In this document: positions 1 through 64,000 of the stretch, piece by piece
Position numbering within the stretch: the stretch's first letter is position 1
How the letters are laid out: every line of letters starts with the position of its first letter
NCBI RefSeq assembly: GCF_018860665.1
Contig: NZ_JAHKPK010000060.1
Location: 1-64,000 of the forward strand
From: Pacificibacter marinus
GTDB lineage: Bacteria > Pseudomonadota > Alphaproteobacteria > Rhodobacterales > Rhodobacteraceae
DNA length: 64,000 nucleotides
Direction: 5' to 3'
Made by a program: the position numbers and the translations under genes
Notes under the pieces: model-generated
Databases searched by the model: none
Told to the model about the DNA's origin: nothing
The model's input: only the letters and a program-made list of their open reading frames with translations

Positions 1-468
1 CTGCGAGATGATGGTGCATAAGTCTGCCGCCAAAACCAAGACACCCCGTCGAAAGTCCCGGGCCCAATTGCCCGCAAAGCTGTAAGGGACTTGGTTTGCG
101 GAACCCATCAGGGCCAGCGGTCAAAGCCGCGTAAACAGGCCGGACACATGACCGCTTCTGACAAATGCACAAATCTGATCAAAAATGTCTTGCTATGCAG
201 GAGCCATCCACACAGGGCTTTCGCTGCACTTGCGCCAATGACCGCATTTGGAAATAGAGGTTATCTTTATAGAATTCTAGCCGGAGAGAAATGGCATCCG
301 ATATTGGCAACACAAGAACCGGTAGCTGCCAAAAATTTAAGTAACTTTAACCAGACCCATGGCAGTTCAAGCCTGACTGTTGGGCATTTTTCCAGCTGAA
401 AGGAAATACCACCTCAAAACCTGCTTGATTGCGTGTACCGCCCATACTCAGAAAAGTTCAACTCCAGC
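1..468. other. left-edge stretch with no supported gene
   Basis: I see no convincing gene here. A frame open from the window edge ends at a stop near position 83 with a Lys/Arg-rich tail, which could be the C-terminus of a gene lying outside the window, but nothing in it is recognisable. A 102-codon open frame beginning near 91 has no ribosome binding site, no hydrophobic or domain-like pattern and unbiased composition, so I do not call it. No tRNA or clear terminator was seen. Confidence 0.4.
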
Positions 469-978
469 TTAACCGATCGCTGACCCCGACGAGATTGAGA
501 CCAAGTCGGGATTTGCGCAAATCATCTCGACGGCGTTTTCGTGCATGTTCTTAAGAACGCTGAGGTAAATATCGGTAATTTCAATCGCATCGCCCTGCGG
601 ACCGGTCAGCAGGCAAATCTTGGCGTCTGGGTGATCTACAATCGGATTCGTCAGACCCTCCAGAATGGATTTATCCCGCTCTGGACCGAAGTGGAACAAT
701 GGCACGTCGGGTTGTTTCGCAATCAACTGCGCGGTGACGTCACCAGATGTACTGACGGTATCGAATGCGTCTCTCGGAACGCCAAAACGCCCCAATTGAG
801 GGGTGATATCTTTGGACAGTCGTGGCGCATTGGTGATCAGAGCGGCAAACCGACCAGAGGCACGGGCCCTGCACCAGGCATCGACGGCATCGCTGAACGC
901 GGTATCCCCGTTGTGAAGCACTCCCTATACGTCATGGAGTAGGCCATCATAGTCATCAATGAGTTCACTCAACGGAGC
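469..978 (-). pseudogene. broken HAD-superfamily phosphatase (TIGR01459-like, NagD-type)
   Basis: The remnant of a HAD-IIA hydrolase related to the TIGR01459 family of alphaproteobacteria, a cytosolic phosphatase group of uncertain substrate. The reading frame holds the family's start motif (YDGLLHDV then GVLHNGDTAF), but the Trp codon between these two blocks is now TAG, so the nucleophile Asp of HDVWG is separated from the rest. The middle part (LITNAPR, the TGPQGD region, ICANPDLV) is recognisable over about 150 codons. It then stops at ISSGSAIG, roughly 100 residues earlier than expected, so the cap and C-terminal core are lost. The frame can be followed upstream of the stop to about position 978 without a clear start. 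A nonsense change plus 3' truncation means no working enzyme. Family assignment is from motif memory. Confidence 0.65.
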
Positions 979-1573
979 AATTCGGGCAGACGGGCACAAT
1001 AGGGGGTTGATGTGATCCATGGATAAGATGGGGTAGGTTTCAGCAGGTCTCTGGTCAAGTGGAACCTTGGAGTTGGGAAGTCCTCGGTATTCATATCATC
1101 GGGTATAGTGCATCTATTCCTTGCTATCTTACCCGTTTGTCCATAGGGCTTGATCCTCAGGCGCTCTATCAAACCGCCGACACGTTCTTCTAAGGTTAAT
1201 CGTAGCAGATCAGGATGTCTGAAACTGCAGCTGGATGTTTCCGGTCAAAACCCAACGCCACCCAAGAAGTTGCGCGTTGGCCACCCATTGCGACCTTCGA
1301 TTTTGCTCTACTACTGTTCTGGGGCTGTTTACAGCACATGAGACCCGCCTGATCCGCACGTATTGCTGGGATCAGGTGTCTTTTTGCCCATTTTGTGAAT
1401 TATTTCTGCAAACGTTCAATTTCCGGACGATGTATCAACAGCCCCACGTAGGTGCTGCGCTTTCGAACTCGATTTGTGCCCTCTCGATGTCTCCGACCGA
1501 CCCTCGGACGCGGACGTATCATGGGCGTGACTGCCTCATGGCTCCCGTCATGTGGCGGTTGGAGCATGACCAA
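979..1573. other. non-coding stretch before the transaminase
   Basis: About 600 bases lie between the HAD remnant and the start of the transaminase. The transaminase frame is open upstream to about 1235, but the extra 113 codons look like noise (repeated Cys, Arg and Pro) and lack family similarity. A short minus-strand open frame (969-1172) has no ribosome binding site or recognisable motif. The promoter of the three-gene cassette presumably lies here, but I could not identify one with confidence. Confidence 0.4.
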
Positions 1574-2764
1574 ATGTTAAACAAATACCTGCTGTTCACC
1601 CCCGGCCCTGTGAATGTGGCCGAGACACTGCGCACGGCGATCTGCAAGGAAGATATCTGCCACCGCGAACCTGATTTTGATGCGCTACTGGGCAGCATCG
1701 AACACAAACTGATCTCGCTATTTCAGATCAGAAGCCGTGCTCGATATCGTGCTGTAGTGATCACCGGTTCCGGCACGGCTGCCAACGAGGCGATCTTGTC
1801 TTCTGTAGTTGGCAAAGGCGCGATCCTGATACTATCGAATGGCGAATTTGGCGGACGGCTGCATAAGGCATCGTGCATCCACAACAAGCATACCCATCTG
1901 ATTGAGCAGCCTTGGGGTACACCGTTCGATCCAATCCAAATTGCCGCGTATCTGACGGCCCATAAGATTGACGTCGTGGCGATGGTCCATCACGAGACCT
2001 GTTCGGGAATGCTGAACCCGCTTGCAGAGATTGGGGCAATGGCCAAGGCGACTGGGGCGTTGTTTGTGGTCGATGGTGTCAGTTCTGTGGGCGCGGAGGT
2101 GATCGACATGGAGGCGTGCCATATCGCGTTTGTGTCCAGTTCCAGTTCCAAGGCTATCGGTTCTTATCCAGGCCTGTCTTTTGTAGTTGGACGGAAAAAG
2201 CACTTCAAACGGCTGAAGCGCCATGCGGCGAAGACGACATACCTGAACCTCGCTACATTTTACGCTTTTCTGAAACACCACAGCCAGACACCGAATACAC
2301 CCGCTGTGCCGCTGTTCTTTGCTCTTGATCAGGCGCTGACAGATATCCTGCGGGTCGGTGTGACGAAACGCTATGCACGTATCAAAGCCCGTGCAGATCT
2401 GTTGCGGGAAGGCATGCGCCGGCTGAACCTCGACTTCTTGATTGACGAGGCGGACATGTGTTCGATCCTGACTACCGTGCGAGTGCCTCCGTCAATTTCC
2501 GTGCGTGACCTACGCGATCAGCTGCGTGAGAAATCGATTATCATCTACGAAGGTAAAGGCTGCTTTGCAGACAAGGTTTTTCAAGTCGGCAATATCGGGG
2601 AATTGTCCGACTACGACATCCGGTTTTTTCTTGCGTCGCTCAAAGACGTTTTGCTGACGTTGCAAGCTGATGCGGCTGAACTTGTTGCCCCTGTGACGTC
2701 AAAAGGTGCAACATTGATCATGCTGCCTACACCAGATCGTCTGCAAGCGAAGGTGGTCTCATGA
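1574..2764 (+). CDS. phnW: class V aminotransferase, 2-aminoethylphosphonate--pyruvate transaminase-like
   Basis: A fold-type I PLP enzyme of the PhnW / alanine-glyoxylate transaminase family, 396 residues, close to the family length. Visible landmarks are TPGP at residues 9-12, the cofactor-phosphate loop GSGTAANEA (65-73), an HHETCSGMLNP block near 140-149, the pyridine-binding Asp in VVDGVSS (D167) and the Schiff-base Lys in SSSSSKAIGSYPG (K193). PhnW interconverts phosphonoacetaldehyde plus alanine with 2-aminoethylphosphonate (AEP) plus pyruvate. I chose ATG 1574 because it follows GGAGC at a good distance and opens directly into the conserved N-terminus. Its stop overlaps the next ATG (ATGA), implying translational coupling to the phosphatidyltransferase. 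No phosphonate-degrading partner (phnX, phnY, phnA) lies nearby, so a biosynthetic role is inferred. It could instead act on another amino alcohol precursor. Confidence 0.8.
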   Translation: MLNKYLLFTPGPVNVAETLRTAICKEDICHREPDFDALLGSIEHKLISLFQIRSRARYRAVVITGSGTAANEAILSSVVGKGAILILSNGEFGGRLHKASCIHNKHTHLIEQPWGTPFDPIQIAAYLTAHKIDVVAMVHHETCSGMLNPLAEIGAMAKATGALFVVDGVSSVGAEVIDMEACHIAFVSSSSSKAIGSYPGLSFVVGRKKHFKRLKRHAAKTTYLNLATFYAFLKHHSQTPNTPAVPLFFALDQALTDILRVGVTKRYARIKARADLLREGMRRLNLDFLIDEADMCSILTTVRVPPSISVRDLRDQLREKSIIIYEGKGCFADKVFQVGNIGELSDYDIRFFLASLKDVLLTLQADAAELVAPVTSKGATLIMLPTPDRLQAKVVS

Positions 2765-3528
2765 CAGGTAAGCTGACACAGCTTTGGACTACCAAAACCA
2801 AAGACGATGAATGGTGGTCGTCGTTTGTCACGGCACCGTTGGGCATCCTTGCCAATTACGCTGCCGTAGAGGTGCAGTGGATCACGCCGAACCGGATCAC
2901 GGCGGCGTCGTTTGTGGTGGCTGTGGTGGCAACTTTCGGGATTTTGTTTGGCGGCACTGCATGTTTCATTGCAGCGGCACTTCTGATCCACCTCAGCCAC
3001 ATCCTTGATTGTATGGACGGACAAATGGCGCGGTATCGCCGCGTTTCCTCACCCGAAGGCAGCTACTACGATCGCCTGACCGATCAGGTGCAGGTCACGC
3101 TTTGGTTCGGGGCCGCGGGTTACGCTGCGCATGTTCAAACAGCCAGTGTGGTTCCCGTCTTCCTCGCAATGGTCGGCATCGCGTTCTACGGGTTGCGCGG
3201 ATACGCTAAATACGTGGCCTTTGAGATCGAAACGACCCGTGATCCAGATTATCCCAAGGATATGGCGTGTCTGAAACAGGTGGAAACAGCAGCGGGCTTG
3301 GGGTTTGGCCTGCGCGCCAACTGGACGTGGTTTCTCAGGGAGCAGCGCAAAGTTTTCGCCTTCGATGAAGGTGTGTTCATTTTCATGCTTTCTGCCGCCT
3401 TTGTCTTTGACCAACTCATCCCGATGCTATGGATTTTTGCGGCCAGCCAACTGTTCTGGGGCACCTACAAGTCTTGGCTCAGAGGCAAGAATATTGGCGA
3501 GAAGCAAAAACGAGCCCTCCCAAAATAG
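2761..3528 (+). CDS. CDP-alcohol phosphatidyltransferase family membrane enzyme
   Basis: An integral membrane enzyme, 255 residues, that transfers a phospho-alcohol from or to a CDP-activated donor during phospholipid synthesis. The complete family signature DxxDGxxAR(x8)G(x3)D(x3)D is visible at residues 83-108 (D83, D86-G87, A90-R91, G100, D104, D108). These Asp residues bind the metals and the CDP moiety. Hydrophobic helices flank the motif (about 45-82, 112-150 and 195-235). It overlaps the upstream transaminase by four bases and is followed 35 bases later by a nucleotidyltransferase. That neighbour could make the CMP/CDP-activated headgroup, suggesting this enzyme moves an activated headgroup onto diacylglycerol, like eukaryotic choline/ethanolamine phosphotransferases. 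A conventional CDP-diacylglycerol-using role remains possible. Substrate is inference from context. Confidence 0.85.
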   Translation: MTGKLTQLWTTKTKDDEWWSSFVTAPLGILANYAAVEVQWITPNRITAASFVVAVVATFGILFGGTACFIAAALLIHLSHILDCMDGQMARYRRVSSPEGSYYDRLTDQVQVTLWFGAAGYAAHVQTASVVPVFLAMVGIAFYGLRGYAKYVAFEIETTRDPDYPKDMACLKQVETAAGLGFGLRANWTWFLREQRKVFAFDEGVFIFMLSAAFVFDQLIPMLWIFAASQLFWGTYKSWLRGKNIGEKQKRALPK

Positions 3529-3563
3529 CACCTCTCATTCTGCCTCAGATAGGAAACAACAAT

Positions 3564-4385
3564 ATGAAAAACGAAATCAATCGCCCCCCCATGGCCGTTA
3601 TTCTGGCCGCAGGTATCGGCTCGCGGCTCGCGCCGCTGACCGACAATTGCCCAAAGAGCCTGCTGTCTGTAGGCGGATCTGTCATTCTGGAAAGGATGAT
3701 CCGCAATTGCCTGAGCTGCGGTATGTCCCAGTTCGTGTTGGTGTTGGGTCATAGGGCAGACGAGATCAAGCGATTCGTTGACAAAAACTTTCGCGGCATC
3801 CGCGTGACCTATGTGATCAACGACCGTTACCGCGATACAAACACGGGTTATTCCCTGATGCTGGCCGCACCTGCGATTGGCACGTCCGAATTCATCAAGT
3901 TCGATGCTGACGTCGTGTTTGACGTGAAAATTCTGCGCCAGCTTGTTGATAGCGACCATGCAAATGTCTTGTGCATTGACCAAAATATCGCCCTTGACGA
4001 GGAAGAGGTTAAGGTCATCACCGATGATCAGATGCAGGTGCTTGACGTTGGCAAGTCCGTTGATCCCAAGCAGGCACTCGGCGAGTCCATTGGGATCGAA
4101 AAAATCAGCGCTAAGACGGGTCCCCTGCTTTTTGCTGAACTCGACGAGATGATGGAAAACAGAGAGCATTTTCAGGACTATTACGAGGCCGCCTATGCGC
4201 GGCTTGTGGTGCAAGGGACGGTCTTTCATGCACTTGATATCACCGGACTGAACTGGACCGAGATTGATATTGAAGAAGATTATGCTGCGGCAAACGCGAT
4301 GTTTGGAACGCCGATCACGACCATTTCACGAGGGCAACAAAAAGCGATAGACGAGGCCGCCGAAAAGGCAGGCACGTCTGCGTAG
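3564..4385 (+). CDS. LicC/PntC-like cytidylyltransferase (headgroup activation)
   Basis: A sugar-nucleotidyltransferase-fold enzyme of 273 residues, most like choline-phosphate cytidylyltransferase LicC and the CTP:2-aminoethylphosphonate cytidylyltransferase PntC. The nucleotide loop AAGIGSRLAPLT with the following PKSLL (residues 15-34, K31) and the metal-binding FDADVVFD (D114, D116) are both clear. The Tyr-rich block near residues 87-99 (NDRYRDTNTGYS) resembles the LicC headgroup pocket. ATG 3564 was chosen because AGGA sits 10 bases upstream and the nucleotide motif starts at once. In Treponema the cytidylyltransferase PntC is fused to a PhnW-like transaminase. Here the same two activities are separate genes in one cassette with a phosphatidyltransferase between them. 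CMP-AEP is therefore the favoured product, with CDP-choline or CDP-ethanolamine as alternatives. Confidence 0.75.
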   Translation: MKNEINRPPMAVILAAGIGSRLAPLTDNCPKSLLSVGGSVILERMIRNCLSCGMSQFVLVLGHRADEIKRFVDKNFRGIRVTYVINDRYRDTNTGYSLMLAAPAIGTSEFIKFDADVVFDVKILRQLVDSDHANVLCIDQNIALDEEEVKVITDDQMQVLDVGKSVDPKQALGESIGIEKISAKTGPLLFAELDEMMENREHFQDYYEAAYARLVVQGTVFHALDITGLNWTEIDIEEDYAAANAMFGTPITTISRGQQKAIDEAAEKAGTSA

Positions 4386-4494
4386 CTCTCACCAGTCAAC
4401 ACCATCCTGCGCCATGTATGGGCAATGGGTGGACGACCGCAGTCAAGCCGCTGCCATTCCGGCACCGGATCGCTGCTATTTGGAAGGACATTCC

Positions 4495-4623
4495 ATGGCC
4501 AAAGGTAAAAACAGTAACAAAGAAGCAAAGAAGCCAAAGCAAGAAAAGCCGAAAGTGTTGGCGACATCGAATTCCAACGCGGGAAAAGCTGATCTTTCTA
4601 TTGCTGGTAAAAAGGTGAAGTAA
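4495..4623 (+). CDS. small basic Lys-rich protein, 42 residues
   Basis: A very small, strongly basic soluble protein starting MAKGKNSNKEAKK and ending IAGKKVK, with no Cys and no membrane segment. The ATG at 4495 follows a good ribosome binding site (GGAAGGA at 4482-4488). I have a weak memory of similar short MAKGKNSNKE-type proteins in other proteobacteria, annotated only as hypothetical. The Lys-rich, disordered composition would suit nucleic-acid binding, but no function can be claimed. It lies between the headgroup cassette and groES and has its own start signals. Confidence 0.6.
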   Translation: MAKGKNSNKEAKKPKQEKPKVLATSNSNAGKADLSIAGKKVK

Positions 4624-4729
4624 CGCTTTGAGGTCGATTGCAACGAGGCTCATCCTCGGAAAAAGCAGTACCGATGAAATATACTTCTTGGCCCTATTGT
4701 AGTCGCCTCTCATCATAGCCAACTCAACA

Positions 4730-4762
4730 GTATTGGCACTCAAGTGTGGCGAGTGCCAATAC
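4730..4762 (+). promoter_or_regulatory. CIRCE operator (HrcA site) upstream of groESL
   Basis: An inverted repeat with 12-bp perfect arms separated by 9 bp. The core TTGGCACTC (4733-4741), spacer AAGTGTGGC and GAGTGCCAA (4751-4759) matches the CIRCE consensus TTAGCACTC-N9-GAGTGCTAA, and pairing extends three bases further on each side. It lies about 50 bases before the groES start, the expected place for HrcA repression of the chaperonin operon. No hrcA gene is in the window. Confidence 0.95.
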
Positions 4763-4812
4763 GTCTTTTAGCATGCCACTCCTATCCGGAAATCTTCAAA
4801 AGGAGTATTTCC

Positions 4813-5100
4813 ATGCTGTTTATCCCCCTACATGACCGTGTCTTGGTGCGCCGCATCGAAGAAGGCGAAAAGACATCCGGCGGCTTGATTATCCCCGAAA
4901 CTGCCAAAGAGAAACCGCAACGCGGTGAAGTTGTGTCCGTCGGTGCAGGTGCCAAAGATGAAACTGGCGCACCTATTTCGATGGATGTCAAAGCGGGCGA
5001 CCAAATTTTGTTTGGCAAGTGGTCTGGAACTGAAATTAAGATCGACGGCGAAGAGCTGATCATCATGAAGGAGAGTGACATCTTCGGCATTATGGCCTGA
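4813..5100 (+). CDS. groES: co-chaperonin GroES
   Basis: The 95-residue GroES subunit, which forms the seven-membered lid on GroEL in the cytosol. The N-terminus [10 protein letters not shown], the mobile-loop region [14 protein letters not shown] that contacts GroEL, and the C-terminal [12 protein letters not shown] block are all typical. The start at 4813 follows AAAAGGAG at 4798-4804. An open frame extends upstream to 4744 but runs into the CIRCE operator, so the shorter start is right. The gene is 44 bases before groEL and shares its HrcA-controlled promoter. Confidence 0.98.
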
Positions 5101-5123
5101 ACGACACTGTCTCTTTCACATAA

Positions 5124-6770
<1,647 letters not shown>

Positions 6771-6786
6771 ACCAACCGCAAACAAG

Positions 6787-6812
6787 GCCCGCAGGCATGT
6801 GTCTGCGGGCTG
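6787..6812 (+). terminator. hairpin after groEL
   Basis: GCCCGCAG at 6787-6794 pairs perfectly with CTGCGGGC at 6803-6810 around an 8-base loop, 17 bases after the groEL stop. The following TGTCTCGTCT is only mildly T-rich, so termination is likely but not textbook. Confidence 0.65.
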
Positions 6813-6884
6813 TCTCGTCTGCGTGCATATATAACTTAATAGATGCTGTCCAAAATGGACGGCACTGTTTCATTTAGAGAACCC

Positions 6885-7133
6885 ATGAAAAACGTAACTC
6901 TTGTTGCCGCGCTTGCGGCTTCTGTTGCTTTCTCTGCAAATGCTATGACAACCGAGATCGATACAGATGGAGATGGGATAGCGTCGCTTTCGGAGATGTT
7001 GGTTTCTCACCCAGAACTCACGGAAGATCTATTCCGCGAAATGGACACAGATGGTGATGGTTTTATCGACGACGATGAGATGGCCGTCGCAAATGAACTT
7101 GGCATGCTCGTCGATCCGGACATCGACATATGA
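6885..7133 (+). CDS. secreted small EF-hand calcium-binding protein
   Basis: An 82-residue protein with a signal peptide (MKN then a hydrophobic run to about residue 20, ending SANA) and two canonical EF-hand loops. These are DTDGDGIASLSE at residues 26-37 and DTDGDGFIDDDE at 54-65, each with acidic residues at positions 1, 3, 5 and 12. It is therefore expected to be periplasmic or exported and to bind two Ca2+ ions. The open frame extends 14 codons upstream, but the ATG at 6885 opens directly into the signal peptide. The stop overlaps the ATG of a small membrane-protein frame. No enzymatic domain is present and the role is unknown. Confidence 0.75.
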   Translation: MKNVTLVAALAASVAFSANAMTTEIDTDGDGIASLSEMLVSHPELTEDLFREMDTDGDGFIDDDEMAVANELGMLVDPDIDI

Positions 7134-7156
7134 TGCCGGATTTCAGAGTAAGTCCT

Positions 7157-7348
7157 ATGCAGTATCGTGCAGTGTTCACATGGGTCTTTGCTGCATCCGG
7201 CCTATGGCTGATGCGGCCTCCATTTTTGTTTTTTGCGGGCAAAGCAGCCAATAGCGATCTTGTCGTCGATGAGGCAGTGCTACTGATGATTTCGGGCTTT
7301 TGGGCTCTCGTCATCGTAGGTTCACGGTTGATCGTTCGAATGCTCTGA
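7157..7348 (+). CDS. possible small membrane protein
   Basis: A 63-residue frame (from ATG 7157; an ATG at 7130 overlapping the EF-hand stop is an alternative) with two hydrophobic segments, about residues 5-25 and 38-56, separated by a short polar loop. It ends RLIVRML. I do not recognise a family. Its last codons run into the edge of the neighbouring IS1182 remnant, so the original C-terminus may have been longer or different. Spacing to the EF-hand gene suggests a shared transcript. Low confidence that it is expressed. Confidence 0.35.
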   Translation: MQYRAVFTWVFAASGLWLMRPPFLFFAGKAANSDLVVDEAVLLMISGFWALVIVGSRLIVRML

Positions 7349-7349
7349 T

Positions 7350-8593
7350 CCGGACAGCATTTTGCTTTTGAAGGGCAATCTTGGCATGTCAGCTTTAGAG
7401 CACGATATCGCATTGTACCTTTGCCTGATGGGCCAAGATTTGGATCGGAATAGTTCCGGCGGAACTGTTTGAGCGGCTCCCCTTCAGGGCAGATGTATTG
7501 GTTATTTTCGGGGTCCCGTTCGAAGATGAGCCTTGTCGCGCTATTGGTCCGAGCGACAATGGCGAATGCGCGACCAAACGCCTTCTACCTTTTTGGCCTG
7601 GTCGATGACTGGGATATGGGGTGCGATGCCACGCTTGACCAACCAGCCGAGCATTGGACCTGTTCCATAGGCGGTGTCTGCGATCAGCCGTTCTGGATCA
7701 ATGTCGTGTCGGTTTTTGATCCGATCCAACATGGTGCGCACCGAGCCGACCTCAGCTTGTCGGATCGAGCGCGTGCCTTCAACGTCCACGATGATACTGT
7801 GGTCGGTATCGATGAGATAATTGGTGGAATAGCTAAAGAACGCAGGGCCTTTGCGTGCCGCTGTCTATTACCGGCAGTGCGTTGCGCAACAATGTCACGA
7901 AAGGCACTGGCTTGCTGGATCAGAATGAGACGTGAACTTGGGTTCAACCTCAGATGCGGCACCGAAAACAGCATCGTCCAGAACGTCCAAATACTCCTTC
8001 ACAGCGCGGGGCGCATCAGCGGGATCAATGGCGCTGCGATCCCAATCGTCCTTCGGCGTTGAGTTCTGTTTGTTCGCGTTCGACCATAAGTTGATCCCCC
8101 AGATCAATTTATTTTCGGTCTCACCCTCAATCAAGCTGGCGTCTGCGGCAAGACGCTGCCCGCTGACCAGGCCATCTGCGATGCACCGGGCAACAGTCTT
8201 CTCGAACAGGTGCCTGAGCAAAGCGCTTTCCCGAAAGCGGCCATGCCGGTTCTTGGAAAATGTCGAATGATTGGGCACAGGATCAGACAGATCAAGGCGA
8301 CAAAACCAGCGATACGCGAGGTTCAAATGGACTTCTTCGCACAGCCGACGTTCAGATCGGATGCCAAAGCAATAGCCTACCAACAGCATGCGGATCAACA
8401 ATTCAGGATCAATCGATGGGCGGCCTGTGTGGCTGTAAAACTCGGCTAAATACTGGCGGATATCACTTAGATCAACGAACCGATCAATTGACCGCAAAAG
8501 GTGATTTTGCGGCACGTGACCTTCAAGTGAGAACTCATAAAACAGCGCGGCCTGTGCTTCCTGCTTCGGTCCCATCATCGCAAAATCCTCCAA
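7350..8593 (-). pseudogene. IS1182-family transposase, interrupted
   Basis: The N-terminal 230 residues are intact, with the family landmarks HLLRSIDRFVDL, GRPSIDPELLIRMLLVGYC, RWFCRLDL and HSTFSKNRHGRFRES (residues about 36-140). The frame runs up to TSHSDPASQ and then meets a TGA inside a 39-bp insert. Beyond the insert the catalytic part resumes (GPAFFSYSTNYLIDTDH, DVEGTRSIRQAEVG, ADTAYG). A second frame change follows near 7550-7580, after which QYICPEGEPL and the Cys-rich CQDCPSKAKCCP tail are readable in another frame down to about 7350. Removing the insert would rejoin DPASQ to WTAARKGPAFF exactly as in family members. This is a decayed DDE transposase. Confidence 0.8.
7866..7904 (-). 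repeat. 39-bp mini-insertion, copy 1 (inside IS1182 transposase)
   Basis: On the minus strand this 39-base segment begins CCTTTCGTGACATTG and ends CGCACTGCCGGTAATA, with TTGCGCAA in the middle. It splits a conserved Trp codon (CAGTG^GACAG) of the transposase. The same outer sequences, with a different centre, interrupt an unrelated IS3 element at 15703-15743. The two copies match at 14 of 15 bases on the left and 15 of 16 on the right, and both sit at a TG^GA junction. No target duplication is visible. Confidence 0.75.
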
Positions 8594-8675
8594 TCAATAA
8601 AGGAATTGAATCAGTGAATGGGCACCAGATCAAGGAAGAGTTTTTCAACAGAATTAGCCCCTCGTGACGATCTAC

Positions 8676-8747
8676 CCGAACGGCCCTAAACCGCCGTTGA
8701 CTGGGGATCCAATCGCTGTATTGCAACTTCCCTGTCGCAGCAGTTAG
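8676..8747 (-). repeat. dispersed intergenic repeat, copy A
   Basis: The minus strand reads through AAGTTGCAATACAGCG to TAGGGCCGTTCGGGTAGATC. A diverged second copy lies at 11795-11870 in the same orientation (AAGCTGCAATGCAGCG to CAGGGCCGTTCTCGTCGATC). Similar GGGCCGTTC-containing non-coding tracts are, from memory, common in Roseobacter-group genomes near IS scars. No coding function is apparent. Confidence 0.5.
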
Positions 8748-8927
8748 CCCCATCAGCGCTGATGCCAGATATTGCAAAATTCGAAACAAACATATCTTCA
8801 AGTTCGGATTGTCGCCATATTGTTGCCCTTTTTGCAGGGTAACAATCACTCAAATTACAATGGCACCTTTTCTATTTACTACGTGTTTTCAGTCGCCTGC
8901 AAAAGCCATACATTCAATAGGTGAGAA

Positions 8928-11369
8928 ATGTCTTCAGATCACAAGGCGCGATGGATCCAAGGGATCAGTCTGGTTTTTTTTCTTGGACTATCCTTTTCTT
9001 CATTTTTCTTGGTGCACAAAGTTGCACACGGTAGATCGCAAGAATCCTTTCAGGTTTTGGTGGATCAAAGCCTCACTTCACTGGATCGACGTTTCGAAGA
9101 CTATAGTCGGCTCCTTGATGGCCTGAATGGCCTAGTCATAGCATCTGATGGGATAACCGCGTTGGAAATGTCAAACTATGCTAAAGCTCTAAACCTGAGC
9201 GATAGTATGTTGATGCTTGATGCCATCGGTCTTGCCTCGATGGCCCCACAAGAAAGTGGCCTGCACGGTCATTCGGTCGCATTTTCTGCTGGCGTTGGAC
9301 AATTGGAAAGTATGCCATCTATGCTTCAGGCTGATCATTTTATCGTGCAATTTATTGAGCCACCCACCAACCTTCAAAAGTTTCTGGAGCTGGATTTTGC
9401 AAGCAACCCTGATCTCCTTGCGATCGCAAAAAAAGCACGTGATACAGGTCAAACTTTTGTAACTGGTCACTCCCCAGATCTCGTTCCTCAAATCGGCGGC
9501 ACCCGGATGTTTATGCTTAAGCCGATCTACAAGCCACAAAAAGGTGACTTTATTGGCTTTGCATTCGCGGTTTTGAATGTCGAAGATTTCTTCAACGGCC
9601 TCACATCTGCGCAAGGCAAAATGATAGAAATACAAGCCGAATTTAATGCACTGACAGCAATTGATAGGATCAAAACGTTACCCGCGACGCCCATTGACAC
9701 ATCAGACTACAGTCGTCGCCAGTCAATTGAAAAATTCGGACAAACCTTTTCTATTGCATTTAAAAGTACGCCGCAGTTCGACGCTATTCAGCCATTCCGA
9801 GCAAGGTGGATTGTTCTGGCACTAGGGCTTTTAATTACGACACTGGTCAGCACAATCTTGCGTGTATTGATCAAGAAAAGCCATACAATCGCTATCACCA
9901 TAGCGCAAAAAACCCGAGACCTTGAAACGCAAGACAAAGAGAAGCGCTCCATTCTTGAGAATGCGATGCTTGCGATCCTCTCGGTCAATAAATCAGGCGA
10001 AATTCTCCAAGCGAACGAGGCTGCGCTGAAGCTTCTGTTGCCGCTCACGAAACACATGAGGCTGGTTGGAAAGTCTCTTGGTGACTTGCTACCGAACTTG
10101 GATCTGCAAGGTGTTGATGGGTGGTCAAAACTACATGTGACATCGTCGATCAAGACCGCAGAGCCATTGATTATCGAAGTCGAAAAGAAAACGTGGTTCA
10201 CTGCAGAAGGCGAAGAGCGGACGACGTTGCTCATGCGCGATATCACCGTCACCGAACGACATGCAAAGGAAATTGCCGAGGCTGAGCAACGATGGAACCT
10301 CGCTTTGAGAAGCGTTCAAATCGGCGTTTTTGATATTGATTTACAGCGTGGAACCTCAGTCGTCTCCGATACTTGGTTCGATAACATGCATACTGTAGCT
10401 CTTCCAAACTGCAAAAACCCCTATCAAGAACAGATGGTTCGCATGCATATGGATGATCTTGCCCTTTTCAAAAAAGCCGAAAGGGACTGTATCGAAGGCC
10501 GTACAGAACGCGCTGAAGTTCGTTTTCGCATAAATGTCGCAAATGATGAATGGCGCTGGATCAAATCCGATGCCGTCGTGGTCGAGCGCGCCCCAGATGG
10601 GACCGCCCTCAGGATGCTCGGAATACAGACGGATGTGACAGAAACCTTCAAACTGGAACGGATGAAACGTGATTTCGTCGCCACTGTCAGTCATGAACTT
10701 CGTACGCCTTTAACGTCGATCAAAGGCGCGCTCGGACTTTTGCAAGGTCAGTCACAGATTGAAAAAAACCAGATTACTGACCGATTGATCGAGATTGCCC
10801 TGTCAAACTCTGATCGCCTTGCCAGTCTTGTTGACGACATTCTGGACATGGAAAAAATGAATTCTGGCAATTTGAACGTTGAAGTGAGTTCGTTTAGTCT
10901 TAACGAGATTTTAAGTGACGCATCCCAACAGATCGAAACTTATGCCTCGCAGTGGAACGTCGGGGTGGAAATGCTGAAGCCTGAAGTTGAACAGATGATC
11001 TCAACAGATAAAAAGCGTGTAATACAGGTTTTGACAAACCTGCTATCGAACGCATGTAAGTTTGCGCATTCCGAGACAACAGTTAGGCTTACGGCCGAAG
11101 TTCTGCCAACCCATATAAAAATTTCAGTGCGCAATTTGGGGCCGGGCATACCTGAAGAGTTTCGCAACAAAATATTTCAACCCTTCTCTCAAGCGGACAA
11201 CTCCAACGCACGTCAGCGTGGTGGTACCGGCTTGGGCTTAAGTATCTCGCGCACCTTGATTGAATTGATGGGCGGCACGATCGGATTTGAGAGTGAGCCA
11301 GACCAAGAGACCGTTTTCTGGTTCACCTGTCCTTTGACTGAGACTTCAGAAATCTTAGCTGTTGCATAG
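8928..11369 (+). CDS. CHASE-PAS-PAS sensor histidine kinase (orphan)
   Basis: A membrane-bound hybrid-less sensor kinase of 813 residues. A transmembrane helix (about 11-30) is followed by a periplasmic CHASE-type sensor with the typical FIEPPTNLQKFLELDF stretch and the TGQTFVTG turn, then a second helix near 292-316. Two PAS regions follow (about 340-440 and 450-575), then HisKA with the phospho-acceptor His in SHELRTPLTSIKG (H589). The HATPase domain carries the N box NLLSNACKF near 704, G1 GPGIPEE near 739 and G2 GGTGLGLSIS near 765. CHASE domains sense small extracellular ligands, but the ligand is unknown here. No receiver domain or response regulator is adjacent, so its partner must be elsewhere. 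It sits between IS remnants in the accessory region. An AGGTGAG-like ribosome site precedes the start. Confidence 0.9.
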   Translation: MSSDHKARWIQGISLVFFLGLSFSSFFLVHKVAHGRSQESFQVLVDQSLTSLDRRFEDYSRLLDGLNGLVIASDGITALEMSNYAKALNLSDSMLMLDAIGLASMAPQESGLHGHSVAFSAGVGQLESMPSMLQADHFIVQFIEPPTNLQKFLELDFASNPDLLAIAKKARDTGQTFVTGHSPDLVPQIGGTRMFMLKPIYKPQKGDFIGFAFAVLNVEDFFNGLTSAQGKMIEIQAEFNALTAIDRIKTLPATPIDTSDYSRRQSIEKFGQTFSIAFKSTPQFDAIQPFRARWIVLALGLLITTLVSTILRVLIKKSHTIAITIAQKTRDLETQDKEKRSILENAMLAILSVNKSGEILQANEAALKLLLPLTKHMRLVGKSLGDLLPNLDLQGVDGWSKLHVTSSIKTAEPLIIEVEKKTWFTAEGEERTTLLMRDITVTERHAKEIAEAEQRWNLALRSVQIGVFDIDLQRGTSVVSDTWFDNMHTVALPNCKNPYQEQMVRMHMDDLALFKKAERDCIEGRTERAEVRFRINVANDEWRWIKSDAVVVERAPDGTALRMLGIQTDVTETFKLERMKRDFVATVSHELRTPLTSIKGALGLLQGQSQIEKNQITDRLIEIALSNSDRLASLVDDILDMEKMNSGNLNVEVSSFSLNEILSDASQQIETYASQWNVGVEMLKPEVEQMISTDKKRVIQVLTNLLSNACKFAHSETTVRLTAEVLPTHIKISVRNLGPGIPEEFRNKIFQPFSQADNSNARQRGGTGLGLSISRTLIELMGGTIGFESEPDQETVFWFTCPLTETSEILAVA

Positions 11370-11471
11370 TCCAGATTTTTTCCTCAATTTTCCCCCTATC
11401 TTTGAGATGGGGGCACGGGAGTTCAGACAAGTAATTGAGGTGGATCAACTTGTGAGAAAAATGACCTAAAA
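11370..11471. other. intergenic with weak hairpin after the sensor kinase
   Basis: CCCCCTATCTTTGAGATGGGGG around 11393-11414 can fold into a hairpin of about nine pairs (one G-T). It is not followed by a T-run, so it is only a possible end signal for the kinase transcript. Nothing else is seen before the IS3 remnant. Confidence 0.3.
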
Positions 11472-11730
11472 ATGCCGAAACGAAAGAACTATACCCCTGA
11501 TTTTAAGGCTAGGGTTCCGCTTGAAACGGTCCGTAAAAAATGACCGAAACTGAGTTATCTGCAAAATACGAAGTGCACCTGTTTCCGGCAGGTATTTGCG
11601 CACAAACACTGAAGAGCGACACAGATTGGAATTAGGAAGCGAGCCTTGATTAAGAATATGGCTGCGGCGTTTTCTAAACGAGGCAGCGATCCTGCGTAGA
11701 TCGATGAAGTTTTATTAATTTGGAATGTCA
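11472..11730 (+). pseudogene. IS3-family OrfA remnant
   Basis: A decayed IS3-type small transposase subunit. It opens MPKRKNYTPDFKARV then LETVRKK, typical of the helix-turn-helix N-terminus, and meets a stop. The next piece (MTETELSAKYEVH) is in a shifted frame, and a third piece (KRALIKNMAAAFSKRGSDPA, TAG, IDE) matches the later part of OrfA. There are therefore at least two frameshifts and a nonsense codon, and OrfB is absent. It differs in sequence from the IS3 element at 15418-16029. Confidence 0.65.
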
Positions 11731-11794
11731 AATTTACTTTTCCTAGTATGGCATCCCTACATTGCGCCTGCAGCTAAGGTCCGAAACCCGCGCG

Positions 11795-11870
11795 AAGTGT
11801 CGATCGACGAGAACGGCCCTGAGCTGACATTGGTCGTTCCTATCGCCGCTGCATTGCAGCTTACCCAAAG
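11795..11870 (-). repeat. dispersed intergenic repeat, copy B
   Basis: The diverged partner of the repeat at 8676-8747, readable on the minus strand from TTTGGGTAAGCTGCAATGC to GGGCCGTTCTCGTCGATC. It lies between the IS3 OrfA remnant and the hydantoin-type cassette. The rest of the 11731-12089 stretch shows no gene. Confidence 0.5.
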
Positions 11871-12089
11871 CAGACATTGACCCGTTAGCGCAGCATTTTG
11901 ACGTTCTGGATGGCGGCATCGCGGGACAGAGCGGACCTCTGTTGATTGATCTTCGCTGACGCAGCATCGCTTTGCACGCGCGCCGAGATTATTGCTGCGT
12001 AACGGCACAGGTCGTTGATGCGGTCATTGCTGAACGGTTCTGCAGGCCTCATCCAAAACTACTCCTACGTCGCATAGTGCCTGAGAACG

Positions 12090-12124
12090 ATAGACGAACG
12101 ACAGAAAGCCGTTCGTCTATTTTT
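12090..12124. terminator. perfect 11-bp hairpin flanking the NCS1 transporter gene
   Basis: ATAGACGAACG (12090-12100) pairs perfectly with CGTTCGTCTAT (12110-12120) around a 9-base loop. TTTT follows on the plus strand and AAAA precedes the hairpin on the minus strand. It sits 23 bases beyond the stop of the minus-strand transporter gene, so it probably ends that transcript, even though the T-run is better on the opposite strand. Confidence 0.65.
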
Positions 12125-12146
12125 AAGTGCCGATCTTTTCTACGCG

Positions 12147-13496
12147 TTACTCGGCTGGCGCGGCTGCACCGCTTTTGAGGTCCTCCTGTGGTCGGAACCG
12201 TTGTGCGGCTGGCAGGTACTGCATCAGCAGATAATAGCTCAGGCCAGCAGGGATGAGGCTGGCATACCAAGAGATACCAGAAAACATTAACGCGAAGACC
12301 ACGCCGATGGCTGATGCGATGAATCCGGCCCAGTTCACGCCAGCGTAGGGCCCGGTCGCGTCGTAATGCGTGGAAATATCGAGCTTCTGTTTACGGATCA
12401 CGTAGTAATCCACCACCATGACCGCGAAGATCGGACCGAGGAAGGCCGAATAGGTCTGGATGAAGAGGTTCAGACCGTCCGCGCTCTGGTCCTGCACCAG
12501 CTTCCAGGGAAAGGTGCAAAAGGCGAGAAGCCCGACGAGAATTGCCGACTTTCTAAACGAGAGCCCGAAGGTATCCATCAAGGCATAGGCGGGCGGAACG
12601 ACGTTGTTCAGGATGTTGGTGGTAAGCTGTGCGAAGGCGATGAACAGGAGCGTGACCACCAGAAGCACGGGGTTGTCCACGGCAGATGCGAAGACCTCGA
12701 TCGGGTCGACCACGCCAGTCGCAGAGGACACCATGATGCCGATCATGCCCATGAACAGCGTCGCGGGAAGGATAGAGTTGGCGTAAATGGCCACTTGTTT
12801 AAAGGGCCCGACGGTTTTGCGGAGTTCACGCGAATAATCCGACACGTTCAGCATCATGGTCGCGTAGATGCCCATGAAGAGCATCGTAGCCCCCCAGAAC
12901 GGCGCACCCCAAGTGCCCTCGGCGTCAATGAGATTGGTCCCGATCGCGTCGCCATAACGGTTCAGAACCGATATGAACATGTAGATCAATGCGCCAATGA
13001 TAAAGACAGAGCCAATGTTCTCGACCCATTTGATGCCATGGAAACCGAAGATCGACAATCCGATCTGCAGAAACTGAAACGCGACGAAGTAAAAGACGAT
13101 GTTGTCGAAACCGAACATCTGGGCGGAGACGAGGTTCAGGGCGCCCGCGCCGACCCAGCTTTGAAAACCGAACCAGACGATGGCGGGGACCGACCGGACA
13201 AGAGCCGGCAGTTTGTTGCCCGCAAACCCGAAGGAGGAGCGCGCCTGCACCATCATCGGGATGCCGTATTTGTGTCCCGCCTGACCGTTTATCGCCAGAG
13301 CGACGCCAATCACGGTGCAGCCAATTGCGATGGCCACGATCACCTGAGCGAGATTCAAGGTGCCGACGAGACCTGAGCCTACCGTGAATGTACCTATCGA
13401 CACGCAGCCGCCTAGCCATGCGAACAGATAGGATACGGGGTCCATGATTCTTTCTTTGGACGGCGCGAGGGGGGCTTCTAGATTGGCCTCTGTCAT
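12147..13496 (-). CDS. NCS1-family nucleobase/hydantoin/allantoin:cation symporter
   Basis: An inner-membrane transporter of 449 residues with about twelve hydrophobic helices, of the NCS1 family (Mhp1, PucI, cytosine permease type). It takes up hydantoins, allantoin or nucleobases with Na+ or H+. Characteristic stretches are GIPMMVQARSSFGF (helix 2 region), VWFGFQSWVGAG, the NVSDYSR motif near 215-221 and AQLTTNILNNVVPPAYAL near 290. GGAGACC precedes the ATG. It is the second gene behind the racemase (32 bases away) in a minus-strand pair divergent from a GntR/FCD regulator. Base composition is more GC-rich than the flanks, consistent with transfer into the island. Substrate is inferred from the racemase neighbour. 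Confidence 0.85.
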   Translation of the reverse strand: MTEANLEAPLAPSKERIMDPVSYLFAWLGGCVSIGTFTVGSGLVGTLNLAQVIVAIAIGCTVIGVALAINGQAGHKYGIPMMVQARSSFGFAGNKLPALVRSVPAIVWFGFQSWVGAGALNLVSAQMFGFDNIVFYFVAFQFLQIGLSIFGFHGIKWVENIGSVFIIGALIYMFISVLNRYGDAIGTNLIDAEGTWGAPFWGATMLFMGIYATMMLNVSDYSRELRKTVGPFKQVAIYANSILPATLFMGMIGIMVSSATGVVDPIEVFASAVDNPVLLVVTLLFIAFAQLTTNILNNVVPPAYALMDTFGLSFRKSAILVGLLAFCTFPWKLVQDQSADGLNLFIQTYSAFLGPIFAVMVVDYYVIRKQKLDISTHYDATGPYAGVNWAGFIASAIGVVFALMFSGISWYASLIPAGLSYYLLMQYLPAAQRFRPQEDLKSGAAAPAE

Positions 13497-13528
13497 TTTT
13501 TGGTCTCCTGTGGGGGGGATTGTTTCGA

Positions 13529-14227
13529 TTATTTTCTGCGCGGCGTCGCGTAGGCTCCGATTTTACTCGTGAGAATTCGCGCGCCGACCAGCGCCTCTGC
13601 GAACTTGGTTGCGGCGGCGACACCATCGATCACTGGTATGCCGGTCTCGACGCTCAGCTCGCGGGCGAGGTCCGCCATGCCAGCGCATCCGAGAACAACA
13701 GCTTCGGCACCGTCTTCTTTTGCAGCTTTCAGGATCTCGTCCCGGATGAGACTGCGAGCGTTGCTGCCCGGCTCCTCGAGAGCCAGCACCGGTATCGAAG
13801 CGCAGCGGACTCTGCGGCATTGGTGCGAAAGCCCGTAGCCGCGCACAAGATGTTCGATGAGAGGAACCGACCGCGGCAGCGTTGTGACGATCGAAAACGA
13901 GGTGGCGATCATGCTCGCGGCTTTGATGCCCGCTTCGCACAGACCGATGACCGGACCGGTCGCAATCTCGCGGCAGGCGCCGATCGCAGGATCATCGAAA
14001 CAGGCGACGATGATGGCGTCGGCACCGCCCGCCTCGGCTTCCGCGACCTCTCGAAGAAGGTGCGGCGCGCACATGATCTCGTCGTAGTGACCCTCGATGC
14101 TGGCGGGCGCGCCACTGGCGGTCCTGCTTTCAATTTCGACTCCATCTGCTGCGACGGCTCGGGCTGCGGCGGCGATTTTCGTGGTCATGGCCGTGGTCGA
14201 ATTCGGATTAATGATGGTTAACTTCAC
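13529..14227 (-). CDS. hydantoin/allantoin racemase-type Asp/Glu racemase family protein
   Basis: A 232-residue cytosolic enzyme of the HyuE/HpxA branch of the Asp/Glu racemase superfamily. It starts with a GTG preceded by GAGAGG and the conserved MKLTIINPNSTTAMT. The two catalytic Cys of a cofactor-independent racemase are present in IIVACFDDP and VVLGCAGMADL, with GLCEAG between them. It would interconvert enantiomers of 5-substituted hydantoins or allantoin. Downstream is a matching NCS1 transporter, but no hydantoinase or carbamoylase lies in the window, so the pathway here is incomplete. Maleate isomerase-like activity is a less likely alternative. Confidence 0.8.
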   Translation of the reverse strand: MKLTIINPNSTTAMTTKIAAAARAVAADGVEIESRTASGAPASIEGHYDEIMCAPHLLREVAEAEAGGADAIIVACFDDPAIGACREIATGPVIGLCEAGIKAASMIATSFSIVTTLPRSVPLIEHLVRGYGLSHQCRRVRCASIPVLALEEPGSNARSLIRDEILKAAKEDGAEAVVLGCAGMADLARELSVETGIPVIDGVAAATKFAEALVGARILTSKIGAYATPRRK

Positions 14228-14263
14228 GGGTGCCTCTCAAGTTGTTGGTTCGATCATACAAAA

Positions 14264-14275
14264 ATTGTTCACAAT
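14264..14275. promoter_or_regulatory. candidate GntR/FCD operator
   Basis: ATTGTTCACAAT is an inverted repeat (ATTGT - 2 bases - ACAAT) in the 139-base divergent region between the racemase and the FCD regulator. Regulators of the FCD subgroup commonly bind ATTGT-like palindromes. A second half-site-like TGTACACAAA follows at 14279. Assignment is by position and form only. Confidence 0.45.
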
Positions 14276-14366
14276 CTATGTACACAAAACTTGCAACTTA
14301 TGCTTTGAGCCAATGTTACGCGTAATTTGATTGCGCCCGACGTTGGTAACGATTAAATTCTGCACA

Positions 14367-15044
14367 ATGACAAATTCGATCGAGCAAAAAATCATTCACC
14401 ACGTTCTGGACGCGATCGCGGATCAGAAATTACATGCCGGCACGAAGCTCGGTGAGCAGGAGCTTGTCGGCGTTTTCTCGTGCTCTCGTGCACAAATTCG
14501 GCGCGCGCTCGCGATGCTGACAGGGTATGGTGTCATCGATCTGATCCCCAACAAGGGGGCTTTCGTTTCCACGCCCAGCGAACGGGAATCTCGCCATGTT
14601 TTTGAGGCCAGACGCGCCATTGAGGCGACCATCTGCAAAAATACTGTGCAGAATGCAAAAAGTCCCGAAATCGCGCGCCTGCGGGCCCATCTGGTAGAGG
14701 AAAATGCTGTCACCGCACAGACGAGCCGCGCGGAAGTGCTCCGTCTATCGCGGCGTTTCCACATGATTCTCGCGGAAATCGGACAAAACGACGTTCTCGG
14801 GCAATATCTCGAAGAACTGACACTGCGCAGTTCGCTCATTCTCGGTTGTTACGGCACACAACGCTCAAGTCTTTGTGCAACCGGCGAGCATGAGAAAATC
14901 GTCGAGGCCATCGAGGGGGGCGATGCGGATCTTGCTGCCGCGCTTCTCGACCATCACCTCAGTCATCTTGAAAACGATGTAGACTTCAGCGCGCGCCGAG
15001 GGTCAGCTACTGCCCTCGCCAGTATTCTGGACGTTGCTACGTAA
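14367..15044 (+). CDS. GntR-family regulator with FCD domain
   Basis: A 225-residue DNA-binding regulator. The N-terminal winged helix is recognisable (GTKLGEQELVGVFSCSRAQIRRAL, broken here into LGEQELVGVFSCSRA and IRRALAMLTGYGVIDL). The C-terminal FCD ligand domain shows EARRAIEATIC, FHMILAEIGQND and the HEKIVEAIEGGDADLAAALLDHHL region, whose His residues bind metal and ligand. ATG 14367 gives the usual N-terminus; a TTG at 14331 in frame is less likely. It is divergent from the racemase-transporter pair and presumably represses that pair in response to a hydantoin, ureide or related acid. Confidence 0.85.
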   Translation: MTNSIEQKIIHHVLDAIADQKLHAGTKLGEQELVGVFSCSRAQIRRALAMLTGYGVIDLIPNKGAFVSTPSERESRHVFEARRAIEATICKNTVQNAKSPEIARLRAHLVEENAVTAQTSRAEVLRLSRRFHMILAEIGQNDVLGQYLEELTLRSSLILGCYGTQRSSLCATGEHEKIVEAIEGGDADLAAALLDHHLSHLENDVDFSARRGSATALASILDVAT

Positions 15045-15179
15045 AAAGCGATGAGCGGCGCGCCTATTGGAGTTCAGCGACGTGTCTCCGATCAGAGGAC
15101 TGCTTTAAACCGTTGGACGACACGTGCGCCATGTAAAACGCGGAGCAATAATGGGCCACAGAAGCGGCTGCGCATCGCA

Positions 15180-15417
15180 GTTGTAGCGGAGTAAAAATCC
15201 GCCAGTTTGTGCCCTTCGTTTAGTCGGAGGGCGGGAGATGTATTCTGTGGATATTTATAATCGTGTGCGCCGTGCTTGCTTGAAGGACGGTATGTCTGCT
15301 CGAGAAGCGGCGCGTTATTTCAACAAGGATCGTATGATGATCGCGAAGATGCTGCGCCATGAACGGCCACCAGGGTATAGGCGCTCAGACGTGCCACGCC
15401 GGCCAACGCTTGACGGT
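15180..15417 (+). pseudogene. IS21-family IstA, N-terminal fragment
   Basis: From ATG 15238, about 60 residues match the start of IS21 transposase IstA: MYSVDIYNRVRRACLKDGMS, AREAARYFNKDR, MIAKMLRHERPPGYRR. The helix-turn-helix is complete, but the catalytic domain and the IstB gene are missing. The frame is cut at PRRPTLDG by the left end of an IS3 element at 15418. The bases before it (TGTAGCGGAGTAAAAATCCG, from about 15182) resemble an IS21 left terminus. No IstA continuation is found beyond the IS3 element, so a rearrangement, not simple insertion, produced this junction. Confidence 0.65.
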
Positions 15418-15483
15418 TGAAGTGGTCCGGCAAATTTGGACAGCGTGCTAAGGTGTATCCAACACAAATGAATGGATACGAGA

Positions 15484-15702
15484 ATGACGAAACGACGGAA
15501 CTGTTCCGACAAGTTTAAAGCGACTGTGGCCCTTGAAGCATTGCGCGGTGACAAGACGGTTCAGGAGATTGCAGCGAAGCGCCAGCTGCATCCCACGCAG
15601 GTGACGACATGGAAACGGCAGGCCATTGATGGGCTGACGGGTGTGTTTTCTGACAAGGTCCGGAGAGCGGAAGACAACGAGGCCGAAGTCAAAATATCAA
15701 TG
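15484..15702 (+). pseudogene. IS3-family OrfA, truncated
   Basis: About 73 residues of OrfA with the helix-turn-helix: MTKRRNCSDKFKATVALEAL, GDKTVQEIAAKRQLHPTQV, TTWKRQAIDGL. The frame reaches EVK and then joins directly to ISM, which belongs to the ISMDG motif of OrfB, showing that the intervening orfA end and orfB start were deleted. Immediately after ATG (15700-15702) the 41-bp insert begins. Confidence 0.75.
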
Positions 15703-15743
15703 CCTCTCGTGACATTGGCTTTACCAATGCACTGCCGGTAATA
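15703..15743 (+). repeat. 41-bp mini-insertion, copy 2 (inside IS3 element)
   Basis: It begins CCTCTCGTGACATTG and ends TGCACTGCCGGTAATA. Its centre CATTGG-CTTTA-CCAATG forms a perfect 6-bp stem. It sits between ATCAATG and GATGGG, the two halves of an ISMDG motif of the IS3 transposase, again at TG^GA. It is the partner of the 39-bp insert at 7866-7904, which lies in a different transposase family. Confidence 0.75.
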
Positions 15744-15968
15744 GATGGGTAGGGGCAATATCTCGACAATATCTTCATCGAACGGCTATGGCGGTCACTC
15801 AAACAGGAGGCTGTTTATCTGCATGAATTGCAGGACGGGTTCCAAGCCAAACGCGTGATTAAAGAATGGATCAGCTTCTACAATACCGAGCGGCTTCACA
15901 CGGCCCTCGACAAGCGGCCCTCTGACGACGCATTTTTTGGCACAGAACGATCCCAGAAGGCGGCATGA
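15744..15968 (+). pseudogene. IS3-family OrfB, C-terminal fragment
   Basis: The last part of the DDE integrase domain: after DG and a TAG codon the frame reads GQYLDNIFIERLWRSLKQEA, then VYLHELQDGFQAKRVIKEW, FYNTERLHTALD and a normal end at 15968. The final catalytic Glu region (IERLWRSLKQE) is present, but the two catalytic Asp residues are gone with the deletion. Not functional. Confidence 0.75.
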
Positions 15969-16015
15969 AACTGAACTGATTACATCTTAGCTGAGCCGCA
16001 AACCTGTCCGAATAA

Positions 16016-16258
16016 GTGGGACCACTTCATACAACACTTCCAAAATGGCTTGAGGGTCGCCGTTATTGCACGATTAAAGATCTGATGCGTCTTTTTGGCG
16101 TTTCACGCGCAACCATTGACCGCTGGTGCCGCGAAAATGAAAGCTTTCCCAGCAAACACAAATTTGGCAATCCGTTCAATGAGAATTGCAGCACGCGCTT
16201 CAGTGTTTCTGAGGTAAAATCTTATATTTCAAAGGTGGAACAGAACCAGGTAGACTAG
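16016..16258 (+). CDS. AlpA-like excisionase / MerR-type helix-turn-helix protein
   Basis: A short DNA-binding protein with the AlpA/Xis pattern: a helix-turn-helix CTIKDLMRLFGVSRATIDRW, a wing with FGNPFNENCSTRFS and a final helix VSEVKSYISKVEQ. AlpA-type proteins control excision of prophages and integrative elements. The only in-frame starts are a GTG at 16016, inside the terminal repeat of the adjoining IS3 element, and an internal ATG at 16085. The original 5' end and promoter have therefore probably been replaced. It lies 190 bases from the 3' end of tRNA-Phe, the usual position for such a gene next to an attachment site. No integrase remains. Confidence 0.6.
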   Translation: MGPLHTTLPKWLEGRRYCTIKDLMRLFGVSRATIDRWCRENESFPSKHKFGNPFNENCSTRFSVSEVKSYISKVEQNQVD

Positions 16259-16447
16259 ACAAAATAGTTAGATTTAGGTTTTCAAAAGAATAGGGAGGGC
16301 CGGATAACTCAGATATCGACACAGTAATGTTATAGCCTAGCTTCTCTGTGCCACTCATGTGCCACTGAGCTAAAATATACCAAAATAGCAGCAACTCCAG
16401 CCGAAGCTGAATGCATAGTAAGATACTGTAATGAAAGAGTTTAAAAA

Positions 16448-16522
16448 TGGTGCCCAGGGGCGGAATCGAACCACCGACACGAGGATTTTCAATCCACTGC
16501 TCTACCCCTGAGCTACCCGGGC
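16448..16522 (-). tRNA. tRNA-Phe (GAA)
   Basis: A 75-base cloverleaf with encoded CCA. Acceptor GCCCGGG/CCTGGGC has one G-U pair, the D arm is GCTC...GAGC, the anticodon loop TTGAAAA gives GAA, and the T arm is GGTGG-TTCGATT-CCGCC. The anticodon stem GTGGA/TCCTC contains a T-T mismatch at its second pair, which is unusual for this tRNA. The 3' end faces the IS- and AlpA-containing region, and the 5' side faces yacG. This fits use of the tRNA 3' half as an integration site. Confidence 0.93.
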
Positions 16523-16601
16523 ACCGGATGAACACTTGCGCGTTCTGGGTTCGCGTTGTTTAGTCTTCGTTACGGGTGGTGTCCAGAGGTAAAGTGCACA
16601 T

Positions 16602-16820
16602 TTAGTGGGGTTTTTTTATCAGCCCATCCAATAGGTCATTTTGTGCGATGCGTTGGCCTTCTTCATAGGCGCGCATGACTTCTTCTGGGTCTTCTTCACG
16701 CATACTTGGCACGGCGTAAGTCCCGCTCAGCCAACGCGAAAGATCAACATCAGCGCAACGTTTCGAGCAGAAAGGGCGATATTTGACATCGCCCTCTTTT
16801 TGACAGATCGGACAACTCAT
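16602..16820 (-). CDS. yacG: DNA gyrase inhibitor YacG
   Basis: A 72-residue zinc-binding protein that binds gyrase and inhibits its DNA binding. Four Cys ligands are at C3, C6, C18 and C22 (CPIC ... FCSKRCADVDLSRWL), followed by the typical DLSRWLSGTYAVP block and an acidic C-terminal helix. Its ATG overlaps the stop of the RNase gene by four bases, so it is translationally coupled, and it is the last gene of the maf-RNase-yacG run before tRNA-Phe. Confidence 0.95.
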   Translation of the reverse strand: MSCPICQKEGDVKYRPFCSKRCADVDLSRWLSGTYAVPSMREEDPEEVMRAYEEGQRIAQNDLLDGLIKKPH

Positions 16821-17860
16821 TTCAGGATGTCCTGAAGAGGAACACGCTCGCGTTTCTTTTGAATCTCGTAGTGACCCAAGGGTGTGAAACCCGCCAAAAC
16901 AACTTCAGACCCATCGGCTTTGAAGGCCGCACGCAGGGATTGTTCAAAGGCCCGGTGTTCTTTTTTCGGCATAGGGGCCAGGTCGATGGTGATTTGACCG
17001 GCAAGACCGCGCAGGCGCAGTTGGCGCGGCAAATCACGGGCCAGTGCCATATTGGCTTTCAGGCCGGCGGCGGCAGAAAATTCGCCGCCTGTGTTCACAT
17101 CGACCGAGACCAAAGCGCGGGTCGGTTCGATATAGGCATGGCCACCGGTTTTCAGCGACACGCGCGTGGAAATCACATCATCGATCAGCTCGTAAACGCC
17201 GTAATTGTCAAAGGCGTCTTCAGAGTCGTCAAACACATCAGGTTTGTCCCAATCACGCCATGCCGCATCCCAAGCATCGGGACCATCCAGCAACAATTCA
17301 GGCGCGCCCGCGATATCCGCTGTGACAGCTTCGGCCAGACCACGCATATTTGCGATGTCGTCGGCGATCTCTGCGCTGTTTGCACCCTCACAGGCAGACC
17401 GTAAAATAAGCCCCATGGTCTCGTCCGCGCCTTCCATACCCGCATTGGCCAGATCATGCAGGCGCAGCAACTCGTCGTCGTCGCGAATCGCGCGCGAAAT
17501 GTTCAAACCCGGCGCGTCAGGCGTGATGATGGCGTATTTTGATTTGAAAATCAGACGCGTTGTGACAGGAACGGCTTTGCCATCTTCGGACATATGCGTG
17601 ACCTGCACTAGCATCGGGGCACCGGGTTTGAGGCCCTTGTTGCCTTTCAAATAAGCGCTCTCATTATTCGGCATGTCCAGCATCGCGCCGCCCATGCCTT
17701 TGAGCATCCGCCCTCCACGAGCGCGATAAATCGAGCCAATTGCGGGCGGGGCGTCGTCGCCAGAGGCGTCAACGATGAGATCTTCCAAACGGCCATCTTT
17801 GATAAAGGCGGCGGCTTTTTGGTTTTTGATCATGCCTAGGGCGATGACTGTACCGATCAT
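16817..17860 (-). CDS. rng: short-form ribonuclease E/G family protein
   Basis: An RNA endonuclease-like protein of 347 residues, clearly shorter than E. coli RNase G (489). The N-terminal S1-like region, the catalytic Asp blocks [14 protein letters not shown] and [14 protein letters not shown], and an [10 protein letters not shown]-type central block are present. The region that carries the zinc-link Cys pair in larger RNase E/G proteins is missing, as is the large C-terminal scaffold. This short form is usual next to maf and yacG in Rhodobacterales. It overlaps both neighbours by four bases. A role in rRNA or mRNA processing is inferred from the family. Whether the reduced enzyme keeps full activity cannot be judged. 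Confidence 0.85.
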
Positions 17861-18435
17861 GAGGGATCTCCGTATACGGGGTAGCCAGCTGCGGTCAGCA
17901 GGGTGGCCGTTTCAGCCACGGGCAGGCCCATCACAGCGGAATAGCTGCCTTGGATCCACGGGATGAAAGCCCCCGCAAGCCCTTGGATGCCATATCCGCC
18001 CGCTTTGCCTTGCCAATCGTTTGAGGCCAAATAGGTGTTGAGCTCAACATCAGACAGGCGCTTCATTTTCACGACTGTGACGACATCGGCCTCATAGACC
18101 AAATCGCCACGGGCCACGGCCACGGCAGTGATCACTTTGTGGCGACGCCCTGACATGGCCAGCAAAAATTCTGCGGCTTCTTTTTCGTCTTGAGGTTTTC
18201 CCATGACGCGACGCCCAAGCGCGACAGTGGTATCCGCGCATAAGACCACTTCGTCCTGCGTGCGGGGCACCGCTTGCGCCTTTTCGCGGGCCATGCGCGC
18301 GCAATAGGGGCGCGGCAATTCGCCTTTGAGGGGCGTCTCATCAATGTCAGGAGACCGGATGTCATCGGGGGTAAGGCCGAGCTGCGCCAGAAGTTCCTTC
18401 CGGCGCGGGCTGCCTGAACCGAGGATCAGTTTCAT
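17857..18435 (-). CDS. maf: Maf-family nucleoside triphosphate pyrophosphatase
   Basis: A 192-residue house-cleaning enzyme that hydrolyses non-canonical or UTP/dTTP nucleotides to monophosphates. The N-terminal phosphate loop [12 protein letters not shown], the DIDET motif, REKAQA and the catalytic-base region CADTTVALG are all present, as is the C-terminal [13 protein letters not shown] block. The DTTVA form groups it with YhdE-type dTTP/UTPases. It starts 19 bases after infA and overlaps the RNase gene by four bases. Confidence 0.95.
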
Positions 18436-18454
18436 GTGAACCGCTGCGATCCGA

Positions 18455-18673
18455 TTAACGGAAGCGGTAATTGATCCGACCTTTGGTCAGATCGTATGGT
18501 GTCATTTCGACTTGAACTTTGTCACCTGCGAGAACGCGGATACGGTTCTTACGCATTTTGCCTGCCGTGTGAGCGATGATCGTATGGCCGTTTTCCAGCT
18601 CGACCAGAAATGTCGCGTTCGGCAAGAGTTCCTTAACGACACCGGGAAATTCGAGCATTTCTTCCTTGGCCAT
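18455..18673 (-). CDS. infA: translation initiation factor IF-1
   Basis: IF-1, 72 residues, which binds the ribosomal A site during initiation. The sequence [19 protein letters not shown] ... [14 protein letters not shown] ... [11 protein letters not shown] is the standard OB-fold protein. The start at 18673 follows AGGAGTGAAC directly upstream. A longer frame to 18745 lacks similarity. Confidence 0.98.
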
Positions 18674-18857
18674 GTTCACTCCTGTAAAATTCACCCACCA
18701 TAGTGTGGGCGTGCAGTAAATGCGCCTTTGGCTTACGCTTTTCAAGCGCCATTTAGGGCAGGGCGGGCGTTTTCGGATGGTTTTTTACCAAATCTGTCGC
18801 TAGAGCAACAGAAAATGGAAATTTGATCCCTATTAGAGGCACCAAGCCCTGTCGAAT

Positions 18858-19322
18858 CTAGGGCGTAGGATGTTTGGGGAGGCCAAAGCGTTCGATCATA
18901 CGCGTTTTAATTTGATCACGGGTGCTGCGATAAGCGTCAAGCTTGGTTTCGCGATTTTCACCGGATCCCGTTGGGTCCGTGATGGGCCAGTATTCGACAT
19001 CGATGTGAAACAGTTTCGTCAGGTTTAACGCTTTGTGATGTGACGCGGGCGAGAGCGCGATGATCAAATCATAAGACGACATATGTTCGCCGATCTCTTG
19101 CAGGTCTTGAAACGAGCGCGCTTTGTGGCGCGACAATTCCACGCCGATCTCTTGGCACACGTAGACGGCAAAACCATCAATATCCAAATCGTTCATCACA
19201 CCTGCGGATTGGACGTAGGCTTCGGTGCCATAAAGCTGCTTCATCATGGCTTCGGCCATGGGCGAGCGCAATGCATTATGGTCGCAGCAAAATAGGATCG
19301 AACTGGGCATTTTTGTCGCCAA
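18858..19322 (-). CDS. low-molecular-weight phosphotyrosine phosphatase family protein
   Basis: A 154-residue protein with the CX5R phosphate loop CDHNALRS (C13, R19, S20) and the Asp of the DP loop in PITDPTG, as in LMW protein tyrosine phosphatases and arsenate reductases of that fold. Its loop, with CDHNALR in place of CxGNxCR, is the version found in alphaproteobacterial members next to hisD and UPF0262. The substrate is unknown. It starts 3 bases after the UPF0262 stop and so is in the hisD operon. An alternative start is Met5. Confidence 0.88.
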   Translation of the reverse strand: MATKMPSSILFCCDHNALRSPMAEAMMKQLYGTEAYVQSAGVMNDLDIDGFAVYVCQEIGVELSRHKARSFQDLQEIGEHMSSYDLIIALSPASHHKALNLTKLFHIDVEYWPITDPTGSGENRETKLDAYRSTRDQIKTRMIERFGLPKHPTP

Positions 19323-19325
19323 AGC

Positions 19326-19805
19326 TTACGCTCCCCAATGCAATACACAGATCAGTGTAAACAATCGCCGCGCTGTGTCCAGATCAACATCGGCTTTACC
19401 TTCAAGCCGTTCTTGCAGCACGCGTGCGCCTTCATTGTGGATACCACGCCGCGCCATGTCGATGGCCTCTATCTGTCCCGGAGCCATTTGTTTCACAGCG
19501 TCAAAGTAGCTTTCGCAAATCTGGAAATAGTCTTTGACGACTTGGCGAAATGGCCCAAGTGACAAGTGAAATTCAGCTTGGGTGACATCCGCCTCATTGG
19601 ACAGATCAAACACAAGCCTGCGCTCTTTGATACACAACAGCAGTTTAAACGGCCCTTTGGGGACATCTCGATCATCCCGCTCAGGCAGGGTAAAGCTGTT
19701 GTCTTCTAATAGGTCGAAAATCGCAACTTTGCGCTCTTGTTCGATTTCTGGTGTGGGCGCAGTGAGACCGCGGTCGTCAATTTTGATCGCTACAAGTTTA
19801 CTCAT
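19326..19805 (-). CDS. UPF0262 family protein
   Basis: A 159-residue alphaproteobacterial protein of unknown function, recognised by LVAIKIDDRGLTAPTPEIEQ near the start, the FDLLEDNSF block, GPFKLLLCIKERRLVFD and the C-terminal LFTLICVLHWG. It is soluble with no catalytic motif. The ATG at 19805 lies inside the end of hisD (8-base overlap), a conserved arrangement. The in-frame upstream ATG at 19817 is less likely. Confidence 0.9.
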   Translation of the reverse strand: MSKLVAIKIDDRGLTAPTPEIEQERKVAIFDLLEDNSFTLPERDDRDVPKGPFKLLLCIKERRLVFDLSNEADVTQAEFHLSLGPFRQVVKDYFQICESYFDAVKQMAPGQIEAIDMARRGIHNEGARVLQERLEGKADVDLDTARRLFTLICVLHWGA

Positions 19806-21111
19806 CGCCCTCACCATTCAACCGGTCCAGCCGTGCGCGGATCGACAGACCATGCGCTTCTAGGCTTTCAGATTTGGCCAAACGTTCTGCCGCCGGACCA
19901 ATTGCTTTCAGCGCAGATGGAGACATCTTGGCCAAAGTTGTCCGTTTGAGGAAGTCTAAAACAGATAGGCCAGACGAGAACCGCGCCGAGCGTGCTGTTG
20001 GCAAAACATGGTTGGGACCGCCGACATAATCGCCGATGGCCTCAGGCGTGTAGGCTCCCAAGAAAATAGCGCCCGCGTGGTTGATGTCCAAAGACAACTC
20101 ATCAGGATCTGCAACACAAAGTTCCAAGTGCTCTGGCGCAAAGCGATCTGATAGGGTCACAGCCTCCTCAAGATCTTTCACCACAATAATGGCACCGAAA
20201 TCGGCCCAAGACTTGCCAGCGATCACGCGGCGCTCCAACGTCTCTAGGCGCTTGTCCACTGCCGCCGCGACTGCCGCACCAAAGCTGGCATCCGTGGTGA
20301 TCAAAACAGATTGGGCGCTCTCGTCATGTTCGGCCTGCGACAGCAAATCGACAGCGATCCAATCTGGGTCGTTATCTGCGTCTGCGATCACCAAAATCTC
20401 GGACGGGCCAGCGATCATATCGATGCCAACCTTGCCAAAGACACGTCGCTTGGCGGCAGCAACAAAAGCATTCCCCGGTCCGGTGATCTTATCGACGGGT
20501 GGAATGGTTTCTGTCCCATAAGCCAGGGCGGCAATCGCTTGCGCGCCGCCGATGCGGTAAATTTCGTCAACGCCCGCAATCCGTGCTGCCATCAATACAA
20601 GCGGGTTTACCACGCCATCAGGGGTCGGCACCGTGATGGCCAGCCGTTTGACGCCCGCAACCTTGGCTGGCACGGCGTTCATCAAGACGGAACTTGGGTA
20701 AGTCGCAACGCCACCGGGCACGTAAAGTCCCGCCGCAGAGACAGGTGTCCAGCGCCAGCCCAGCGTGGCCCCGTCCATATCCGTCCACATTTTGTCGTCG
20801 GGCATTTGGCGAATGTGATAGTCGCGGATGCGCGTTGCGGCCAGCTCAAGGGCTGCGCGATCCATAGGCGATACCTGAGCGCAATAGGCGTTAATTTCGT
20901 CGTCAGTGAAGCGCAGGCCCTCAGCCGTCAGGGGCATCCGGTCGAATTTGGCCGTGAGTTCAAGCACCGCCTCGTCACCGCGTGCGCGCACATCGGCAAT
21001 GATGCCCGCCACGATATGATCCACATCTGGGCTGTCTTCGCGTTTCATCGCGAGCAGCTCAACAAAGCGGGCTTCAAAATCGGCGTCTTGGGTGTTCAAA
21101 AAATGTGGCAT
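19798..21111 (-). CDS. hisD: histidinol dehydrogenase
   Basis: A zinc enzyme (437 residues) for the last two oxidations of histidine biosynthesis, L-histidinol to L-histidine with 2 NAD+. The motif GLYVPGG, the signature IDMIAGPSEILVIADADNDP and the QAEHDESAQSVLIT block with metal-binding residues are present, followed by the conserved C-terminal GPNHVLPT region. AAGGAGAACGTG precedes the chosen start. Seven extra in-frame codons upstream are unlikely. It is separated by 203 bases from the DUF2948 gene and overlaps UPF0262. Confidence 0.97.
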   Translation of the reverse strand: MPHFLNTQDADFEARFVELLAMKREDSPDVDHIVAGIIADVRARGDEAVLELTAKFDRMPLTAEGLRFTDDEINAYCAQVSPMDRAALELAATRIRDYHIRQMPDDKMWTDMDGATLGWRWTPVSAAGLYVPGGVATYPSSVLMNAVPAKVAGVKRLAITVPTPDGVVNPLVLMAARIAGVDEIYRIGGAQAIAALAYGTETIPPVDKITGPGNAFVAAAKRRVFGKVGIDMIAGPSEILVIADADNDPDWIAVDLLSQAEHDESAQSVLITTDASFGAAVAAAVDKRLETLERRVIAGKSWADFGAIIVVKDLEEAVTLSDRFAPEHLELCVADPDELSLDINHAGAIFLGAYTPEAIGDYVGGPNHVLPTARSARFSSGLSVLDFLKRTTLAKMSPSALKAIGPAAERLAKSESLEAHGLSIRARLDRLNGEGDE

Positions 21112-21314
21112 CACGTTCTCCTTGATCTTCACATAGCGTGGCAGGACGTGAGGCTCAAGCGCGGGCTGTCTTTCGCTGCACTTGGTGGTGTTATATCATC
21201 CAAAACCTATACATCTTGGGCAGGGGGCACATTTATGAGCCGATGCGATATGTGCCGTTGCGAAATAGTGCTATGCGCAGACTTAAAGAGACAGGCCGTG
21301 GTGATTTGGAGTGA

Positions 21315-21794
21315 TTACACGGAATGATCCGGCTGTTTCTTTGATGGGGCAACATAGGGGCGCGTCACGTCTTTCAACGTCACGTCCAACGCCTCGACAT
21401 CAAGCAAAATATCGCCATCCCCAGCCAAAGTGATCTGAACCGCACCTGCACCGTCTTCTCCCGCTGCAAAGGTCACGGCCAACACCGAAATAATGGTGTC
21501 TTTGTCGGCGGCAGATACGCCTGATGATTTAGCGGACATAACGTCGTCAAACAACAGCACAGATTGCACGCGCTCCACTGGTCGGGATCGTTTGGCCGCA
21601 CGATCTACATCTTCCCAGCGGAACCGGTTGAGCAACATCGCGAACCGGCGCTGCCCTGCGTCATAGGAAATTTCTCCCATCGGCACGACAGCGTCCTGGC
21701 AGAGTGCGGATAGAATTTTTAAGTCCTCGGCGTCGAGCGCTTTAAGACGTAAAGGTTGATCGCCGCCATCTTCGAAACGTGCATCTTCGGTCAT
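21315..21794 (-). CDS. DUF2948 family protein
   Basis: A soluble protein of 159 residues recognised from LKALDAEDLKILSALCQDAV, the FAMLLNRFRWED block, VQSVLLFDDVMS and a C-terminal DITLKDVTRPY-like region (here DVTLKDVTRPY). The function is unknown. The family is restricted to alphaproteobacteria and normally sits directly behind murA, as here (3-base gap), so a link to cell-envelope growth is possible but unproven. Confidence 0.88.
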   Translation of the reverse strand: MTEDARFEDGGDQPLRLKALDAEDLKILSALCQDAVVPMGEISYDAGQRRFAMLLNRFRWEDVDRAAKRSRPVERVQSVLLFDDVMSAKSSGVSAADKDTIISVLAVTFAAGEDGAGAVQITLAGDGDILLDVEALDVTLKDVTRPYVAPSKKQPDHSV

Positions 21795-21797
21795 GGT

Positions 21798-23063
21798 TTA
21801 TGCCTGTACTCGTTCAATATGTGCCCCAATACCTGAGAGCTTTTTCTCAACAAATTCATAGCCACGGTCCAAGTGATAGACGCGGCTGACCAGAGTTTCG
21901 CCCTCAGCCGCCAGTCCCGCAAGGATCAACGATACAGAAGCCCGCAAATCTGTGGCCATGACTTGCGCGCCCTTGAGGCGGTCCACACCGTGTACGATGG
22001 CCTTGCCGCCATGGACTTCGATATTCGCCCCCATGCGTGTCAATTCCGGTGCATGCATAAAGCGGTTTTCAAAAATAGTTTCTTCCAGATGTGAGGTGCC
22101 TTCAGCGGTGCAAAGCAGCGCCATCATTTGCGCCTGCAAATCGGTTGGAAAACCGGGGAAAGGTTCTGTCACAACATCGACGGCTTGCACGCGGTCGCCT
22201 TTGCGCGACACGGTCAGGCCACGCGCATTTTCCACAACGGAAATACCAGCCGCGTCCAGTTTTTCAGCAAAGCTTTCGACCAAAGACATCTTGCCCCCCA
22301 AACAGGTGACCTCGCCGCCGCAAATCGCAGGCGCCAGCATGAATGTACCAAGTTCGATACGATCTGTAACCACGGGATGCGTGGCGCCGTGCAAGCGATC
22401 AACACCTTGGATTTCGATGCGCGAGGTGCCTTCGCCTTCAATCTGCGCGCCCATCTTTTTCAAACAGGACACAAGATCAACGATCTCAGGTTCGCGTGCG
22501 GCGTTTTCCAATACGGATGTGCCCTTGGCCAATGTCGCGGCCATCACAAAGTTTTCGGTCGCGCCCACAGAAGCAAAGCGCATTTTGTGCACGGCGCCCT
22601 TAAGGCCGCCTTGCGTTTTGGCATGCAGGTATCCATCACGTAATTCAATCTCTGCGCCCAGTGCGGTCAGCGCATCAACATGCAAATCCATTGGACGTGC
22701 GCCAATCGCGCAACCGCCGGGCAGGGACACAACCGCATGACCAAGACGCGCCAAAAGCGGCCCAAGCACCAAGTTGGACGCCCGCATTTTGCGTACGATT
22801 TCGTAGTCTGCGATCGGGTTTAGATCGCCGTGGCAGGACATAGTTTGCACTTTGCCCTCGTGCATCGAGCTGATTTCGGCCCCCAGCGATTCCAGCAAGG
22901 CTGTCATCGTTTTGATATCTGACAGACGCGGCGCGTTGGTGAGCGTCAAAGGTTCGTCTGACAACAATGTCGCGGGCATCAATGTCAAACAGGCGTTCTT
23001 TGCGCCCGCGATCTCGATGTCGCCACTCAAAGGCCCGCCGCCTCTTACCAAAATAGAATCCAT
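21798..23063 (-). CDS. murA: UDP-N-acetylglucosamine 1-carboxyvinyltransferase
   Basis: The first committed enzyme of peptidoglycan synthesis, transferring enolpyruvate from PEP to UDP-GlcNAc; 421 residues, normal length. K22-N23 in AGAKNACL, the Arg of [12 protein letters not shown] and the catalytic Cys (C118) in [11 protein letters not shown] are present. Cys rather than Asp at this position predicts fosfomycin sensitivity of the enzyme itself. The C-terminal [13 protein letters not shown] is typical. Confidence 0.98.
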
Positions 23064-23073
23064 TACTCGTGCC

Positions 23074-23229
23074 TCATTCGCTCTGTGTCTCTGTCTTATC
23101 CGAAGCTGCTTTGGCGCGGCTCAATTGCTTGCGCCGTCCTAAATTGGCCTTGAGCGCTGCTTTCAAGCGTGCGTCGCGCGCTGACACAGGTTTTTTGGCG
23201 GGCTTTTGGGGGACAGATTTATTTTCCAT
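23074..23229 (-). CDS. small basic protein upstream of murA
   Basis: A 51-residue protein, [20 protein letters not shown] followed by a Lys/Arg/Ala helix ([20 protein letters not shown]) and a polar tail. No Cys, membrane segment or known domain. The Met at 23229 is chosen because the 17 residues upstream look unrelated. It ends 10 bases before murA on the same strand. Small basic proteins at this position are, from memory, common in Rhodobacterales, but no function is assigned. Confidence 0.6.
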
Positions 23230-23434
23230 GAATGACGTGTAGCCAATGGGTGCAATCGCGTCCAGTGCCGCAGAACGCATTTTATAGGGGAATTCTGCTC
23301 AAGATGTGGCCTTATGGGCTTCGTCTGGTCCGTGCTGTTTGTGATGCCGCCAGATAAAAACACGCGGCAAAGTCGATTTTAGCGAAAAGGTTCTTGCACA
23401 GCCCCCCGTTCAAAGCTAATTAGCGCCCCACAGT

Positions 23435-23509
23435 GCTGCTGTAGCTCAGTGGTAGAGCGCGTCATTGGTAATGACGAGGTCGGGAGTTCAATTCTCCCTA
23501 GCAGCACCA
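23435..23509 (+). tRNA. tRNA-Thr (GGT)
   Basis: A 75-base cloverleaf with encoded CCA. Acceptor GCTGCTG/TAGCAGC has a G-T closing pair, the D arm is GCTC AGTGGTA GAGC, the anticodon stem CGTCA/TGACG is perfect around TTGGTAA (anticodon GGT), and the T arm is CGGGA-GTTCAAT-TCTCC. The gene stands alone on the plus strand between the small basic protein gene and metG. Confidence 0.97.
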
Positions 23510-23690
23510 TTTTACACATTATTATTGTGGCATAACAAAAGCTTAGGCTGGTATGTTGTGTTCGTATCCCCCTTCGTATTCCTATATCTCCTTAGGGCCA
23601 TTTGCTTAGAGCTGTCTGGCTTAAGGGATAATGCGCGGATATGCGGATGGGATTTGCATCATGGCATTCAATCCAGACGCGTAAACGCAA

Positions 23691-23722
23691 AAGCCCCCCG
23701 CCAAGGCGAGGGGCTTAACTTT
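23691..23722. terminator. bidirectional terminator behind metG
   Basis: AAGCCCC at 23691-23697 pairs with GGGGCTT at 23710-23716, with further GC pairs inside. On the plus strand it runs into AACTTTTTT, and on the minus strand into CTTTTG. It lies 32 bases beyond the minus-strand metG stop. The 23510-23690 stretch after tRNA-Thr holds no supported gene. Confidence 0.8.
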
Positions 23723-23747
23723 TTTGAATTCTACATTTTTGCGCGGA

Positions 23748-25469
23748 TTAGTCTTCGCGTTTGCCTGCAAATTTTTCTTGCCATTCTACACGCTGATCGT
23801 CGTCAATTTTGACAAACAGGTTTTCTGGCACGGTGAACGCATGGCCTTCTTTGAATTCACTTAATGTGGCTGCTATGTCTGTGGGCCAATCGAGATCGGA
23901 CATGTTCAATGCCGTTTTGATTTTTTCGGCCGTATCAGGGATGAAGGGCGCGGACAGGCGCGCGTAAAGCCCGATCAGGTTCAGACCCAAACGCACCTGT
24001 GCTGCGGCTTGATCTGGGTCGGTTTTGAATGTCGCCCAAGGGGCAGTGTTTTGCAGATATTCATTGCCAGCAACCCAAATCGCGCGCAGAGCATTGGCGG
24101 ATTTGCGCACTTCCATATCAGACAGATGAGTCTCATACGTTTTTAATTTTTCTGTCAAATCTGCGATAAGTGCAGCTTCGATTGGGCCAAATGCTCCCCC
24201 AGCAGGGACCGCTTCAGAGTATTTAGAACGACAGAATTTGGTGATGCGTGACACAAAGTTGCCCAGCACGTCAGACAGGTCTTTGTTCACCGATTGCTGG
24301 AAATTTTCCCACGTGAATTCAGAATCCGAGCTTTCAGGCGCATGAGACAAGAGCCACCAGCGCCAGTAATCCGCCGGCAGCAAAGACAGGGCTTGGTCCA
24401 TGAATACCCCACGTCCACGAGAGGTCGAGAATTGCCCGCCATCGTAGTTCAGGTAGTTGAACGACTTGATGTAATCGACCATCTTCCATGGCTCGTTGGA
24501 CCCAAGCATGGTCACAGGAAAGGATAGGGTGTGAAACGGCACATTGTCTTTGCCCATGAATTGCACATAGCGCACATCATCGGCCCCTTTATCAGTGCGC
24601 CACCAGCGTTCCCAATCAGCATCCGTCAAGCCGTTTGCATCGGTCCATTCATTCGCACAAGCGATGTATTCAATTGGCGCATCGAACCAAACGTAGAACA
24701 CTTTGCCTTCCATGCCCTCCCATGGTGCATCGCCTTTTTGCACAGGCACGCCCCATTTGAGATCACGGGTGATGCCGCGGTCTTGCAAGCCGTCCCCATC
24801 ATTGAGCCATTTTTTTGCAATGGAGGTGGTCAGGACCGGCCAGTCTTTTTTCGCGTCAATCCAAGTGTTGAGCGCCTCGCGCATTTTGGACTGGCGCAAG
24901 TACAAGTGTTTGGTCTCGCGTTCTTCCAAATCCGTGGCACCGGAAATGGTGGATCGTGGATTGATCAAATCTGTTGGATCAAGCTGTTTGGTGCAGTCGT
25001 CACATTGATCGCCACGCGCGGAATCGTAGCCACAGTTGGGGCAGGTGCCTTCGATATAGCGGTCAGGCAAAAAGCGGCCATCTGTTTCGGAATAGACTTG
25101 GGTCTCGGACACTTCCTCAACAAGGCCCTCGTCGAACAGGCGCTTGGCGAAATGCTGTGTCAGTTTGCGGTTTTGATCTGACGAAGAGCGCCCGAAGTGA
25201 TCAAAAGACAGGCGAAAACCTGCGGCGATCTCGGCCTGAACCTCGTGCAATTCGGCGCAATACTCTGCCACGGGTTTTCCCGCTTTTTGGGCGGCGATTT
25301 CAGCAGGCGTGCCATGTTCATCTGTCGCGCATAAAAACAAGACCTCATCCCCACGCGCACGACAATAGCGTGCGTATAGATCGGCAGGCAATTGCGAGCC
25401 CACAAGATTTCCAAGGTGTTTGATGCCATTGATGTAGGGCAAGGCGGATGTGATGAGCGTGCGTGCCAT
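23748..25469 (-). CDS. metG: methionyl-tRNA synthetase
   Basis: A class I aminoacyl-tRNA synthetase (573 residues) charging tRNA-Met. The HIGH-like site is in [16 protein letters not shown] near residues 9-24, and a two-CxxC zinc knuckle reads [17 protein letters not shown]. The KMSKS position carries [14 protein letters not shown], the Lys-less loop form used by a subset of MetRS including alphaproteobacterial ones. The anticodon-binding helical domain is present, and the C-terminal EMAP-II-like tRNA-binding extension is absent. The start at [12 protein letters not shown] is favoured over one eight codons upstream. Confidence 0.97.
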
Positions 25470-25692
25470 GATAAGTCCCGTGCGGTGCGTCATGTGAATT
25501 GATTTCCCTGTCCTAACGGTCCTTGGACAAAAGGGCCAGAGGCTTGTGTTTCACAGCCTGAATTGACCATTTTCGCCGAGGAGTTATGCCCCACGGTTTC
25601 TTTACAGCTGATCCGCCAATGGTGCCTTGAGTTCTGGCAACTTACCAATAGGATGGCGCTGACAATTTATGACTGAACTTGAGGACGCATCC

Positions 25693-26733
25693 ATGCGCTA
25701 CAGCACACTTGGCAAGACTGACATCAAAGTTTCCGAAATCTGTTTGGGGTCTATGACATGGGGCACACAAAACACATTGGCTGAGGGGCACGCGCAAATC
25801 GATCACGCCTTGGATGCGGGCATAAATTTCATGGATACCGCAGAAATGTATCCGGTGAATCCGCTGAAGGTTGAGACCGCAGGGGGAACTGAAAGCATCA
25901 TCGGTGACTATTTCGCGCGTTCTGGTAAGCGCAAAGACTGGGTGCTGGCGACCAAGATCGCGGGTTCTGGTTTCTTCGGGCCTGAGGAAATCACGCCAGC
26001 CTCGCTTGAAAGCCATTTGGAGGCCTCGCTCAAGCGGTTGCAGACGGATTACGTCGATCTGTATCAATTGCACTGGCCCAATCGCGGCTCTTATCATTTC
26101 CGCCAACACTGGACCTTTGATCCATCACAGCAGCCGCCCAAAGAACAAATCTTGGACAATATGCGTGCCGTGACCGAGAAAATGGCCGATCTACAAAAGG
26201 CGGGCAAAGTGCGTGCTTATGGCACGTCAAACGAATCCGCTTGGGGCATGGCCAATTGGCTGCGTGTGGCCGAAGAAACTGGCGGGCCGCGCATGGAAAC
26301 CATTCAAAACGAGTATTCTTTGCTGTGCCGTCTATATGACAACGATCTTGGCGAGTTGGCTGTGCATGAGACCGTCACGCTGCTGGCTTATTCGTGTTTG
26401 GGCTGCGGTCTTTTGACCGGCAAGTACAATGGCGGGACCACCGTGGCCGAGGGCACGCGTTTGGCGATTAATGGCAATCTTGGCGGGCGCGTCACGCCGC
26501 AAACATGGGCCGCGACGCAGGCCTATGTAGATGTGGCGGCCAAGCATGGTCTTGATCCAACCGCTATGGCGATTGCTTGGACATTGACGCGGCCTTTCAA
26601 AGTGATGCCCATCATCGGCGGCACCTCTGTTGAGCAGTTGAAAAAATCGATAGACGGCGCGACACTCGAATTGTCGGACGATGTGTTGGGTGACATCACA
26701 GCGGCGTATCGCGCCCATGCGTTGCCGTTTTGA
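25693..26733 (+). CDS. Tas-like NADP(H)-dependent aldo-keto reductase
   Basis: An aldo-keto reductase TIM barrel of 346 residues, most like E. coli Tas. The catalytic tetrad can be placed as the Asp and Tyr of FMDTAEMYPVNP, the Lys of VLATKIAG and the His of LYQLHWPNRG. The NADP-binding C-terminus (GGTSVEQLKKSIDGATLELS) is present. The start at MRYSTLGKTDIKV follows GAGGACG. An upstream ATG at 25669 adds eight residues that family members lack. The physiological substrate is unknown. Confidence 0.9.
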   Translation: MRYSTLGKTDIKVSEICLGSMTWGTQNTLAEGHAQIDHALDAGINFMDTAEMYPVNPLKVETAGGTESIIGDYFARSGKRKDWVLATKIAGSGFFGPEEITPASLESHLEASLKRLQTDYVDLYQLHWPNRGSYHFRQHWTFDPSQQPPKEQILDNMRAVTEKMADLQKAGKVRAYGTSNESAWGMANWLRVAEETGGPRMETIQNEYSLLCRLYDNDLGELAVHETVTLLAYSCLGCGLLTGKYNGGTTVAEGTRLAINGNLGGRVTPQTWAATQAYVDVAAKHGLDPTAMAIAWTLTRPFKVMPIIGGTSVEQLKKSIDGATLELSDDVLGDITAAYRAHALPF

Positions 26734-27098
26734 TGGGCGTGTTTGCGCGCTTAAATATGGTGGCGCTGGCTGCCATTGTGGCGCTCGCCGCATGTGTGCC
26801 ATCAGATGATACCTCGCAAACACAAGATTACGGTTTGGCGGGCTACAATCCTGCTGCCGCGGCCCAAGCGGAGCAAAGCTGTTTGGCCAGAGGCGGGCAA
26901 TACGCGGTCGGCGGGATTGCAGGCTTGAAAGTGTGTTTCGAAAGGCCGAAAGACGCGGGCAAATCATGCAGTAAGTCAACAGATTGCGACAGTCAGTGCT
27001 TGGCGCGCAGCAAGTCTTGCGCGCCCGTGACGCCATTGTTCGGCTGCAACGCTATTTTGGACAGCTCAGGGCGCGAGGTGACGCTATGCGTGGATTGA
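26733..27098 (+). CDS. Cys-rich putative lipoprotein
   Basis: A 121-residue exported protein. The N-terminus has a hydrophobic run and a lipobox ALAAC (Cys at about residue 21), predicting a lipid anchor. The mature part is Cys-rich (SCLARGGQYAVGG, VCFERP, SCSKSTDCDSQCLARSKSCAP, CNAILD, LCVD), suggesting several disulfides. The ATG overlaps the reductase stop (TGATG), and the stop overlaps the start of the following lipocalin gene, so the three genes appear coupled. No family is recognised. Confidence 0.75.
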   Translation: MGVFARLNMVALAAIVALAACVPSDDTSQTQDYGLAGYNPAAAAQAEQSCLARGGQYAVGGIAGLKVCFERPKDAGKSCSKSTDCDSQCLARSKSCAPVTPLFGCNAILDSSGREVTLCVD

Positions 27099-27604
27099 TC
27101 TTGCGCGCGGCAAGTTCTGCTGCGTTTGCATTTGCGATGTCAGGCTGTTTGCAAGCTACGCCAAATCAAACGCAAGGCACGCGCGACCAATCAGTTGCGA
27201 TGTCATCGATGGCAAATTTTGATCCCGCCAAGTTTTCAGGGCGCTGGTATGAGGTCGAAGCCTATGTGCCCGAGGGCGCCTCTTGTGTGCTGGGAGCGGT
27301 GACGTTCAGTCAACAATCCAGCGGCGATATGATCCTCACCGAAGGGCCTTGTGCCGATGGCGATGTGCGGCGCGGCGTGGCCAAACGTGTGGGGCCGGGG
27401 CGCTTTGAATTCGCAGGTGACGCATTATGGGTGCTCTGGGTTGACCAGACCTATGATGTGGCCGTGATCGCGACGCCGACAGGCAAGGCACATGTGCTCA
27501 GCCGCAGCCTTGATATTCCGTCAGACAAACGCAAAGCGGCGCGGGATATTTTGACATGGAACGGTTTTGACGTGACGCGTTTGCGCCCTGCGCGGCGGCG
27601 TTAA
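27086..27604 (+). CDS. lipocalin-family lipoprotein (Blc-like)
   Basis: A 172-residue protein with a signal peptide ending in a plausible lipobox (AMSGC, Cys about residue 21) and the lipocalin signature NFDPAKFSGRWYEVEAY, with the invariant GxW. The C-terminal strand-helix region (TYDVAVIATPTGKAHVLSR) and the ARDILTWNGFDVTRL helix fit Blc-type outer-membrane lipocalins that bind lysophospholipids or fatty acids. Only two mature Cys are seen. It overlaps the upstream Cys-rich lipoprotein gene by 13 bases. Confidence 0.8.
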   Translation: MRGLILRAASSAAFAFAMSGCLQATPNQTQGTRDQSVAMSSMANFDPAKFSGRWYEVEAYVPEGASCVLGAVTFSQQSSGDMILTEGPCADGDVRRGVAKRVGPGRFEFAGDALWVLWVDQTYDVAVIATPTGKAHVLSRSLDIPSDKRKAARDILTWNGFDVTRLRPARRR

Positions 27605-27740
27605 ACCAAGATAATACGCAGTGAAGCGCCATTGAAAACCCGCAGCCGTCACAAAATGTGATGATACCTATTTGAATTTGTCGGGCCGCTGGGGGCATTT
27701 TTGACTCGGCGGTCCAAGTTTTTGAACGTATAGGCTGGGT

Positions 27741-29138
27741 ATGACACAGATACAGAACCAACCCGCTCTAGATCAAAGCACGTTTCCGCAACGCAGTTAC
27801 GGCACGCATTTGCGTTCCGTCTTGACGCTTGGCTTGCCGCTTGCTGGCAGTCAATTGGCGCAGTTTGCTGTGCATATGACAGACGTTATCATGATGGGGT
27901 GGTACGGGCTGGATGAACTGGCGGCACTTGTGTTGGCGTCGGGCTATTGGTTCGTGACGTTTATTTTGCTTTGCGGTTTTGCTTTTGCCGTCATGCCGAT
28001 TGTGGCCAAGGCTTTGGGGGCGCAAAATACCACTTTGGTGCGCCGTGCCACGCGTATGGCGATGTGGCTGTCGGTGATTTTCGCAGTGCTGGTCTATCCG
28101 ATCTTTTTGTTCTCGGAAGCGGCATTGATCGCGCTGGGCCAAGAGCCGCATATCGCAGCCTTGGCACAGCCCTATTTGATGATCACAGGGTTTGAGATGG
28201 CTCCGGCGTTGATCGTGCAAGTGTTTCGGTCCTATTTCTCAGCGCTTGAACGTACGCGGGTAGTTTTAATGGCTGTCATGGCGGCTGTTGTGGTGAATTT
28301 TGGCCTGAATTACCTGTTTATTTTTGGCAACTTTGGTTTTCCTGAAATGGGCATGTTGGGCGCCGGTTTGGCGTCTTTCATTGTCAGCACATTGATGATG
28401 ATCGGCTTGGTCATTTATGCCCAGATTGCCACGCCAGAAAATGAATTGTTCCGCAATTTGTTCAAACCTGATTGGGACATCTTCGGCACTGTCTTTAAAA
28501 TGGGGTTGCCAATTGGTCTGACATCTTTGGCCGAAGTGAGCTTGTTCAACGTTGCCGCCATTATGATGGGCTGGATTGGAACGGCGACCTTGGCGGCGCA
28601 CGGGATTGCGCTGCAATTGTCAGCCATCGCCTTTATGATGCAGCTCGGATTGGCGCAGGCTGCAACCATTCGCGCAGGCAATGCTTTTGGTCGCGGCGAT
28701 GAAGCTGATTTGCGCCGTGGTGCATTGGTCGTGACGTGCATGTCCTTTGTCATGGCAACTGTGACCTGTCTTGTCTATCTGACCTTTGGCGAAGCTTTAG
28801 TCGGGTTGTTTATTGCTCCGGATGAGCCAGCACGCGCCGAAGTGCTGCGCATTGGTGTGGTTCTTTTGTTGTTCTCTGCACTGTTTCAATTTTCAGACGG
28901 CGGGCAAGTCATAGCGCTGTCATTGCTGCGCGGCCTGCAAGACACTGCTGTGCCGATGTGGCAAGCGACGTTTTCCTATTGGGCCATCGGTTTGCCCGTG
29001 GCCTATCTGTTTGGATTTGTGATCAATTGGGGCGCGAGTGGCGTCTGGGTCGGCCTTTTGGTCGGTCTCAGTGTCGCTTGGGTGCTGATGGGGATACGGT
29101 TTTGGCGCTATAAATCTCGGATCGCTTCGTCGTCTTAG
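27741..29138 (+). CDS. MATE-family multidrug/toxin efflux transporter
   Basis: An inner-membrane antiporter of 465 residues with twelve predicted helices in two homologous halves, of the NorM/DinF group. The N-terminal half shows LPLAGSQLAQFAVHMTDVIM and the second half GLPIGLTSLAEVSLFNVAAI, the repeated MATE helix-1 motif. An Asp in helix 1 (MTDVIMMGWYG) is typical for cation coupling. Exported compounds are likely cationic drugs, dyes or metabolites. It is transcribed alone and converges on a minus-strand gene. Confidence 0.93.
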   Translation: MTQIQNQPALDQSTFPQRSYGTHLRSVLTLGLPLAGSQLAQFAVHMTDVIMMGWYGLDELAALVLASGYWFVTFILLCGFAFAVMPIVAKALGAQNTTLVRRATRMAMWLSVIFAVLVYPIFLFSEAALIALGQEPHIAALAQPYLMITGFEMAPALIVQVFRSYFSALERTRVVLMAVMAAVVVNFGLNYLFIFGNFGFPEMGMLGAGLASFIVSTLMMIGLVIYAQIATPENELFRNLFKPDWDIFGTVFKMGLPIGLTSLAEVSLFNVAAIMMGWIGTATLAAHGIALQLSAIAFMMQLGLAQAATIRAGNAFGRGDEADLRRGALVVTCMSFVMATVTCLVYLTFGEALVGLFIAPDEPARAEVLRIGVVLLLFSALFQFSDGGQVIALSLLRGLQDTAVPMWQATFSYWAIGLPVAYLFGFVINWGASGVWVGLLVGLSVAWVLMGIRFWRYKSRIASSS

Positions 29139-29157
29139 GGAGCATCCTAAGGGACGA

Positions 29158-29565
29158 TCAGTCGTCTGTTTTAAGGATGCGATCTGCTTTTTTGCGCACC
29201 AAAACAGTGCGCAGATCATGCATCGCCAACAACAGCGCGTCGGTGACGTTTTCAAGCTGATCCGGCGTGGCGCGCGATTGTGCCCAATGTGTCGTCAGGT
29301 TTAGGTAATCAACGGCACGATGAATATCGTCGATGTCACGCTGCGCCAAAAGGGCCACGCGATCCGCCATCCAATTGTCGATCGCCAACATATCTTGCTC
29401 AGATAGTTCACGCCCGCCATGGGGTTTCACATCGCCGTTTTTGATGTTCACAACGGCGATTTGATCCATCTCGATGCGACGTTGACGGTTTTCTGTGTCC
29501 ACACGATAGACAAAAGCGCCGTTCTCACGCACGCGGAAATAGTAGTCGGGCAGCTCTGCGCTCAT
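29158..29565 (-). CDS. conserved hypothetical protein, 135 residues
   Basis: A soluble protein beginning MSAELPDYYFRVRENGAFVY and containing a charged central part (RRIEMDQIAVVNIKNGDVKP) and helical C-terminal half. No known domain, signal peptide or catalytic motif is visible. Length and pattern match a hypothetical protein that I recall as widespread in Rhodobacteraceae. It lies between the convergent MATE gene and the aminotransferase on the same strand as the latter, 100 bases away. Confidence 0.7.
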   Translation of the reverse strand: MSAELPDYYFRVRENGAFVYRVDTENRQRRIEMDQIAVVNIKNGDVKPHGGRELSEQDMLAIDNWMADRVALLAQRDIDDIHRAVDYLNLTTHWAQSRATPDQLENVTDALLLAMHDLRTVLVRKKADRILKTDD

Positions 29566-29665
29566 GCCAAATCTCGATTGTTACTCGTGTTTCACCGATA
29601 TTCTCTAGCGTGTTTTACGCTTTGGGAACATGCTACCAGTCCCAAAGCGCAGATGCCAGAGTGGC

Positions 29666-31281
<1,616 letters not shown>

Positions 31282-31448
31282 CACTGATTTCGACGCCAAA
31301 TAAGTGTATGAATTTGTTCATGAATGTTGATTTTGATTAACCATCATCAAGTAAACTCGCTTTTGTCTAAAAAAAGCGAAGACGTTTAACCGAATTTTGG
31401 GGAATTGCAGTCAAGTTGAACGCCTACAAGCCTAAGGCGGAGTGACGA

Positions 31449-31943
31449 ATGAATATGCATTCAACGATTTCAAAATCGAACGAAACGTTTATGGGGCAAT
31501 ATCTAGAAGCCCTCTCTTTGGTGGAACGATTGCACCGACTTCTACTTGACGTGATCAAGGATGAATTCGAACGTGTTGGCGTTCTCGAAATAAATGCCGT
31601 TCAGGCACTTCTTTTGTTCAATGTGGGCGAAAATGAAGTGACGGCAGGCGAACTGAAATCCCGCGGATACTATCAGGGATCGAATGTCAGTTATAACCTG
31701 AAAAAACTGGTCGATATGGGCTATATGCACCACCAGCGCTGCGAAATTGATCGCCGCTCTGTACGCGTAAAGCTGACAGAAAAGGGTCGTCACGTGTCCG
31801 ATACTGTCACAGATCTTTTCGAGCGCCATGCAGAAGGTCTTGAAAAGAGAGCCGTTTTGACCCCAGCGGATATCGATGAGATCAATATATCCCTACGCCG
31901 CGTTGAGCGGTATTGGACCGATCAGATCCGCTATATCTACTAA
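31449..31943 (+). CDS. MarR-family winged-helix regulator
   Basis: A 164-residue MarR-type regulator with a helix-rich N-terminus, recognition region GELKSRGYYQGSNVSYNLKK and wing RRSVRVKLTEKGRHVSD. The C-terminal dimer helices are ITLRR-like (EINISLRRVERYW). It resembles the LdtR-type alphaproteobacterial MarR proteins, which respond to small hydrophobic ligands, but that placement is from memory. ATG follows GGCGGAGTG. No target gene is adjacent, as sdhE lies upstream and glyoxalase is convergent. Confidence 0.85.
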   Translation: MNMHSTISKSNETFMGQYLEALSLVERLHRLLLDVIKDEFERVGVLEINAVQALLLFNVGENEVTAGELKSRGYYQGSNVSYNLKKLVDMGYMHHQRCEIDRRSVRVKLTEKGRHVSDTVTDLFERHAEGLEKRAVLTPADIDEINISLRRVERYWTDQIRYIY

Positions 31944-32010
31944 ACGACGTGATTTTGGACAGAATGTCCATTCCGTCACACATCTCTTAAAATACGATCA
32001 TTCATATGCA

Positions 32011-32049
32011 AGCGCCCCCGCCGGTAAGAGCGAGAGCGCCATTTTTTTG
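32011..32049. terminator. possible shared terminator between marR and glyoxalase
   Basis: GCGCCCCCGC and GCGAGAGCGC flank a short loop, giving a hairpin with an internal mismatch, followed on the plus strand by ATTTTTTTG. It is placed between convergent genes, 70 bases after the MarR stop. Confidence 0.45.
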
Positions 32050-32079
32050 TTCTTTTTTCCGTTGGGCGCGGTCAGGGGC

Positions 32080-32502
32080 CTACCAATGACCCGTGTTTTG
32101 CATCGATGCCCAAGGCTCTGCTGGGGCAAGGGCTTCACCCTCTTGCAGCAATTCGATCGAAATATTGTCGGGCGAGCGCACAAAGGCCATGTGCCCGTCG
32201 CGTGGTGGGCGGTTGATCGTCACGCCGTTATCCATAAGTGTTTGGCAAAGCTCGTAGATATTTTTGACTTCATAGGCCAAATGACCAAAGTGCCGCCCAT
32301 CCGCGGGCAAAGCGTCATCGCCATCCCAGTTATAGGTTAGCTCAACAGGGCAGTCCTCGTTGCCCTCAGCCGCCATGAATATAAGCGAGAATCGTCCACC
32401 TTCGTGGTCTGAGCGTTTGATTTCCTTGAGGCCCAAAAGTTCGAAAAACGCCATGGATTTTTCCAAATCCTTCACGCGCACCATTGTGTGTAGATATTTC
32501 AT
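32080..32502 (-). CDS. gloA: lactoylglutathione lyase (glyoxalase I)
   Basis: A VOC-fold metalloenzyme of 140 residues converting the methylglyoxal-glutathione hemithioacetal to S-lactoylglutathione. Metal ligands fit His5 (LHTMVRVKDLEKS), Glu in CPVELTYNW, His in GHLAYEV and Glu in ISIELLQ. The start at MKYLHTMVRV follows AAAGGAAGTC. Nine upstream codons are dropped. It is short enough to be the Ni-type bacterial enzyme. Monocistronic as far as seen. Confidence 0.93.
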   Translation of the reverse strand: MKYLHTMVRVKDLEKSMAFFELLGLKEIKRSDHEGGRFSLIFMAAEGNEDCPVELTYNWDGDDALPADGRHFGHLAYEVKNIYELCQTLMDNGVTINRPPRDGHMAFVRSPDNISIELLQEGEALAPAEPWASMQNTGHW

Positions 32503-32638
32503 AACTGACTTCCTTTGCGTCTTTGCCAAACCTTAGCGCAGCGGCAAACAGAATCTAAGTGGAAACATCGAACAGCCCCTTTGCACATCGCGCGATTGTC
32601 CCTACAAATGTCGGGCAACGCCAAATAGGGGGCAACAG

Positions 32639-33472
32639 GTGCAGCAGTATCACGATCAATTAAGAACCATTTTGGAAAAAGGCGAACGGACGACCGATCG
32701 CACAGGCACTGGCACGATTTCATATTTCGGACTGCAGGCCCGTTATTCCATGGCAGATGGATTCCCCTTGGTGACCACCAAGAAATTGCATCTGCGGTCC
32801 ATTATGCACGAACTTTTATGGTTTCTGGCTGGCGATACGAACATCAAATACCTCAAAGACAACGGCGTCTCGATCTGGAATGAGTGGGCGGATGAGCGCG
32901 GCGATCTAGGTCCGGTTTACGGCCATCAATGGCGTCGCTTTCCAGCGCTTGAGAAAACCAACGAGACATTGAACGGCGAACCTTTGTTCATTGCAAACTC
33001 AGTCGATCAAATTCAAAATCTGTTGGATATGATCAAGACATCGCCTGACAGCCGCCGTTTGATGGTGTCCGCATGGAATCCGGCTGATGTGCCGAACATG
33101 GCTTTGCCGCCCTGTCATACTCTTTGGCAGGTTAAAATTTTGGGCGGCAAACTGCATCTACAGCTCTACCAACGCTCTGCCGATATGTTTCTTGGCGTGC
33201 CGTTCAACATCGCGTCTTATTCGATGTTGTTGCTGATGCTCGCGCAAGTCACAGGCTATGAACCGGGTGATTTTGTCCATTCCATCGGCGATGCGCATAT
33301 TTATTCGAACCATCTGGAACAGGTCGATCTACAGCTGTCGCGTAGTCCTAAAGCCTTGCCGCAGATGCGATTGAACCCCGATGTAAAATCCTTGTTTGAT
33401 TTTAAATACGAGGATTTCGAGGTGCTCAATTATGACCCCGATCCGATGATCAAAGCGCCCGTCGCCGTTTAA
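32639..33472 (+). CDS. thyA: thymidylate synthase
   Basis: ThyA (277 residues) methylates dUMP to dTMP using methylene-tetrahydrofolate, producing dihydrofolate. The start codon is GTG. RTGTGT (phosphate loop, R21), the WNEWAD motif, the catalytic C159 in [11 protein letters not shown], the [17 protein letters not shown] block and the C-terminal [11 protein letters not shown] are all in place. folA follows after 12 bases, so the enzyme that recycles its dihydrofolate product is co-transcribed. Confidence 0.98.
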
Positions 33473-33484
33473 AGGACATTTGAC

Positions 33485-33964
33485 ATGATTACATTGATCG
33501 TCGCCCGTGATCGCAATGGGGCTATCGGTAAGGACAATGAAATTCCGTGGTATGCGCCTGAAGATCTTGGGTTTTTCAAGCGCGAAACCATGGGCGGGGC
33601 TTGCATTATGGGGCGCAACACTTGGGACAGCCTTCCGTTCAAGCCACTCAAAAATAGACTGAATTTGGTGGTTTCCAGTCAAGGTGTCGACCATGAGCAT
33701 GTGTTCCCAACGCTTGATGATGCCATCTCATTTGCCGAACAAAGCATCTATGCGCGGATCTACGGCATGGGCGGGTTTGGTATTTATGACGCGATGCTGC
33801 CGATGGCGGATCGGCTTTTGATCACCGAAGTCGATTTGGAAGTTGACGGGGCCGAGACGTTTTTCCCTGAGTTTGACCCCGCCGAATGGGTGGAAATCGG
33901 TCGTTGCGTCCATCGGGAAACTGGGCCCAAATGTGAATTGGTCGAACTGGTTCGCAAGCGGTAG
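33485..33964 (+). CDS. folA: dihydrofolate reductase
   Basis: A 159-residue NADPH-dependent enzyme reducing dihydrofolate to tetrahydrofolate. Typical features are IVARDRNGAIGKDNEIPWYA at the start, the acidic active-site residue (E29 in APEDLGFFK or nearby D), MGRNTWDSLP and the MGGFGIYDAMLP cofactor motif. It immediately follows thyA in the same operon and is the trimethoprim target. Confidence 0.96.
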   Translation: MITLIVARDRNGAIGKDNEIPWYAPEDLGFFKRETMGGACIMGRNTWDSLPFKPLKNRLNLVVSSQGVDHEHVFPTLDDAISFAEQSIYARIYGMGGFGIYDAMLPMADRLLITEVDLEVDGAETFFPEFDPAEWVEIGRCVHRETGPKCELVELVRKR

Positions 33965-34125
33965 ATTGTTGATTAATTCAGAACAATAAAGCCATTTGAC
34001 GGTTAAGGTTTCTAAAGTCGGGCCAATAGGCTCCATTTTGTGGCAGACGAAAATTGACCCACCAGACCTCGTAGGCTACCTTTATGTCAGGTTGAGCTAA
34101 GCTCGGTTATGTTTGGAGTGTAGAA

Positions 34126-34431
34126 ATGATGTTGAAATCCACTTTGGTTGCCCTTGCATTTGCCGCTGTGTCGGCCCCCGCATTTGCAGGTGAAACGCAA
34201 CCCTATAGTCCAAATGTCACGCTATTTGGCTATGAAAAGAACGTCGAAAATTACTGTCCTGCGGGCACGCAACCGATCCGTTACAATGGCGTTGTTTGCT
34301 GTGGCGTACCGACCGCGACGGGATATTCTGACGCACCTGCCGTACTCCGTACAGTGCGACGGTCCGCGCCATATTACACGTCGTCACAAATCCCGATGGG
34401 CAAAAGCCCAGATTCCTTCGACGGGACGTGA
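34126..34431 (+). CDS. small secreted protein of unknown function
   Basis: A 101-residue protein with a signal peptide ending APAFAG (about residue 22) and a mature part with three Cys (ENYCPAGTQP, VVCCGVP), a Tyr-rich middle and no known domain. The start is either Met1 or Met2. It is transcribed in the same direction as the DUF2177 gene 44 bases downstream. Likely periplasmic. The CPAGTQP...CCGVPT pattern is not one I can name. Confidence 0.65.
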   Translation: MMLKSTLVALAFAAVSAPAFAGETQPYSPNVTLFGYEKNVENYCPAGTQPIRYNGVVCCGVPTATGYSDAPAVLRTVRRSAPYYTSSQIPMGKSPDSFDGT

Positions 34432-34475
34432 TCCAAAAGGTGATGTGATGCGTACTCTTTATAACAGGAGGCGTT

Positions 34476-34874
34476 ATGCAGCTCATCATTCTTTACATCT
34501 CAACAGTCATTGTGTTCTTGGGCATCGATGTTGTTTTCTTGAAAACTGTGATGCGCCCGATTTTTGAAGCGCGCCTAGATGACTGGTTGCTGCAAGACTT
34601 TAGAATAGGCCCCGCCGCCGTATTCTATTTGGCCTATATCGGTGGTCTATTGTTCTTTGTGTCTTGGCCCGCTCTTGAAACTGGATCAATTCTCACTGTC
34701 TTCGCCAAAGCAGCACTGCTTGGTATGATGGCTTATGGCACTTACGAGTTTACCAATTATGCGACCCTCACGCGATGGGATCCTACGATGGTCGCTGTCG
34801 ATGTGATTTGGGGGGGCGTTCTCACGGGGACATCCGCTGCTTTAGGCGTGATGATCACGCGCGCCGTGACATAA
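34476..34874 (+). CDS. DUF2177 family membrane protein
   Basis: A 132-residue inner-membrane protein with four hydrophobic helices (about 4-24, 45-66, 72-92, 105-127). The DUF2177 pattern is clear: GIDVVFLKTVMRPIFEARL early, then AAVFYLAYIGGLLFF, YGTYEFTNYATL and VDVIWGGVLTGTSA. The function is unknown. A strong AGGAGG sits upstream of the ATG. Confidence 0.85.
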   Translation: MQLIILYISTVIVFLGIDVVFLKTVMRPIFEARLDDWLLQDFRIGPAAVFYLAYIGGLLFFVSWPALETGSILTVFAKAALLGMMAYGTYEFTNYATLTRWDPTMVAVDVIWGGVLTGTSAALGVMITRAVT

Positions 34875-34894
34875 ACCAAAGCGCGCGGACCGGT

Positions 34895-35533
34895 TCACTC
34901 AGGTGTAGTTTCCTCAAGAATGAAACGTGCCATGGCGTTTCCTAAAACACCATGGGCGGTCTCATCGAAATGAATACCGTCTGTCTGTGATGTCTCGATA
35001 ATCGATCCTGCATCAAAAAAGGTGACATCGCGCGCGCGTGCAAGGTCATGCAAGCCGTTTGTCACCAGTCGAGCTTTTGCATTTGCACCTGTAAACTCAT
35101 CTGCCAAAAGACCGCGTTCCGCGGGGGCAGGGGGCGCTATCAAAATGGGCTCAAACCCATCATGACGCGCTTGCATTTCATCGGACAGACAGACATCCAA
35201 TAAGAAGGAGGCCCCTGCGACGATATCCTCAGGGGAAGCGTCAAAATGGGCCTTTTGATCGTTCGTTCCAAGCATAATGGCAATGGCATCAATCGGTCCG
35301 TGGCTTTCAAGCGCCATGAACAAGCCGATCCGACCGTCCATATGTGGCCCCATCATCGGACATGGAAACTGAAACGTCCGGCCGGGCAGACCCTCTTCAA
35401 CAAGATCCCAGCCCAGCGTTTCGGCCATAACCACTGGCCAGCGGCGCGTATACCGCGGGTCTTGGTTGTCAAAATCAACAATCGGCGCGAGACCGTATGT
35501 ATTGCTGTCTCCGAAGCACAAAATGGTGGGCAT
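34895..35533 (-). CDS. SGNH/GDSL-family hydrolase (lysophospholipase/arylesterase type)
   Basis: A 212-residue serine hydrolase without signal peptide. The nucleophile block CFGDSNTYGL (Ser10), the oxyanion Gly and Asn (GLPGRTF, MLGTND) and the C-terminal catalytic DGIHFDE are all present, so the triad is complete. It is similar to plant-type and bacterial SGNH arylesterases active on short acyl or acetyl esters. The start at 35533 follows AAGGAGGCCACC. The longer frame to 35596 is not family-like. Confidence 0.88.
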   Translation of the reverse strand: MPTILCFGDSNTYGLAPIVDFDNQDPRYTRRWPVVMAETLGWDLVEEGLPGRTFQFPCPMMGPHMDGRIGLFMALESHGPIDAIAIMLGTNDQKAHFDASPEDIVAGASFLLDVCLSDEMQARHDGFEPILIAPPAPAERGLLADEFTGANAKARLVTNGLHDLARARDVTFFDAGSIIETSQTDGIHFDETAHGVLGNAMARFILEETTPE

Positions 35534-35611
35534 GGTGGCCTCCTTGGCGCATAATAAAACGGCCCCCTTCATGCGATGGGAGCCGTCTAAATTCAAGCTG
35601 TTGTTTTACGA

Positions 35612-35818
35612 TTAAATCGCGCGCAACTCGCCCGCAGACTGTCGACCGTCGCGGCCTTCGATCAACTCATAGCCAATCTTTTGATTGTCAGCGAGGCCAG
35701 TCAAACCTGCGCGTTCCACTGCAGAAATATGGACGAAGACGTCACTGCCGCCTCCATCTGGTGCAATGAAACCAAATCCTTTTGTCGTGTTAAACCATTT
35801 AACTGTGCCTGTTGGCAT
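35612..35818 (-). CDS. cspA: cold-shock domain protein
   Basis: A 68-residue single OB-fold cold-shock protein that binds single-stranded RNA/DNA. RNP1 KGFGFIAPD and RNP2 VFVHISAVE are intact. The start at 35818 follows GAGGAGACAA. The roughly 150 bases upstream on this strand contain no gene and would make a long 5' untranslated leader, the usual place of cold-induced structural control in this family. Confidence 0.95.
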   Translation of the reverse strand: MPTGTVKWFNTTKGFGFIAPDGGGSDVFVHISAVERAGLTGLADNQKIGYELIEGRDGRQSAGELRAI

Positions 35819-36088
35819 GTGTTGTCTCCTCTCACTAGTGTCACCGCAACGTGCGGCCTTCGGTGCAGCTAAGTCTTCAAGGGGGGTAGCTGCTCGGAGT
35901 GCGAGCGGATCGTCCAGAAGGTAGCAGTCACACAATAATTCTGCCTCAAGTCCATATAAACGCAAGCCACAAGTTTGTAACGATTGCCCAAAAAAACGAA
36001 AAAGATGTTATTTTGGGCTGCCTTATGGTCTCAATTCGCGTAAATCCAAGTAAAAGAGTTTATTTTGGCGTCAGTTCGGGGAATGCAG

Positions 36089-36403
36089 ATGACGATCATT
36101 TACGGCATTAAAACATGTGACACGTGCCGCAAGGCGCTCAAATCGCTTGAGGCAACGCTGCATGATGTTAGGGCTGAACCGCTCTCAGTCGTGCAATTGC
36201 AGCGATTCCAAGCTGAATTTGGCGAGGCATTGGTCAATAAAAAATCTACGACGTGGCGCGGGCTTGATGACGTTGAACGGGCCCGTGATCCCATCGAGCT
36301 GCTCACCGATCACCCAACGCTGATGAAGCGTCCGGTGATCGATTTAGATGGCAAGTTGTACTTAGGTTGGGGCAAAGATGTCCAAGCGGCTTGCGGGGTC
36401 TAG
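36089..36403 (+). CDS. ArsC/Spx-family (YffB-like) thioredoxin-fold protein
   Basis: A 104-residue protein with the N-terminal IYGIKTCDTCRKALKSLE (CxxC type) and the C-terminal MKRPVIDLDGKLYLGWG, matching the YffB branch of the ArsC/Spx family. Members are thought to be glutathione-dependent thiol reductases and do not usually reduce arsenate. The arsenate-binding Arg triad is not evident. Two starts are possible, ATG 36083 or 36089; the latter matches family N-termini. Its stop overlaps the convergent DoxX gene by four bases. Confidence 0.8.
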   Translation: MTIIYGIKTCDTCRKALKSLEATLHDVRAEPLSVVQLQRFQAEFGEALVNKKSTTWRGLDDVERARDPIELLTDHPTLMKRPVIDLDGKLYLGWGKDVQAACGV

Positions 36404-36936
36404 CTTTGTTTAGATAGACGTTTCTTGAGCAGACTATCGACAGATAAAGGTCCAGCGCCAAGCCCGATCAAGGTGAGCAGCCCCAGCATCCAATAGGCGC
36501 GTTGATCAAGGATCAATGCATCAGAGGCACGGTCGAACCACAGCCCGATTGTGGCGGGATCTGCATGGTGGCCAACGATATCTGTGAGACTTTGCACAAC
36601 GATAAATCCAGCCATGGCAAAAGCTGCGGGGCGCGTGGCCAGACCGATGATCAACAAGGCAGGCAAGACAAATTCCGCATAGGTTCCGGCCATGATAACC
36701 AGCCAATGCAATGCGCCAAATCCGGATGTGTCATAGCCTGCGGCTTCGAGTTGACGTGGAAAAATTTGCGCATATGCGCCCAAGGACGGTGTGAAAAGAC
36801 CATCAAGTTTGGTCATGGCCGAAGCCCAAAAATACCGTGCCAAGACAGCGGCAAAAACAAAGCGCGCCAAGAGCGGCAAATTCGCAGCAGTAAAGGCGTT
36901 GAGGCGGCTAAGGGCGGTTTCAAAGCGTTCAAACAT
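36400..36936 (-). CDS. DoxX-family membrane protein of the bufferin operon (BufD-like)
   Basis: A 178-residue inner-membrane protein with four helices (about 20-40, 78-100, 105-125, 148-165) and the DoxX pattern ARFVFAAVLARYFWASAMTK ... AEFVLPALLIIGLATR ... YWMLGLLTLIGLG. DoxX-type proteins are commonly the last gene of bufferin loci. Their job there is unsettled and could be redox or quinone related. It overlaps the upstream DUF2063 gene by 8 bases, so co-translation is likely. Confidence 0.85.
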   Translation of the reverse strand: MFERFETALSRLNAFTAANLPLLARFVFAAVLARYFWASAMTKLDGLFTPSLGAYAQIFPRQLEAAGYDTSGFGALHWLVIMAGTYAEFVLPALLIIGLATRPAAFAMAGFIVVQSLTDIVGHHADPATIGLWFDRASDALILDQRAYWMLGLLTLIGLGAGPLSVDSLLKKRLSKQS

Positions 36937-37669
36937 TGTCGTACTCCAATTTGGTAATGGCGCCGCCTGAAATCAGGGTGCCGATAAACGCGGGCAGATC
37001 AAGCGCGTCTGGTCCGGCCTCGATGGCCTCGCCAAAGGGCAAGCCCGCTTGCAATGCATCGATGATCGCCACTGTTCCGTTTGGGAATGCGGTCGCAATC
37101 GGGTCTAAGTCTGGCCGCGTGATCAGAACATCCTCCGCCCCCCCCGTCGGCTGCGGCCCCCCCAAGGCGGCCACGCGAATCTGAGTGACGGGGTAATCAG
37201 AACGCAAGGCGCTGACAGTCGGTGCAAAGGACAGTGTTGCAGAAAAAACATTTGCATTTGCAAAGGCTTGGGGATCTACGGGCGTGGTATCTGCACAGTG
37301 ATAGGCAAGCCTCAACGCGAATTCTAAACGTGCAACATCCGCAAGATAGGGCAGGGAGGCAGCAGGTTCGAATTTTGTAATGAATTCAGGAAAATCTGCG
37401 CCAAAAAGGGCCAAAATGGGTGATTTGGGCGGGTTCTGGCGAATGTAGATGTCGCTCATGGCAGCAAAGAATGGCTCGCCAACCAAAGAGGCCACCGCAG
37501 GGAACCCGTCATTCATCGCCTCTTTCAGGCTGACGATGATATTGTTGCGATAGACCGAAAACCGTTTTGGCGCAGGCATGCCATCGGGACCAACGATGCC
37601 GCGCGGCGTTTCAAGATCAGGGTTCATCGCGGCTTGGATAAAGGCGGATTGGCTGACCTGAGGCTTCAT
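36929..37669 (-). CDS. bufC: DUF2063 (HvfC/BufC-family) partner of the MNIO maturase
   Basis: A 246-residue protein with the DUF2063 N-terminus (FSVYRNNIIVSLKEAMNDGFP then AVASLVGEPFFAAMSDIYI, split here) and PPKSPILALFGADFPEFI, followed by a less conserved C-terminal domain. In bufferin and related RiPP systems this protein helps the MNIO enzyme recognise or hold the precursor. It overlaps the maturase gene by four bases. Older annotations call it a DNA-binding protein, which the context does not support. Confidence 0.88.
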   Translation of the reverse strand: MKPQVSQSAFIQAAMNPDLETPRGIVGPDGMPAPKRFSVYRNNIIVSLKEAMNDGFPAVASLVGEPFFAAMSDIYIRQNPPKSPILALFGADFPEFITKFEPAASLPYLADVARLEFALRLAYHCADTTPVDPQAFANANVFSATLSFAPTVSALRSDYPVTQIRVAALGGPQPTGGAEDVLITRPDLDPIATAFPNGTVAIIDALQAGLPFGEAIEAGPDALDLPAFIGTLISGGAITKLEYDNV

Positions 37670-38514
37670 GCTGGCACCGGCGAAAGATGTGCCACTGCGC
37701 GCTTGGCCTCATCCACCAAAACTGACCAGTCAGGCACGTCCGTATCCCATTCGATCAATGTCGGTTTGACGCCACCTTTTTCAATCGTATGTGCGTAAAG
37801 CGTCCAAACGGGGTCCGCCACTTCGCGTCCGTGACTGTCGATCAACAAAGGCGCGCCGTGATCGTCTTCGTCCTCATCATGACCGCCTAAATGAATTTCG
37901 CCAACCTTATCAAGCGGAAAGGCATCGATATAAGCGCGCGCATCCATCTGCAAATTGGTGGCAGAGACAAAGACATTGTTCACATCCAGCAACAGCCCAC
38001 AGCCTGTGCGCGTGGTGACCTCGCGCAAAAAGGAAATTTCGTCCATGCTGCTCTCGGAAAAGGCCAAATAGCTTGATGGGTTTTCAAGCAACATTTGCCG
38101 CCCCAAGCTGTCTTGGACCTCATCGATGTGATCGCAGACCGTTTTCAATGTTGTCTCGGTATAGGGCAGGGGCAAAAGGTCGTTGTAGAACCCCATGTCA
38201 TGGGTCGACCATGCCAGATGTTCAGAAAATGAGGCTGGTTCGAGCCAAGTGTTGAGGTGTTTGAGACGTGCAAGATGGTCTGGATCAAGGCGCCCTTCGG
38301 AACCGATCGACAGGCCTACACCATGCACGGAAATTGGGAATTTGTCCGACAATGCCCGCAATTGCGCCAAGGGACGTCCACCAGCCCCCATGTAGTTTTC
38401 GGCATGAATTTCCAGCCAAGTCACTGGGGCGGGGTCATTTAAAATGTCAGAGAAATGTTGGGGTTTGTAACCGACGCCAACGCCTTTCGGCAAAGAATTT
38501 ATGCGACGCATCAT
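37666..38514 (-). CDS. bufB: MNIO (DUF692) multinuclear iron oxygenase, bufferin maturase
   Basis: A TIM-barrel multinuclear non-heme iron enzyme of about 282 residues that modifies Cys residues of a peptide precursor, in bufferins to thiooxazole-type heterocycles. The DUF692 landmarks GVGVGYKPQHFSDIL, WLEIHAENYMG, SVHGVGLSIGS, FSEHLAWS, LLENPSSY, LLLDVNNVFVSATN and EIHLGGHDEDE provide the His/Asp/Glu iron ligands. Start 38514 or 38511 follows GGGGAATC. The precursor gene lies 60 bases upstream across a strong hairpin. DUF2063 and DoxX genes overlap in series downstream, the standard bufferin arrangement. Confidence 0.92.
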   Translation of the reverse strand: MMRRINSLPKGVGVGYKPQHFSDILNDPAPVTWLEIHAENYMGAGGRPLAQLRALSDKFPISVHGVGLSIGSEGRLDPDHLARLKHLNTWLEPASFSEHLAWSTHDMGFYNDLLPLPYTETTLKTVCDHIDEVQDSLGRQMLLENPSSYLAFSESSMDEISFLREVTTRTGCGLLLDVNNVFVSATNLQMDARAYIDAFPLDKVGEIHLGGHDEDEDDHGAPLLIDSHGREVADPVWTLYAHTIEKGGVKPTLIEWDTDVPDWSVLVDEAKRAVAHLSPVPA

Positions 38515-38536
38515 GATGATTCCCCTTTTAGAATGT

Positions 38537-38562
38537 GATCGCCGCACATAGGCGCGGCGATC
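38537..38562 (-). promoter_or_regulatory. intercistronic hairpin between precursor and maturase genes
   Basis: GATCGCCGC (38537-38545) pairs perfectly with GCGGCGATC (38554-38562) around an 8-base loop. It lies 12 bases beyond the precursor stop and has no T-run on the minus strand, so it looks like an mRNA stabiliser or partial terminator that would keep precursor levels above maturase levels. Confidence 0.65.
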
Positions 38563-38574
38563 GAAATTTTGAGC

Positions 38575-38877
38575 TTAAGACGCCATGTCGCGATCAAGGG
38601 CTTCCATGGAACCGTGGCGCATCATGCCGTCAGCGTCTGCTGGAAGTTCGATTGTTGCACATGTGCCTGCTGGAACCAAAGACCAAGCGTTGCCTTGGTA
38701 GTCAACTTTAGAAGTCCCTGCACATGTTGTGCCTGGGCCCGCTGCACAGTCATTTTCGCCAGCGAGAGAAACACCGTAACATTTTTCAGTTTCTTGAGCA
38801 GACACAGTTGTTGCGTGAGCTGAAAGAGCAGCAGCAAGTGCGCCAGCAAGAGCGAGTGATTTTGTGTGTTTGGACAT
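38575..38877 (-). CDS. bufA1: bufferin-type RiPP precursor (DUF2282)
   Basis: A 100-residue precursor with an N-terminal signal peptide (about 1-28, ending TVSAQ) and four Cys at 33, 44, 52 and 73, in [29 protein letters not shown] and [12 protein letters not shown]. This is the DUF2282 / BufA1 pattern. The MNIO enzyme modifies Cys in the cytosol before export, and the mature peptide binds copper in the periplasm. A 23-residue Met-, His- and Asp-containing tail ([18 protein letters not shown]) follows the last Cys region and could add metal ligands. The start at 38877 was chosen for the signal peptide. Confidence 0.9.
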
Positions 38878-39032
38878 TGATAGTCTCCCTAAGTGATATG
38901 CGTTCGCGCCGTATTTGGCGGTGTAGACACTTTGGCGCAAAGGGCCCTTTCACACCATTCACAGGCCTGTGTCCCACGCGTGTGTCAGGGATTGTAACAA
39001 ACGAAAACGTGAGTTGCGTGTGATCTAGACAT

Positions 39033-39061
39033 AAAAAAGGCGGCCAAATCCTGACCGCCTT
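39033..39061 (-). terminator. thrS terminator
   Basis: On the minus strand AAGGCGGTCAGG pairs with the later GGCCGCCTT and runs into TTTTTTAT, 25 bases past the thrS stop. AAGGCGG lies at 39037-39043 and CCGCCTT at 39055-39061 in plus coordinates. Confidence 0.85.
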
Positions 39062-39085
39062 CTTTTATTTTCAATGGGTTACTAT

Positions 39086-41038
39086 TTACTGAAGGTCTGG
39101 CGCAAGGGCCTCGGCCTTCAATTTGGCTACCAATTCATCCAGTGGCGAGACCGAGGTTTGTTTCTCACCAAGGCGTCTGACTGAAACAGTGCGTTCTTCG
39201 ACTTCACGCGCACCAACGGCCAATATTACAGGAACTTTGCTTAAAGAGTGCTCACGAACCTTGTAGTTGATCTTCTCATTACGGGTGTCTGCCTCTGCAC
39301 GCACACCTGCGGCACGCAGTTGCGCGACCACCTCATGCACATAGTCGTCGGCGTCCGAAATAATCGTCGCCACAACAACCTGACGGGGGGCCAACCAGAA
39401 TGGCAACTTGCCAGCATGAGATTCGATCAAGATGCCAATGAAGCGCTCAAACGATCCCAAAACGGCGCGGTGCAGCATCAAGGGGCGATGTTTATTCCCG
39501 TCAGCGCCGATATATGATGCGTCAAGACGTTCAGGCAGGTTCGGATCGATTTGCAGCGTGCCACATTGCCAGTCGCGACCAATCGCATCGGTCAATACGA
39601 ATTCAAGCTTTGGTCCATAGAAAGCACCTTCGCCCTCTTGAATTTCATACTCATACCCTGCGGCCTTGATCCCGTTGGCCAAGGCTTCCTCCGCCGCATC
39701 CCAGCTTTCCTCAGTGCCGACACGCTTTTCAGGGCGCGTGGACAGTTTCACCTTCCACTGATCAAACCCAAGATCGGCGTAAACTTTCGCAAGGAAAATC
39801 ACGAATTTCTTGGTCTCTTCTTCGACTTGTTCATCTGTGCAGAAAATATGCGCGTCATCTTGGGTGAACCCGCGTACACGCATGATACCGTGCAAAGCGC
39901 CCGAAGGCTCATAGCGGTTGCACGATCCGAACTCGGCCATGCGCAAAGGCAGATCGCGGTAGGATTTCATGCCTTGGTTATAGACCTGCACGTGGCAGGG
40001 GCAGTTCATTGGTTTGAGCGCGTTGACTGTTTTCTCGCGGGCATGATCTTCGTCGACTTCAACGATGAACATATTCTCTTGGTAATTGTCCCAATGGCCG
40101 GATTTTTCCCACAGCACGCGGTTCACCACTTGCGGGGTGTTCACCTCGACATAGCCGTCTGCGTCTTGCATGCGGCGCATATAATCTTGCAATTGTGTGT
40201 AGATTTTCCAACCATTCGGGTGCCAGAAGATTTGCCCAGGGGCTTCTTCTTGCATATGGAACAGATCCATTTCGCGGCCCAGTTTGCGGTGGTCGCGTTT
40301 GGCGGCCTCTTCCAGCATAGTCATGTGGGCTTTTAGGTCGTTGCGGTTTTTGAACGCCACGCCGTAGATACGCTGCAACATCGGACGCGTGCTGTCACCC
40401 AGCCAGTAAGCACCAGCAACATGGGTCAATTTGAATCCATCCGCAGGCACCTGACCGGTGTTTTGCAAATGCGGGCCGCGGCACAGATCTTGCCAGTCGC
40501 CGTGCCAGTACATGCGCAGGTCTTCGCCCTCTGGAATTTTGTTGATCAGCTCGACTTTAAAGGGCTCATTTGCGTCCTCATAGAACTTGATCGCGCGGGC
40601 GCGGTCCCAAGTTTCGGTTTTCACCGCATCACGCGCGTTGATGATCTTTTTCATCTCGGCTTCAATCGTGCCAAGATCTTCGGGGGTGAAGGATTCTTTG
40701 CGATCGAAATCGTAGAACCAGCCGTGGTCACGCACAGGGCCGATGGTGACTTTAACATCTGGCCAAATATTTTGCACAGCGCGGGCCATGATATGCGCTA
40801 AATCGTGGCGGATCAGCTCAAGCGCTTGATCGTCGTCTTGCAGGGTGTGGATCGCGATATCAGCGTCAGCATGGATCGGCCATTGCAGGTCGAAATGCGC
40901 GCCGTTCACAGTGGCAGAGATCGCCTTTTTCCCCAAAGAGGTCGCGATGCTTGTCGCCACTTCGCCAGGCGTAATGCCTGCGTCATATTCGCGAACAGAG
41001 CCATCGGGGAGGGTAAGTTTGATTGTGACTGGGGCCAT
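39086..41038 (-). CDS. thrS: threonyl-tRNA synthetase
   Basis: A class II aminoacyl-tRNA synthetase (650 residues) with the N-terminal TGS domain ([20 protein letters not shown]), the editing domain carrying [12 protein letters not shown] and the zinc-site region, and the catalytic core. Motif 2 is near [21 protein letters not shown], split here as [11 protein letters not shown] and [15 protein letters not shown]. Motif 3 lies in [17 protein letters not shown], and the anticodon-binding C-terminus is present. GAGGAACGCC precedes the ATG. It is monocistronic with its own terminator. No T-box or other leader structure was recognised. Confidence 0.97.
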
Positions 41039-41232
41039 CTGGGCGTTCCTCGTCGTTTTGGCGCCTACTAAGCGCCCGGTTGCGGGTTTTATGTGCGCGC
41101 TTTTTCGCTTTGTGTCGCGACATTGTCAACGCGGATAAATTTGATGAGGGGCATAAGCGGTATTGATGTGGCAAAACCGCTTGAAGCATCAGATGCAAAC
41201 ACGCAGGATATAGATCGATTGAGGAAACCCTT

Positions 41233-41406
41233 ATGCGCGGTGCAGGGACGCATTTAATACATGGCCAGACAAACACATCGCCAGACCCGTCGGAGCAAAT
41301 CCTGATCTCGATCGACCGCGTTTTGGCACAAAGTGTGGAGGAATCGCATGGTTGGACTTTCCGAATAGGGGCGCAGACTATAGGTCAGACTGGACAACAG
41401 ATTTGA
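41233..41406 (+). CDS. possible small protein, 57 residues
   Basis: An ATG at 41233 preceded by TGAGGA opens a 57-codon frame (MRGAGTHLIHGQTNTSPDPS..., then ILISIDRVLAQSVEE, ending TGQTGQQI). It stops 6 bases before the alpha/beta hydrolase start, so the two could be co-translated. It has no Cys or membrane segment, and I recognise no family. The otherwise gene-free 41039-41412 interval makes a small gene plausible, but coding potential was judged only by eye. Confidence 0.35.
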   Translation: MRGAGTHLIHGQTNTSPDPSEQILISIDRVLAQSVEESHGWTFRIGAQTIGQTGQQI

Positions 41407-41412
41407 GGCGTT

Positions 41413-42156
41413 ATGACAGAGTATTTGAACACAGCTTCGGGGCGACGCATCGCCTATAATCAAAACGCGGGCGACGGAATCGGCATCGTTTTCCTCGGCG
41501 GATTTATGTCTGACATGGAGGGCACAAAAGCTGTCGGGCTTGAAGCCTGGGCCAAAGCACAAGGTCGCCCGTTTTTGCGCTTTGATTATTCGGGGCATGG
41601 CCAAAGCGAAGGGGCGATTACCGACGGTTCTATTGGTGAATGGGCCGAAGATGCGAAAGCTGCGATTGAGGCGTTGACAGTTGGACCGCAAGTCTTGGTC
41701 GGGTCGTCTATGGGCGGTTGGATTGCCTTGCTCTTGACGCAAAATATGCCGCAAAAGATCGCGGGGCTGGTGGGCATCGCCGCAGCACCTGATTTTACTG
41801 AAGACAGTATGTGGGCAGGGTTTACGCCTGCACAAAAAGCCGAGCTGAGTGACAACGGTGTTGTGCTTTTGCCCTCTGGCTATGGTGAACCCTATCCGAT
41901 CACAGCCAAATTGATCGAAGATGGGCGGCAAAACTTAGTGCTACGTAAGCCATTGCCGCTGCCGTTTCCGGTGCGCTTTTTGCAAGGGACGCATGACGGT
42001 TCGGTGAAACGTTCTGTTGCACTTCATCTGCTGGATCACGCTGATGGTGATGATGTGCGGCTGCAATTTGTCAAAGGCGCGGACCATAGTTTTTCGACGC
42101 CGGACTGCATGGACATCATTGAAACGGCCATTTCAGAGGTGTTGTCACGTTTGTGA
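41413..42156 (+). CDS. alpha/beta hydrolase with Ser nucleophile
   Basis: A 247-residue cytosolic serine hydrolase. The oxyanion region FLGGFMSDMEG, the FDYSGHGQSEG turn, the nucleophile elbow VGSSMGGW (S99) and the catalytic His in GADHSFSTPD, with Asp in GTHDGSV, form a complete triad. Its proportions resemble ABHD10/BAAT-like thioesterases or esterases. The substrate is unknown. It is the first of two hydrolase genes in tandem upstream of the convergent phaZ gene. Confidence 0.85.
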   Translation: MTEYLNTASGRRIAYNQNAGDGIGIVFLGGFMSDMEGTKAVGLEAWAKAQGRPFLRFDYSGHGQSEGAITDGSIGEWAEDAKAAIEALTVGPQVLVGSSMGGWIALLLTQNMPQKIAGLVGIAAAPDFTEDSMWAGFTPAQKAELSDNGVVLLPSGYGEPYPITAKLIEDGRQNLVLRKPLPLPFPVRFLQGTHDGSVKRSVALHLLDHADGDDVRLQFVKGADHSFSTPDCMDIIETAISEVLSRL

Positions 42157-42264
42157 CTGCAATTCTGCGCGGATATCGGCTTTCATGTCAGGTGAGCGCT
42201 TGACGCTGGGGCGTTCCTTCGCAATCTGAGGGCGCGAGTTGTTGTTTGTAAAACGGGGCGAAAA

Positions 42265-42978
42265 ATGAACGAAGCTGTGGTGTTGCTGCCTGGGTTTATG
42301 TCCGACGGACGTGTGTTCGTTGATCAGGTCGCCGATTTAAGCGGCGCGCATGCCGTGCAGGTGGCCCCTTTGCTTGGTGACAGTCTTGAGGAAATGGCCG
42401 AGTCTGTCTTGGCCACCGCCCCGCCAACATTTGCAATTGCGGGTCATGATCTTGGGGCAACGGTCGCCACAGAAATTTTGCGCCGTGCACCAAAACGCGT
42501 GACGCGGCTTGCTTTGATTTGTGCCTCGGCCCAAGGGGAAACTCCATCTGCGGCCGCTGCGCGCGAGCCGCGCATCGTGCGTGCAAAAGCGGGACGTCTG
42601 GGCGAGGTTTTGATGGAAGAGATGCCAAGCACGACTTTGGCAGACACCGAGTATCGCAATGCTATTCGAGATCACTGGATCGATATGGCGCTGGAGATCG
42701 GAGTGGAAACTTATTTGCGTCAATCCAAGATCATCCAACGTCGTCCTGATATGCAAAACGTGCTGCGCCGTGCGCGATTGCCCTGCATGGTGATCGGGGG
42801 AGCTGCCAATACGCTTGTGCCGCCACGCCGTCAGCAATTCATGGCTGAATTGATGGCGCGCGCGGACTATGTGCAGATAGAGGGGGCTGGGCATTTGCCG
42901 ATGCTTGAGGCACCGCGTGCGATGTCTCGGGCGCTTCAATCTTGGCTTAAGATCGAAGCGCCGCTGGTTTTACGTTAA
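42265..42978 (+). CDS. alpha/beta hydrolase with Asp nucleophile
   Basis: A 237-residue alpha/beta hydrolase whose nucleophile elbow reads AGHDLGA, putting Asp (D62) where esterases have Ser. The usual acid position (GGAxDxLVPP) carries Asn (N182 in GGAANTLVPP), while the catalytic His is kept (H210 in GAGHLPMLEAP). Asp nucleophiles occur in epoxide hydrolases and haloalkane dehalogenases. In some of these the acid sits elsewhere in the fold, so the enzyme may still be active on an epoxide, haloacid or haloalkane. It lacks the large cap domain typical of epoxide hydrolases. It follows the Ser hydrolase by 108 bases and converges on phaZ. Confidence 0.8.
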   Translation: MNEAVVLLPGFMSDGRVFVDQVADLSGAHAVQVAPLLGDSLEEMAESVLATAPPTFAIAGHDLGATVATEILRRAPKRVTRLALICASAQGETPSAAAAREPRIVRAKAGRLGEVLMEEMPSTTLADTEYRNAIRDHWIDMALEIGVETYLRQSKIIQRRPDMQNVLRRARLPCMVIGGAANTLVPPRRQQFMAELMARADYVQIEGAGHLPMLEAPRAMSRALQSWLKIEAPLVLR

Positions 42979-42980
42979 AC

Positions 42981-44282
42981 CTAGCTCGCCTTTTTGGCAG
43001 TGGCCTTGGTCTTTGCTTTGGGGGCTGTTTCGGTGCCTGCGACAACGCGCGGTCCAGAGTTCTGATCAATAAAGTCCAAGACCAATGGCCGGATGTTGTT
43101 GCGCCAGCTTTTGCCTGCAAAAATGCCGTAATGGCCTGCACCTGGTTCTAGGTGAAAGGCTTTTTTGCTGTCCGGCAGGCCTGTACACAGGTCCAAGGCC
43201 GCGACGCATTGGCCGGGCGCAGAGATATCGTCGTTTTCGCCCTCAACCGTTTTGACTGCAACATCGGTGATTTTGCCGATATCGACTTTTTTGCCATTCA
43301 CCACAAATTCATTCTTGGCGATTTCAAGCCCTTTGAAAATACGGTCCACCGTTGAGAGGTAAAACTCAGCCGTCATATCCATGACAGACAGGTATTCGTC
43401 GTAGAATTTGTTATGCTTGTCGTGATCGCTGGCCTCGCCTTTGGCGACGCGGCTGATTTGGTCGGCAAAGGCTTTGGCGTGGGTCTCGACGTTCATGGAA
43501 ATGAACGATGACAGCTGCAAAAGACCGGGGTAGACCCTGCGCCCGACGCCTTTGTATTTGAACCCAACGCGCTGGATCAGGCTTTGTTCAAGCTGACCCA
43601 TGGTGACGCGGTTGCCAAAGTCGGTCACGTCTGTGGGGGTCGCATCTGGATCGATGGGGCCACCGATCAATGTCAGCGTGCGGGGTTGCGCGGCGGGATC
43701 TTCTTCGGCCAGATAGGCTGTTGCCGCCAAGGTCAATGGGGCGGGTTGGCACACGGCAATCACATGGGTTTGTGGCCCCATATACTTCATGAATTCAACG
43801 AGATAGAGTGTGTAATCTTCGATGTCAAACTTGCCTTCGGACACTGGAATGTCACGGGCATTGTGCCAATCGGTGATGTAGACTTCGCAATCGGGGAGCA
43901 AGGATACAACGGTGGAACGCAGCAAAGTGGCGTAATGGCCCGACATCGGTGCAACGATAAGCACCTTGCGCGGCATTTCATCACGACCTTGCACGTTGAA
44001 GTGGATCAAATCGCCAAAGGGTTTGGTCATCTCGACATTGATATCAACGATGTGATCGCGTCCGTCCGTACCAACAACGCTGGCGATGCCCCAATCGGGT
44101 TTGGTCGCCATGCGCGCGAAAGATCGTTCTGTCACTTCGCCCCAAGCTGCCATCATTTGCAACGCAGGGTTCACCGTCATTGAGGCTGCGGGGTAAGAGC
44201 CGAGCGCCTGCGCAGTCGCCCCGAACCACTGATTGGTGGTGCGTAGGGTTTCCATTAAGTCATAGCTTGCCATGAATCGCAT
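42981..44282 (-). CDS. phaZ: intracellular polyhydroxyalkanoate depolymerase
   Basis: A 433-residue cytosolic/granule-bound depolymerase of the PhaZ type that mobilises stored PHA to hydroxyacids. The conserved N-terminal SYDLMETLRTTNQWFGATA block, the catalytic Cys in VIAVCQPAPLTL, and LTLIGGPIDPDATPT and GAGHYGIFAGKSWR near the C-terminus (catalytic His) are visible. The final 25 residues are a Lys/Ala-rich tail like that of PHA-binding proteins. GGAG precedes ATG 44282; Met4 is an alternative. It is divergent from phaC, sharing a 129-base promoter region. Confidence 0.93.
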   Translation of the reverse strand: MRFMASYDLMETLRTTNQWFGATAQALGSYPAASMTVNPALQMMAAWGEVTERSFARMATKPDWGIASVVGTDGRDHIVDINVEMTKPFGDLIHFNVQGRDEMPRKVLIVAPMSGHYATLLRSTVVSLLPDCEVYITDWHNARDIPVSEGKFDIEDYTLYLVEFMKYMGPQTHVIAVCQPAPLTLAATAYLAEEDPAAQPRTLTLIGGPIDPDATPTDVTDFGNRVTMGQLEQSLIQRVGFKYKGVGRRVYPGLLQLSSFISMNVETHAKAFADQISRVAKGEASDHDKHNKFYDEYLSVMDMTAEFYLSTVDRIFKGLEIAKNEFVVNGKKVDIGKITDVAVKTVEGENDDISAPGQCVAALDLCTGLPDSKKAFHLEPGAGHYGIFAGKSWRNNIRPLVLDFIDQNSGPRVVAGTETAPKAKTKATAKKAS

Positions 44283-44376
44283 CTGGTCTCCGTTCTGCCG
44301 AAGTTTCGGCCTTGCCGTGCTTCCCTATTGGAAATGTCGCGGTATCGTGATCTCATAGTCTTACAGTATATTTAAA

Positions 44377-44390
44377 TGCTGCAAGTGCAA
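44377..44390 (+). promoter_or_regulatory. candidate PhaR site upstream of phaC
   Basis: TGCTGCAAGTGCAA resembles the palindrome upstream of phaP (TGCTGCAGTGCAGCA at 46257) and the TGCAATGCAA motif upstream of phaR (46971). PhaR repressors of Paracoccus and Rhodobacter recognise TGC-rich sequences. It lies 22 bases before the phaC start. Confidence 0.5.
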
Positions 44391-44411
44391 AGTGTTTAGG
44401 GAGGTGACGAG

Positions 44412-46205
44412 ATGACGCTGAAAGAAGACAGTGAAATCCGTGATTTGGATGTGATGAACGCCAATATTGCCAAGATTGAAGAGCTTTCCACACGACTTGC
44501 GGCCGCCATGTCGCGCTCAAAACCGATTCCCAAAGCGCTGCAAGGCCCAAGCGATGACCTGTTTGTCAAGGCGGCTTCGGCCTATGCCGCCGAGATGATC
44601 AACAATCCTGCAAAGATTATCGAGCATCAAATCGGTTATTGGGGCAAAACGCTGGCGCATTTCGCGGATGCGCAAAGCCGGTTGTCCAAGGGCGATCTGA
44701 CGCCTCCTAATGATGACACGCCAAAAGACCGCCGCTTCGCGAACCCCTTGTGGGACACGCATCCCTTTTTCAATTTCATCAAACAACAATATGTCGCCAA
44801 CGCACAGGCGATGACGGATGCAGTGCAAGACATCGAAGGTTTGGACGCGCGCGATCGCAAGCGTATCGATTATTTCACGCGCCAGATTGTTGATATGCTG
44901 GCGCCCACCAATTTCTTGGCCACCAATCCTGATGCGCTTGAGCAAGCCGTTGCCACCAATGGTGAAAGTCTGGTGACGGGTCTTGAAAACCTCGTGCGCG
45001 ATATCGAAGCGCATGACGGGCAAATGATTGTCAGCTTGGCCGATACAGAAGCCTTTGAAGTGGGGCGCAATCTTGGTACCACAAAAGGATCAGTGGTCTT
45101 TCGCAATCGGATGTTCGAGCTGATCCAATATGCGCCAAGCACCGAAACAGTGCATGACGTGCCGTTGTTGTTGTTCCCGCCTTGGATCAACAAATTCTAT
45201 GTGCTCGACCTCAAAGATAAAAACTCACTGATCAAATGGGTCGTGGATCAAGGCTATACCTTGTTTGTGGTCTCTTGGGTGAACCCTGACGAAAGCTATG
45301 CAGATGTTGGCATGGATCAATATGTCGAAGAGGGGTTCTTGACCGCGATTGATAAGGTCAAAGAGATCACCGGCGCGCCAAAGATCAACGTCACGGGGTA
45401 TTGTATCGCTGGCACCACCCTGTCGGTCACGCTGGGTCTGCTCAAGCAGCGCAAAGATACCTCTATCAACTCAGCCACTTTCTTTACCACATTGACGGAT
45501 TTTTCCGATCAAGGTGAAGTTGGCGTGTTCTTGGATGATGACTTTGTCGATGGGATCGAAGCCGAGGCCAAACGCACAGGCATTATGAGCTCTCTCTATA
45601 TGTCGCGCACGTTTTCGTACCTGCGGGCCAATGATCTGATTTATCAGCCTGCCATCCGATCCTATATGTTGGGCGAGGCTCCACCTGCCTTTGACCTGCT
45701 ATATTGGAACGGGGATGGCACCAATTTACCGGGCAAGATGGCGGTCGAATACCTGCGTCACCTTTGCCAAGGCGATAAATTGGCGACGACGGGCTTTCCG
45801 ATCTGTGGCACCCACGTGCACCTGTCCGAAGTCGATGTCCCTGTTTGCGCGATTGGCTGCGAAACCGATCACATTGCGGCGTGGTCCAGTTCCTATAACG
45901 GTGTGCGTCAGATGGGGGCTGAGGACAAAACCTTTATTCTGTCCCAATCAGGCCATATCGCTGGCATCGTGAACCCGCCCTGCAAAAAGAAATATGGCCA
46001 TTACACCAATGATGATCTGAGTCTGCCCCCTCAAGATTGGAAAGATGGGGCCAAGTTTAACGAGGGCAGTTGGTGGCCGCGGTGGGAAACATGGCTCAAG
46101 GGGCGCTCCGGCGACATGATCCCTGCGCGCAATATCGGTGATTCGGGTGCGGTTGAGTTGACACCAGCACCGGGGGCTTATGTTAAGGCGAGCGGAACTC
46201 TCTGA
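44412..46205 (+). CDS. phaC: class I poly(3-hydroxyalkanoate) synthase
   Basis: A PHA synthase of 597 residues that polymerises 3-hydroxyacyl-CoA on the granule surface. The lipase-like box GYCIAGT has the catalytic Cys at 331. The conserved ETVHDVPLLLFPPWINKFYV, FVVSWVNPDESYAD, the catalytic Asp region in DVPVCAIGCETDHIAAWSS and the final His in LSQSGHIAGIVNPP are all present. The length and the lack of an adjacent phaE fit class I. GGGAGGTGAC precedes the start. phaP and phaR follow downstream. Confidence 0.96.
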   Translation: MTLKEDSEIRDLDVMNANIAKIEELSTRLAAAMSRSKPIPKALQGPSDDLFVKAASAYAAEMINNPAKIIEHQIGYWGKTLAHFADAQSRLSKGDLTPPNDDTPKDRRFANPLWDTHPFFNFIKQQYVANAQAMTDAVQDIEGLDARDRKRIDYFTRQIVDMLAPTNFLATNPDALEQAVATNGESLVTGLENLVRDIEAHDGQMIVSLADTEAFEVGRNLGTTKGSVVFRNRMFELIQYAPSTETVHDVPLLLFPPWINKFYVLDLKDKNSLIKWVVDQGYTLFVVSWVNPDESYADVGMDQYVEEGFLTAIDKVKEITGAPKINVTGYCIAGTTLSVTLGLLKQRKDTSINSATFFTTLTDFSDQGEVGVFLDDDFVDGIEAEAKRTGIMSSLYMSRTFSYLRANDLIYQPAIRSYMLGEAPPAFDLLYWNGDGTNLPGKMAVEYLRHLCQGDKLATTGFPICGTHVHLSEVDVPVCAIGCETDHIAAWSSSYNGVRQMGAEDKTFILSQSGHIAGIVNPPCKKKYGHYTNDDLSLPPQDWKDGAKFNEGSWWPRWETWLKGRSGDMIPARNIGDSGAVELTPAPGAYVKASGTL

Positions 46206-46230
46206 TTTCACGTGGTTTTGAAAATTTGTG

Positions 46231-46241
46231 CTGCGTCGCAG
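46231..46241. promoter_or_regulatory. candidate PhaR half of a double operator (upstream of phaP)
   Basis: CTGCGTCGCAG is an 11-base perfect palindrome (CTGCG-T-CGCAG) lying 26 bases after the phaC stop and 15 bases before the larger TGC palindrome at 46257. Spacing and similarity suggest two PhaR-bound sites in front of phaP. Confidence 0.5.
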
Positions 46242-46256
46242 AAAATTCACTTGATT

Positions 46257-46271
46257 TGCTGCAGTGCAGCA
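46257..46271. promoter_or_regulatory. TGC palindrome upstream of phaP (PhaR operator candidate)
   Basis: TGCTGCAGTGCAGCA has 7-base perfect arms around one base and matches the TGC-rich recognition sequence known for PhaR proteins. It is 86 bases before the phasin start. PhaR normally represses phaP until PHA granules titrate it. Confidence 0.65.
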
Positions 46272-46357
46272 TCCATATTGATTGTAGACGAAGCAAAGCG
46301 GATCTGCTGCCATAGGCTAGCACCTCCGCACAGAACATAAGTTCAGGAGATATGATC

Positions 46358-46801
46358 ATGGCTGAAGACTACACAAAAATCATGAAAGACATGATGGGCG
46401 CTTTCCCCGTTGACATGACTGCATTCCAAGATGGTTTCAAAACCAATGCATCGCTCAGCGATAAAATGTCCAAAGTTGCAATCGCTGCAGCTGAAAAATC
46501 TTCCGAGATTTCTTCCAAATGGACAAAAGAAACACTCGCAAAAGTGGCTGACGTCACAGGCGCAAAAGCTGAGCCTGCTGACTACTCAAAAGCGTTCACA
46601 GATTTCGCATCTGCTCAAGCCGAGCTTGCCGCTGAAAACATGGCTGCCTTTGCTGAAGTTGCAAAATCAGTTCAAATGGAAACTGTTGAACTGATGCTTG
46701 CTGCTGGCAAAGACATGGGCGAAGACGTGACTGCAGCTGCTAAAAAAGCAACTGAAGAAGTTACAAAAGCCGCAAAAAAAGCGACTGCATCAGCTAAGTA
46801 A
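46358..46801 (+). CDS. phaP: phasin
   Basis: A 147-residue amphipathic, Ala/Lys-rich helical protein coating PHA granules. The phasin_2-type pattern is seen in the N-terminal MAEDYTKIMKDMMGAF, in the FASAQAELAAENMAAFAEVA block and in a repetitive Lys/Ala C-terminus (AAKKATEEVTKAAKKATASA). The ATG at 46358 has GGAG at nine bases. An in-frame ATG two codons upstream is too close to it. It is followed by a strong terminator, so it can be transcribed apart from phaR. Confidence 0.9.
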   Translation: MAEDYTKIMKDMMGAFPVDMTAFQDGFKTNASLSDKMSKVAIAAAEKSSEISSKWTKETLAKVADVTGAKAEPADYSKAFTDFASAQAELAAENMAAFAEVAKSVQMETVELMLAAGKDMGEDVTAAAKKATEEVTKAAKKATASAK

Positions 46802-46855
46802 ACTCTTTCGCAAACTGTGCGCTCCTCCTCCTCCCTTCGCACAGATTGCACCAAG

Positions 46856-46886
46856 ACGGGCCCCTCATTTGAGCGGGCCCGTTTTT
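46856..46886 (+). terminator. phaP terminator
   Basis: ACGGGCCC-CTC and GAG-C-GGGCCCGT form an 11-bp stem with one bulge, directly followed by TTTTTG. It lies 55 bases after phaP. Confidence 0.9.
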
Positions 46887-46970
46887 GTCTGCCAATATTT
46901 CTATGAACAATCTGTTTCGCGTAAAACCGCCTTTTCTTTTGCTTTTCCCGAATCGTGGGCATAGGCTTTC

Positions 46971-46980
46971 TGCAATGCAA
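46971..46980. promoter_or_regulatory. candidate PhaR autoregulatory site
   Basis: TGCAATGCAA shares the TGC-N-TGCA core with the sites before phaC and phaP and lies 20 bases before the phaR start, where binding would repress phaR itself. Confidence 0.45.
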
Positions 46981-46999
46981 TATTTAGGGAGGGGCGCCC

Positions 47000-47542
47000 A
47001 TGGTTGACTCAAAAAACGGGACGCTTTTGATCAAGCGCTATGCGTCACGGCGTTTATACAACACTGAGACATCTGACTATGTGACACTTGAAGACATCTC
47101 TGGATTTATCCGCGCTGGGCGTGACGTTCAGATCATTGACCTGAAATCCGGTGATGATTTGACCCGCCAGTATCTTCTTCAAATCATTGCCGAACACGAG
47201 GGGCGCGGCGAAAGCGTTTTGCCTTTGGGTGTGCTCACAGATTTGGTGCGCAGCTACACGACCGAAGTGAATTCCGTGGTGCCTCAGTTTCTGGCGCAAA
47301 GTTTCGAAATGCTACGCGGTGGACCCGCGAGCATGATGGAAAATATGGGAACAGGCATTCCAACAATTCCTGGGTTGGAAGCCATCCAAGCGCAGCAAGA
47401 AGCTTTTTTAAAAGCGATGACGGGCGGCATGCCTGGCGCATGGCCCTCTAGATCATCGTCGTCCAAAACAGAAGGTAATGAAGAGCTAGGTGACATCAAA
47501 CGGCAGCTTGCCGAGTTGCAAGAAAAACTATCCAAGCTCTAG
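47000..47542 (+). CDS. phaR: PHA synthesis repressor PhaR
   Basis: A 180-residue DNA- and PHA-binding repressor. The N-terminal PHB/PHA accumulation regulator domain is unmistakable: LLIKRYASRRLYNTETSDYV, TLEDISGFIRAGRDVQIID, DDLTRQYLLQIIAE. The C-terminal part is Gln/Met-rich and ends in a short coiled coil (DIKRQLAELQEKLSKL). PhaR senses nascent PHA granules and releases phasin and synthase promoters. GGGAGG precedes the start. Confidence 0.95.
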   Translation: MVDSKNGTLLIKRYASRRLYNTETSDYVTLEDISGFIRAGRDVQIIDLKSGDDLTRQYLLQIIAEHEGRGESVLPLGVLTDLVRSYTTEVNSVVPQFLAQSFEMLRGGPASMMENMGTGIPTIPGLEAIQAQQEAFLKAMTGGMPGAWPSRSSSSKTEGNEELGDIKRQLAELQEKLSKL

Positions 47543-47562
47543 TCGTTTTTGCTGAATATATT

Positions 47563-47596
47563 ACAAAAGGCCTAGCCATCTTGGCGGGCCTTTTGT
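47563..47596. terminator. phaR terminator
   Basis: ACAAAAGGCC (from 47563) pairs with GGCCTTTTGT (to 47596), with an inner GCC/GGC pair set, giving a long stem and TTTT within the 3' arm. It lies 20 bases after phaR. Confidence 0.85.
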
Positions 47597-47700
47597 CTTT
47601 CTGAATGATCATACTGTTGTTCAATAGTGATATTATACTGAAAAAGGGCTGACATTTTGGCGTCTGCCCCCTAGCGTTAACTCGAAATGTAAAGAGGGGC

Positions 47701-48657
47701 ATGATGAACGATACGGTTGGGCGGTTCAGTCTGTGGGGGATCGAAGTATTTTTGGCCGCCGCCGAAGATGGATCGGTGTCTGCCGCGGCCAAACGACTTG
47801 GAACCTCGCCCTCGTCGGTGTCTCAACAGATTTCCAATTTGGAAACGGCTTTGGGGACCGAGCTGTTGAATCGCCGCGAACGCCCGATGACCTTGACGCC
47901 TGCGGGGCGCATTTTACGTCGGCGCGCGCTGACAATTGTTAGCGAAGCCTCCCACGCACGCTCAGAGATCGCAGGGCTTGATCTGTCTCAATTGGGGTCA
48001 TTGCGCCTTGGTATGATCGAAGACTTTGAGGCCTCTGTGACGCCAAGTTTGCTCTCTGGTATGGCTGATGCTCTAACGCACACGCGGTTCGAGTTGGAAA
48101 CGGGCCCCTCTCATCGGCTGCTGGATCACTTGGAACACCGCAGTCTGGATGTCATTGTTGCAGCCGATATTTCTAAGTCGAACTGGATGAAAAACCTACC
48201 CTTGCTGGATGATCCTTTTGTTGTTGTCACCGCCAAAGGGCGCGGGGCATCGTTGGATGATCTAAAAGATGTTTCCTTTATCGAATACACGCGCCGCCAT
48301 GCTATGGGGCGCGAATTGGCCCAGCATTTGACAGCCGAAGGCGTCAATTTGGTGCATCGATTTGAATTGGACAGTTACCGTGCGATGATGGCGATGGTCG
48401 CGGGGGGGACAGGCTGGACAATTCTCACCGCGATGGGCGCACAACAAGCAGGGCGCTATACCGAAGGCATTGATCTTCACCCGCTGCCCTTTGCCCCGAT
48501 GTCGCGCCGTATTTCCGTTTTCGTGCGCAAAGACGGGATGGAAGACATGGCCGACGATATCGCGGCACGTTTGCGTCCCTTGATCGAAACACAGCTTGTC
48601 CAACCTGCCGTGGCTGCAAACTCTTGGTTGTCTGGACACTTTAAAGTGCTCAACTAA
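47701..48657 (+). CDS. LysR-family transcriptional regulator
   Basis: A 318-residue LysR regulator. The winged HTH reads SLWGIEVFLAAAEDGSVSAA then AKRLGTSPSSVSQQISNLET and ALGTELLNRRERPMTLTPAG, followed by the periplasmic-binding-fold effector domain (LRLGMIEDFEASVTPSLL ... DVIVAADISKS). No divergent target gene is adjacent, as the neighbour upstream is phaR in the same direction and the aminotransferase downstream converges. Its ligand and regulon are unknown. Confidence 0.88.
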   Translation: MMNDTVGRFSLWGIEVFLAAAEDGSVSAAAKRLGTSPSSVSQQISNLETALGTELLNRRERPMTLTPAGRILRRRALTIVSEASHARSEIAGLDLSQLGSLRLGMIEDFEASVTPSLLSGMADALTHTRFELETGPSHRLLDHLEHRSLDVIVAADISKSNWMKNLPLLDDPFVVVTAKGRGASLDDLKDVSFIEYTRRHAMGRELAQHLTAEGVNLVHRFELDSYRAMMAMVAGGTGWTILTAMGAQQAGRYTEGIDLHPLPFAPMSRRISVFVRKDGMEDMADDIAARLRPLIETQLVQPAVAANSWLSGHFKVLN

Positions 48658-48658
48658 A

Positions 48659-48684
48659 ACGCCGCCCATGCGTATGGACGGCGT
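48659..48684. terminator. shared terminator between convergent genes
   Basis: ACGCCGCCCAT (48659-48669) pairs with ATGGACGGCGT (48674-48684) with one mismatch and a 4-base loop. It lies immediately after the LysR stop and 23 bases after the convergent aminotransferase stop. T-runs are weak on both sides. Confidence 0.6.
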
Positions 48685-48707
48685 CTGTGTATTGTTTGAG
48701 CGACGGA

Positions 48708-49913
48708 TTATTCCGCCGCTTGCACCATGCCCTTGGCGTCTGATGCAGCCTCAATCAAAGCTTGCGCGATAAAGTCCAAATCCTCTTTTTGCAGACGCGC
48801 AGGCAATCGCGTGTCACAGGCTTTGGACAGCATCGCGCGGGTCTTGGGCAAATCGGGCGTGTCGCCTAAGAACTGCCAGTTCCAAAAGGCGCGGGCGTTA
48901 TCCGTGGACAGGCCAAACACCTGAACCGACACGCCGCGAGATTTGGCGGCAGATTGAAAGCTCAGAGCCTCTTCTGGCGAGAAATCGACCAAGTTAAATT
49001 GTAGACTGTCAGGGGCGCGAACTTCTTTTTCAAGTTTGTCTGGCACCGTCAGGAATGGCGTGGATTGCAATTGAGCTGCGACATAATCGTGGTTGGCACG
49101 GCCATCTCGTACGCGGCGTGGCACTTCGGCCAATTGGGGACGCACAACGGCAGCGGCCAAATTTGACAAGCGCTGATTGTAAAGCGGCAGCTGGTTTTGC
49201 ACACGATCAAAGGCCGCGTCGAGTTCAGCACTTGGGCTGGCATTGTGCTTTTTCCAATTGTGCTCATAGGCGCCGGACATGATCACAGCACGGGCGATAA
49301 TATCGTCGTCATCCGTGATCAAAATGCCACCTTCACCTGCGTTCAACAGTTTGTAAGACTGGAACGAGAAGCAGCCGATTTTGCCAATGGTGCCAATGTT
49401 TTGACCATCCCAAACCGTGCCCAAAGAATGCGCAGCATCTTCAATCAGCGGCACATTATGCGCTTCGCACAGGGTTACAATCGCGTCCATGTCAGAGGTG
49501 TGACCGCGCATATGAGAAATTAAAACAGCGCTGATATCATCGTCGAGTTTCGCTTTCAAATCGTCCAAATCGATCCGGTAATTATCGCCGCATTCGACCA
49601 AAACAGGGATGCAATCTGCATGGACAACCGCTGAAGGCACGGCCGCAAAGGTAAAGGCAGGGATAAGAACTTTCGCGTCACGGGGCAGGTCAAGTGCTTT
49701 CAAAGACAAAAACAATGCGGCTGAACACGACGATACGGCCAGTGCATATTTTGCGCCGAGCATTTCGGCAAATTCGCGTTCCAACAGGGTGACGGGTGCG
49801 TTTTCAGAAGCCGTGTAGCGAAAGAGATCGCCTGAGCTGAGCAAACGCTCTATTTCTGCGCGCGCAGCCTGTGGAATGGGCTCTGAATCGTATACGTTCG
49901 GACCTGCAGTCAT
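48708..49913 (-). CDS. DegT/DnrJ/EryC1/StrS-family aminotransferase
   Basis: A PLP sugar- or polyketide-type aminotransferase of about 401 residues. It shows LAVSSCSAALFLSLKAL, PAFTFAAVPSAVVHADCIPV, LIEDAAHSLGTVWDGQ with the cofactor Asp, and the Schiff-base Lys in CFSFQSYKLLNAGEGG. Members usually aminate keto-sugars for surface polysaccharides or antibiotics, but no sugar-nucleotide genes are near. The start is Met5 (MTAGPNVYDSEPI); neither candidate has a strong ribosome site. The 49926-50159 gap before the ABC genes shows nothing. Confidence 0.85.
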   Translation of the reverse strand: MTAGPNVYDSEPIPQAARAEIERLLSSGDLFRYTASENAPVTLLEREFAEMLGAKYALAVSSCSAALFLSLKALDLPRDAKVLIPAFTFAAVPSAVVHADCIPVLVECGDNYRIDLDDLKAKLDDDISAVLISHMRGHTSDMDAIVTLCEAHNVPLIEDAAHSLGTVWDGQNIGTIGKIGCFSFQSYKLLNAGEGGILITDDDDIIARAVIMSGAYEHNWKKHNASPSAELDAAFDRVQNQLPLYNQRLSNLAAAVVRPQLAEVPRRVRDGRANHDYVAAQLQSTPFLTVPDKLEKEVRAPDSLQFNLVDFSPEEALSFQSAAKSRGVSVQVFGLSTDNARAFWNWQFLGDTPDLPKTRAMLSKACDTRLPARLQKEDLDFIAQALIEAASDAKGMVQAAE

Positions 49914-50159
49914 GACTTTCACCATTTATAAAATGTCTTTTCGCGATAACTGTATGTGTATGGTGCGTAAAAATCTAGCACTGTAAATGCGTCGGAGAAA
50001 AAATTCGCATAACCGTTACAGTTGAAGACAGGTTTTAGGTGGGATGGGGATGGTCCGGCGGTGATATGGCGGCGCTTTGGATCTGACCAGATATCAAAAA
50101 AAAACAATTACAAACGACGCGTCTGCAGCACGAGAGAGCACGCATGCATGGTGTCGAAA

Positions 50160-50987
50160 TCACCGAATGATCTGCGGTTTGAACCTAAGCTTCGGGCGTC
50201 TTTCAAGGGGCAGATGACGATTGAGCCGCGTGTTGATGATGTTGAAGATGCCGATGACAATCACGATCAACACCACAAAATATCCCGCGACAATAGGATA
50301 GGGCACAAAGGGGTTGAACGTCTTTTCTGCAAAATAAGACGCGTAATACAAGGCATCGCCCTTTTGCTGCCACGCCGGAAAGCCTGAGAAAAACACCAAA
50401 GCGGTGGCGTGAAACAGAAAAATCGCCTCGTTGGTGTATGACGGCCAAGCAAGACGCAACATCGTCGGCCAAGTGATCCGCCTGAAACGCGTCCAGCCAA
50501 CCATGCCATAGGCGTCCGCTGCTTCCATATCGCCCTTGGGGACAGAGCGCAGCGCACCATAGAAAATTTCTGCGGAATAGGCCGAAGTGTTTAGGAACAA
50601 TACGATCAAAGCCCCCGCCCAAGCGCGGGTCAGATTGCCGGTTTCCAAGGTCAGGCCAAAGATCTCGATGCCTGCTTTTGGCAATTGAACAAACATCTCA
50701 TAAGCCAAGAAAAATTGAATGAACAAGGGAGAGCCGCGAAACAAAAACATAAACCATTCCGCAGGTTTGCGCAGCCAAGGGTTTGGAGTATTTTTCGCAA
50801 CGGCCAGCAGCGTTGCAAAGACAAAACCAAAACCCAAGGCCAGCACGCCGAAATAGATGTTCCACAACATGCCCGAGCCGATTAGCGTCACTTGTTCGCA
50901 CAGGGTGATGTCGGATTTGGGCAAAAGGCGGGGGCCGTAACCGATGGAACGAAACGCATAATCTGAAATGGTTTGCAGGCAGCTCAT
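50160..50987 (-). CDS. polar amino-acid ABC transporter permease (HisM type)
   Basis: A 275-residue inner-membrane permease with about five helices. The EAA loop reads MEAADAYGMVGWTRFRRITWP (E-A-A near 157-159 and G nine residues on), which docks on the ATPase. It contains the His/Glu/Gln/Arg/opine permease pattern RGSPLFIQFFLAYE. It overlaps the other permease gene by four bases and is the last gene of the importer operon. Substrate is inferred as basic or polar amino acids. Confidence 0.9.
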   Translation of the reverse strand: MSCLQTISDYAFRSIGYGPRLLPKSDITLCEQVTLIGSGMLWNIYFGVLALGFGFVFATLLAVAKNTPNPWLRKPAEWFMFLFRGSPLFIQFFLAYEMFVQLPKAGIEIFGLTLETGNLTRAWAGALIVLFLNTSAYSAEIFYGALRSVPKGDMEAADAYGMVGWTRFRRITWPTMLRLAWPSYTNEAIFLFHATALVFFSGFPAWQQKGDALYYASYFAEKTFNPFVPYPIVAGYFVVLIVIVIGIFNIINTRLNRHLPLERRPKLRFKPQIIR

Positions 50988-51862
50988 GTGGCTTTCCTCA
51001 TCTGCTCACCCGCAACGGTGGCTTGGCCGCGCGACAGTCGGGTGGTGAGGCGGTCCAAAACGATTTCGGAAACCTTTGTAAAAGCGAGATAAAACACCAA
51101 TAGCCCAAGAAAATACCATAAGCGCCAGTCAGGGTGCGGATAGTCGAAATGGCTGGTTTTTGCGCCGCCAAGTTCGCGGGCCCAATAGACGATATCTTCG
51201 ACCCCAAGCAAGAACAGCAAGGGCGTGGCTTTGATCAGAATCATCCAAAGATTGGACAGACCGGGCAGGGCATAGATCCACATTTGCGGCACTAGAATGC
51301 GCCAGAAACTTTGACGTGGAGACATGCCATAGGCTTCGGCTGTTTCCATTTGCGCGCGGGGTACGGCGGACATTGCACCTGATAGCACATTGGCCGCAAA
51401 GGCCCCAAAGACGATGGAAAAGGCGATCACGGCCAAAATGAACCCGTAAAACTCATGCACAGCCTGTGGGGCAGACCCTAAGGGCAGTTTGGCTGCAGAA
51501 CAGACCAGAAAATCATTGCCTTGGCGGATCGGTTCAGACCAATCGGGGCACAGAATTTTGTGGCGTGTCCATTCAAACCCTTGATCCATCGCCAAGGGGA
51601 CGAAAAGAAAGAAAACGATATCCGGCACACCGCGCACCATCGATGTGTAAAGCGTCCCAAACCAGCGCAGAGGCGCGACTTTGGACCGCGCAGCCATGGC
51701 CCCCAGAAACCCCACGCCAAGTGCGATCGGGGCGGTCACGGCCAAAAGCGTGAGCACAACGATAAAGCTTTTGTAGAACAAAACATGCTTGCCCGTTGTC
51801 AAATAACAGGCGAGCCAATTGAGGCCGTCAAGCGTGGATGGGTCTGTGCAAGATGCGAACAT
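50984..51862 (-). CDS. polar amino-acid ABC transporter permease (HisQ type)
   Basis: A 292-residue permease with the amino-acid permease pattern VRGVPDIVFFLFVPLAMDQ and EAA loop METAEAYGMSPRQSFWRI. It carries a Cys-containing periplasmic insertion of about 45 residues (KILCPDWSEP to VCSAAKLPLG) between helices, longer than in E. coli HisQ, with two Cys that could form a disulfide. It lies 39 bases after the binding-protein gene and overlaps the second permease. Confidence 0.88.
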   Translation of the reverse strand: MFASCTDPSTLDGLNWLACYLTTGKHVLFYKSFIVVLTLLAVTAPIALGVGFLGAMAARSKVAPLRWFGTLYTSMVRGVPDIVFFLFVPLAMDQGFEWTRHKILCPDWSEPIRQGNDFLVCSAAKLPLGSAPQAVHEFYGFILAVIAFSIVFGAFAANVLSGAMSAVPRAQMETAEAYGMSPRQSFWRILVPQMWIYALPGLSNLWMILIKATPLLFLLGVEDIVYWARELGGAKTSHFDYPHPDWRLWYFLGLLVFYLAFTKVSEIVLDRLTTRLSRGQATVAGEQMRKAT

Positions 51863-51901
51863 AATGAAAATCGGGGCCAGCGTACCGGCCCCGAAAAACG
51901 C

Positions 51902-52618
51902 TTAGTAAGTCGCTGTTTCTTCGCCGAAGTATTTGATCAGCAAAGCGTTCAAAGACCCGTCAGCTTTCATCACGTCAATCGCCGCGTTGAATTTTGTTTT
52001 CAGCTCTGCATCGCTTTCACGCAAGCCAAGGCCGATACCGCTGCCCAGTGGCACGTCATCGCCAAGGAACATAAAGTCTTGTTCTTCCACGAAGGGCACA
52101 AGCGCATCTTTGTCTGCAAACACGGCATCCACTTCGCCATTTTTCACGGCCGCAATCGTGTCGTCCAATGTGGCGAATTCAACCAAGGTGGCGCCTGTCG
52201 CGGCCACGTGGCCCGCTTGGATTGTGGATGTTTGCGCTGCGATCACACCGCCCATCAAATCGACGCTGTCTGACACAGAGGCATAGGCCGATGCTGTTGG
52301 TGGGTAGTAGTCTTGTGTGAAATCAATGACTTCTTCACGTTCTTCTGTGATGGACATGCCCGCGATGATGGTGTCGTAATTGCCGGACAACAGGTTCGGG
52401 ATGATGGTGTCCCATTCGTTTGTCACCCATTCACAGGTCAGTTCCGCGATTTCGCAAAGTTTGTCGCCGACTTCACGTTCGAAACCAGCAACTTCGCCGT
52501 CATCATTGATAAAGTTGTAGGGAGGGTAGGCGCCCTCGGTGCCCATGCGTACGGTGTCTGCAAAAGACGCGGTCGCAGTGAGGGCCATTAGGGCGGTGGA
52601 GAGAATGAGTTTTTTCAT
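51902..52618 (-). CDS. periplasmic amino-acid-binding protein (HisJ/ArtJ type)
   Basis: A 238-residue solute-binding protein with signal peptide (MKKLILSTALMALTATASFA). The mature start DTVRMGTEGAYPPYNFIND is the usual cluster-F amino-acid-binding N-terminus, followed by EVGDKLCEIAELTCEWV, the GMSITEEREEVIDFTQDYY hinge and AVFADKDALVPF. Four Cys are present, two of them in the CEIAELTCEW position where LAO/HisJ proteins have a disulfide. It supplies substrate to the two permeases. Confidence 0.92.
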   Translation of the reverse strand: MKKLILSTALMALTATASFADTVRMGTEGAYPPYNFINDDGEVAGFEREVGDKLCEIAELTCEWVTNEWDTIIPNLLSGNYDTIIAGMSITEEREEVIDFTQDYYPPTASAYASVSDSVDLMGGVIAAQTSTIQAGHVAATGATLVEFATLDDTIAAVKNGEVDAVFADKDALVPFVEEQDFMFLGDDVPLGSGIGLGLRESDAELKTKFNAAIDVMKADGSLNALLIKYFGEETATY

Positions 52619-52663
52619 AGTTTTGGTCTCCCAGTCTGGTGGTTTTTTTTGATTGTGCTTGTT

Positions 52664-53452
52664 TTAGGCTGATACAGTTGAGCTTAGAAATTGCTGCAAA
52701 CGTTTTGATTTTGGTTTGCCGAAAAGTGCGGCTGGCGGGCCTTGCTCTTCGATCAATCCTTGGTGAAGAAAAACAACATGGTCCGAAATGTCGGCCGCCA
52801 TGCGCATGTCGTGGGTGACGATCATCATCGTGCGCCCCTCAGTGGCTAAGGATTTGATCACCTTGACCACTTCTTGTTCCAACTCAGGATCAAGCGCCGA
52901 GGTGGGTTCGTCAAACAACAAGGCTTTGGGTTCCATACATAACGCGCGAGCGATTGCTGCGCGTTGCTGTTGGCCGCCTGACATTTGGGCTGGGTAGACA
53001 TCACATTTGTCGCCGATGCCGACGCGATCCAGATAGGCGCGGGCTGAGGTTTCGACCTCGGATTTATCGCGGCCCAACACCGTAACAGGGGCTTCCATGA
53101 CATTTTCAAGAATTGTCATATGGGCCCACAAATTGAATTGCTGAAACACCATCGACAGATTGGTGCGAATGCGCATGATCTGTTTGCGATCACGTGGGCG
53201 GCGCATATGACCGCTGCCTTTCCATGAGATCGGTTCGCCCTCAAACAGGATTTCGCCGCTTTGGCTGTCTTCCAATAAATTGGCGCACCGCAAAAGCGTT
53301 GATTTTCCGGATCCCGATGAGCCGATCAGCGAAATCACTTGTCCGCGTTCAGCCGTCATCGAGACGCCTTTGAGCACATCAAGATCGCCGTAGGATTTAT
53401 GCAAATCACGGATTTCGATCACGGGCGAGGTTTTTGAGTCTTTGGTCAACAT
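52664..53452 (-). CDS. polar amino-acid ABC transporter ATPase (HisP type)
   Basis: The ATPase subunit, 262 residues. Walker A GSSGSGKST, Q-loop region MVFQQFNLWAHMTILENVME, signature MSGGQQQRAAIARAL and Walker B ALLFDEPTSALDPE are intact, and the switch His is in MIVTHDMRMA. The start at 53452 is chosen over one 22 codons upstream because similarity begins there. It is the first gene of the operon ATPase - binding protein - permease - permease. Confidence 0.94.
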   Translation of the reverse strand: MLTKDSKTSPVIEIRDLHKSYGDLDVLKGVSMTAERGQVISLIGSSGSGKSTLLRCANLLEDSQSGEILFEGEPISWKGSGHMRRPRDRKQIMRIRTNLSMVFQQFNLWAHMTILENVMEAPVTVLGRDKSEVETSARAYLDRVGIGDKCDVYPAQMSGGQQQRAAIARALCMEPKALLFDEPTSALDPELEQEVVKVIKSLATEGRTMMIVTHDMRMAADISDHVVFLHQGLIEEQGPPAALFGKPKSKRLQQFLSSTVSA

Positions 53453-53607
53453 TGGAACTGAGTAAGCTGAGATTCTGTGCCAGATGCAACAGACTTTGAT
53501 GAAATTCCCCAGCGTCACCGCTTAAAAATCATGCGAATGTTTCGAAAATGACCGAAATCGGCGGATGCTATACGTTTGCGGGCAGCTTGAGTGTGTCTTT
53601 TGGCGAT

Positions 53608-54051
53608 TTAGCTTATATTTTGAGCAACCCGTTGACGGGCCAAAGCGCTATCAACATCGCTGACCCCCAACAGGTTCGCCACCAGTCGCAAGAATGTATC
53701 CTCAGCATGATCACGGTGCCCATCGGTCAAAACCACGGACCAAAGCCCCTCGATCACGCCGGCACGATCTTCATATGGCACTGCATCTTTGATGGCACGG
53801 GTAAAGCGCACGGTGTCGGGGGCCTCTGCCTCCAGCACTTCGGCTTCTGCGCGCAAGGCCAATCCCGCCGCTTCGTCCAGATTATAGCGGTCACGCAGCA
53901 CAGACAAAATCCGTGCCGCTTCACCTGCATCATAATGGCCATCTGCACGGGCGACCCGCACCAAAAGCGCCGCCAAGGCCAGATTGGAATCTGCGCCCGA
54001 CAGGCGCTGTGGCTGTGGCTGAATCAGCCGATTGAGAAAATCTGCAAACAT
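53608..54051 (-). CDS. TerB/DjlA-like domain protein
   Basis: A 147-residue all-helical cytosolic protein with the TerB fold pattern: ALAALLVRVARADGHYDAGE (the ADG-acidic motif that can bind metal), a second copy-like block VIEGLWSVVLTDGHRDHAED, and FLRLVANLLGVSD. TerB-like proteins occur in tellurite-resistance and stress modules, but a lone chromosomal copy in alphaproteobacteria has no settled role. It is 57 bases downstream of the PPK2 gene on the same strand. Confidence 0.82.
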   Translation of the reverse strand: MFADFLNRLIQPQPQRLSGADSNLALAALLVRVARADGHYDAGEAARILSVLRDRYNLDEAAGLALRAEAEVLEAEAPDTVRFTRAIKDAVPYEDRAGVIEGLWSVVLTDGHRDHAEDTFLRLVANLLGVSDVDSALARQRVAQNIS

Positions 54052-54108
54052 GAGACCACCATAAGCCCCACAGGCCCAAAGGAAAAGCCGGAGCCCATCA
54101 CATGATCG

Positions 54109-55020
54109 TCAATATTTTGACGGCACATAAAGTTCGGGCGGCAAGACAGCACGCTCGTAGTCTTTGTTGTACACCCGTTCGGGCAGGGTGATTTCCTCGT
54201 GGGGCACGTCCTCGTAGGGGAACAGCGACAGCAAATGATCGATGCAATTCAAGCGCGCGCGTTTTTTGTCGTTGCCCTCAACAATATACCACGGGGCCTC
54301 AGGAATATTGGTGCGCGCGAACGCCTCTTCCTTGGCCTTGGTGTATTGTTCCCAGCGCACCCGCGATTGCAAATCCATCGGCGAGAGCTTCCACTGTTTC
54401 ATCGGGTCGTGAATGCGCATCAAAAACCGCATTTGCTGTTCTTCGTCAGAGACCGAGAACCAGTATTTCACCACTTTGATGCCAGAACGCACTAACATAC
54501 GTTCGAAATCAGGAACGTCTTGGAAAAACTGCTCAACCTGATCTTCATCAGCAAAGCCCATCACCCGCTCAACGCCGGAACGATTGTACCAAGACCGGTC
54601 AAACAGAACGATTTCGCCCGCAGCAGGCAAGTGCGGCACGTAGCGTTGAAAATACCATTGGGTTTTTTCGCGATCTGATGGCGCGGGCAGGGCCACTGTG
54701 CGCACGATCCGTGGATTCAGGCGTTGGGTGATGCGTTTGATCACGCCGCCTTTGCCCGCAGAATCGCGGCCTTCAAATAACACAACAATCTTTTCGCCTG
54801 AGTGTTGCACCCAGTCTTGCAGGCGGATCAGCTCGGCTTGCAAGCGCAAAAGGTCGTAGAAATATTCATGACGGGTCAAGGCATTGGGATGGGCTTTTTG
54901 GTAGATTTTCTTGATCTCTTGCGACAAAAGCGCGTCTTCCAGCTCAAGCTCGAATTCCTCATCCAGTGAATCCGCAAGTTCCGCTTCGAGCCAATCTTGT
55001 GCATCTTTGTCAAATGTCAT
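54109..55020 (-). CDS. ppk2: polyphosphate kinase 2
   Basis: A 303-residue class I PPK2, which transfers phosphate between polyphosphate and nucleoside diphosphates. Walker A lies at GRDSAGKGG (residues 84-92), Walker B and the lid at VLFDRSWYNRSGVERVMGF (from 138), and PFEAPWYIVEG-like sequence (PEAPWYIVEGNDKKRARL) near the C-terminus. A single PPK2 domain with an acidic N-terminal 30 residues is usual. It may act with PHA in reserve metabolism but is not linked to it here. Confidence 0.95.
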   Translation of the reverse strand: MTFDKDAQDWLEAELADSLDEEFELELEDALLSQEIKKIYQKAHPNALTRHEYFYDLLRLQAELIRLQDWVQHSGEKIVVLFEGRDSAGKGGVIKRITQRLNPRIVRTVALPAPSDREKTQWYFQRYVPHLPAAGEIVLFDRSWYNRSGVERVMGFADEDQVEQFFQDVPDFERMLVRSGIKVVKYWFSVSDEEQQMRFLMRIHDPMKQWKLSPMDLQSRVRWEQYTKAKEEAFARTNIPEAPWYIVEGNDKKRARLNCIDHLLSLFPYEDVPHEEITLPERVYNKDYERAVLPPELYVPSKY

Positions 55021-55087
55021 GTGCCGTGATCCTTTTGGTGCCGCTATGGTGCAACTGTGCCTTAGATCAGGGAAATATGACAGTTTC

Positions 55088-55681
55088 TTAATGAAATAAG
55101 ATTGGCACCATAGAAATCACCAAAAGCCCCGCCATGGTCCAGTTGAACACGGTCAAACGGCGTGGATTGGTTAAAAAACGGCGTAACTCTGTCCCCAACC
55201 ATGCCCAAAGGGTGATGGCGGGAAAATTGACCATCAAAAAGCCAAGCCCCACAGCCAAAGCCGCCGTCCAAGTGTCGCCTTGCGCATAATTGGTCTGCGC
55301 AGTGATGGCCATGATCACCGCTTTCGGATTAACCCATTGAAAGGCGGCAGCTTGCAAAAATGTGAACGGTTTGCCGCCGATTTCGCCTTCTTTCGGGGGA
55401 GTTGCATGAGCAATTTTCCACGCCAGCCACAGCATATAGGCCATTGAGACAATGGTCAGTATTATCTGTAGAATCGGAAGTCGGTGAAAGACTTGCGCCA
55501 AACCAAGTCCGATCACAAAAACCATGAACGAATGCCCCAGCGAAATACCAAGCATATGCGGCAAGGTGCGTCGCAAGCCAAAGTTGGCACCTGAGGCCAA
55601 AAGCATTAGATTGTTCGGCCCAGGGGTGCCCGAGGCGACGAAGGCAAAGCCCAAGAGGGCGAAAAATAATGTCATATCCAT
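55088..55681 (-). CDS. LysE/RhtB-family amino-acid exporter
   Basis: A 197-residue membrane exporter with six helices. The LysE family signature GFAFVASGTPGPNNLMLLAS (residues 11-30) is followed by GLRRTLPHMLGISLGH and the FQWVNPKAVIMAI helix. It exports amino acids or related compounds. It is divergent from an Lrp/AsnC regulator 81 bases away, the classical arrangement for control by the exported amino acid. The longer frame to 55984 crosses the regulator gene and is not coding. Confidence 0.92.
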   Translation of the reverse strand: MDMTLFFALLGFAFVASGTPGPNNLMLLASGANFGLRRTLPHMLGISLGHSFMVFVIGLGLAQVFHRLPILQIILTIVSMAYMLWLAWKIAHATPPKEGEIGGKPFTFLQAAAFQWVNPKAVIMAITAQTNYAQGDTWTAALAVGLGFLMVNFPAITLWAWLGTELRRFLTNPRRLTVFNWTMAGLLVISMVPILFH

Positions 55682-55762
55682 CTGGCTAATATAGGGTGCT
55701 GAGTTGCGTGTTTGCGTGCAAATGCCGCTTGAGTGGAGTAGATTTTGCAATATAATTCGATC

Positions 55763-56206
55763 ATGGATCATATTGACGACAAAATATTGCGCGCACTTGA
55801 GCGAGATGGTCGCCTGACCAATCTGCAACTGGCCGATCATATCGGGTTGTCTCCTTCTGCCACATCGCGTCGTGTCGCAGATTTGGAACGTAGTGGGGTG
55901 ATCGCGGGATATCGTGCCGTGATTGATCGCAATAAAATCGGTATCGGATTTTTGGCCTATGTCACCGTAGGTCTGTCCAAACACACCAAAGAATCACAAC
56001 TGGCCTTTGAACGTGCAATCGCCCGCGCACCTGAGGTCAAAGAATGTCACAATGTGACGGGTGTCTTTGAATATATTCTGCGGGTCGAGACCGCTGATTT
56101 AGGGGCATACAAGATCTTTCACACCGACGTGTTGGGCGTGCTGCCGCAAGTGAACTCGATCACCTCTTATATCGTTATGGAAAGCCCCAAAGACATGCGC
56201 GCCTAG
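55763..56206 (+). CDS. Lrp/AsnC-family regulator
   Basis: A 147-residue feast/famine regulator. The N-terminal HTH is DDKILRALERDGRLTNLQLA then HIGLSPSATSRRVADLERSG, and the C-terminal RAM (ligand-binding) domain shows CHNVTGVFEYILRVETADLG. ATG 55763 gives the standard MDHIDDKILRAL start. It probably controls the divergent LysE exporter gene in response to an amino acid. Confidence 0.92.
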   Translation: MDHIDDKILRALERDGRLTNLQLADHIGLSPSATSRRVADLERSGVIAGYRAVIDRNKIGIGFLAYVTVGLSKHTKESQLAFERAIARAPEVKECHNVTGVFEYILRVETADLGAYKIFHTDVLGVLPQVNSITSYIVMESPKDMRA

Positions 56207-56311
56207 ATCCTCTTGGCGCTTTTTTGCTTTTGAGGCGAGCCCAAAGCACTCTGCGCTGGGGTTTCGGGGGGCACGTGATATGCAGGGGCAAATGAATGTA
56301 AAGGCATCGCC

Positions 56312-56947
56312 ATGTATCGTCCCAAAAATTCTGCCATAGATGATCCCAATGTGCTTAGCGCAGCGGTGGACCAAATCGGGTTTGGCGCTTTGGTGACCTT
56401 TTTTGAGGGCGCGTTTGAGACCACCTATTTGCCTGTTGTCGTCAAGCAAAGCTCCGATGGTTTTGTGATCGAGGCCCATTGCGCCCGCGCCAATCCGCAT
56501 TGGAAACTTGCGGGGGAAGGCACGTCGATGTTCATGTTCCAAGGCCCCCATGCATATGTGTCTGGCGGCTTGTACCCGTCCAAACAGGACGACGGCAAAG
56601 TGGTGCCAACGTGGAATTACATCGTGGTTCATGCCCATGGTAGGCTTGAGGCGATCAAAGATGGGGATTGGTTACACGGGCATCTGAACGAGCTGACCAA
56701 TAAAAACGAGGCAGGACGCGCAGAGCCTTGGGCTGTGTCGGATGCGCCTGTCGCCTATATCGCTGCCCTAAAACGTGGCATCGTTGGCTTGCGGTTTTCC
56801 GTGTCTAAATTTGAAGGCCGCTGGAAGCTAGAGCAAAACGCCAGCGCCAAAGATCGCGCGGGCTTGGTCGAAGGCCTGTCGCAAGAGGGCGATATGGCCC
56901 GCGATTTGGCGGAGGCTTTGCACTCTTTCCCGACCGTCGATGGCTAG
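56312..56947 (+). CDS. PaiB-family FMN-binding protein / putative negative regulator
   Basis: A 211-residue split-barrel protein of the PaiB family. It shows MYRPKNSAIDDPNVL at the start, then HCARANPHWKLAGEGTSMFM, FQGPHAYVSGGLYPSK and VPTWNYIVVHAHGRLEAI, and KRGIVGLRFSVSKFEGRWKL towards the C-terminus. PaiB was described as a regulator in Bacillus, but the fold binds FMN and an enzymatic role is equally possible. It is 105 bases downstream of the Lrp gene and followed by a bidirectional terminator. Confidence 0.88.
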   Translation: MYRPKNSAIDDPNVLSAAVDQIGFGALVTFFEGAFETTYLPVVVKQSSDGFVIEAHCARANPHWKLAGEGTSMFMFQGPHAYVSGGLYPSKQDDGKVVPTWNYIVVHAHGRLEAIKDGDWLHGHLNELTNKNEAGRAEPWAVSDAPVAYIAALKRGIVGLRFSVSKFEGRWKLEQNASAKDRAGLVEGLSQEGDMARDLAEALHSFPTVDG

Positions 56948-56970
56948 ATTGCCAAGGACAATACAAAACA

Positions 56971-56996
56971 AAAGGCACCCCGCGGGGTGCCTTTTT
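56971..56996. terminator. bidirectional terminator between paiB-like gene and pyrG
   Basis: AAAGGCACCCCGCGGGGTGCCTTTTT is an almost perfect palindrome with an A-run on one side and a T-run on the other. It terminates both convergent genes. Confidence 0.92.
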
Positions 56997-57017
56997 AATA
57001 GGTCCGTTTGAGATCGC

Positions 57018-58661
57018 TTAGACCAAACGTGAATTTTCTTTCGCCGCACGTACGAAGTCTTTGAACAATGGCGCTGGTGCGAAGGGCTTGGATTTCAATT
57101 CTGGGTGGAACTGAACGCCGATGTACCAAGGGTGATCTTTGATCTCGACGATTTCTGGCAAACGCCCGTCAGGAGACATGCCTGAGAAAATCAAACCGTG
57201 CTCTTCAAGTTGTTCGCGATACTTGGTGTCAACCTCATAGCGGTGACGGTGACGTTCTTCGATTTCAAGCGTGCCGTAGGCTTCGGCCACGCGTGAGCCT
57301 GCCGTCAAAGTGGCAGAATATGCGCCCAAACGCATGGTGCCGCCCTTGTCGTCGGTGGATTTACGGCGCACTTTATGGTTGCCCTGAATCCATTCTTTAA
57401 GGTGGTACACCACAGGTTCGAAACGCTTTTTACCCGCTTCATGATCGAACTCTTCAGAGCCCGCGGCGTCAATGCCCGCCAAGTTGCGCGCGGCTTCAAT
57501 GACAGCCATTTGCATACCCAGGCAGATGCCAAGGTAGGGAATTTTACGTTCACGGGCAAATTGCGCCGCTTTGATTTTGCCTTCCGTGCCGCGTTCGCCA
57601 AAGCCACCAGGGACCAAGATCGCGTGGTATCCCTCAAGATAGGGGGCTGCATCTTCACGTTCGAACAATTCGGCGTCGACCCATTCCACTTTCACCTTTA
57701 CGCGGTTGGCCATGCCGCCATGCGTAAGCGCTTCTGCGATGGATTTATACGCATCTTCAAGCTGCACATATTTGCCCACGATGGCGACTTTAACTTCGCC
57801 TTCTGGGTTGAACACGCGGTCTGCCACATCATGCCAAACAGTGAGATCAGGCTTGGGGGCAGGGGCGATGCCAAAGGCGTCCAGCACAGCTTGGTCAAGA
57901 CCTTCGCGGTGGTAGGCTAGCGGCGCCTCATAGATGGATTTCAGATCAGGCGCTGCGATCACATCTTCTTTGCGCACGTTACAGAATAGGGCGATTTTTT
58001 CGCGCTCTTTTTCTGGGATCGGATGCTCAGAACGACAGACCAAAACATTTGGCTGCAAACCGATGGTGCGCAACTCTTTGACAGAGTGCTGTGTCGGTTT
58101 GGTTTTCAACTCACCTGATGCGGCGATGTAGGGCAGCAGCGTGAGGTGCATGAAAATACACTGTCCGCGAGGTTTATCTTGGGCGAACTGACGGATCGCT
58201 TCAAAAAAGGGCAGGCCTTCGATGTCGCCAACAGTGCCACCGATTTCGCACAGCATGAAGTCAACTTCGTCATCGCCGATCTCAATAAAATCTTTGATTT
58301 CATTGGTCACATGCGGAATCACCTGAATGGTTTTTCCCAAATAGTCGCCGCGACGCTCTTTTTCCAAAACGTTCGTGTAAACGCGACCTGACGAAATCGA
58401 ATCTGTATTACGGGCTGCGACGCCGGTGAAACGCTCATAGTGACCCAAATCAAGATCGGTCTCAGCGCCGTCGTCTGTGACAAAAACCTCACCGTGTTCA
58501 AACGGGCTCATCGTGCCCGGATCAACGTTGAGGTAAGGGTCAAGCTTGCGCAACCGAACTGTATAGCCGCGCGCTTGCAGCAATGCGCCAAGAGCCGCAG
58601 AGGCCAGGCCCTTGCCGAGTGAGGAAACAACACCGCCGGTGATGAAAACGTATCGTGCCAT
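57018..58661 (-). CDS. pyrG: CTP synthase
   Basis: A 547-residue glutamine-dependent CTP synthetase (UTP to CTP). The synthase domain begins [18 protein letters not shown] and carries the [11 protein letters not shown] block. The glutamine amidotransferase domain has the nucleophile Cys in [18 protein letters not shown] and the His-x-Glu in [12 protein letters not shown]. The start at 58661 was chosen for these conserved first residues; the ribosome site is weak. secG lies 166 bases upstream on the same strand, as usual in alphaproteobacteria. Confidence 0.98.
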
Positions 58662-58827
58662 AGTGGGTGTAGCTCCCGTGAAGTGGTCAAAATCATATTG
58701 AGACATGGCGCTAAAAAACGCCATGTTCACGGGATTTATGGACTAACAGATTCGGACGTCCCGCACAACCGAACCGCAACATCTTGCGGATGAAAATCCG
58801 CTATGCCCAAGGTATCGTTAGATTTGT

Positions 58828-59187
58828 TTATTCAGCGCGTGGTGGCGCCAAAGGTGCATCGGCTGCGGATGGCGGCAGTAATGAGCTTGCGTCAGGCAAG
58901 CTGGGTGTCACTGGTGTTGCATCTTCCAGCGTGATTCCGTCCACAACAGATGAGTTCGCAGCATCGCGGCGCGCCAAAACTGTCAGAGTGAGGGATGTGC
59001 AGATGAACCCGATCGCAAAGATCCATGTGAGTTTGCCAAGTGCAGAAGCTGCCGCGCGGCCGCTCATGACGTCGCCGCCACCGCCGCCCCCCATGCCAAG
59101 ACCGCCACCTTCAGAGCGCTGAAGCAGCACAATACCAATCAGGCACAGCGCGAGGATCAGGTGGACGATAAGAATGACGTTTTCCAT
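58828..59187 (-). CDS. secG: protein translocase subunit SecG
   Basis: A 119-residue inner-membrane subunit of SecYEG with two helices (ILIVHLILALCLIGIVLLQ near 5-23 and LTWIFAIGFICTSLTLTVLA near 55-74). Between them lies the SecG loop QRSEGGGLGMGGGGGGDVMS. The C-terminal 45 residues are Pro/Ala/Ser-rich and periplasmic or disordered, longer than in E. coli SecG. The start at 59187 opens straight into helix 1. Confidence 0.93.
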   Translation of the reverse strand: MENVILIVHLILALCLIGIVLLQRSEGGGLGMGGGGGGDVMSGRAAASALGKLTWIFAIGFICTSLTLTVLARRDAANSSVVDGITLEDATPVTPSLPDASSLLPPSAADAPLAPPRAE

Positions 59188-59373
59188 GGGAGAGGCTTTC
59201 GGATGAGTTCGATGCTGGTATTTAGGAAATATGCGGGGGACGCGCAACCCCTTGACCTTGGTCTTGGGCAAATGTTCTCAAACTTTTGAGGATTAGCTGC
59301 GTCATGCTTATGTCCGAGCGCGCCAATTCGTATGACCGTTGTCATTTGAATATGATTTGCTAGAGATAGATTT

Positions 59374-59916
59374 ATGGAACAAACACTGCATATCCGCCCC
59401 GCCACTCTGTCTGATGCTCAAGCCATTGCCTATGTGCAGGTCGCTGTTTGGAACAGCGCTTATAAAGGCCTTGTGCCTGACGCCTTGATTGAGCGCATGA
59501 CTGTCGCAGATCGCGAAAAAGGCTGGACGACTATTTTGAACAGCTTTGCAGAGACCGGACGCGGGACCTGTTTCGTGGCAGAAATCGACGGCACGGTGCA
59601 GGGCTTTGCCTCTTGCGGGGCGCAACGTGATGAAGACCTCAGCGCCGATTATGCTGGTGAAATCACGGCTATTTATGTGCAGGGTGATCATCAACGCAGC
59701 GGTCTTGGGCGTGCTTTGATGCAGTCATGCACGCAGGCAATGGCGGGTATGGGTCTGAATGGCTCAGCGCTTTGGGTCTTGTCCGAAAATGAAAATGCGC
59801 GTGCGTTTTATACGGCTTTAGGAGGCACGTTTATCACTGAACGTGTTGAGGCCTCGGCAGATGGTTCTGTGAGCGAAGTCGCTTACGGTTGGCCTGCGCG
59901 TTCTGATTTGATGTAG
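59374..59916 (+). CDS. GNAT-family N-acetyltransferase
   Basis: A 180-residue acetyl-CoA-dependent acetyltransferase. The acetyl-CoA pyrophosphate loop is QGDHQRSGLGRALMQ (Q/RxxGxG/A form), preceded by the EITAIYV strand and followed by LWVLSENENARAFYTALGG. The N-terminus IRPATLSDAQAIAYVQVAVW is typical of RimI/PhnO-like members. The acceptor is unknown. It is transcribed alone and converges on ada. Confidence 0.9.
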   Translation: MEQTLHIRPATLSDAQAIAYVQVAVWNSAYKGLVPDALIERMTVADREKGWTTILNSFAETGRGTCFVAEIDGTVQGFASCGAQRDEDLSADYAGEITAIYVQGDHQRSGLGRALMQSCTQAMAGMGLNGSALWVLSENENARAFYTALGGTFITERVEASADGSVSEVAYGWPARSDLM

Positions 59917-59925
59917 AGCGCCTCT

Positions 59926-60978
59926 TTATGCATAGCGTGCCTCTATCTCGATCAATCGTTGTTTGCGCCAAAGCCCGCCCCCATAGCCGGTGAGAGATCC
60001 ATCAGCTCCAAGAATACGGTGACAAGGGATTAAAATCGCAATTTGATTGGCCCCGTTGGCTTTGGCAACGGCACGCGTGGCCGTGGGTTGGTCGATAGAT
60101 TTCGCCAGCGCGCCATAACTTAGCGTTTGCCCTGCAGGGATGCGCCGCAAGGCATCCCAAACCCGCCCCGCAAATCCGCCTCCATGATACTGTAGCGGCA
60201 CAGTGAAGTCGGCGGATGTCCCACTGAAATAGGCGTCAAGCTGTGCGGCCAATTGGTCGTGAATAGCGGTGTGTCCAAATCCAATCGCACCATTGGCCCC
60301 AGCCGCCAGCTTTTTCATTTCAGTGGGCAGGGCTTTTCGATCCATGAATTCAAGCAGGTGCAGTGCTGATCTGTCAGCCACTGCAATCAGCGGCCCCAAA
60401 GGGGTGTCGATCCAATCGATGCACAGCAACGGGTTTTTAGACAGCGTGCCAAGCGCCGCGCCCAGCAAACGGTTCGTACTGCTGCGAAAGGCGGAGGAGG
60501 ATGAGAACCCAGCCTCCAACTGTGCGTCTATGACTTTGCCGCCGTCGCTGTAAATATCGAACCCACGGCGCAGACGCTCAAGGCGCGCCAATTCCAAGAA
60601 AGTCATGCCAAAGTGACGTTTGAAAGCGCGCCGCACAGTAGACAGGTCGAACCCCATGTCGGTGATGTCGCTTTCATACCATCTGTGATCGGGGCGCGCT
60701 TCCAATGCCTCAAGCAAAATCTTGATCACCGGCTCGGATTCGGTTGCAGGCCGCAAAGGATGGCAGCGCTTACAAGCGCGAAATCCCGCCGCGATACAGT
60801 CCCCAATAGTGCCATAAAAGGTGCAGTTCTCACGCTTGGGTTTGCGCGCAGGGCAGGTGAACCTGCAAAAAATACCAGTGGAACTCACCCCCACAAAGGC
60901 GCGCCCTTCATAAGAGGGATCACGTGCCACAAAAGCGGAATAAAGTGTATCGGAATCAGGCAGGTCAAACAGTTCCAT
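59926..60978 (-). CDS. ada: Ada: methylated-DNA repair methyltransferase and regulator
   Basis: A 350-residue bifunctional alkylation-damage protein. The N-terminal zinc domain has C38, C42, C69 and C72 (FCRFTCPARKP, ACKRCHP); C38 accepts methyl from phosphotriesters and switches on transcription. An AraC-type HTH follows (FDLSTVRRAFKRHFGMTFLE and the AFRSSTNRLLGA region). The C-terminal O6-methylguanine methyltransferase has its Cys in ILIPCHRILGADGSLTGYGG. All three modules appear complete. Confidence 0.95.
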   Translation of the reverse strand: MELFDLPDSDTLYSAFVARDPSYEGRAFVGVSSTGIFCRFTCPARKPKRENCTFYGTIGDCIAAGFRACKRCHPLRPATESEPVIKILLEALEARPDHRWYESDITDMGFDLSTVRRAFKRHFGMTFLELARLERLRRGFDIYSDGGKVIDAQLEAGFSSSSAFRSSTNRLLGAALGTLSKNPLLCIDWIDTPLGPLIAVADRSALHLLEFMDRKALPTEMKKLAAGANGAIGFGHTAIHDQLAAQLDAYFSGTSADFTVPLQYHGGGFAGRVWDALRRIPAGQTLSYGALAKSIDQPTATRAVAKANGANQIAILIPCHRILGADGSLTGYGGGLWRKQRLIEIEARYA

Positions 60979-61152
60979 GAAAGTATCCTAGTCCCAACAG
61001 TGCAGACTGTCCGCCGTAAATCAGGCGTCTATTGCACGCAATTGTACAAAACAGATGACGCTTAGAGAGCTTCGATGCTGTTTTAAGGTTTCATCGGCGC
61101 GCAGCTATGGCTATACCGACGCGGGTTTCATCCAATCCAAAGGAATTAGGAT

Positions 61153-62445
61153 ATGGCAAACGTCGTCGTGGTCGGCGCCCAATGGGGCGATGAAGGTAAA
61201 GGCAAGATTGTGGACTGGTTGTCCGAGCGTGCAGATGTGATTGCGCGCTTCCAAGGCGGCCACAATGCGGGTCATACGCTTGTTGTGGATGGCAAAGTCT
61301 ACAAACTGCACGCTTTGCCATCTGGCGTTGTGCGTGGTGGTAAGCTGTCTGTGATCGGTAACGGCGTTGTGCTTGACCCGTGGCACTTGTTAAGCGAAAT
61401 CGAAACGATCCGCGCGCAGGGTGTGGAAATTTCTCCAGATGTTTTGATGATCGCGGAAAACACACCACTGATTCTGCCATTCCACGGAGAGCTTGATCGC
61501 GCCCGTGAAAACCAAAACGCAGTTGCAAAAATCGGTACAACCGGTCGCGGCATTGGGCCAGCTTACGAAGATAAGGTTGGCCGCCGTGTGATTCGTGTTG
61601 CCGATCTGGCTGATCCTGCGACGCTTGAACTGCGGGTTGATCGCGCGCTAGTGCATCACAATGCGTTGCGTCGTGGTTTGGGTCTTGAAGAAATCGACCG
61701 CAATGACCTGATCGCTAAACTCACTGAAATCGCGCCCAAAATCCTGCCCTATGCGGGCCCAGTTTGGAAAGTGATGAACGAGCAACGTAAAGCCGGTAAA
61801 CGTATTTTGTTCGAAGGGGCCCAAGGTGCGCTTTTGGATATCGATTTTGGCACATACCCGTTTGTGACGTCGTCAAATGTGATCGCAGGCCAGGCCGCCA
61901 CGGGCGTTGGCATGGGACCAGGGGCGATTGATTACGTGCTCGGTATCGTCAAAGCCTACACCACACGCGTGGGCGAAGGTCCGTTTCCGACGGAACTGGA
62001 CGATGCAGACGGGCAACGTCTTGGTGAACGTGGTCATGAGTTTGGCACGACAACAGGCCGCAAGCGCCGGTGTGGTTGGTTTGATGCGGCTTTGCTGCGC
62101 CAGACTTGCGCAACCTCAGGCATGAACGGGATTTGTTTGACCAAGCTCGACGTGCTTGACGGTTTCGAGACATTGAAGATTTGTGTCGGCTATGATTTGG
62201 ACGGAACCCGTGTGGATTACCTGCCAACAGCCGCAGATGCCCAAGCGCGGTGCACTCCTATCTATGAGGAAATGCCCGGCTGGTCCGAGACCACAGAAGG
62301 CGCGCGCACATGGAATGATTTGCCCGCGAATGCGATCAAATACGTCAAACGGGTTGAAGAATTGATCGACTGTCCTGTGGCGTTGTTGTCCACATCGCCT
62401 GAGCGCGAAGACACTATTCTTGTCACTGACCCGTTTGAAGATTGA
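61153..62445 (+). CDS. purA: adenylosuccinate synthetase
   Basis: A 430-residue GTP-dependent enzyme converting IMP and aspartate to adenylosuccinate in AMP synthesis. The P-loop [16 protein letters not shown] (Asp13-type base and Lys), [10 protein letters not shown], the IMP loop [18 protein letters not shown], and the aspartate/GTP blocks [20 protein letters not shown] and [13 protein letters not shown] are all present. AGGA precedes the ATG. The DUF2842 gene follows 20 bases downstream. Confidence 0.98.
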
Positions 62446-62465
62446 TACACAAGGAGTGATTGCAG

Positions 62466-62702
62466 ATGGCCCTATCCTACAAAGCCCGCAGACGCGTGGC
62501 CCTTTTGGTTCTGGTGGTGGGGCTGCCTGTTTACATCGCCTTGTGCCTCAAGTTGGTCAGCCTGTTTGAACGCCCCTCGCTATGGGTAGAACTGGCGATT
62601 TATGTCGGTATGGGTGTTCTTTGGGCGATCCCGTTGAAATCTGTTTTCATGGGGATTGGCCAGCCGGATGATCAGGCAGATGACAACCAAGACGACGTTT
62701 AA
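62466..62702 (+). CDS. DUF2842 small membrane protein
   Basis: A 78-residue protein with two helices (about 9-30 and 43-60), a basic start MALSYKARRRVALL and a very acidic tail (QPDDQADDNQDDV). The WAIPLKSVFMGIGQPD stretch is the DUF2842 pattern found in alphaproteobacteria. The ATG at 62466 follows AAGGAG. It is in the purA operon and ends at a strong terminator. The function is unknown. Confidence 0.85.
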   Translation: MALSYKARRRVALLVLVVGLPVYIALCLKLVSLFERPSLWVELAIYVGMGVLWAIPLKSVFMGIGQPDDQADDNQDDV

Positions 62703-62721
62703 AATCCTATTCTGACTATGT

Positions 62722-62752
62722 AAAAAGGCCGCTCGATTGAGCGGCCTTTTTT
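62722..62752. terminator. bidirectional terminator after purA operon
   Basis: AAAAAGGCCGCTC-GATT-GAGCGGCCTTTTTT is a perfect stem with an A-run before and a T-run after, serving both the plus-strand DUF2842 gene and the minus-strand acidic protein gene. Confidence 0.95.
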
Positions 62753-62776
62753 GTATGGCATTGAGTGTTGAAACCT

Positions 62777-64000
62777 TTAGCTGGCTGCGGCCTCCGGTTT
62801 GAAGCGCGTGCCATCAGCGATAACAAAATGTCCGCGTTTGATTTTGCGAATCTTGCCTTGGCGCAAAAGCTGTCCGAAGGAACGAAGGCGTTCTTCCAGA
62901 GGGAAGTCTTCAGGCATCGCTTGGTTGGCCAAACGCATGATCTGTGGGCGTGTGACTGTTTCGCGTCCCTCGACAAAGCTGGAATAGGCCGCCGCGGCTT
63001 CCAGCAGGTCATTCAGGCCTTCGGCACCGACGGTTTCGGCGTAATCTGCAAAGGTACCTGCGGCCTCATTCATCATTGGCGTTGCAGTCGCTTCATCAAG
63101 CTCTGGTGCGAACTGTTCGTCTTCTTTCACAGCCAAAGCGGCAGAGGAAACGCGACGCGGGCGCACGGGCGAAATATTCGCGCCCAAGGGCAAGTCTTGT
63201 GGCGTATCAATGCGTTGCTCTGAAACCAACATCAAAGGTGCAAGGCGACGAACCCCTTGAACAAGGGCTTCAGTTGGGCGGCGCGGGCGAACCACACGTG
63301 CAAGGTCTTCGCGGTATGGGTCAGCTTGAGCCGCGTCTTTGGCATCGGTTGTGTCTGGCTGCTCGGCTTGCTCTGCGCGGGTTGCGGCAACGGCCGCTTT
63401 GAGATGTTGGATCGCGTTGCGGCGACGCACGTTTTCACCGTCCCCCATTTCGCGTTCTGCTGTATCGAGTAGACGCGAGACAGAGTCGTCAGACGTGCCA
63501 AACATGTTGCGGGTCTCGTCGTCGTCATCATCGTCGTCTTCATCCGTATGATCACGATCAAGACGGAATTCATTTTCCGGCTCGACGTTTGCAGCCGGTT
63601 GAGCAACGCCAACCTCTGCTTCGACGTCATCAAGTTCCGCATCCGCATCATCGGATTCGTCAGAAAGTATATCAGCGGCAACTTCAGACTGTGTATCTGT
63701 TGATGACGTGACCTCAGCCAATTCGCGCATCAATTCATCTTCAGCGTCGTCGTCTAGCGAAGATGTGCCCAATTCTTTGCGCAGCAACTTTGCGAGGTCG
63801 TCTTCTTCTGCTGGTGCTATGGTCTCATCAGCTTGAGGGTCCAAGTCCACCTTGGTGGATAGGCTTTCTGCGTTGACGTCTGTTGATTCGGTTTCTGCTT
63901 CCGTCTCTGTCTCTGACAGGTTTGGTTCTGCTTGATCTGGAAGCAGGTCTACATCTGAACGGCGCATTTTGATCACGCGTGCGCGAACACGGCGCAATGG
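62777..64000 (-). CDS. very acidic, largely disordered protein (5' end beyond window)
   Basis: At least 407 codons, running off the window edge. The visible N-terminal part LRRVRARVIKMRRSDVDLL probably is not the true start. Most of the protein is Glu/Asp/Ala-rich and disordered (an uninterrupted EDDDDDDDE tract near residue 155). About 150 residues at the C-terminus look folded: NMFGTSDDSVSRLLDTAERE, RRNAIQHLKAAVAAT, then FVEGRETVTRPQIMRLANQA and a basic end KIRKIKRGHFVIADGTRF that resembles a small DNA- or protein-binding unit. I recall similar acidic hypothetical proteins near purA in Rhodobacterales but can assign no function. Confidence 0.75.
   Translation of the reverse strand, partial: PLRRVRARVIKMRRSDVDLLPDQAEPNLSETETEAETESTDVNAESLSTKVDLDPQADETIAPAEEDDLAKLLRKELGTSSLDDDAEDELMRELAEVTSSTDTQSEVAADILSDESDDADAELDDVEAEVGVAQPAANVEPENEFRLDRDHTDEDDDDDDDETRNMFGTSDDSVSRLLDTAEREMGDGENVRRRNAIQHLKAAVAATRAEQAEQPDTTDAKDAAQADPYREDLARVVRPRRPTEALVQGVRRLAPLMLVSEQRIDTPQDLPLGANISPVRPRRVSSAALAVKEDEQFAPELDEATATPMMNEAAGTFADYAETVGAEGLNDLLEAAAAYSSFVEGRETVTRPQIMRLANQAMPEDFPLEERLRSFGQLLRQGKIRKIKRGHFVIADGTRFKPEAAAS

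Follow-up and report, generated by a model that had tools for sequence, protein, structure and literature searches.

The stretch of Pacificibacter marinus DNA analysed here (the window, 64,000 nt) contains two inserts of about 40 bases in transposase genes, and these are members of a large and apparently undescribed family of tiny DNA hairpins. We regard it as probable that the inserts are non-autonomous mobile mini-elements of about 41 nt, built of constant ends and a hairpin, that are moved in trans by a putative enzyme. The family consists of a unit of nearly fixed length that makes no target duplication, often lies 5' of GAY, is found in either orientation, and sits almost always in decaying IS genes. 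To our knowledge, such hairpin elements would rank among the smallest mobile elements.

A sequence-only reading of the window had placed a 39-nt insert in an IS1182 transposase and a 41-nt insert in an IS3 remnant, and both are present there, with flanks recognised by NCBIfam profiles (Table 1). The 39-nt copy reads CCTTTC-GTGACATTGTTGCGCAACGCAC-TGCCGGTAATA and is matched by the covariance model described below at 7863-7905 (51.1 bits). It is flanked by two parts of an IS1182 transposase (NCBIfam NF033551), at 7910-8587 (E 1.7e-54) and 7568-7864 (E 6.4e-18). An empty IS1182 homologue in another locus (L250), with flanks 75% and 77% identical, gives an inserted length of 39 nt and the very boundaries drawn in the earlier reading. 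The 41-nt copy reads CCTCTC-GTG-A-CATTGG-CTTTA-CCAATG-CAC-TGCCGGTAATA (model match 15702-15746, 52.7 bits). On its 3' side, 15753-15965 is IS3 (NCBIfam, E 7e-14); on its 5' side, 15484-15702 is an OrfA-type piece with weak NCBIfam matches only (IS66 TnpA 3.2e-7, IS3 4.5e-5). An internal deletion seems, from the sequence, to have linked OrfA to the end of OrfB, and for this reason the IS3 is called a remnant. A stop codon follows immediately after the element in it.

Table 1. Hairpin elements and their host genes in the window.
Feature	Position	Strand	Remarks
Hairpin mini-element, 39 nt	7866..7904	minus	sense, inside IS1182-family transposase gene; followed by GAC
Interrupted IS1182-family transposase gene, host of first element	7500..8587	minus	lower limit approximate; profiles cover 7568-8587
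Hairpin mini-element, 41 nt	15703..15743	plus	sense, at KISM^DG of IS3 transposase remnant; followed by GAT
IS3-family remnant, host of second element	15484..15965	plus	OrfA start apparently fused to OrfB end by internal deletion

The end pattern GTGACATTG-N{4,30}-GCACTGCCGG occurs at 2 places in the window and at 0 in 100 shuffles, so chance occurrence was rejected; a third exact-ended copy lies elsewhere in the P. marinus genome. The centres of both inserts had been described as self-complementary. When folded as single-stranded DNA, the 41-nt copy indeed beats its shuffles (z -2.20), but the 39-nt copy does no better than its own (z 0.33) and is the weakest of five examples folded in this way (z -2.51 to +0.33). 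A search of Rfam 15 over positions 6500-17000 of the window with E up to 5 gave four matches, none overlapping the inserts, and the sole match above gathering score is a tRNA at 16451-16522.

In the family as a whole the ends are constant, with NCCTCTC on the left and TGCCGGKCARYG on the right, and the hairpin lies in between. The right end of the sub-type found in the window carries TAATA. The hairpin is about 6-8 bp long and in most cases has a 3-bp clamp and a single bulged base; its core comes in covarying types: GTG-A-CATTGC...GCAATG-CAC, GGG-A-CATTGC...GCAATG-CCC and GGC-A-GATTGC...GCAATC-GCC. Further cores include CATCAC/GTGATG, CATCGC/GCGATG and others, and bulge-free forms also occur. 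In an alignment of 27 rows, 5 of 12 pairs are altered on both sides, and 0 of 500 shuffles attain the covariation score. Because these rows had been chosen by hand, the test was redone blind to pairing: among 91 cores from sequences picked by their ends alone, 67 fold better than all 20 shuffles and 24 do not. Larger pair counts were also obtained, but from a finder that rewards pairing.

A loose pattern gave at least 117 stretches in the genome collection. The covariance model (R1), built from 27 distinct copies, matches all 92 retained pattern loci, with 133 matches at E<=0.01; the other 25 loci, separated by eye, have no R1 match at E<=0.1 and were dropped. In the P. marinus genome there are 33 R1 matches at E<=1, and 19 of these are strong (E<=1e-4). 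Matches were found in 19 of 20 family genomes at E<=0.5, in a set picked for having exact matches, and at E<=1e-4 in 52 of 149 Rhodobacteraceae genomes sampled at one per genus, P. marinus included. In a sample of the class, 5 of 289 genomes matched at E<=1e-5, namely P. marinus, two other members of the family and two genomes from outside it. A consensus query matched 107 of 72,556 plasmid records (E<=0.1), and the genera among the 60 matches listed are ones that we take to be Rhodobacteraceae in the wide sense. The same query had no match in phage records, and the exact GTG-type pattern had none in viral contigs. No such element is named in the literature surveyed, in which most subscription journals fall outside coverage.

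Insertion is precise. A homologous empty site was found at the DNA level in other fetched loci for 120 of 207 distinct contexts, and the possibility that these bases are native IS sequence was therefore rejected. The inserted length is 41 nt in 76 of the 120, 40 nt in 19 and 42 nt in 13 (108 in all at 40-42), and 34-39 or 43-44 nt in the remaining 12. Only five filled/empty pairs have both flanks at least 90% identical, and they give 41 nt four times and 40 nt once. The difference is clearest in Sulfitobacter: an IS30 of Sulfitobacter pontiacus S1704 (NZ_CP049346.1) contains three inserts of 41, 41 and 40 nt, and an annotated IS30 of Sulfitobacter sp. SK025 (NZ_CP025811.1) is without all three, with 24 mismatches over about 1.6 kb aligned. 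In P. marinus itself, contig C21 has two IS3 copies with one element in common and two that differ. The BLAST segment across one of the differing elements shows 4 mismatches in 606 bp; the second difference is anchored by about 20 nt only, followed by a masked stretch. Filled and empty copies are a record of either gain or precise loss, and do not in themselves give the direction. The sequence-only reading had suspected a tiny mobile element whose ends are conserved and whose hairpin core varies, and had looked to further copies and to uninterrupted homologues for confirmation; the many copies, the covarying cores and the precise empty sites all bear it out. It is worth noting that at one P. 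marinus copy (L180 929-971, G000:C18) the two flanks match two different element sites of the IS3, which would fit a recombination event between two elements that removed the intervening stretch.

Repeats of 2-9 bp flanking the elements are within shuffle range at 112 sites, giving no sign of a target site duplication. At 51 of the 112 sites the element is directly followed by the triplet GAY, for which the background is 3.4%. The fixed TG^GA junction claimed earlier for the two window copies thus survives on its right side as GA(Y); the left flank is variable across the family, and TG is no family trait. By eye, insertions also seemed enriched at catalytic D/E codons.

The flanks of the elements, when profiled piece by piece, belong to IS3, IS5, IS1182, IS21 (istB), IS630 and IS30, plus an IS481/IS3 type. 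A pooled scan of 119 flank pieces adds IS6, IS110, IS66, IS91, IS982 and ISNCY models; it counts families without assigning them to individual pieces, related models overlap, and the figures refer to the best 25 of the 28 Pfam families and the best 25 of the 34 from NCBIfam. Among the families listed, the non-IS models are XdhC, DNA methylase and tyrosine recombinase/integrase, with one piece each. The XdhC match would fit a gene adjoining an IS3 remnant at C18:929, and the integrase match, in L197, can be read as part of an IS91-type unit. In P. marinus, 18 of the 19 strong copies are in IS genes, as judged from a profile match or from homology to an IS copy that has one. Close to the remaining copy (C6:337) is a 53-aa piece that resembles IS3 OrfA by eye, with no match in either NCBIfam or Pfam. 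Twenty more regions were picked from nine other genomes, and the local finder detected copies in 19 of them. Here a profile match or sequence identity places 16 of 19 in IS genes (with the profile match some 230 bp off in the case of L317), and two (L322, L324) are in IS by eye only, having no IS profile match. The last one (L319, G022:C1:2485222) lies in what looks by eye like a RelE-like toxin gene, next to an antitoxin gene of the NadS type. No other clear non-IS host was seen, and because of this copy in an apparent toxin-antitoxin toxin gene the preference for IS is not absolute. An ORF comparison left 20 of the 207 contexts unplaced, several but not all of which were assigned later, and no copy between genes was recognised among the contexts classified.

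One well-populated site shows how these insertions recur and what becomes of the host. Of 50 copies of the IS5 site NR^IEIMFG, 19 are scored as filled and 31 as empty; 18 of the 31 empty rows were verified by motif, and some others exceed the query length and may hold missed inserts. On a tree of these copies there are 12 state changes, at least 5 of them forced by starred branches, so this one nucleotide has been filled or cleared several times independently; 22 of 500 shuffles came out as low, and the filled/empty label is therefore also mildly clustered. The upstream 80 codons are free of stops in 8 of the 19 filled copies and in 15 of the 18 empty ones examined, a rough contrast, as three filled rows are near-copies and one stretch contains a second element. 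For orientation, the 207 contexts gave 119 usable protein alignments, which after removal of 9 ambiguous ones formed 60 site clusters, of which 38 are in sense and 22 in antisense orientation. The codon phases 0/2/1 number 16/13/8 in sense and 7/6/5 in antisense; orientation and phase counts are approximate, as some reference ORFs are in the wrong frame. Both orientations, all codon phases and the decay of interrupted IS5 copies together point to insertion at the DNA level and not to bypassing. An interrupted IS can still spread: in Dinoroseobacter shibae pDSHI04 an element pair 307 bp apart is present at three places with equal scores, so that the interrupted IS has multiplied. Neighbouring elements within one IS were divergent in 27, convergent in 6 and in the same orientation in 17 of 50 clustered pairs. 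Insertion into resected single strands, suggested by the divergent neighbours, was not relied on, because hot spots recur and the pairs are not independent. In one P. marinus locus (L171:916-2076, G000:C36) the transposase frame stays open across an in-frame 42-nt antisense element, and genes like this one may be annotated as intact.

Among known systems, REP palindromes are the closest, above all the CGTC type. REPs, with their GTAG and CGTC superfamilies, are hairpins of 20-40 bp with tagged ends and many copies and are mostly extragenic; those of the CGTC type occur mostly in alpha-proteobacteria, lack a known transposase and mainly form head-to-head dimers (Di Nocera 2013, PMC3733652). The likeness lies in a small multicopy hairpin with constant ends; the present elements differ in sitting inside IS genes, in their CCTCTC / TGCCGG ends and in their preference for GAY. 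REP tags anywhere in the element are rare: among 151 distinct elements, one has GTAG and three have CGTC. Both tag and location differ from those of REPs. MITEs are likewise small, mobile and non-autonomous, but the present elements have no exact 5-nt terminal inverted repeat (0 of 151; an exact 4-nt one in 2, and at least 3 of 4 letters matching in 71) and no target duplication at the 112 sites. The mobile bypassing elements of yeast mitochondria are tens of nt long, contain a hairpin and lie within coding regions; here, in contrast, both orientations and all codon phases are found and the host genes decay. The Rickettsia palindromic elements are palindromes in alpha-proteobacterial genes, but they are longer, in frame and in ordinary genes, and compared with this general description the present ones are about 41 nt, mostly out of frame and in IS genes. 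Integron attC sites are hairpins with extrahelical bases that are recognised by shape; the extrahelical base is alike, but their core motifs (RYYYAAC ... GTTRRRY) occur in 0 of the 151 elements. The family is thus nearest to mobile palindromic repeats, although it may well turn out to be a kind of its own.

Several candidates for a mobilising enzyme or a longer parent were looked for. The RVT_1 profile has no match in the P. marinus genome (95% complete) and matches 3 of 14 control genomes, which speaks against a retron or group II product of a resident reverse transcriptase, one of the natures considered in the sequence-only reading. The Y2 transposase profile PF04986, looked for with IS91-type rolling-circle satellites in mind, has no match in P. 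marinus, and none in the control genomes either. It could be that the elements are REP-like palindromes moved by a resident HUH Y1 transposase (RAYT/TnpA), which would account for the size class, the hairpin with constant ends and the missing target duplication, and genomes with Y1 have the element somewhat more often (8 of 15) than genomes that lack Y1 (44 of 134). We nevertheless find this quite improbable, as Y1_Tnp is found in 15 of the 149 family genomes and the element in 52, Y1_Tnp was not found in P. marinus with its 19 strong copies nor in genome G021 (a further genome, G054, is not among the positives), REP tags are nearly absent, and the copies are in IS genes. Another possibility is that a larger transposon with these ends enters IS genes and then excises, leaving the ends joined. 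Such footprints would have constant ends, near-fixed length and no target duplication, but they are an unlikely source of the family: the left end CCTCTCGTGACATTG, which represents the GTG type only, occurs 27 times, spread over 18 of 394 family genomes, and is accompanied by the right end in 24 of these occurrences, and no paired long element was found in 1.68 Mb of fetched loci. The cores, moreover, are highly variable and yet their arms are complementary, which joined ends do not predict. Of the three left ends without a right end, one (L160, G413:C45:162446) belongs to a hairpin element whose loop is apparently interrupted by another IS3 (TGACCTGCCCCC end), one (L141) is an apparent chance match in a gene, and one (L135) is unexplained.

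Mobile mini-elements moved in trans remain our preferred reading. The element would travel as a folded single strand, and the putative enzyme would recognise the shape of the hairpin plus the constant ends. Dead IS copies would provide a harmless landing place, and their mobilisation in trans by intact relatives would let the element persist. A more specific version is considerably more tentative: the family may be a gene-less hyperparasite of IS, a hairpin of about 41 nt whose putative enzyme reads shape and not sequence and acts on DNA that becomes exposed while an IS transposes. Each move would copy one arm from its partner, which would keep the two arms matching. The location in IS could also be explained if insertion were random everywhere and copies survived only where the gene is dispensable, as IS genes are, and the copy in the apparent toxin-antitoxin gene would agree with this. 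We give it a small chance of being right, as no intergenic copy was recognised among the classified contexts and all but one of the strong P. marinus copies are in IS genes. Alternatively, a host defence might write hairpins into transposases to disable them, in keeping with the near exclusive location in IS, the seven matches in a single IS (see below) and the decay of interrupted IS5. This seems rather unlikely, since no defence gene is linked (RVT_1, Y1 and Y2 were looked for), an interrupted IS has still multiplied, and the same toxin-antitoxin copy lies outside any transposase. Finally, a translational bypass or splicing element that leaves the transposase working (bypass elements were also named in the earlier reading) would be small, hairpin-bearing and inside genes, and the 42-nt copy that keeps its frame open would suit it; the mixture of sense and antisense clusters and of phases, and the stops upstream of filled IS5 sites, make it very improbable.

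If the elements are mobile mini-elements, then their niche is other mobile elements. They constitute a natural record of IS inactivation across marine Rhodobacteraceae, in about a third of the family genomes sampled, and may account for unannotated IS pseudogenes. They also suggest that there is an enzyme, as yet undiscovered, that inserts a hairpin into DNA with precision, and such an enzyme is a potential tool. With filled and empty copies that are nearly identical, gain and loss can be tested in cultured strains such as Dinoroseobacter shibae and Sulfitobacter.

One IS3-family element of P. marinus has seven hairpin-element matches (G000:C7:147031-148984; L162, L172). Its terminal repeat contains ACTCTCGGGACA, which is common to the GGG-type hairpin element; this could be chance, or could reflect a relation to IS ends. 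A MITE-like short repeat near L183 1841 (G000:C42) has the same end as this IS3 (TGTAGATATGTAC...).
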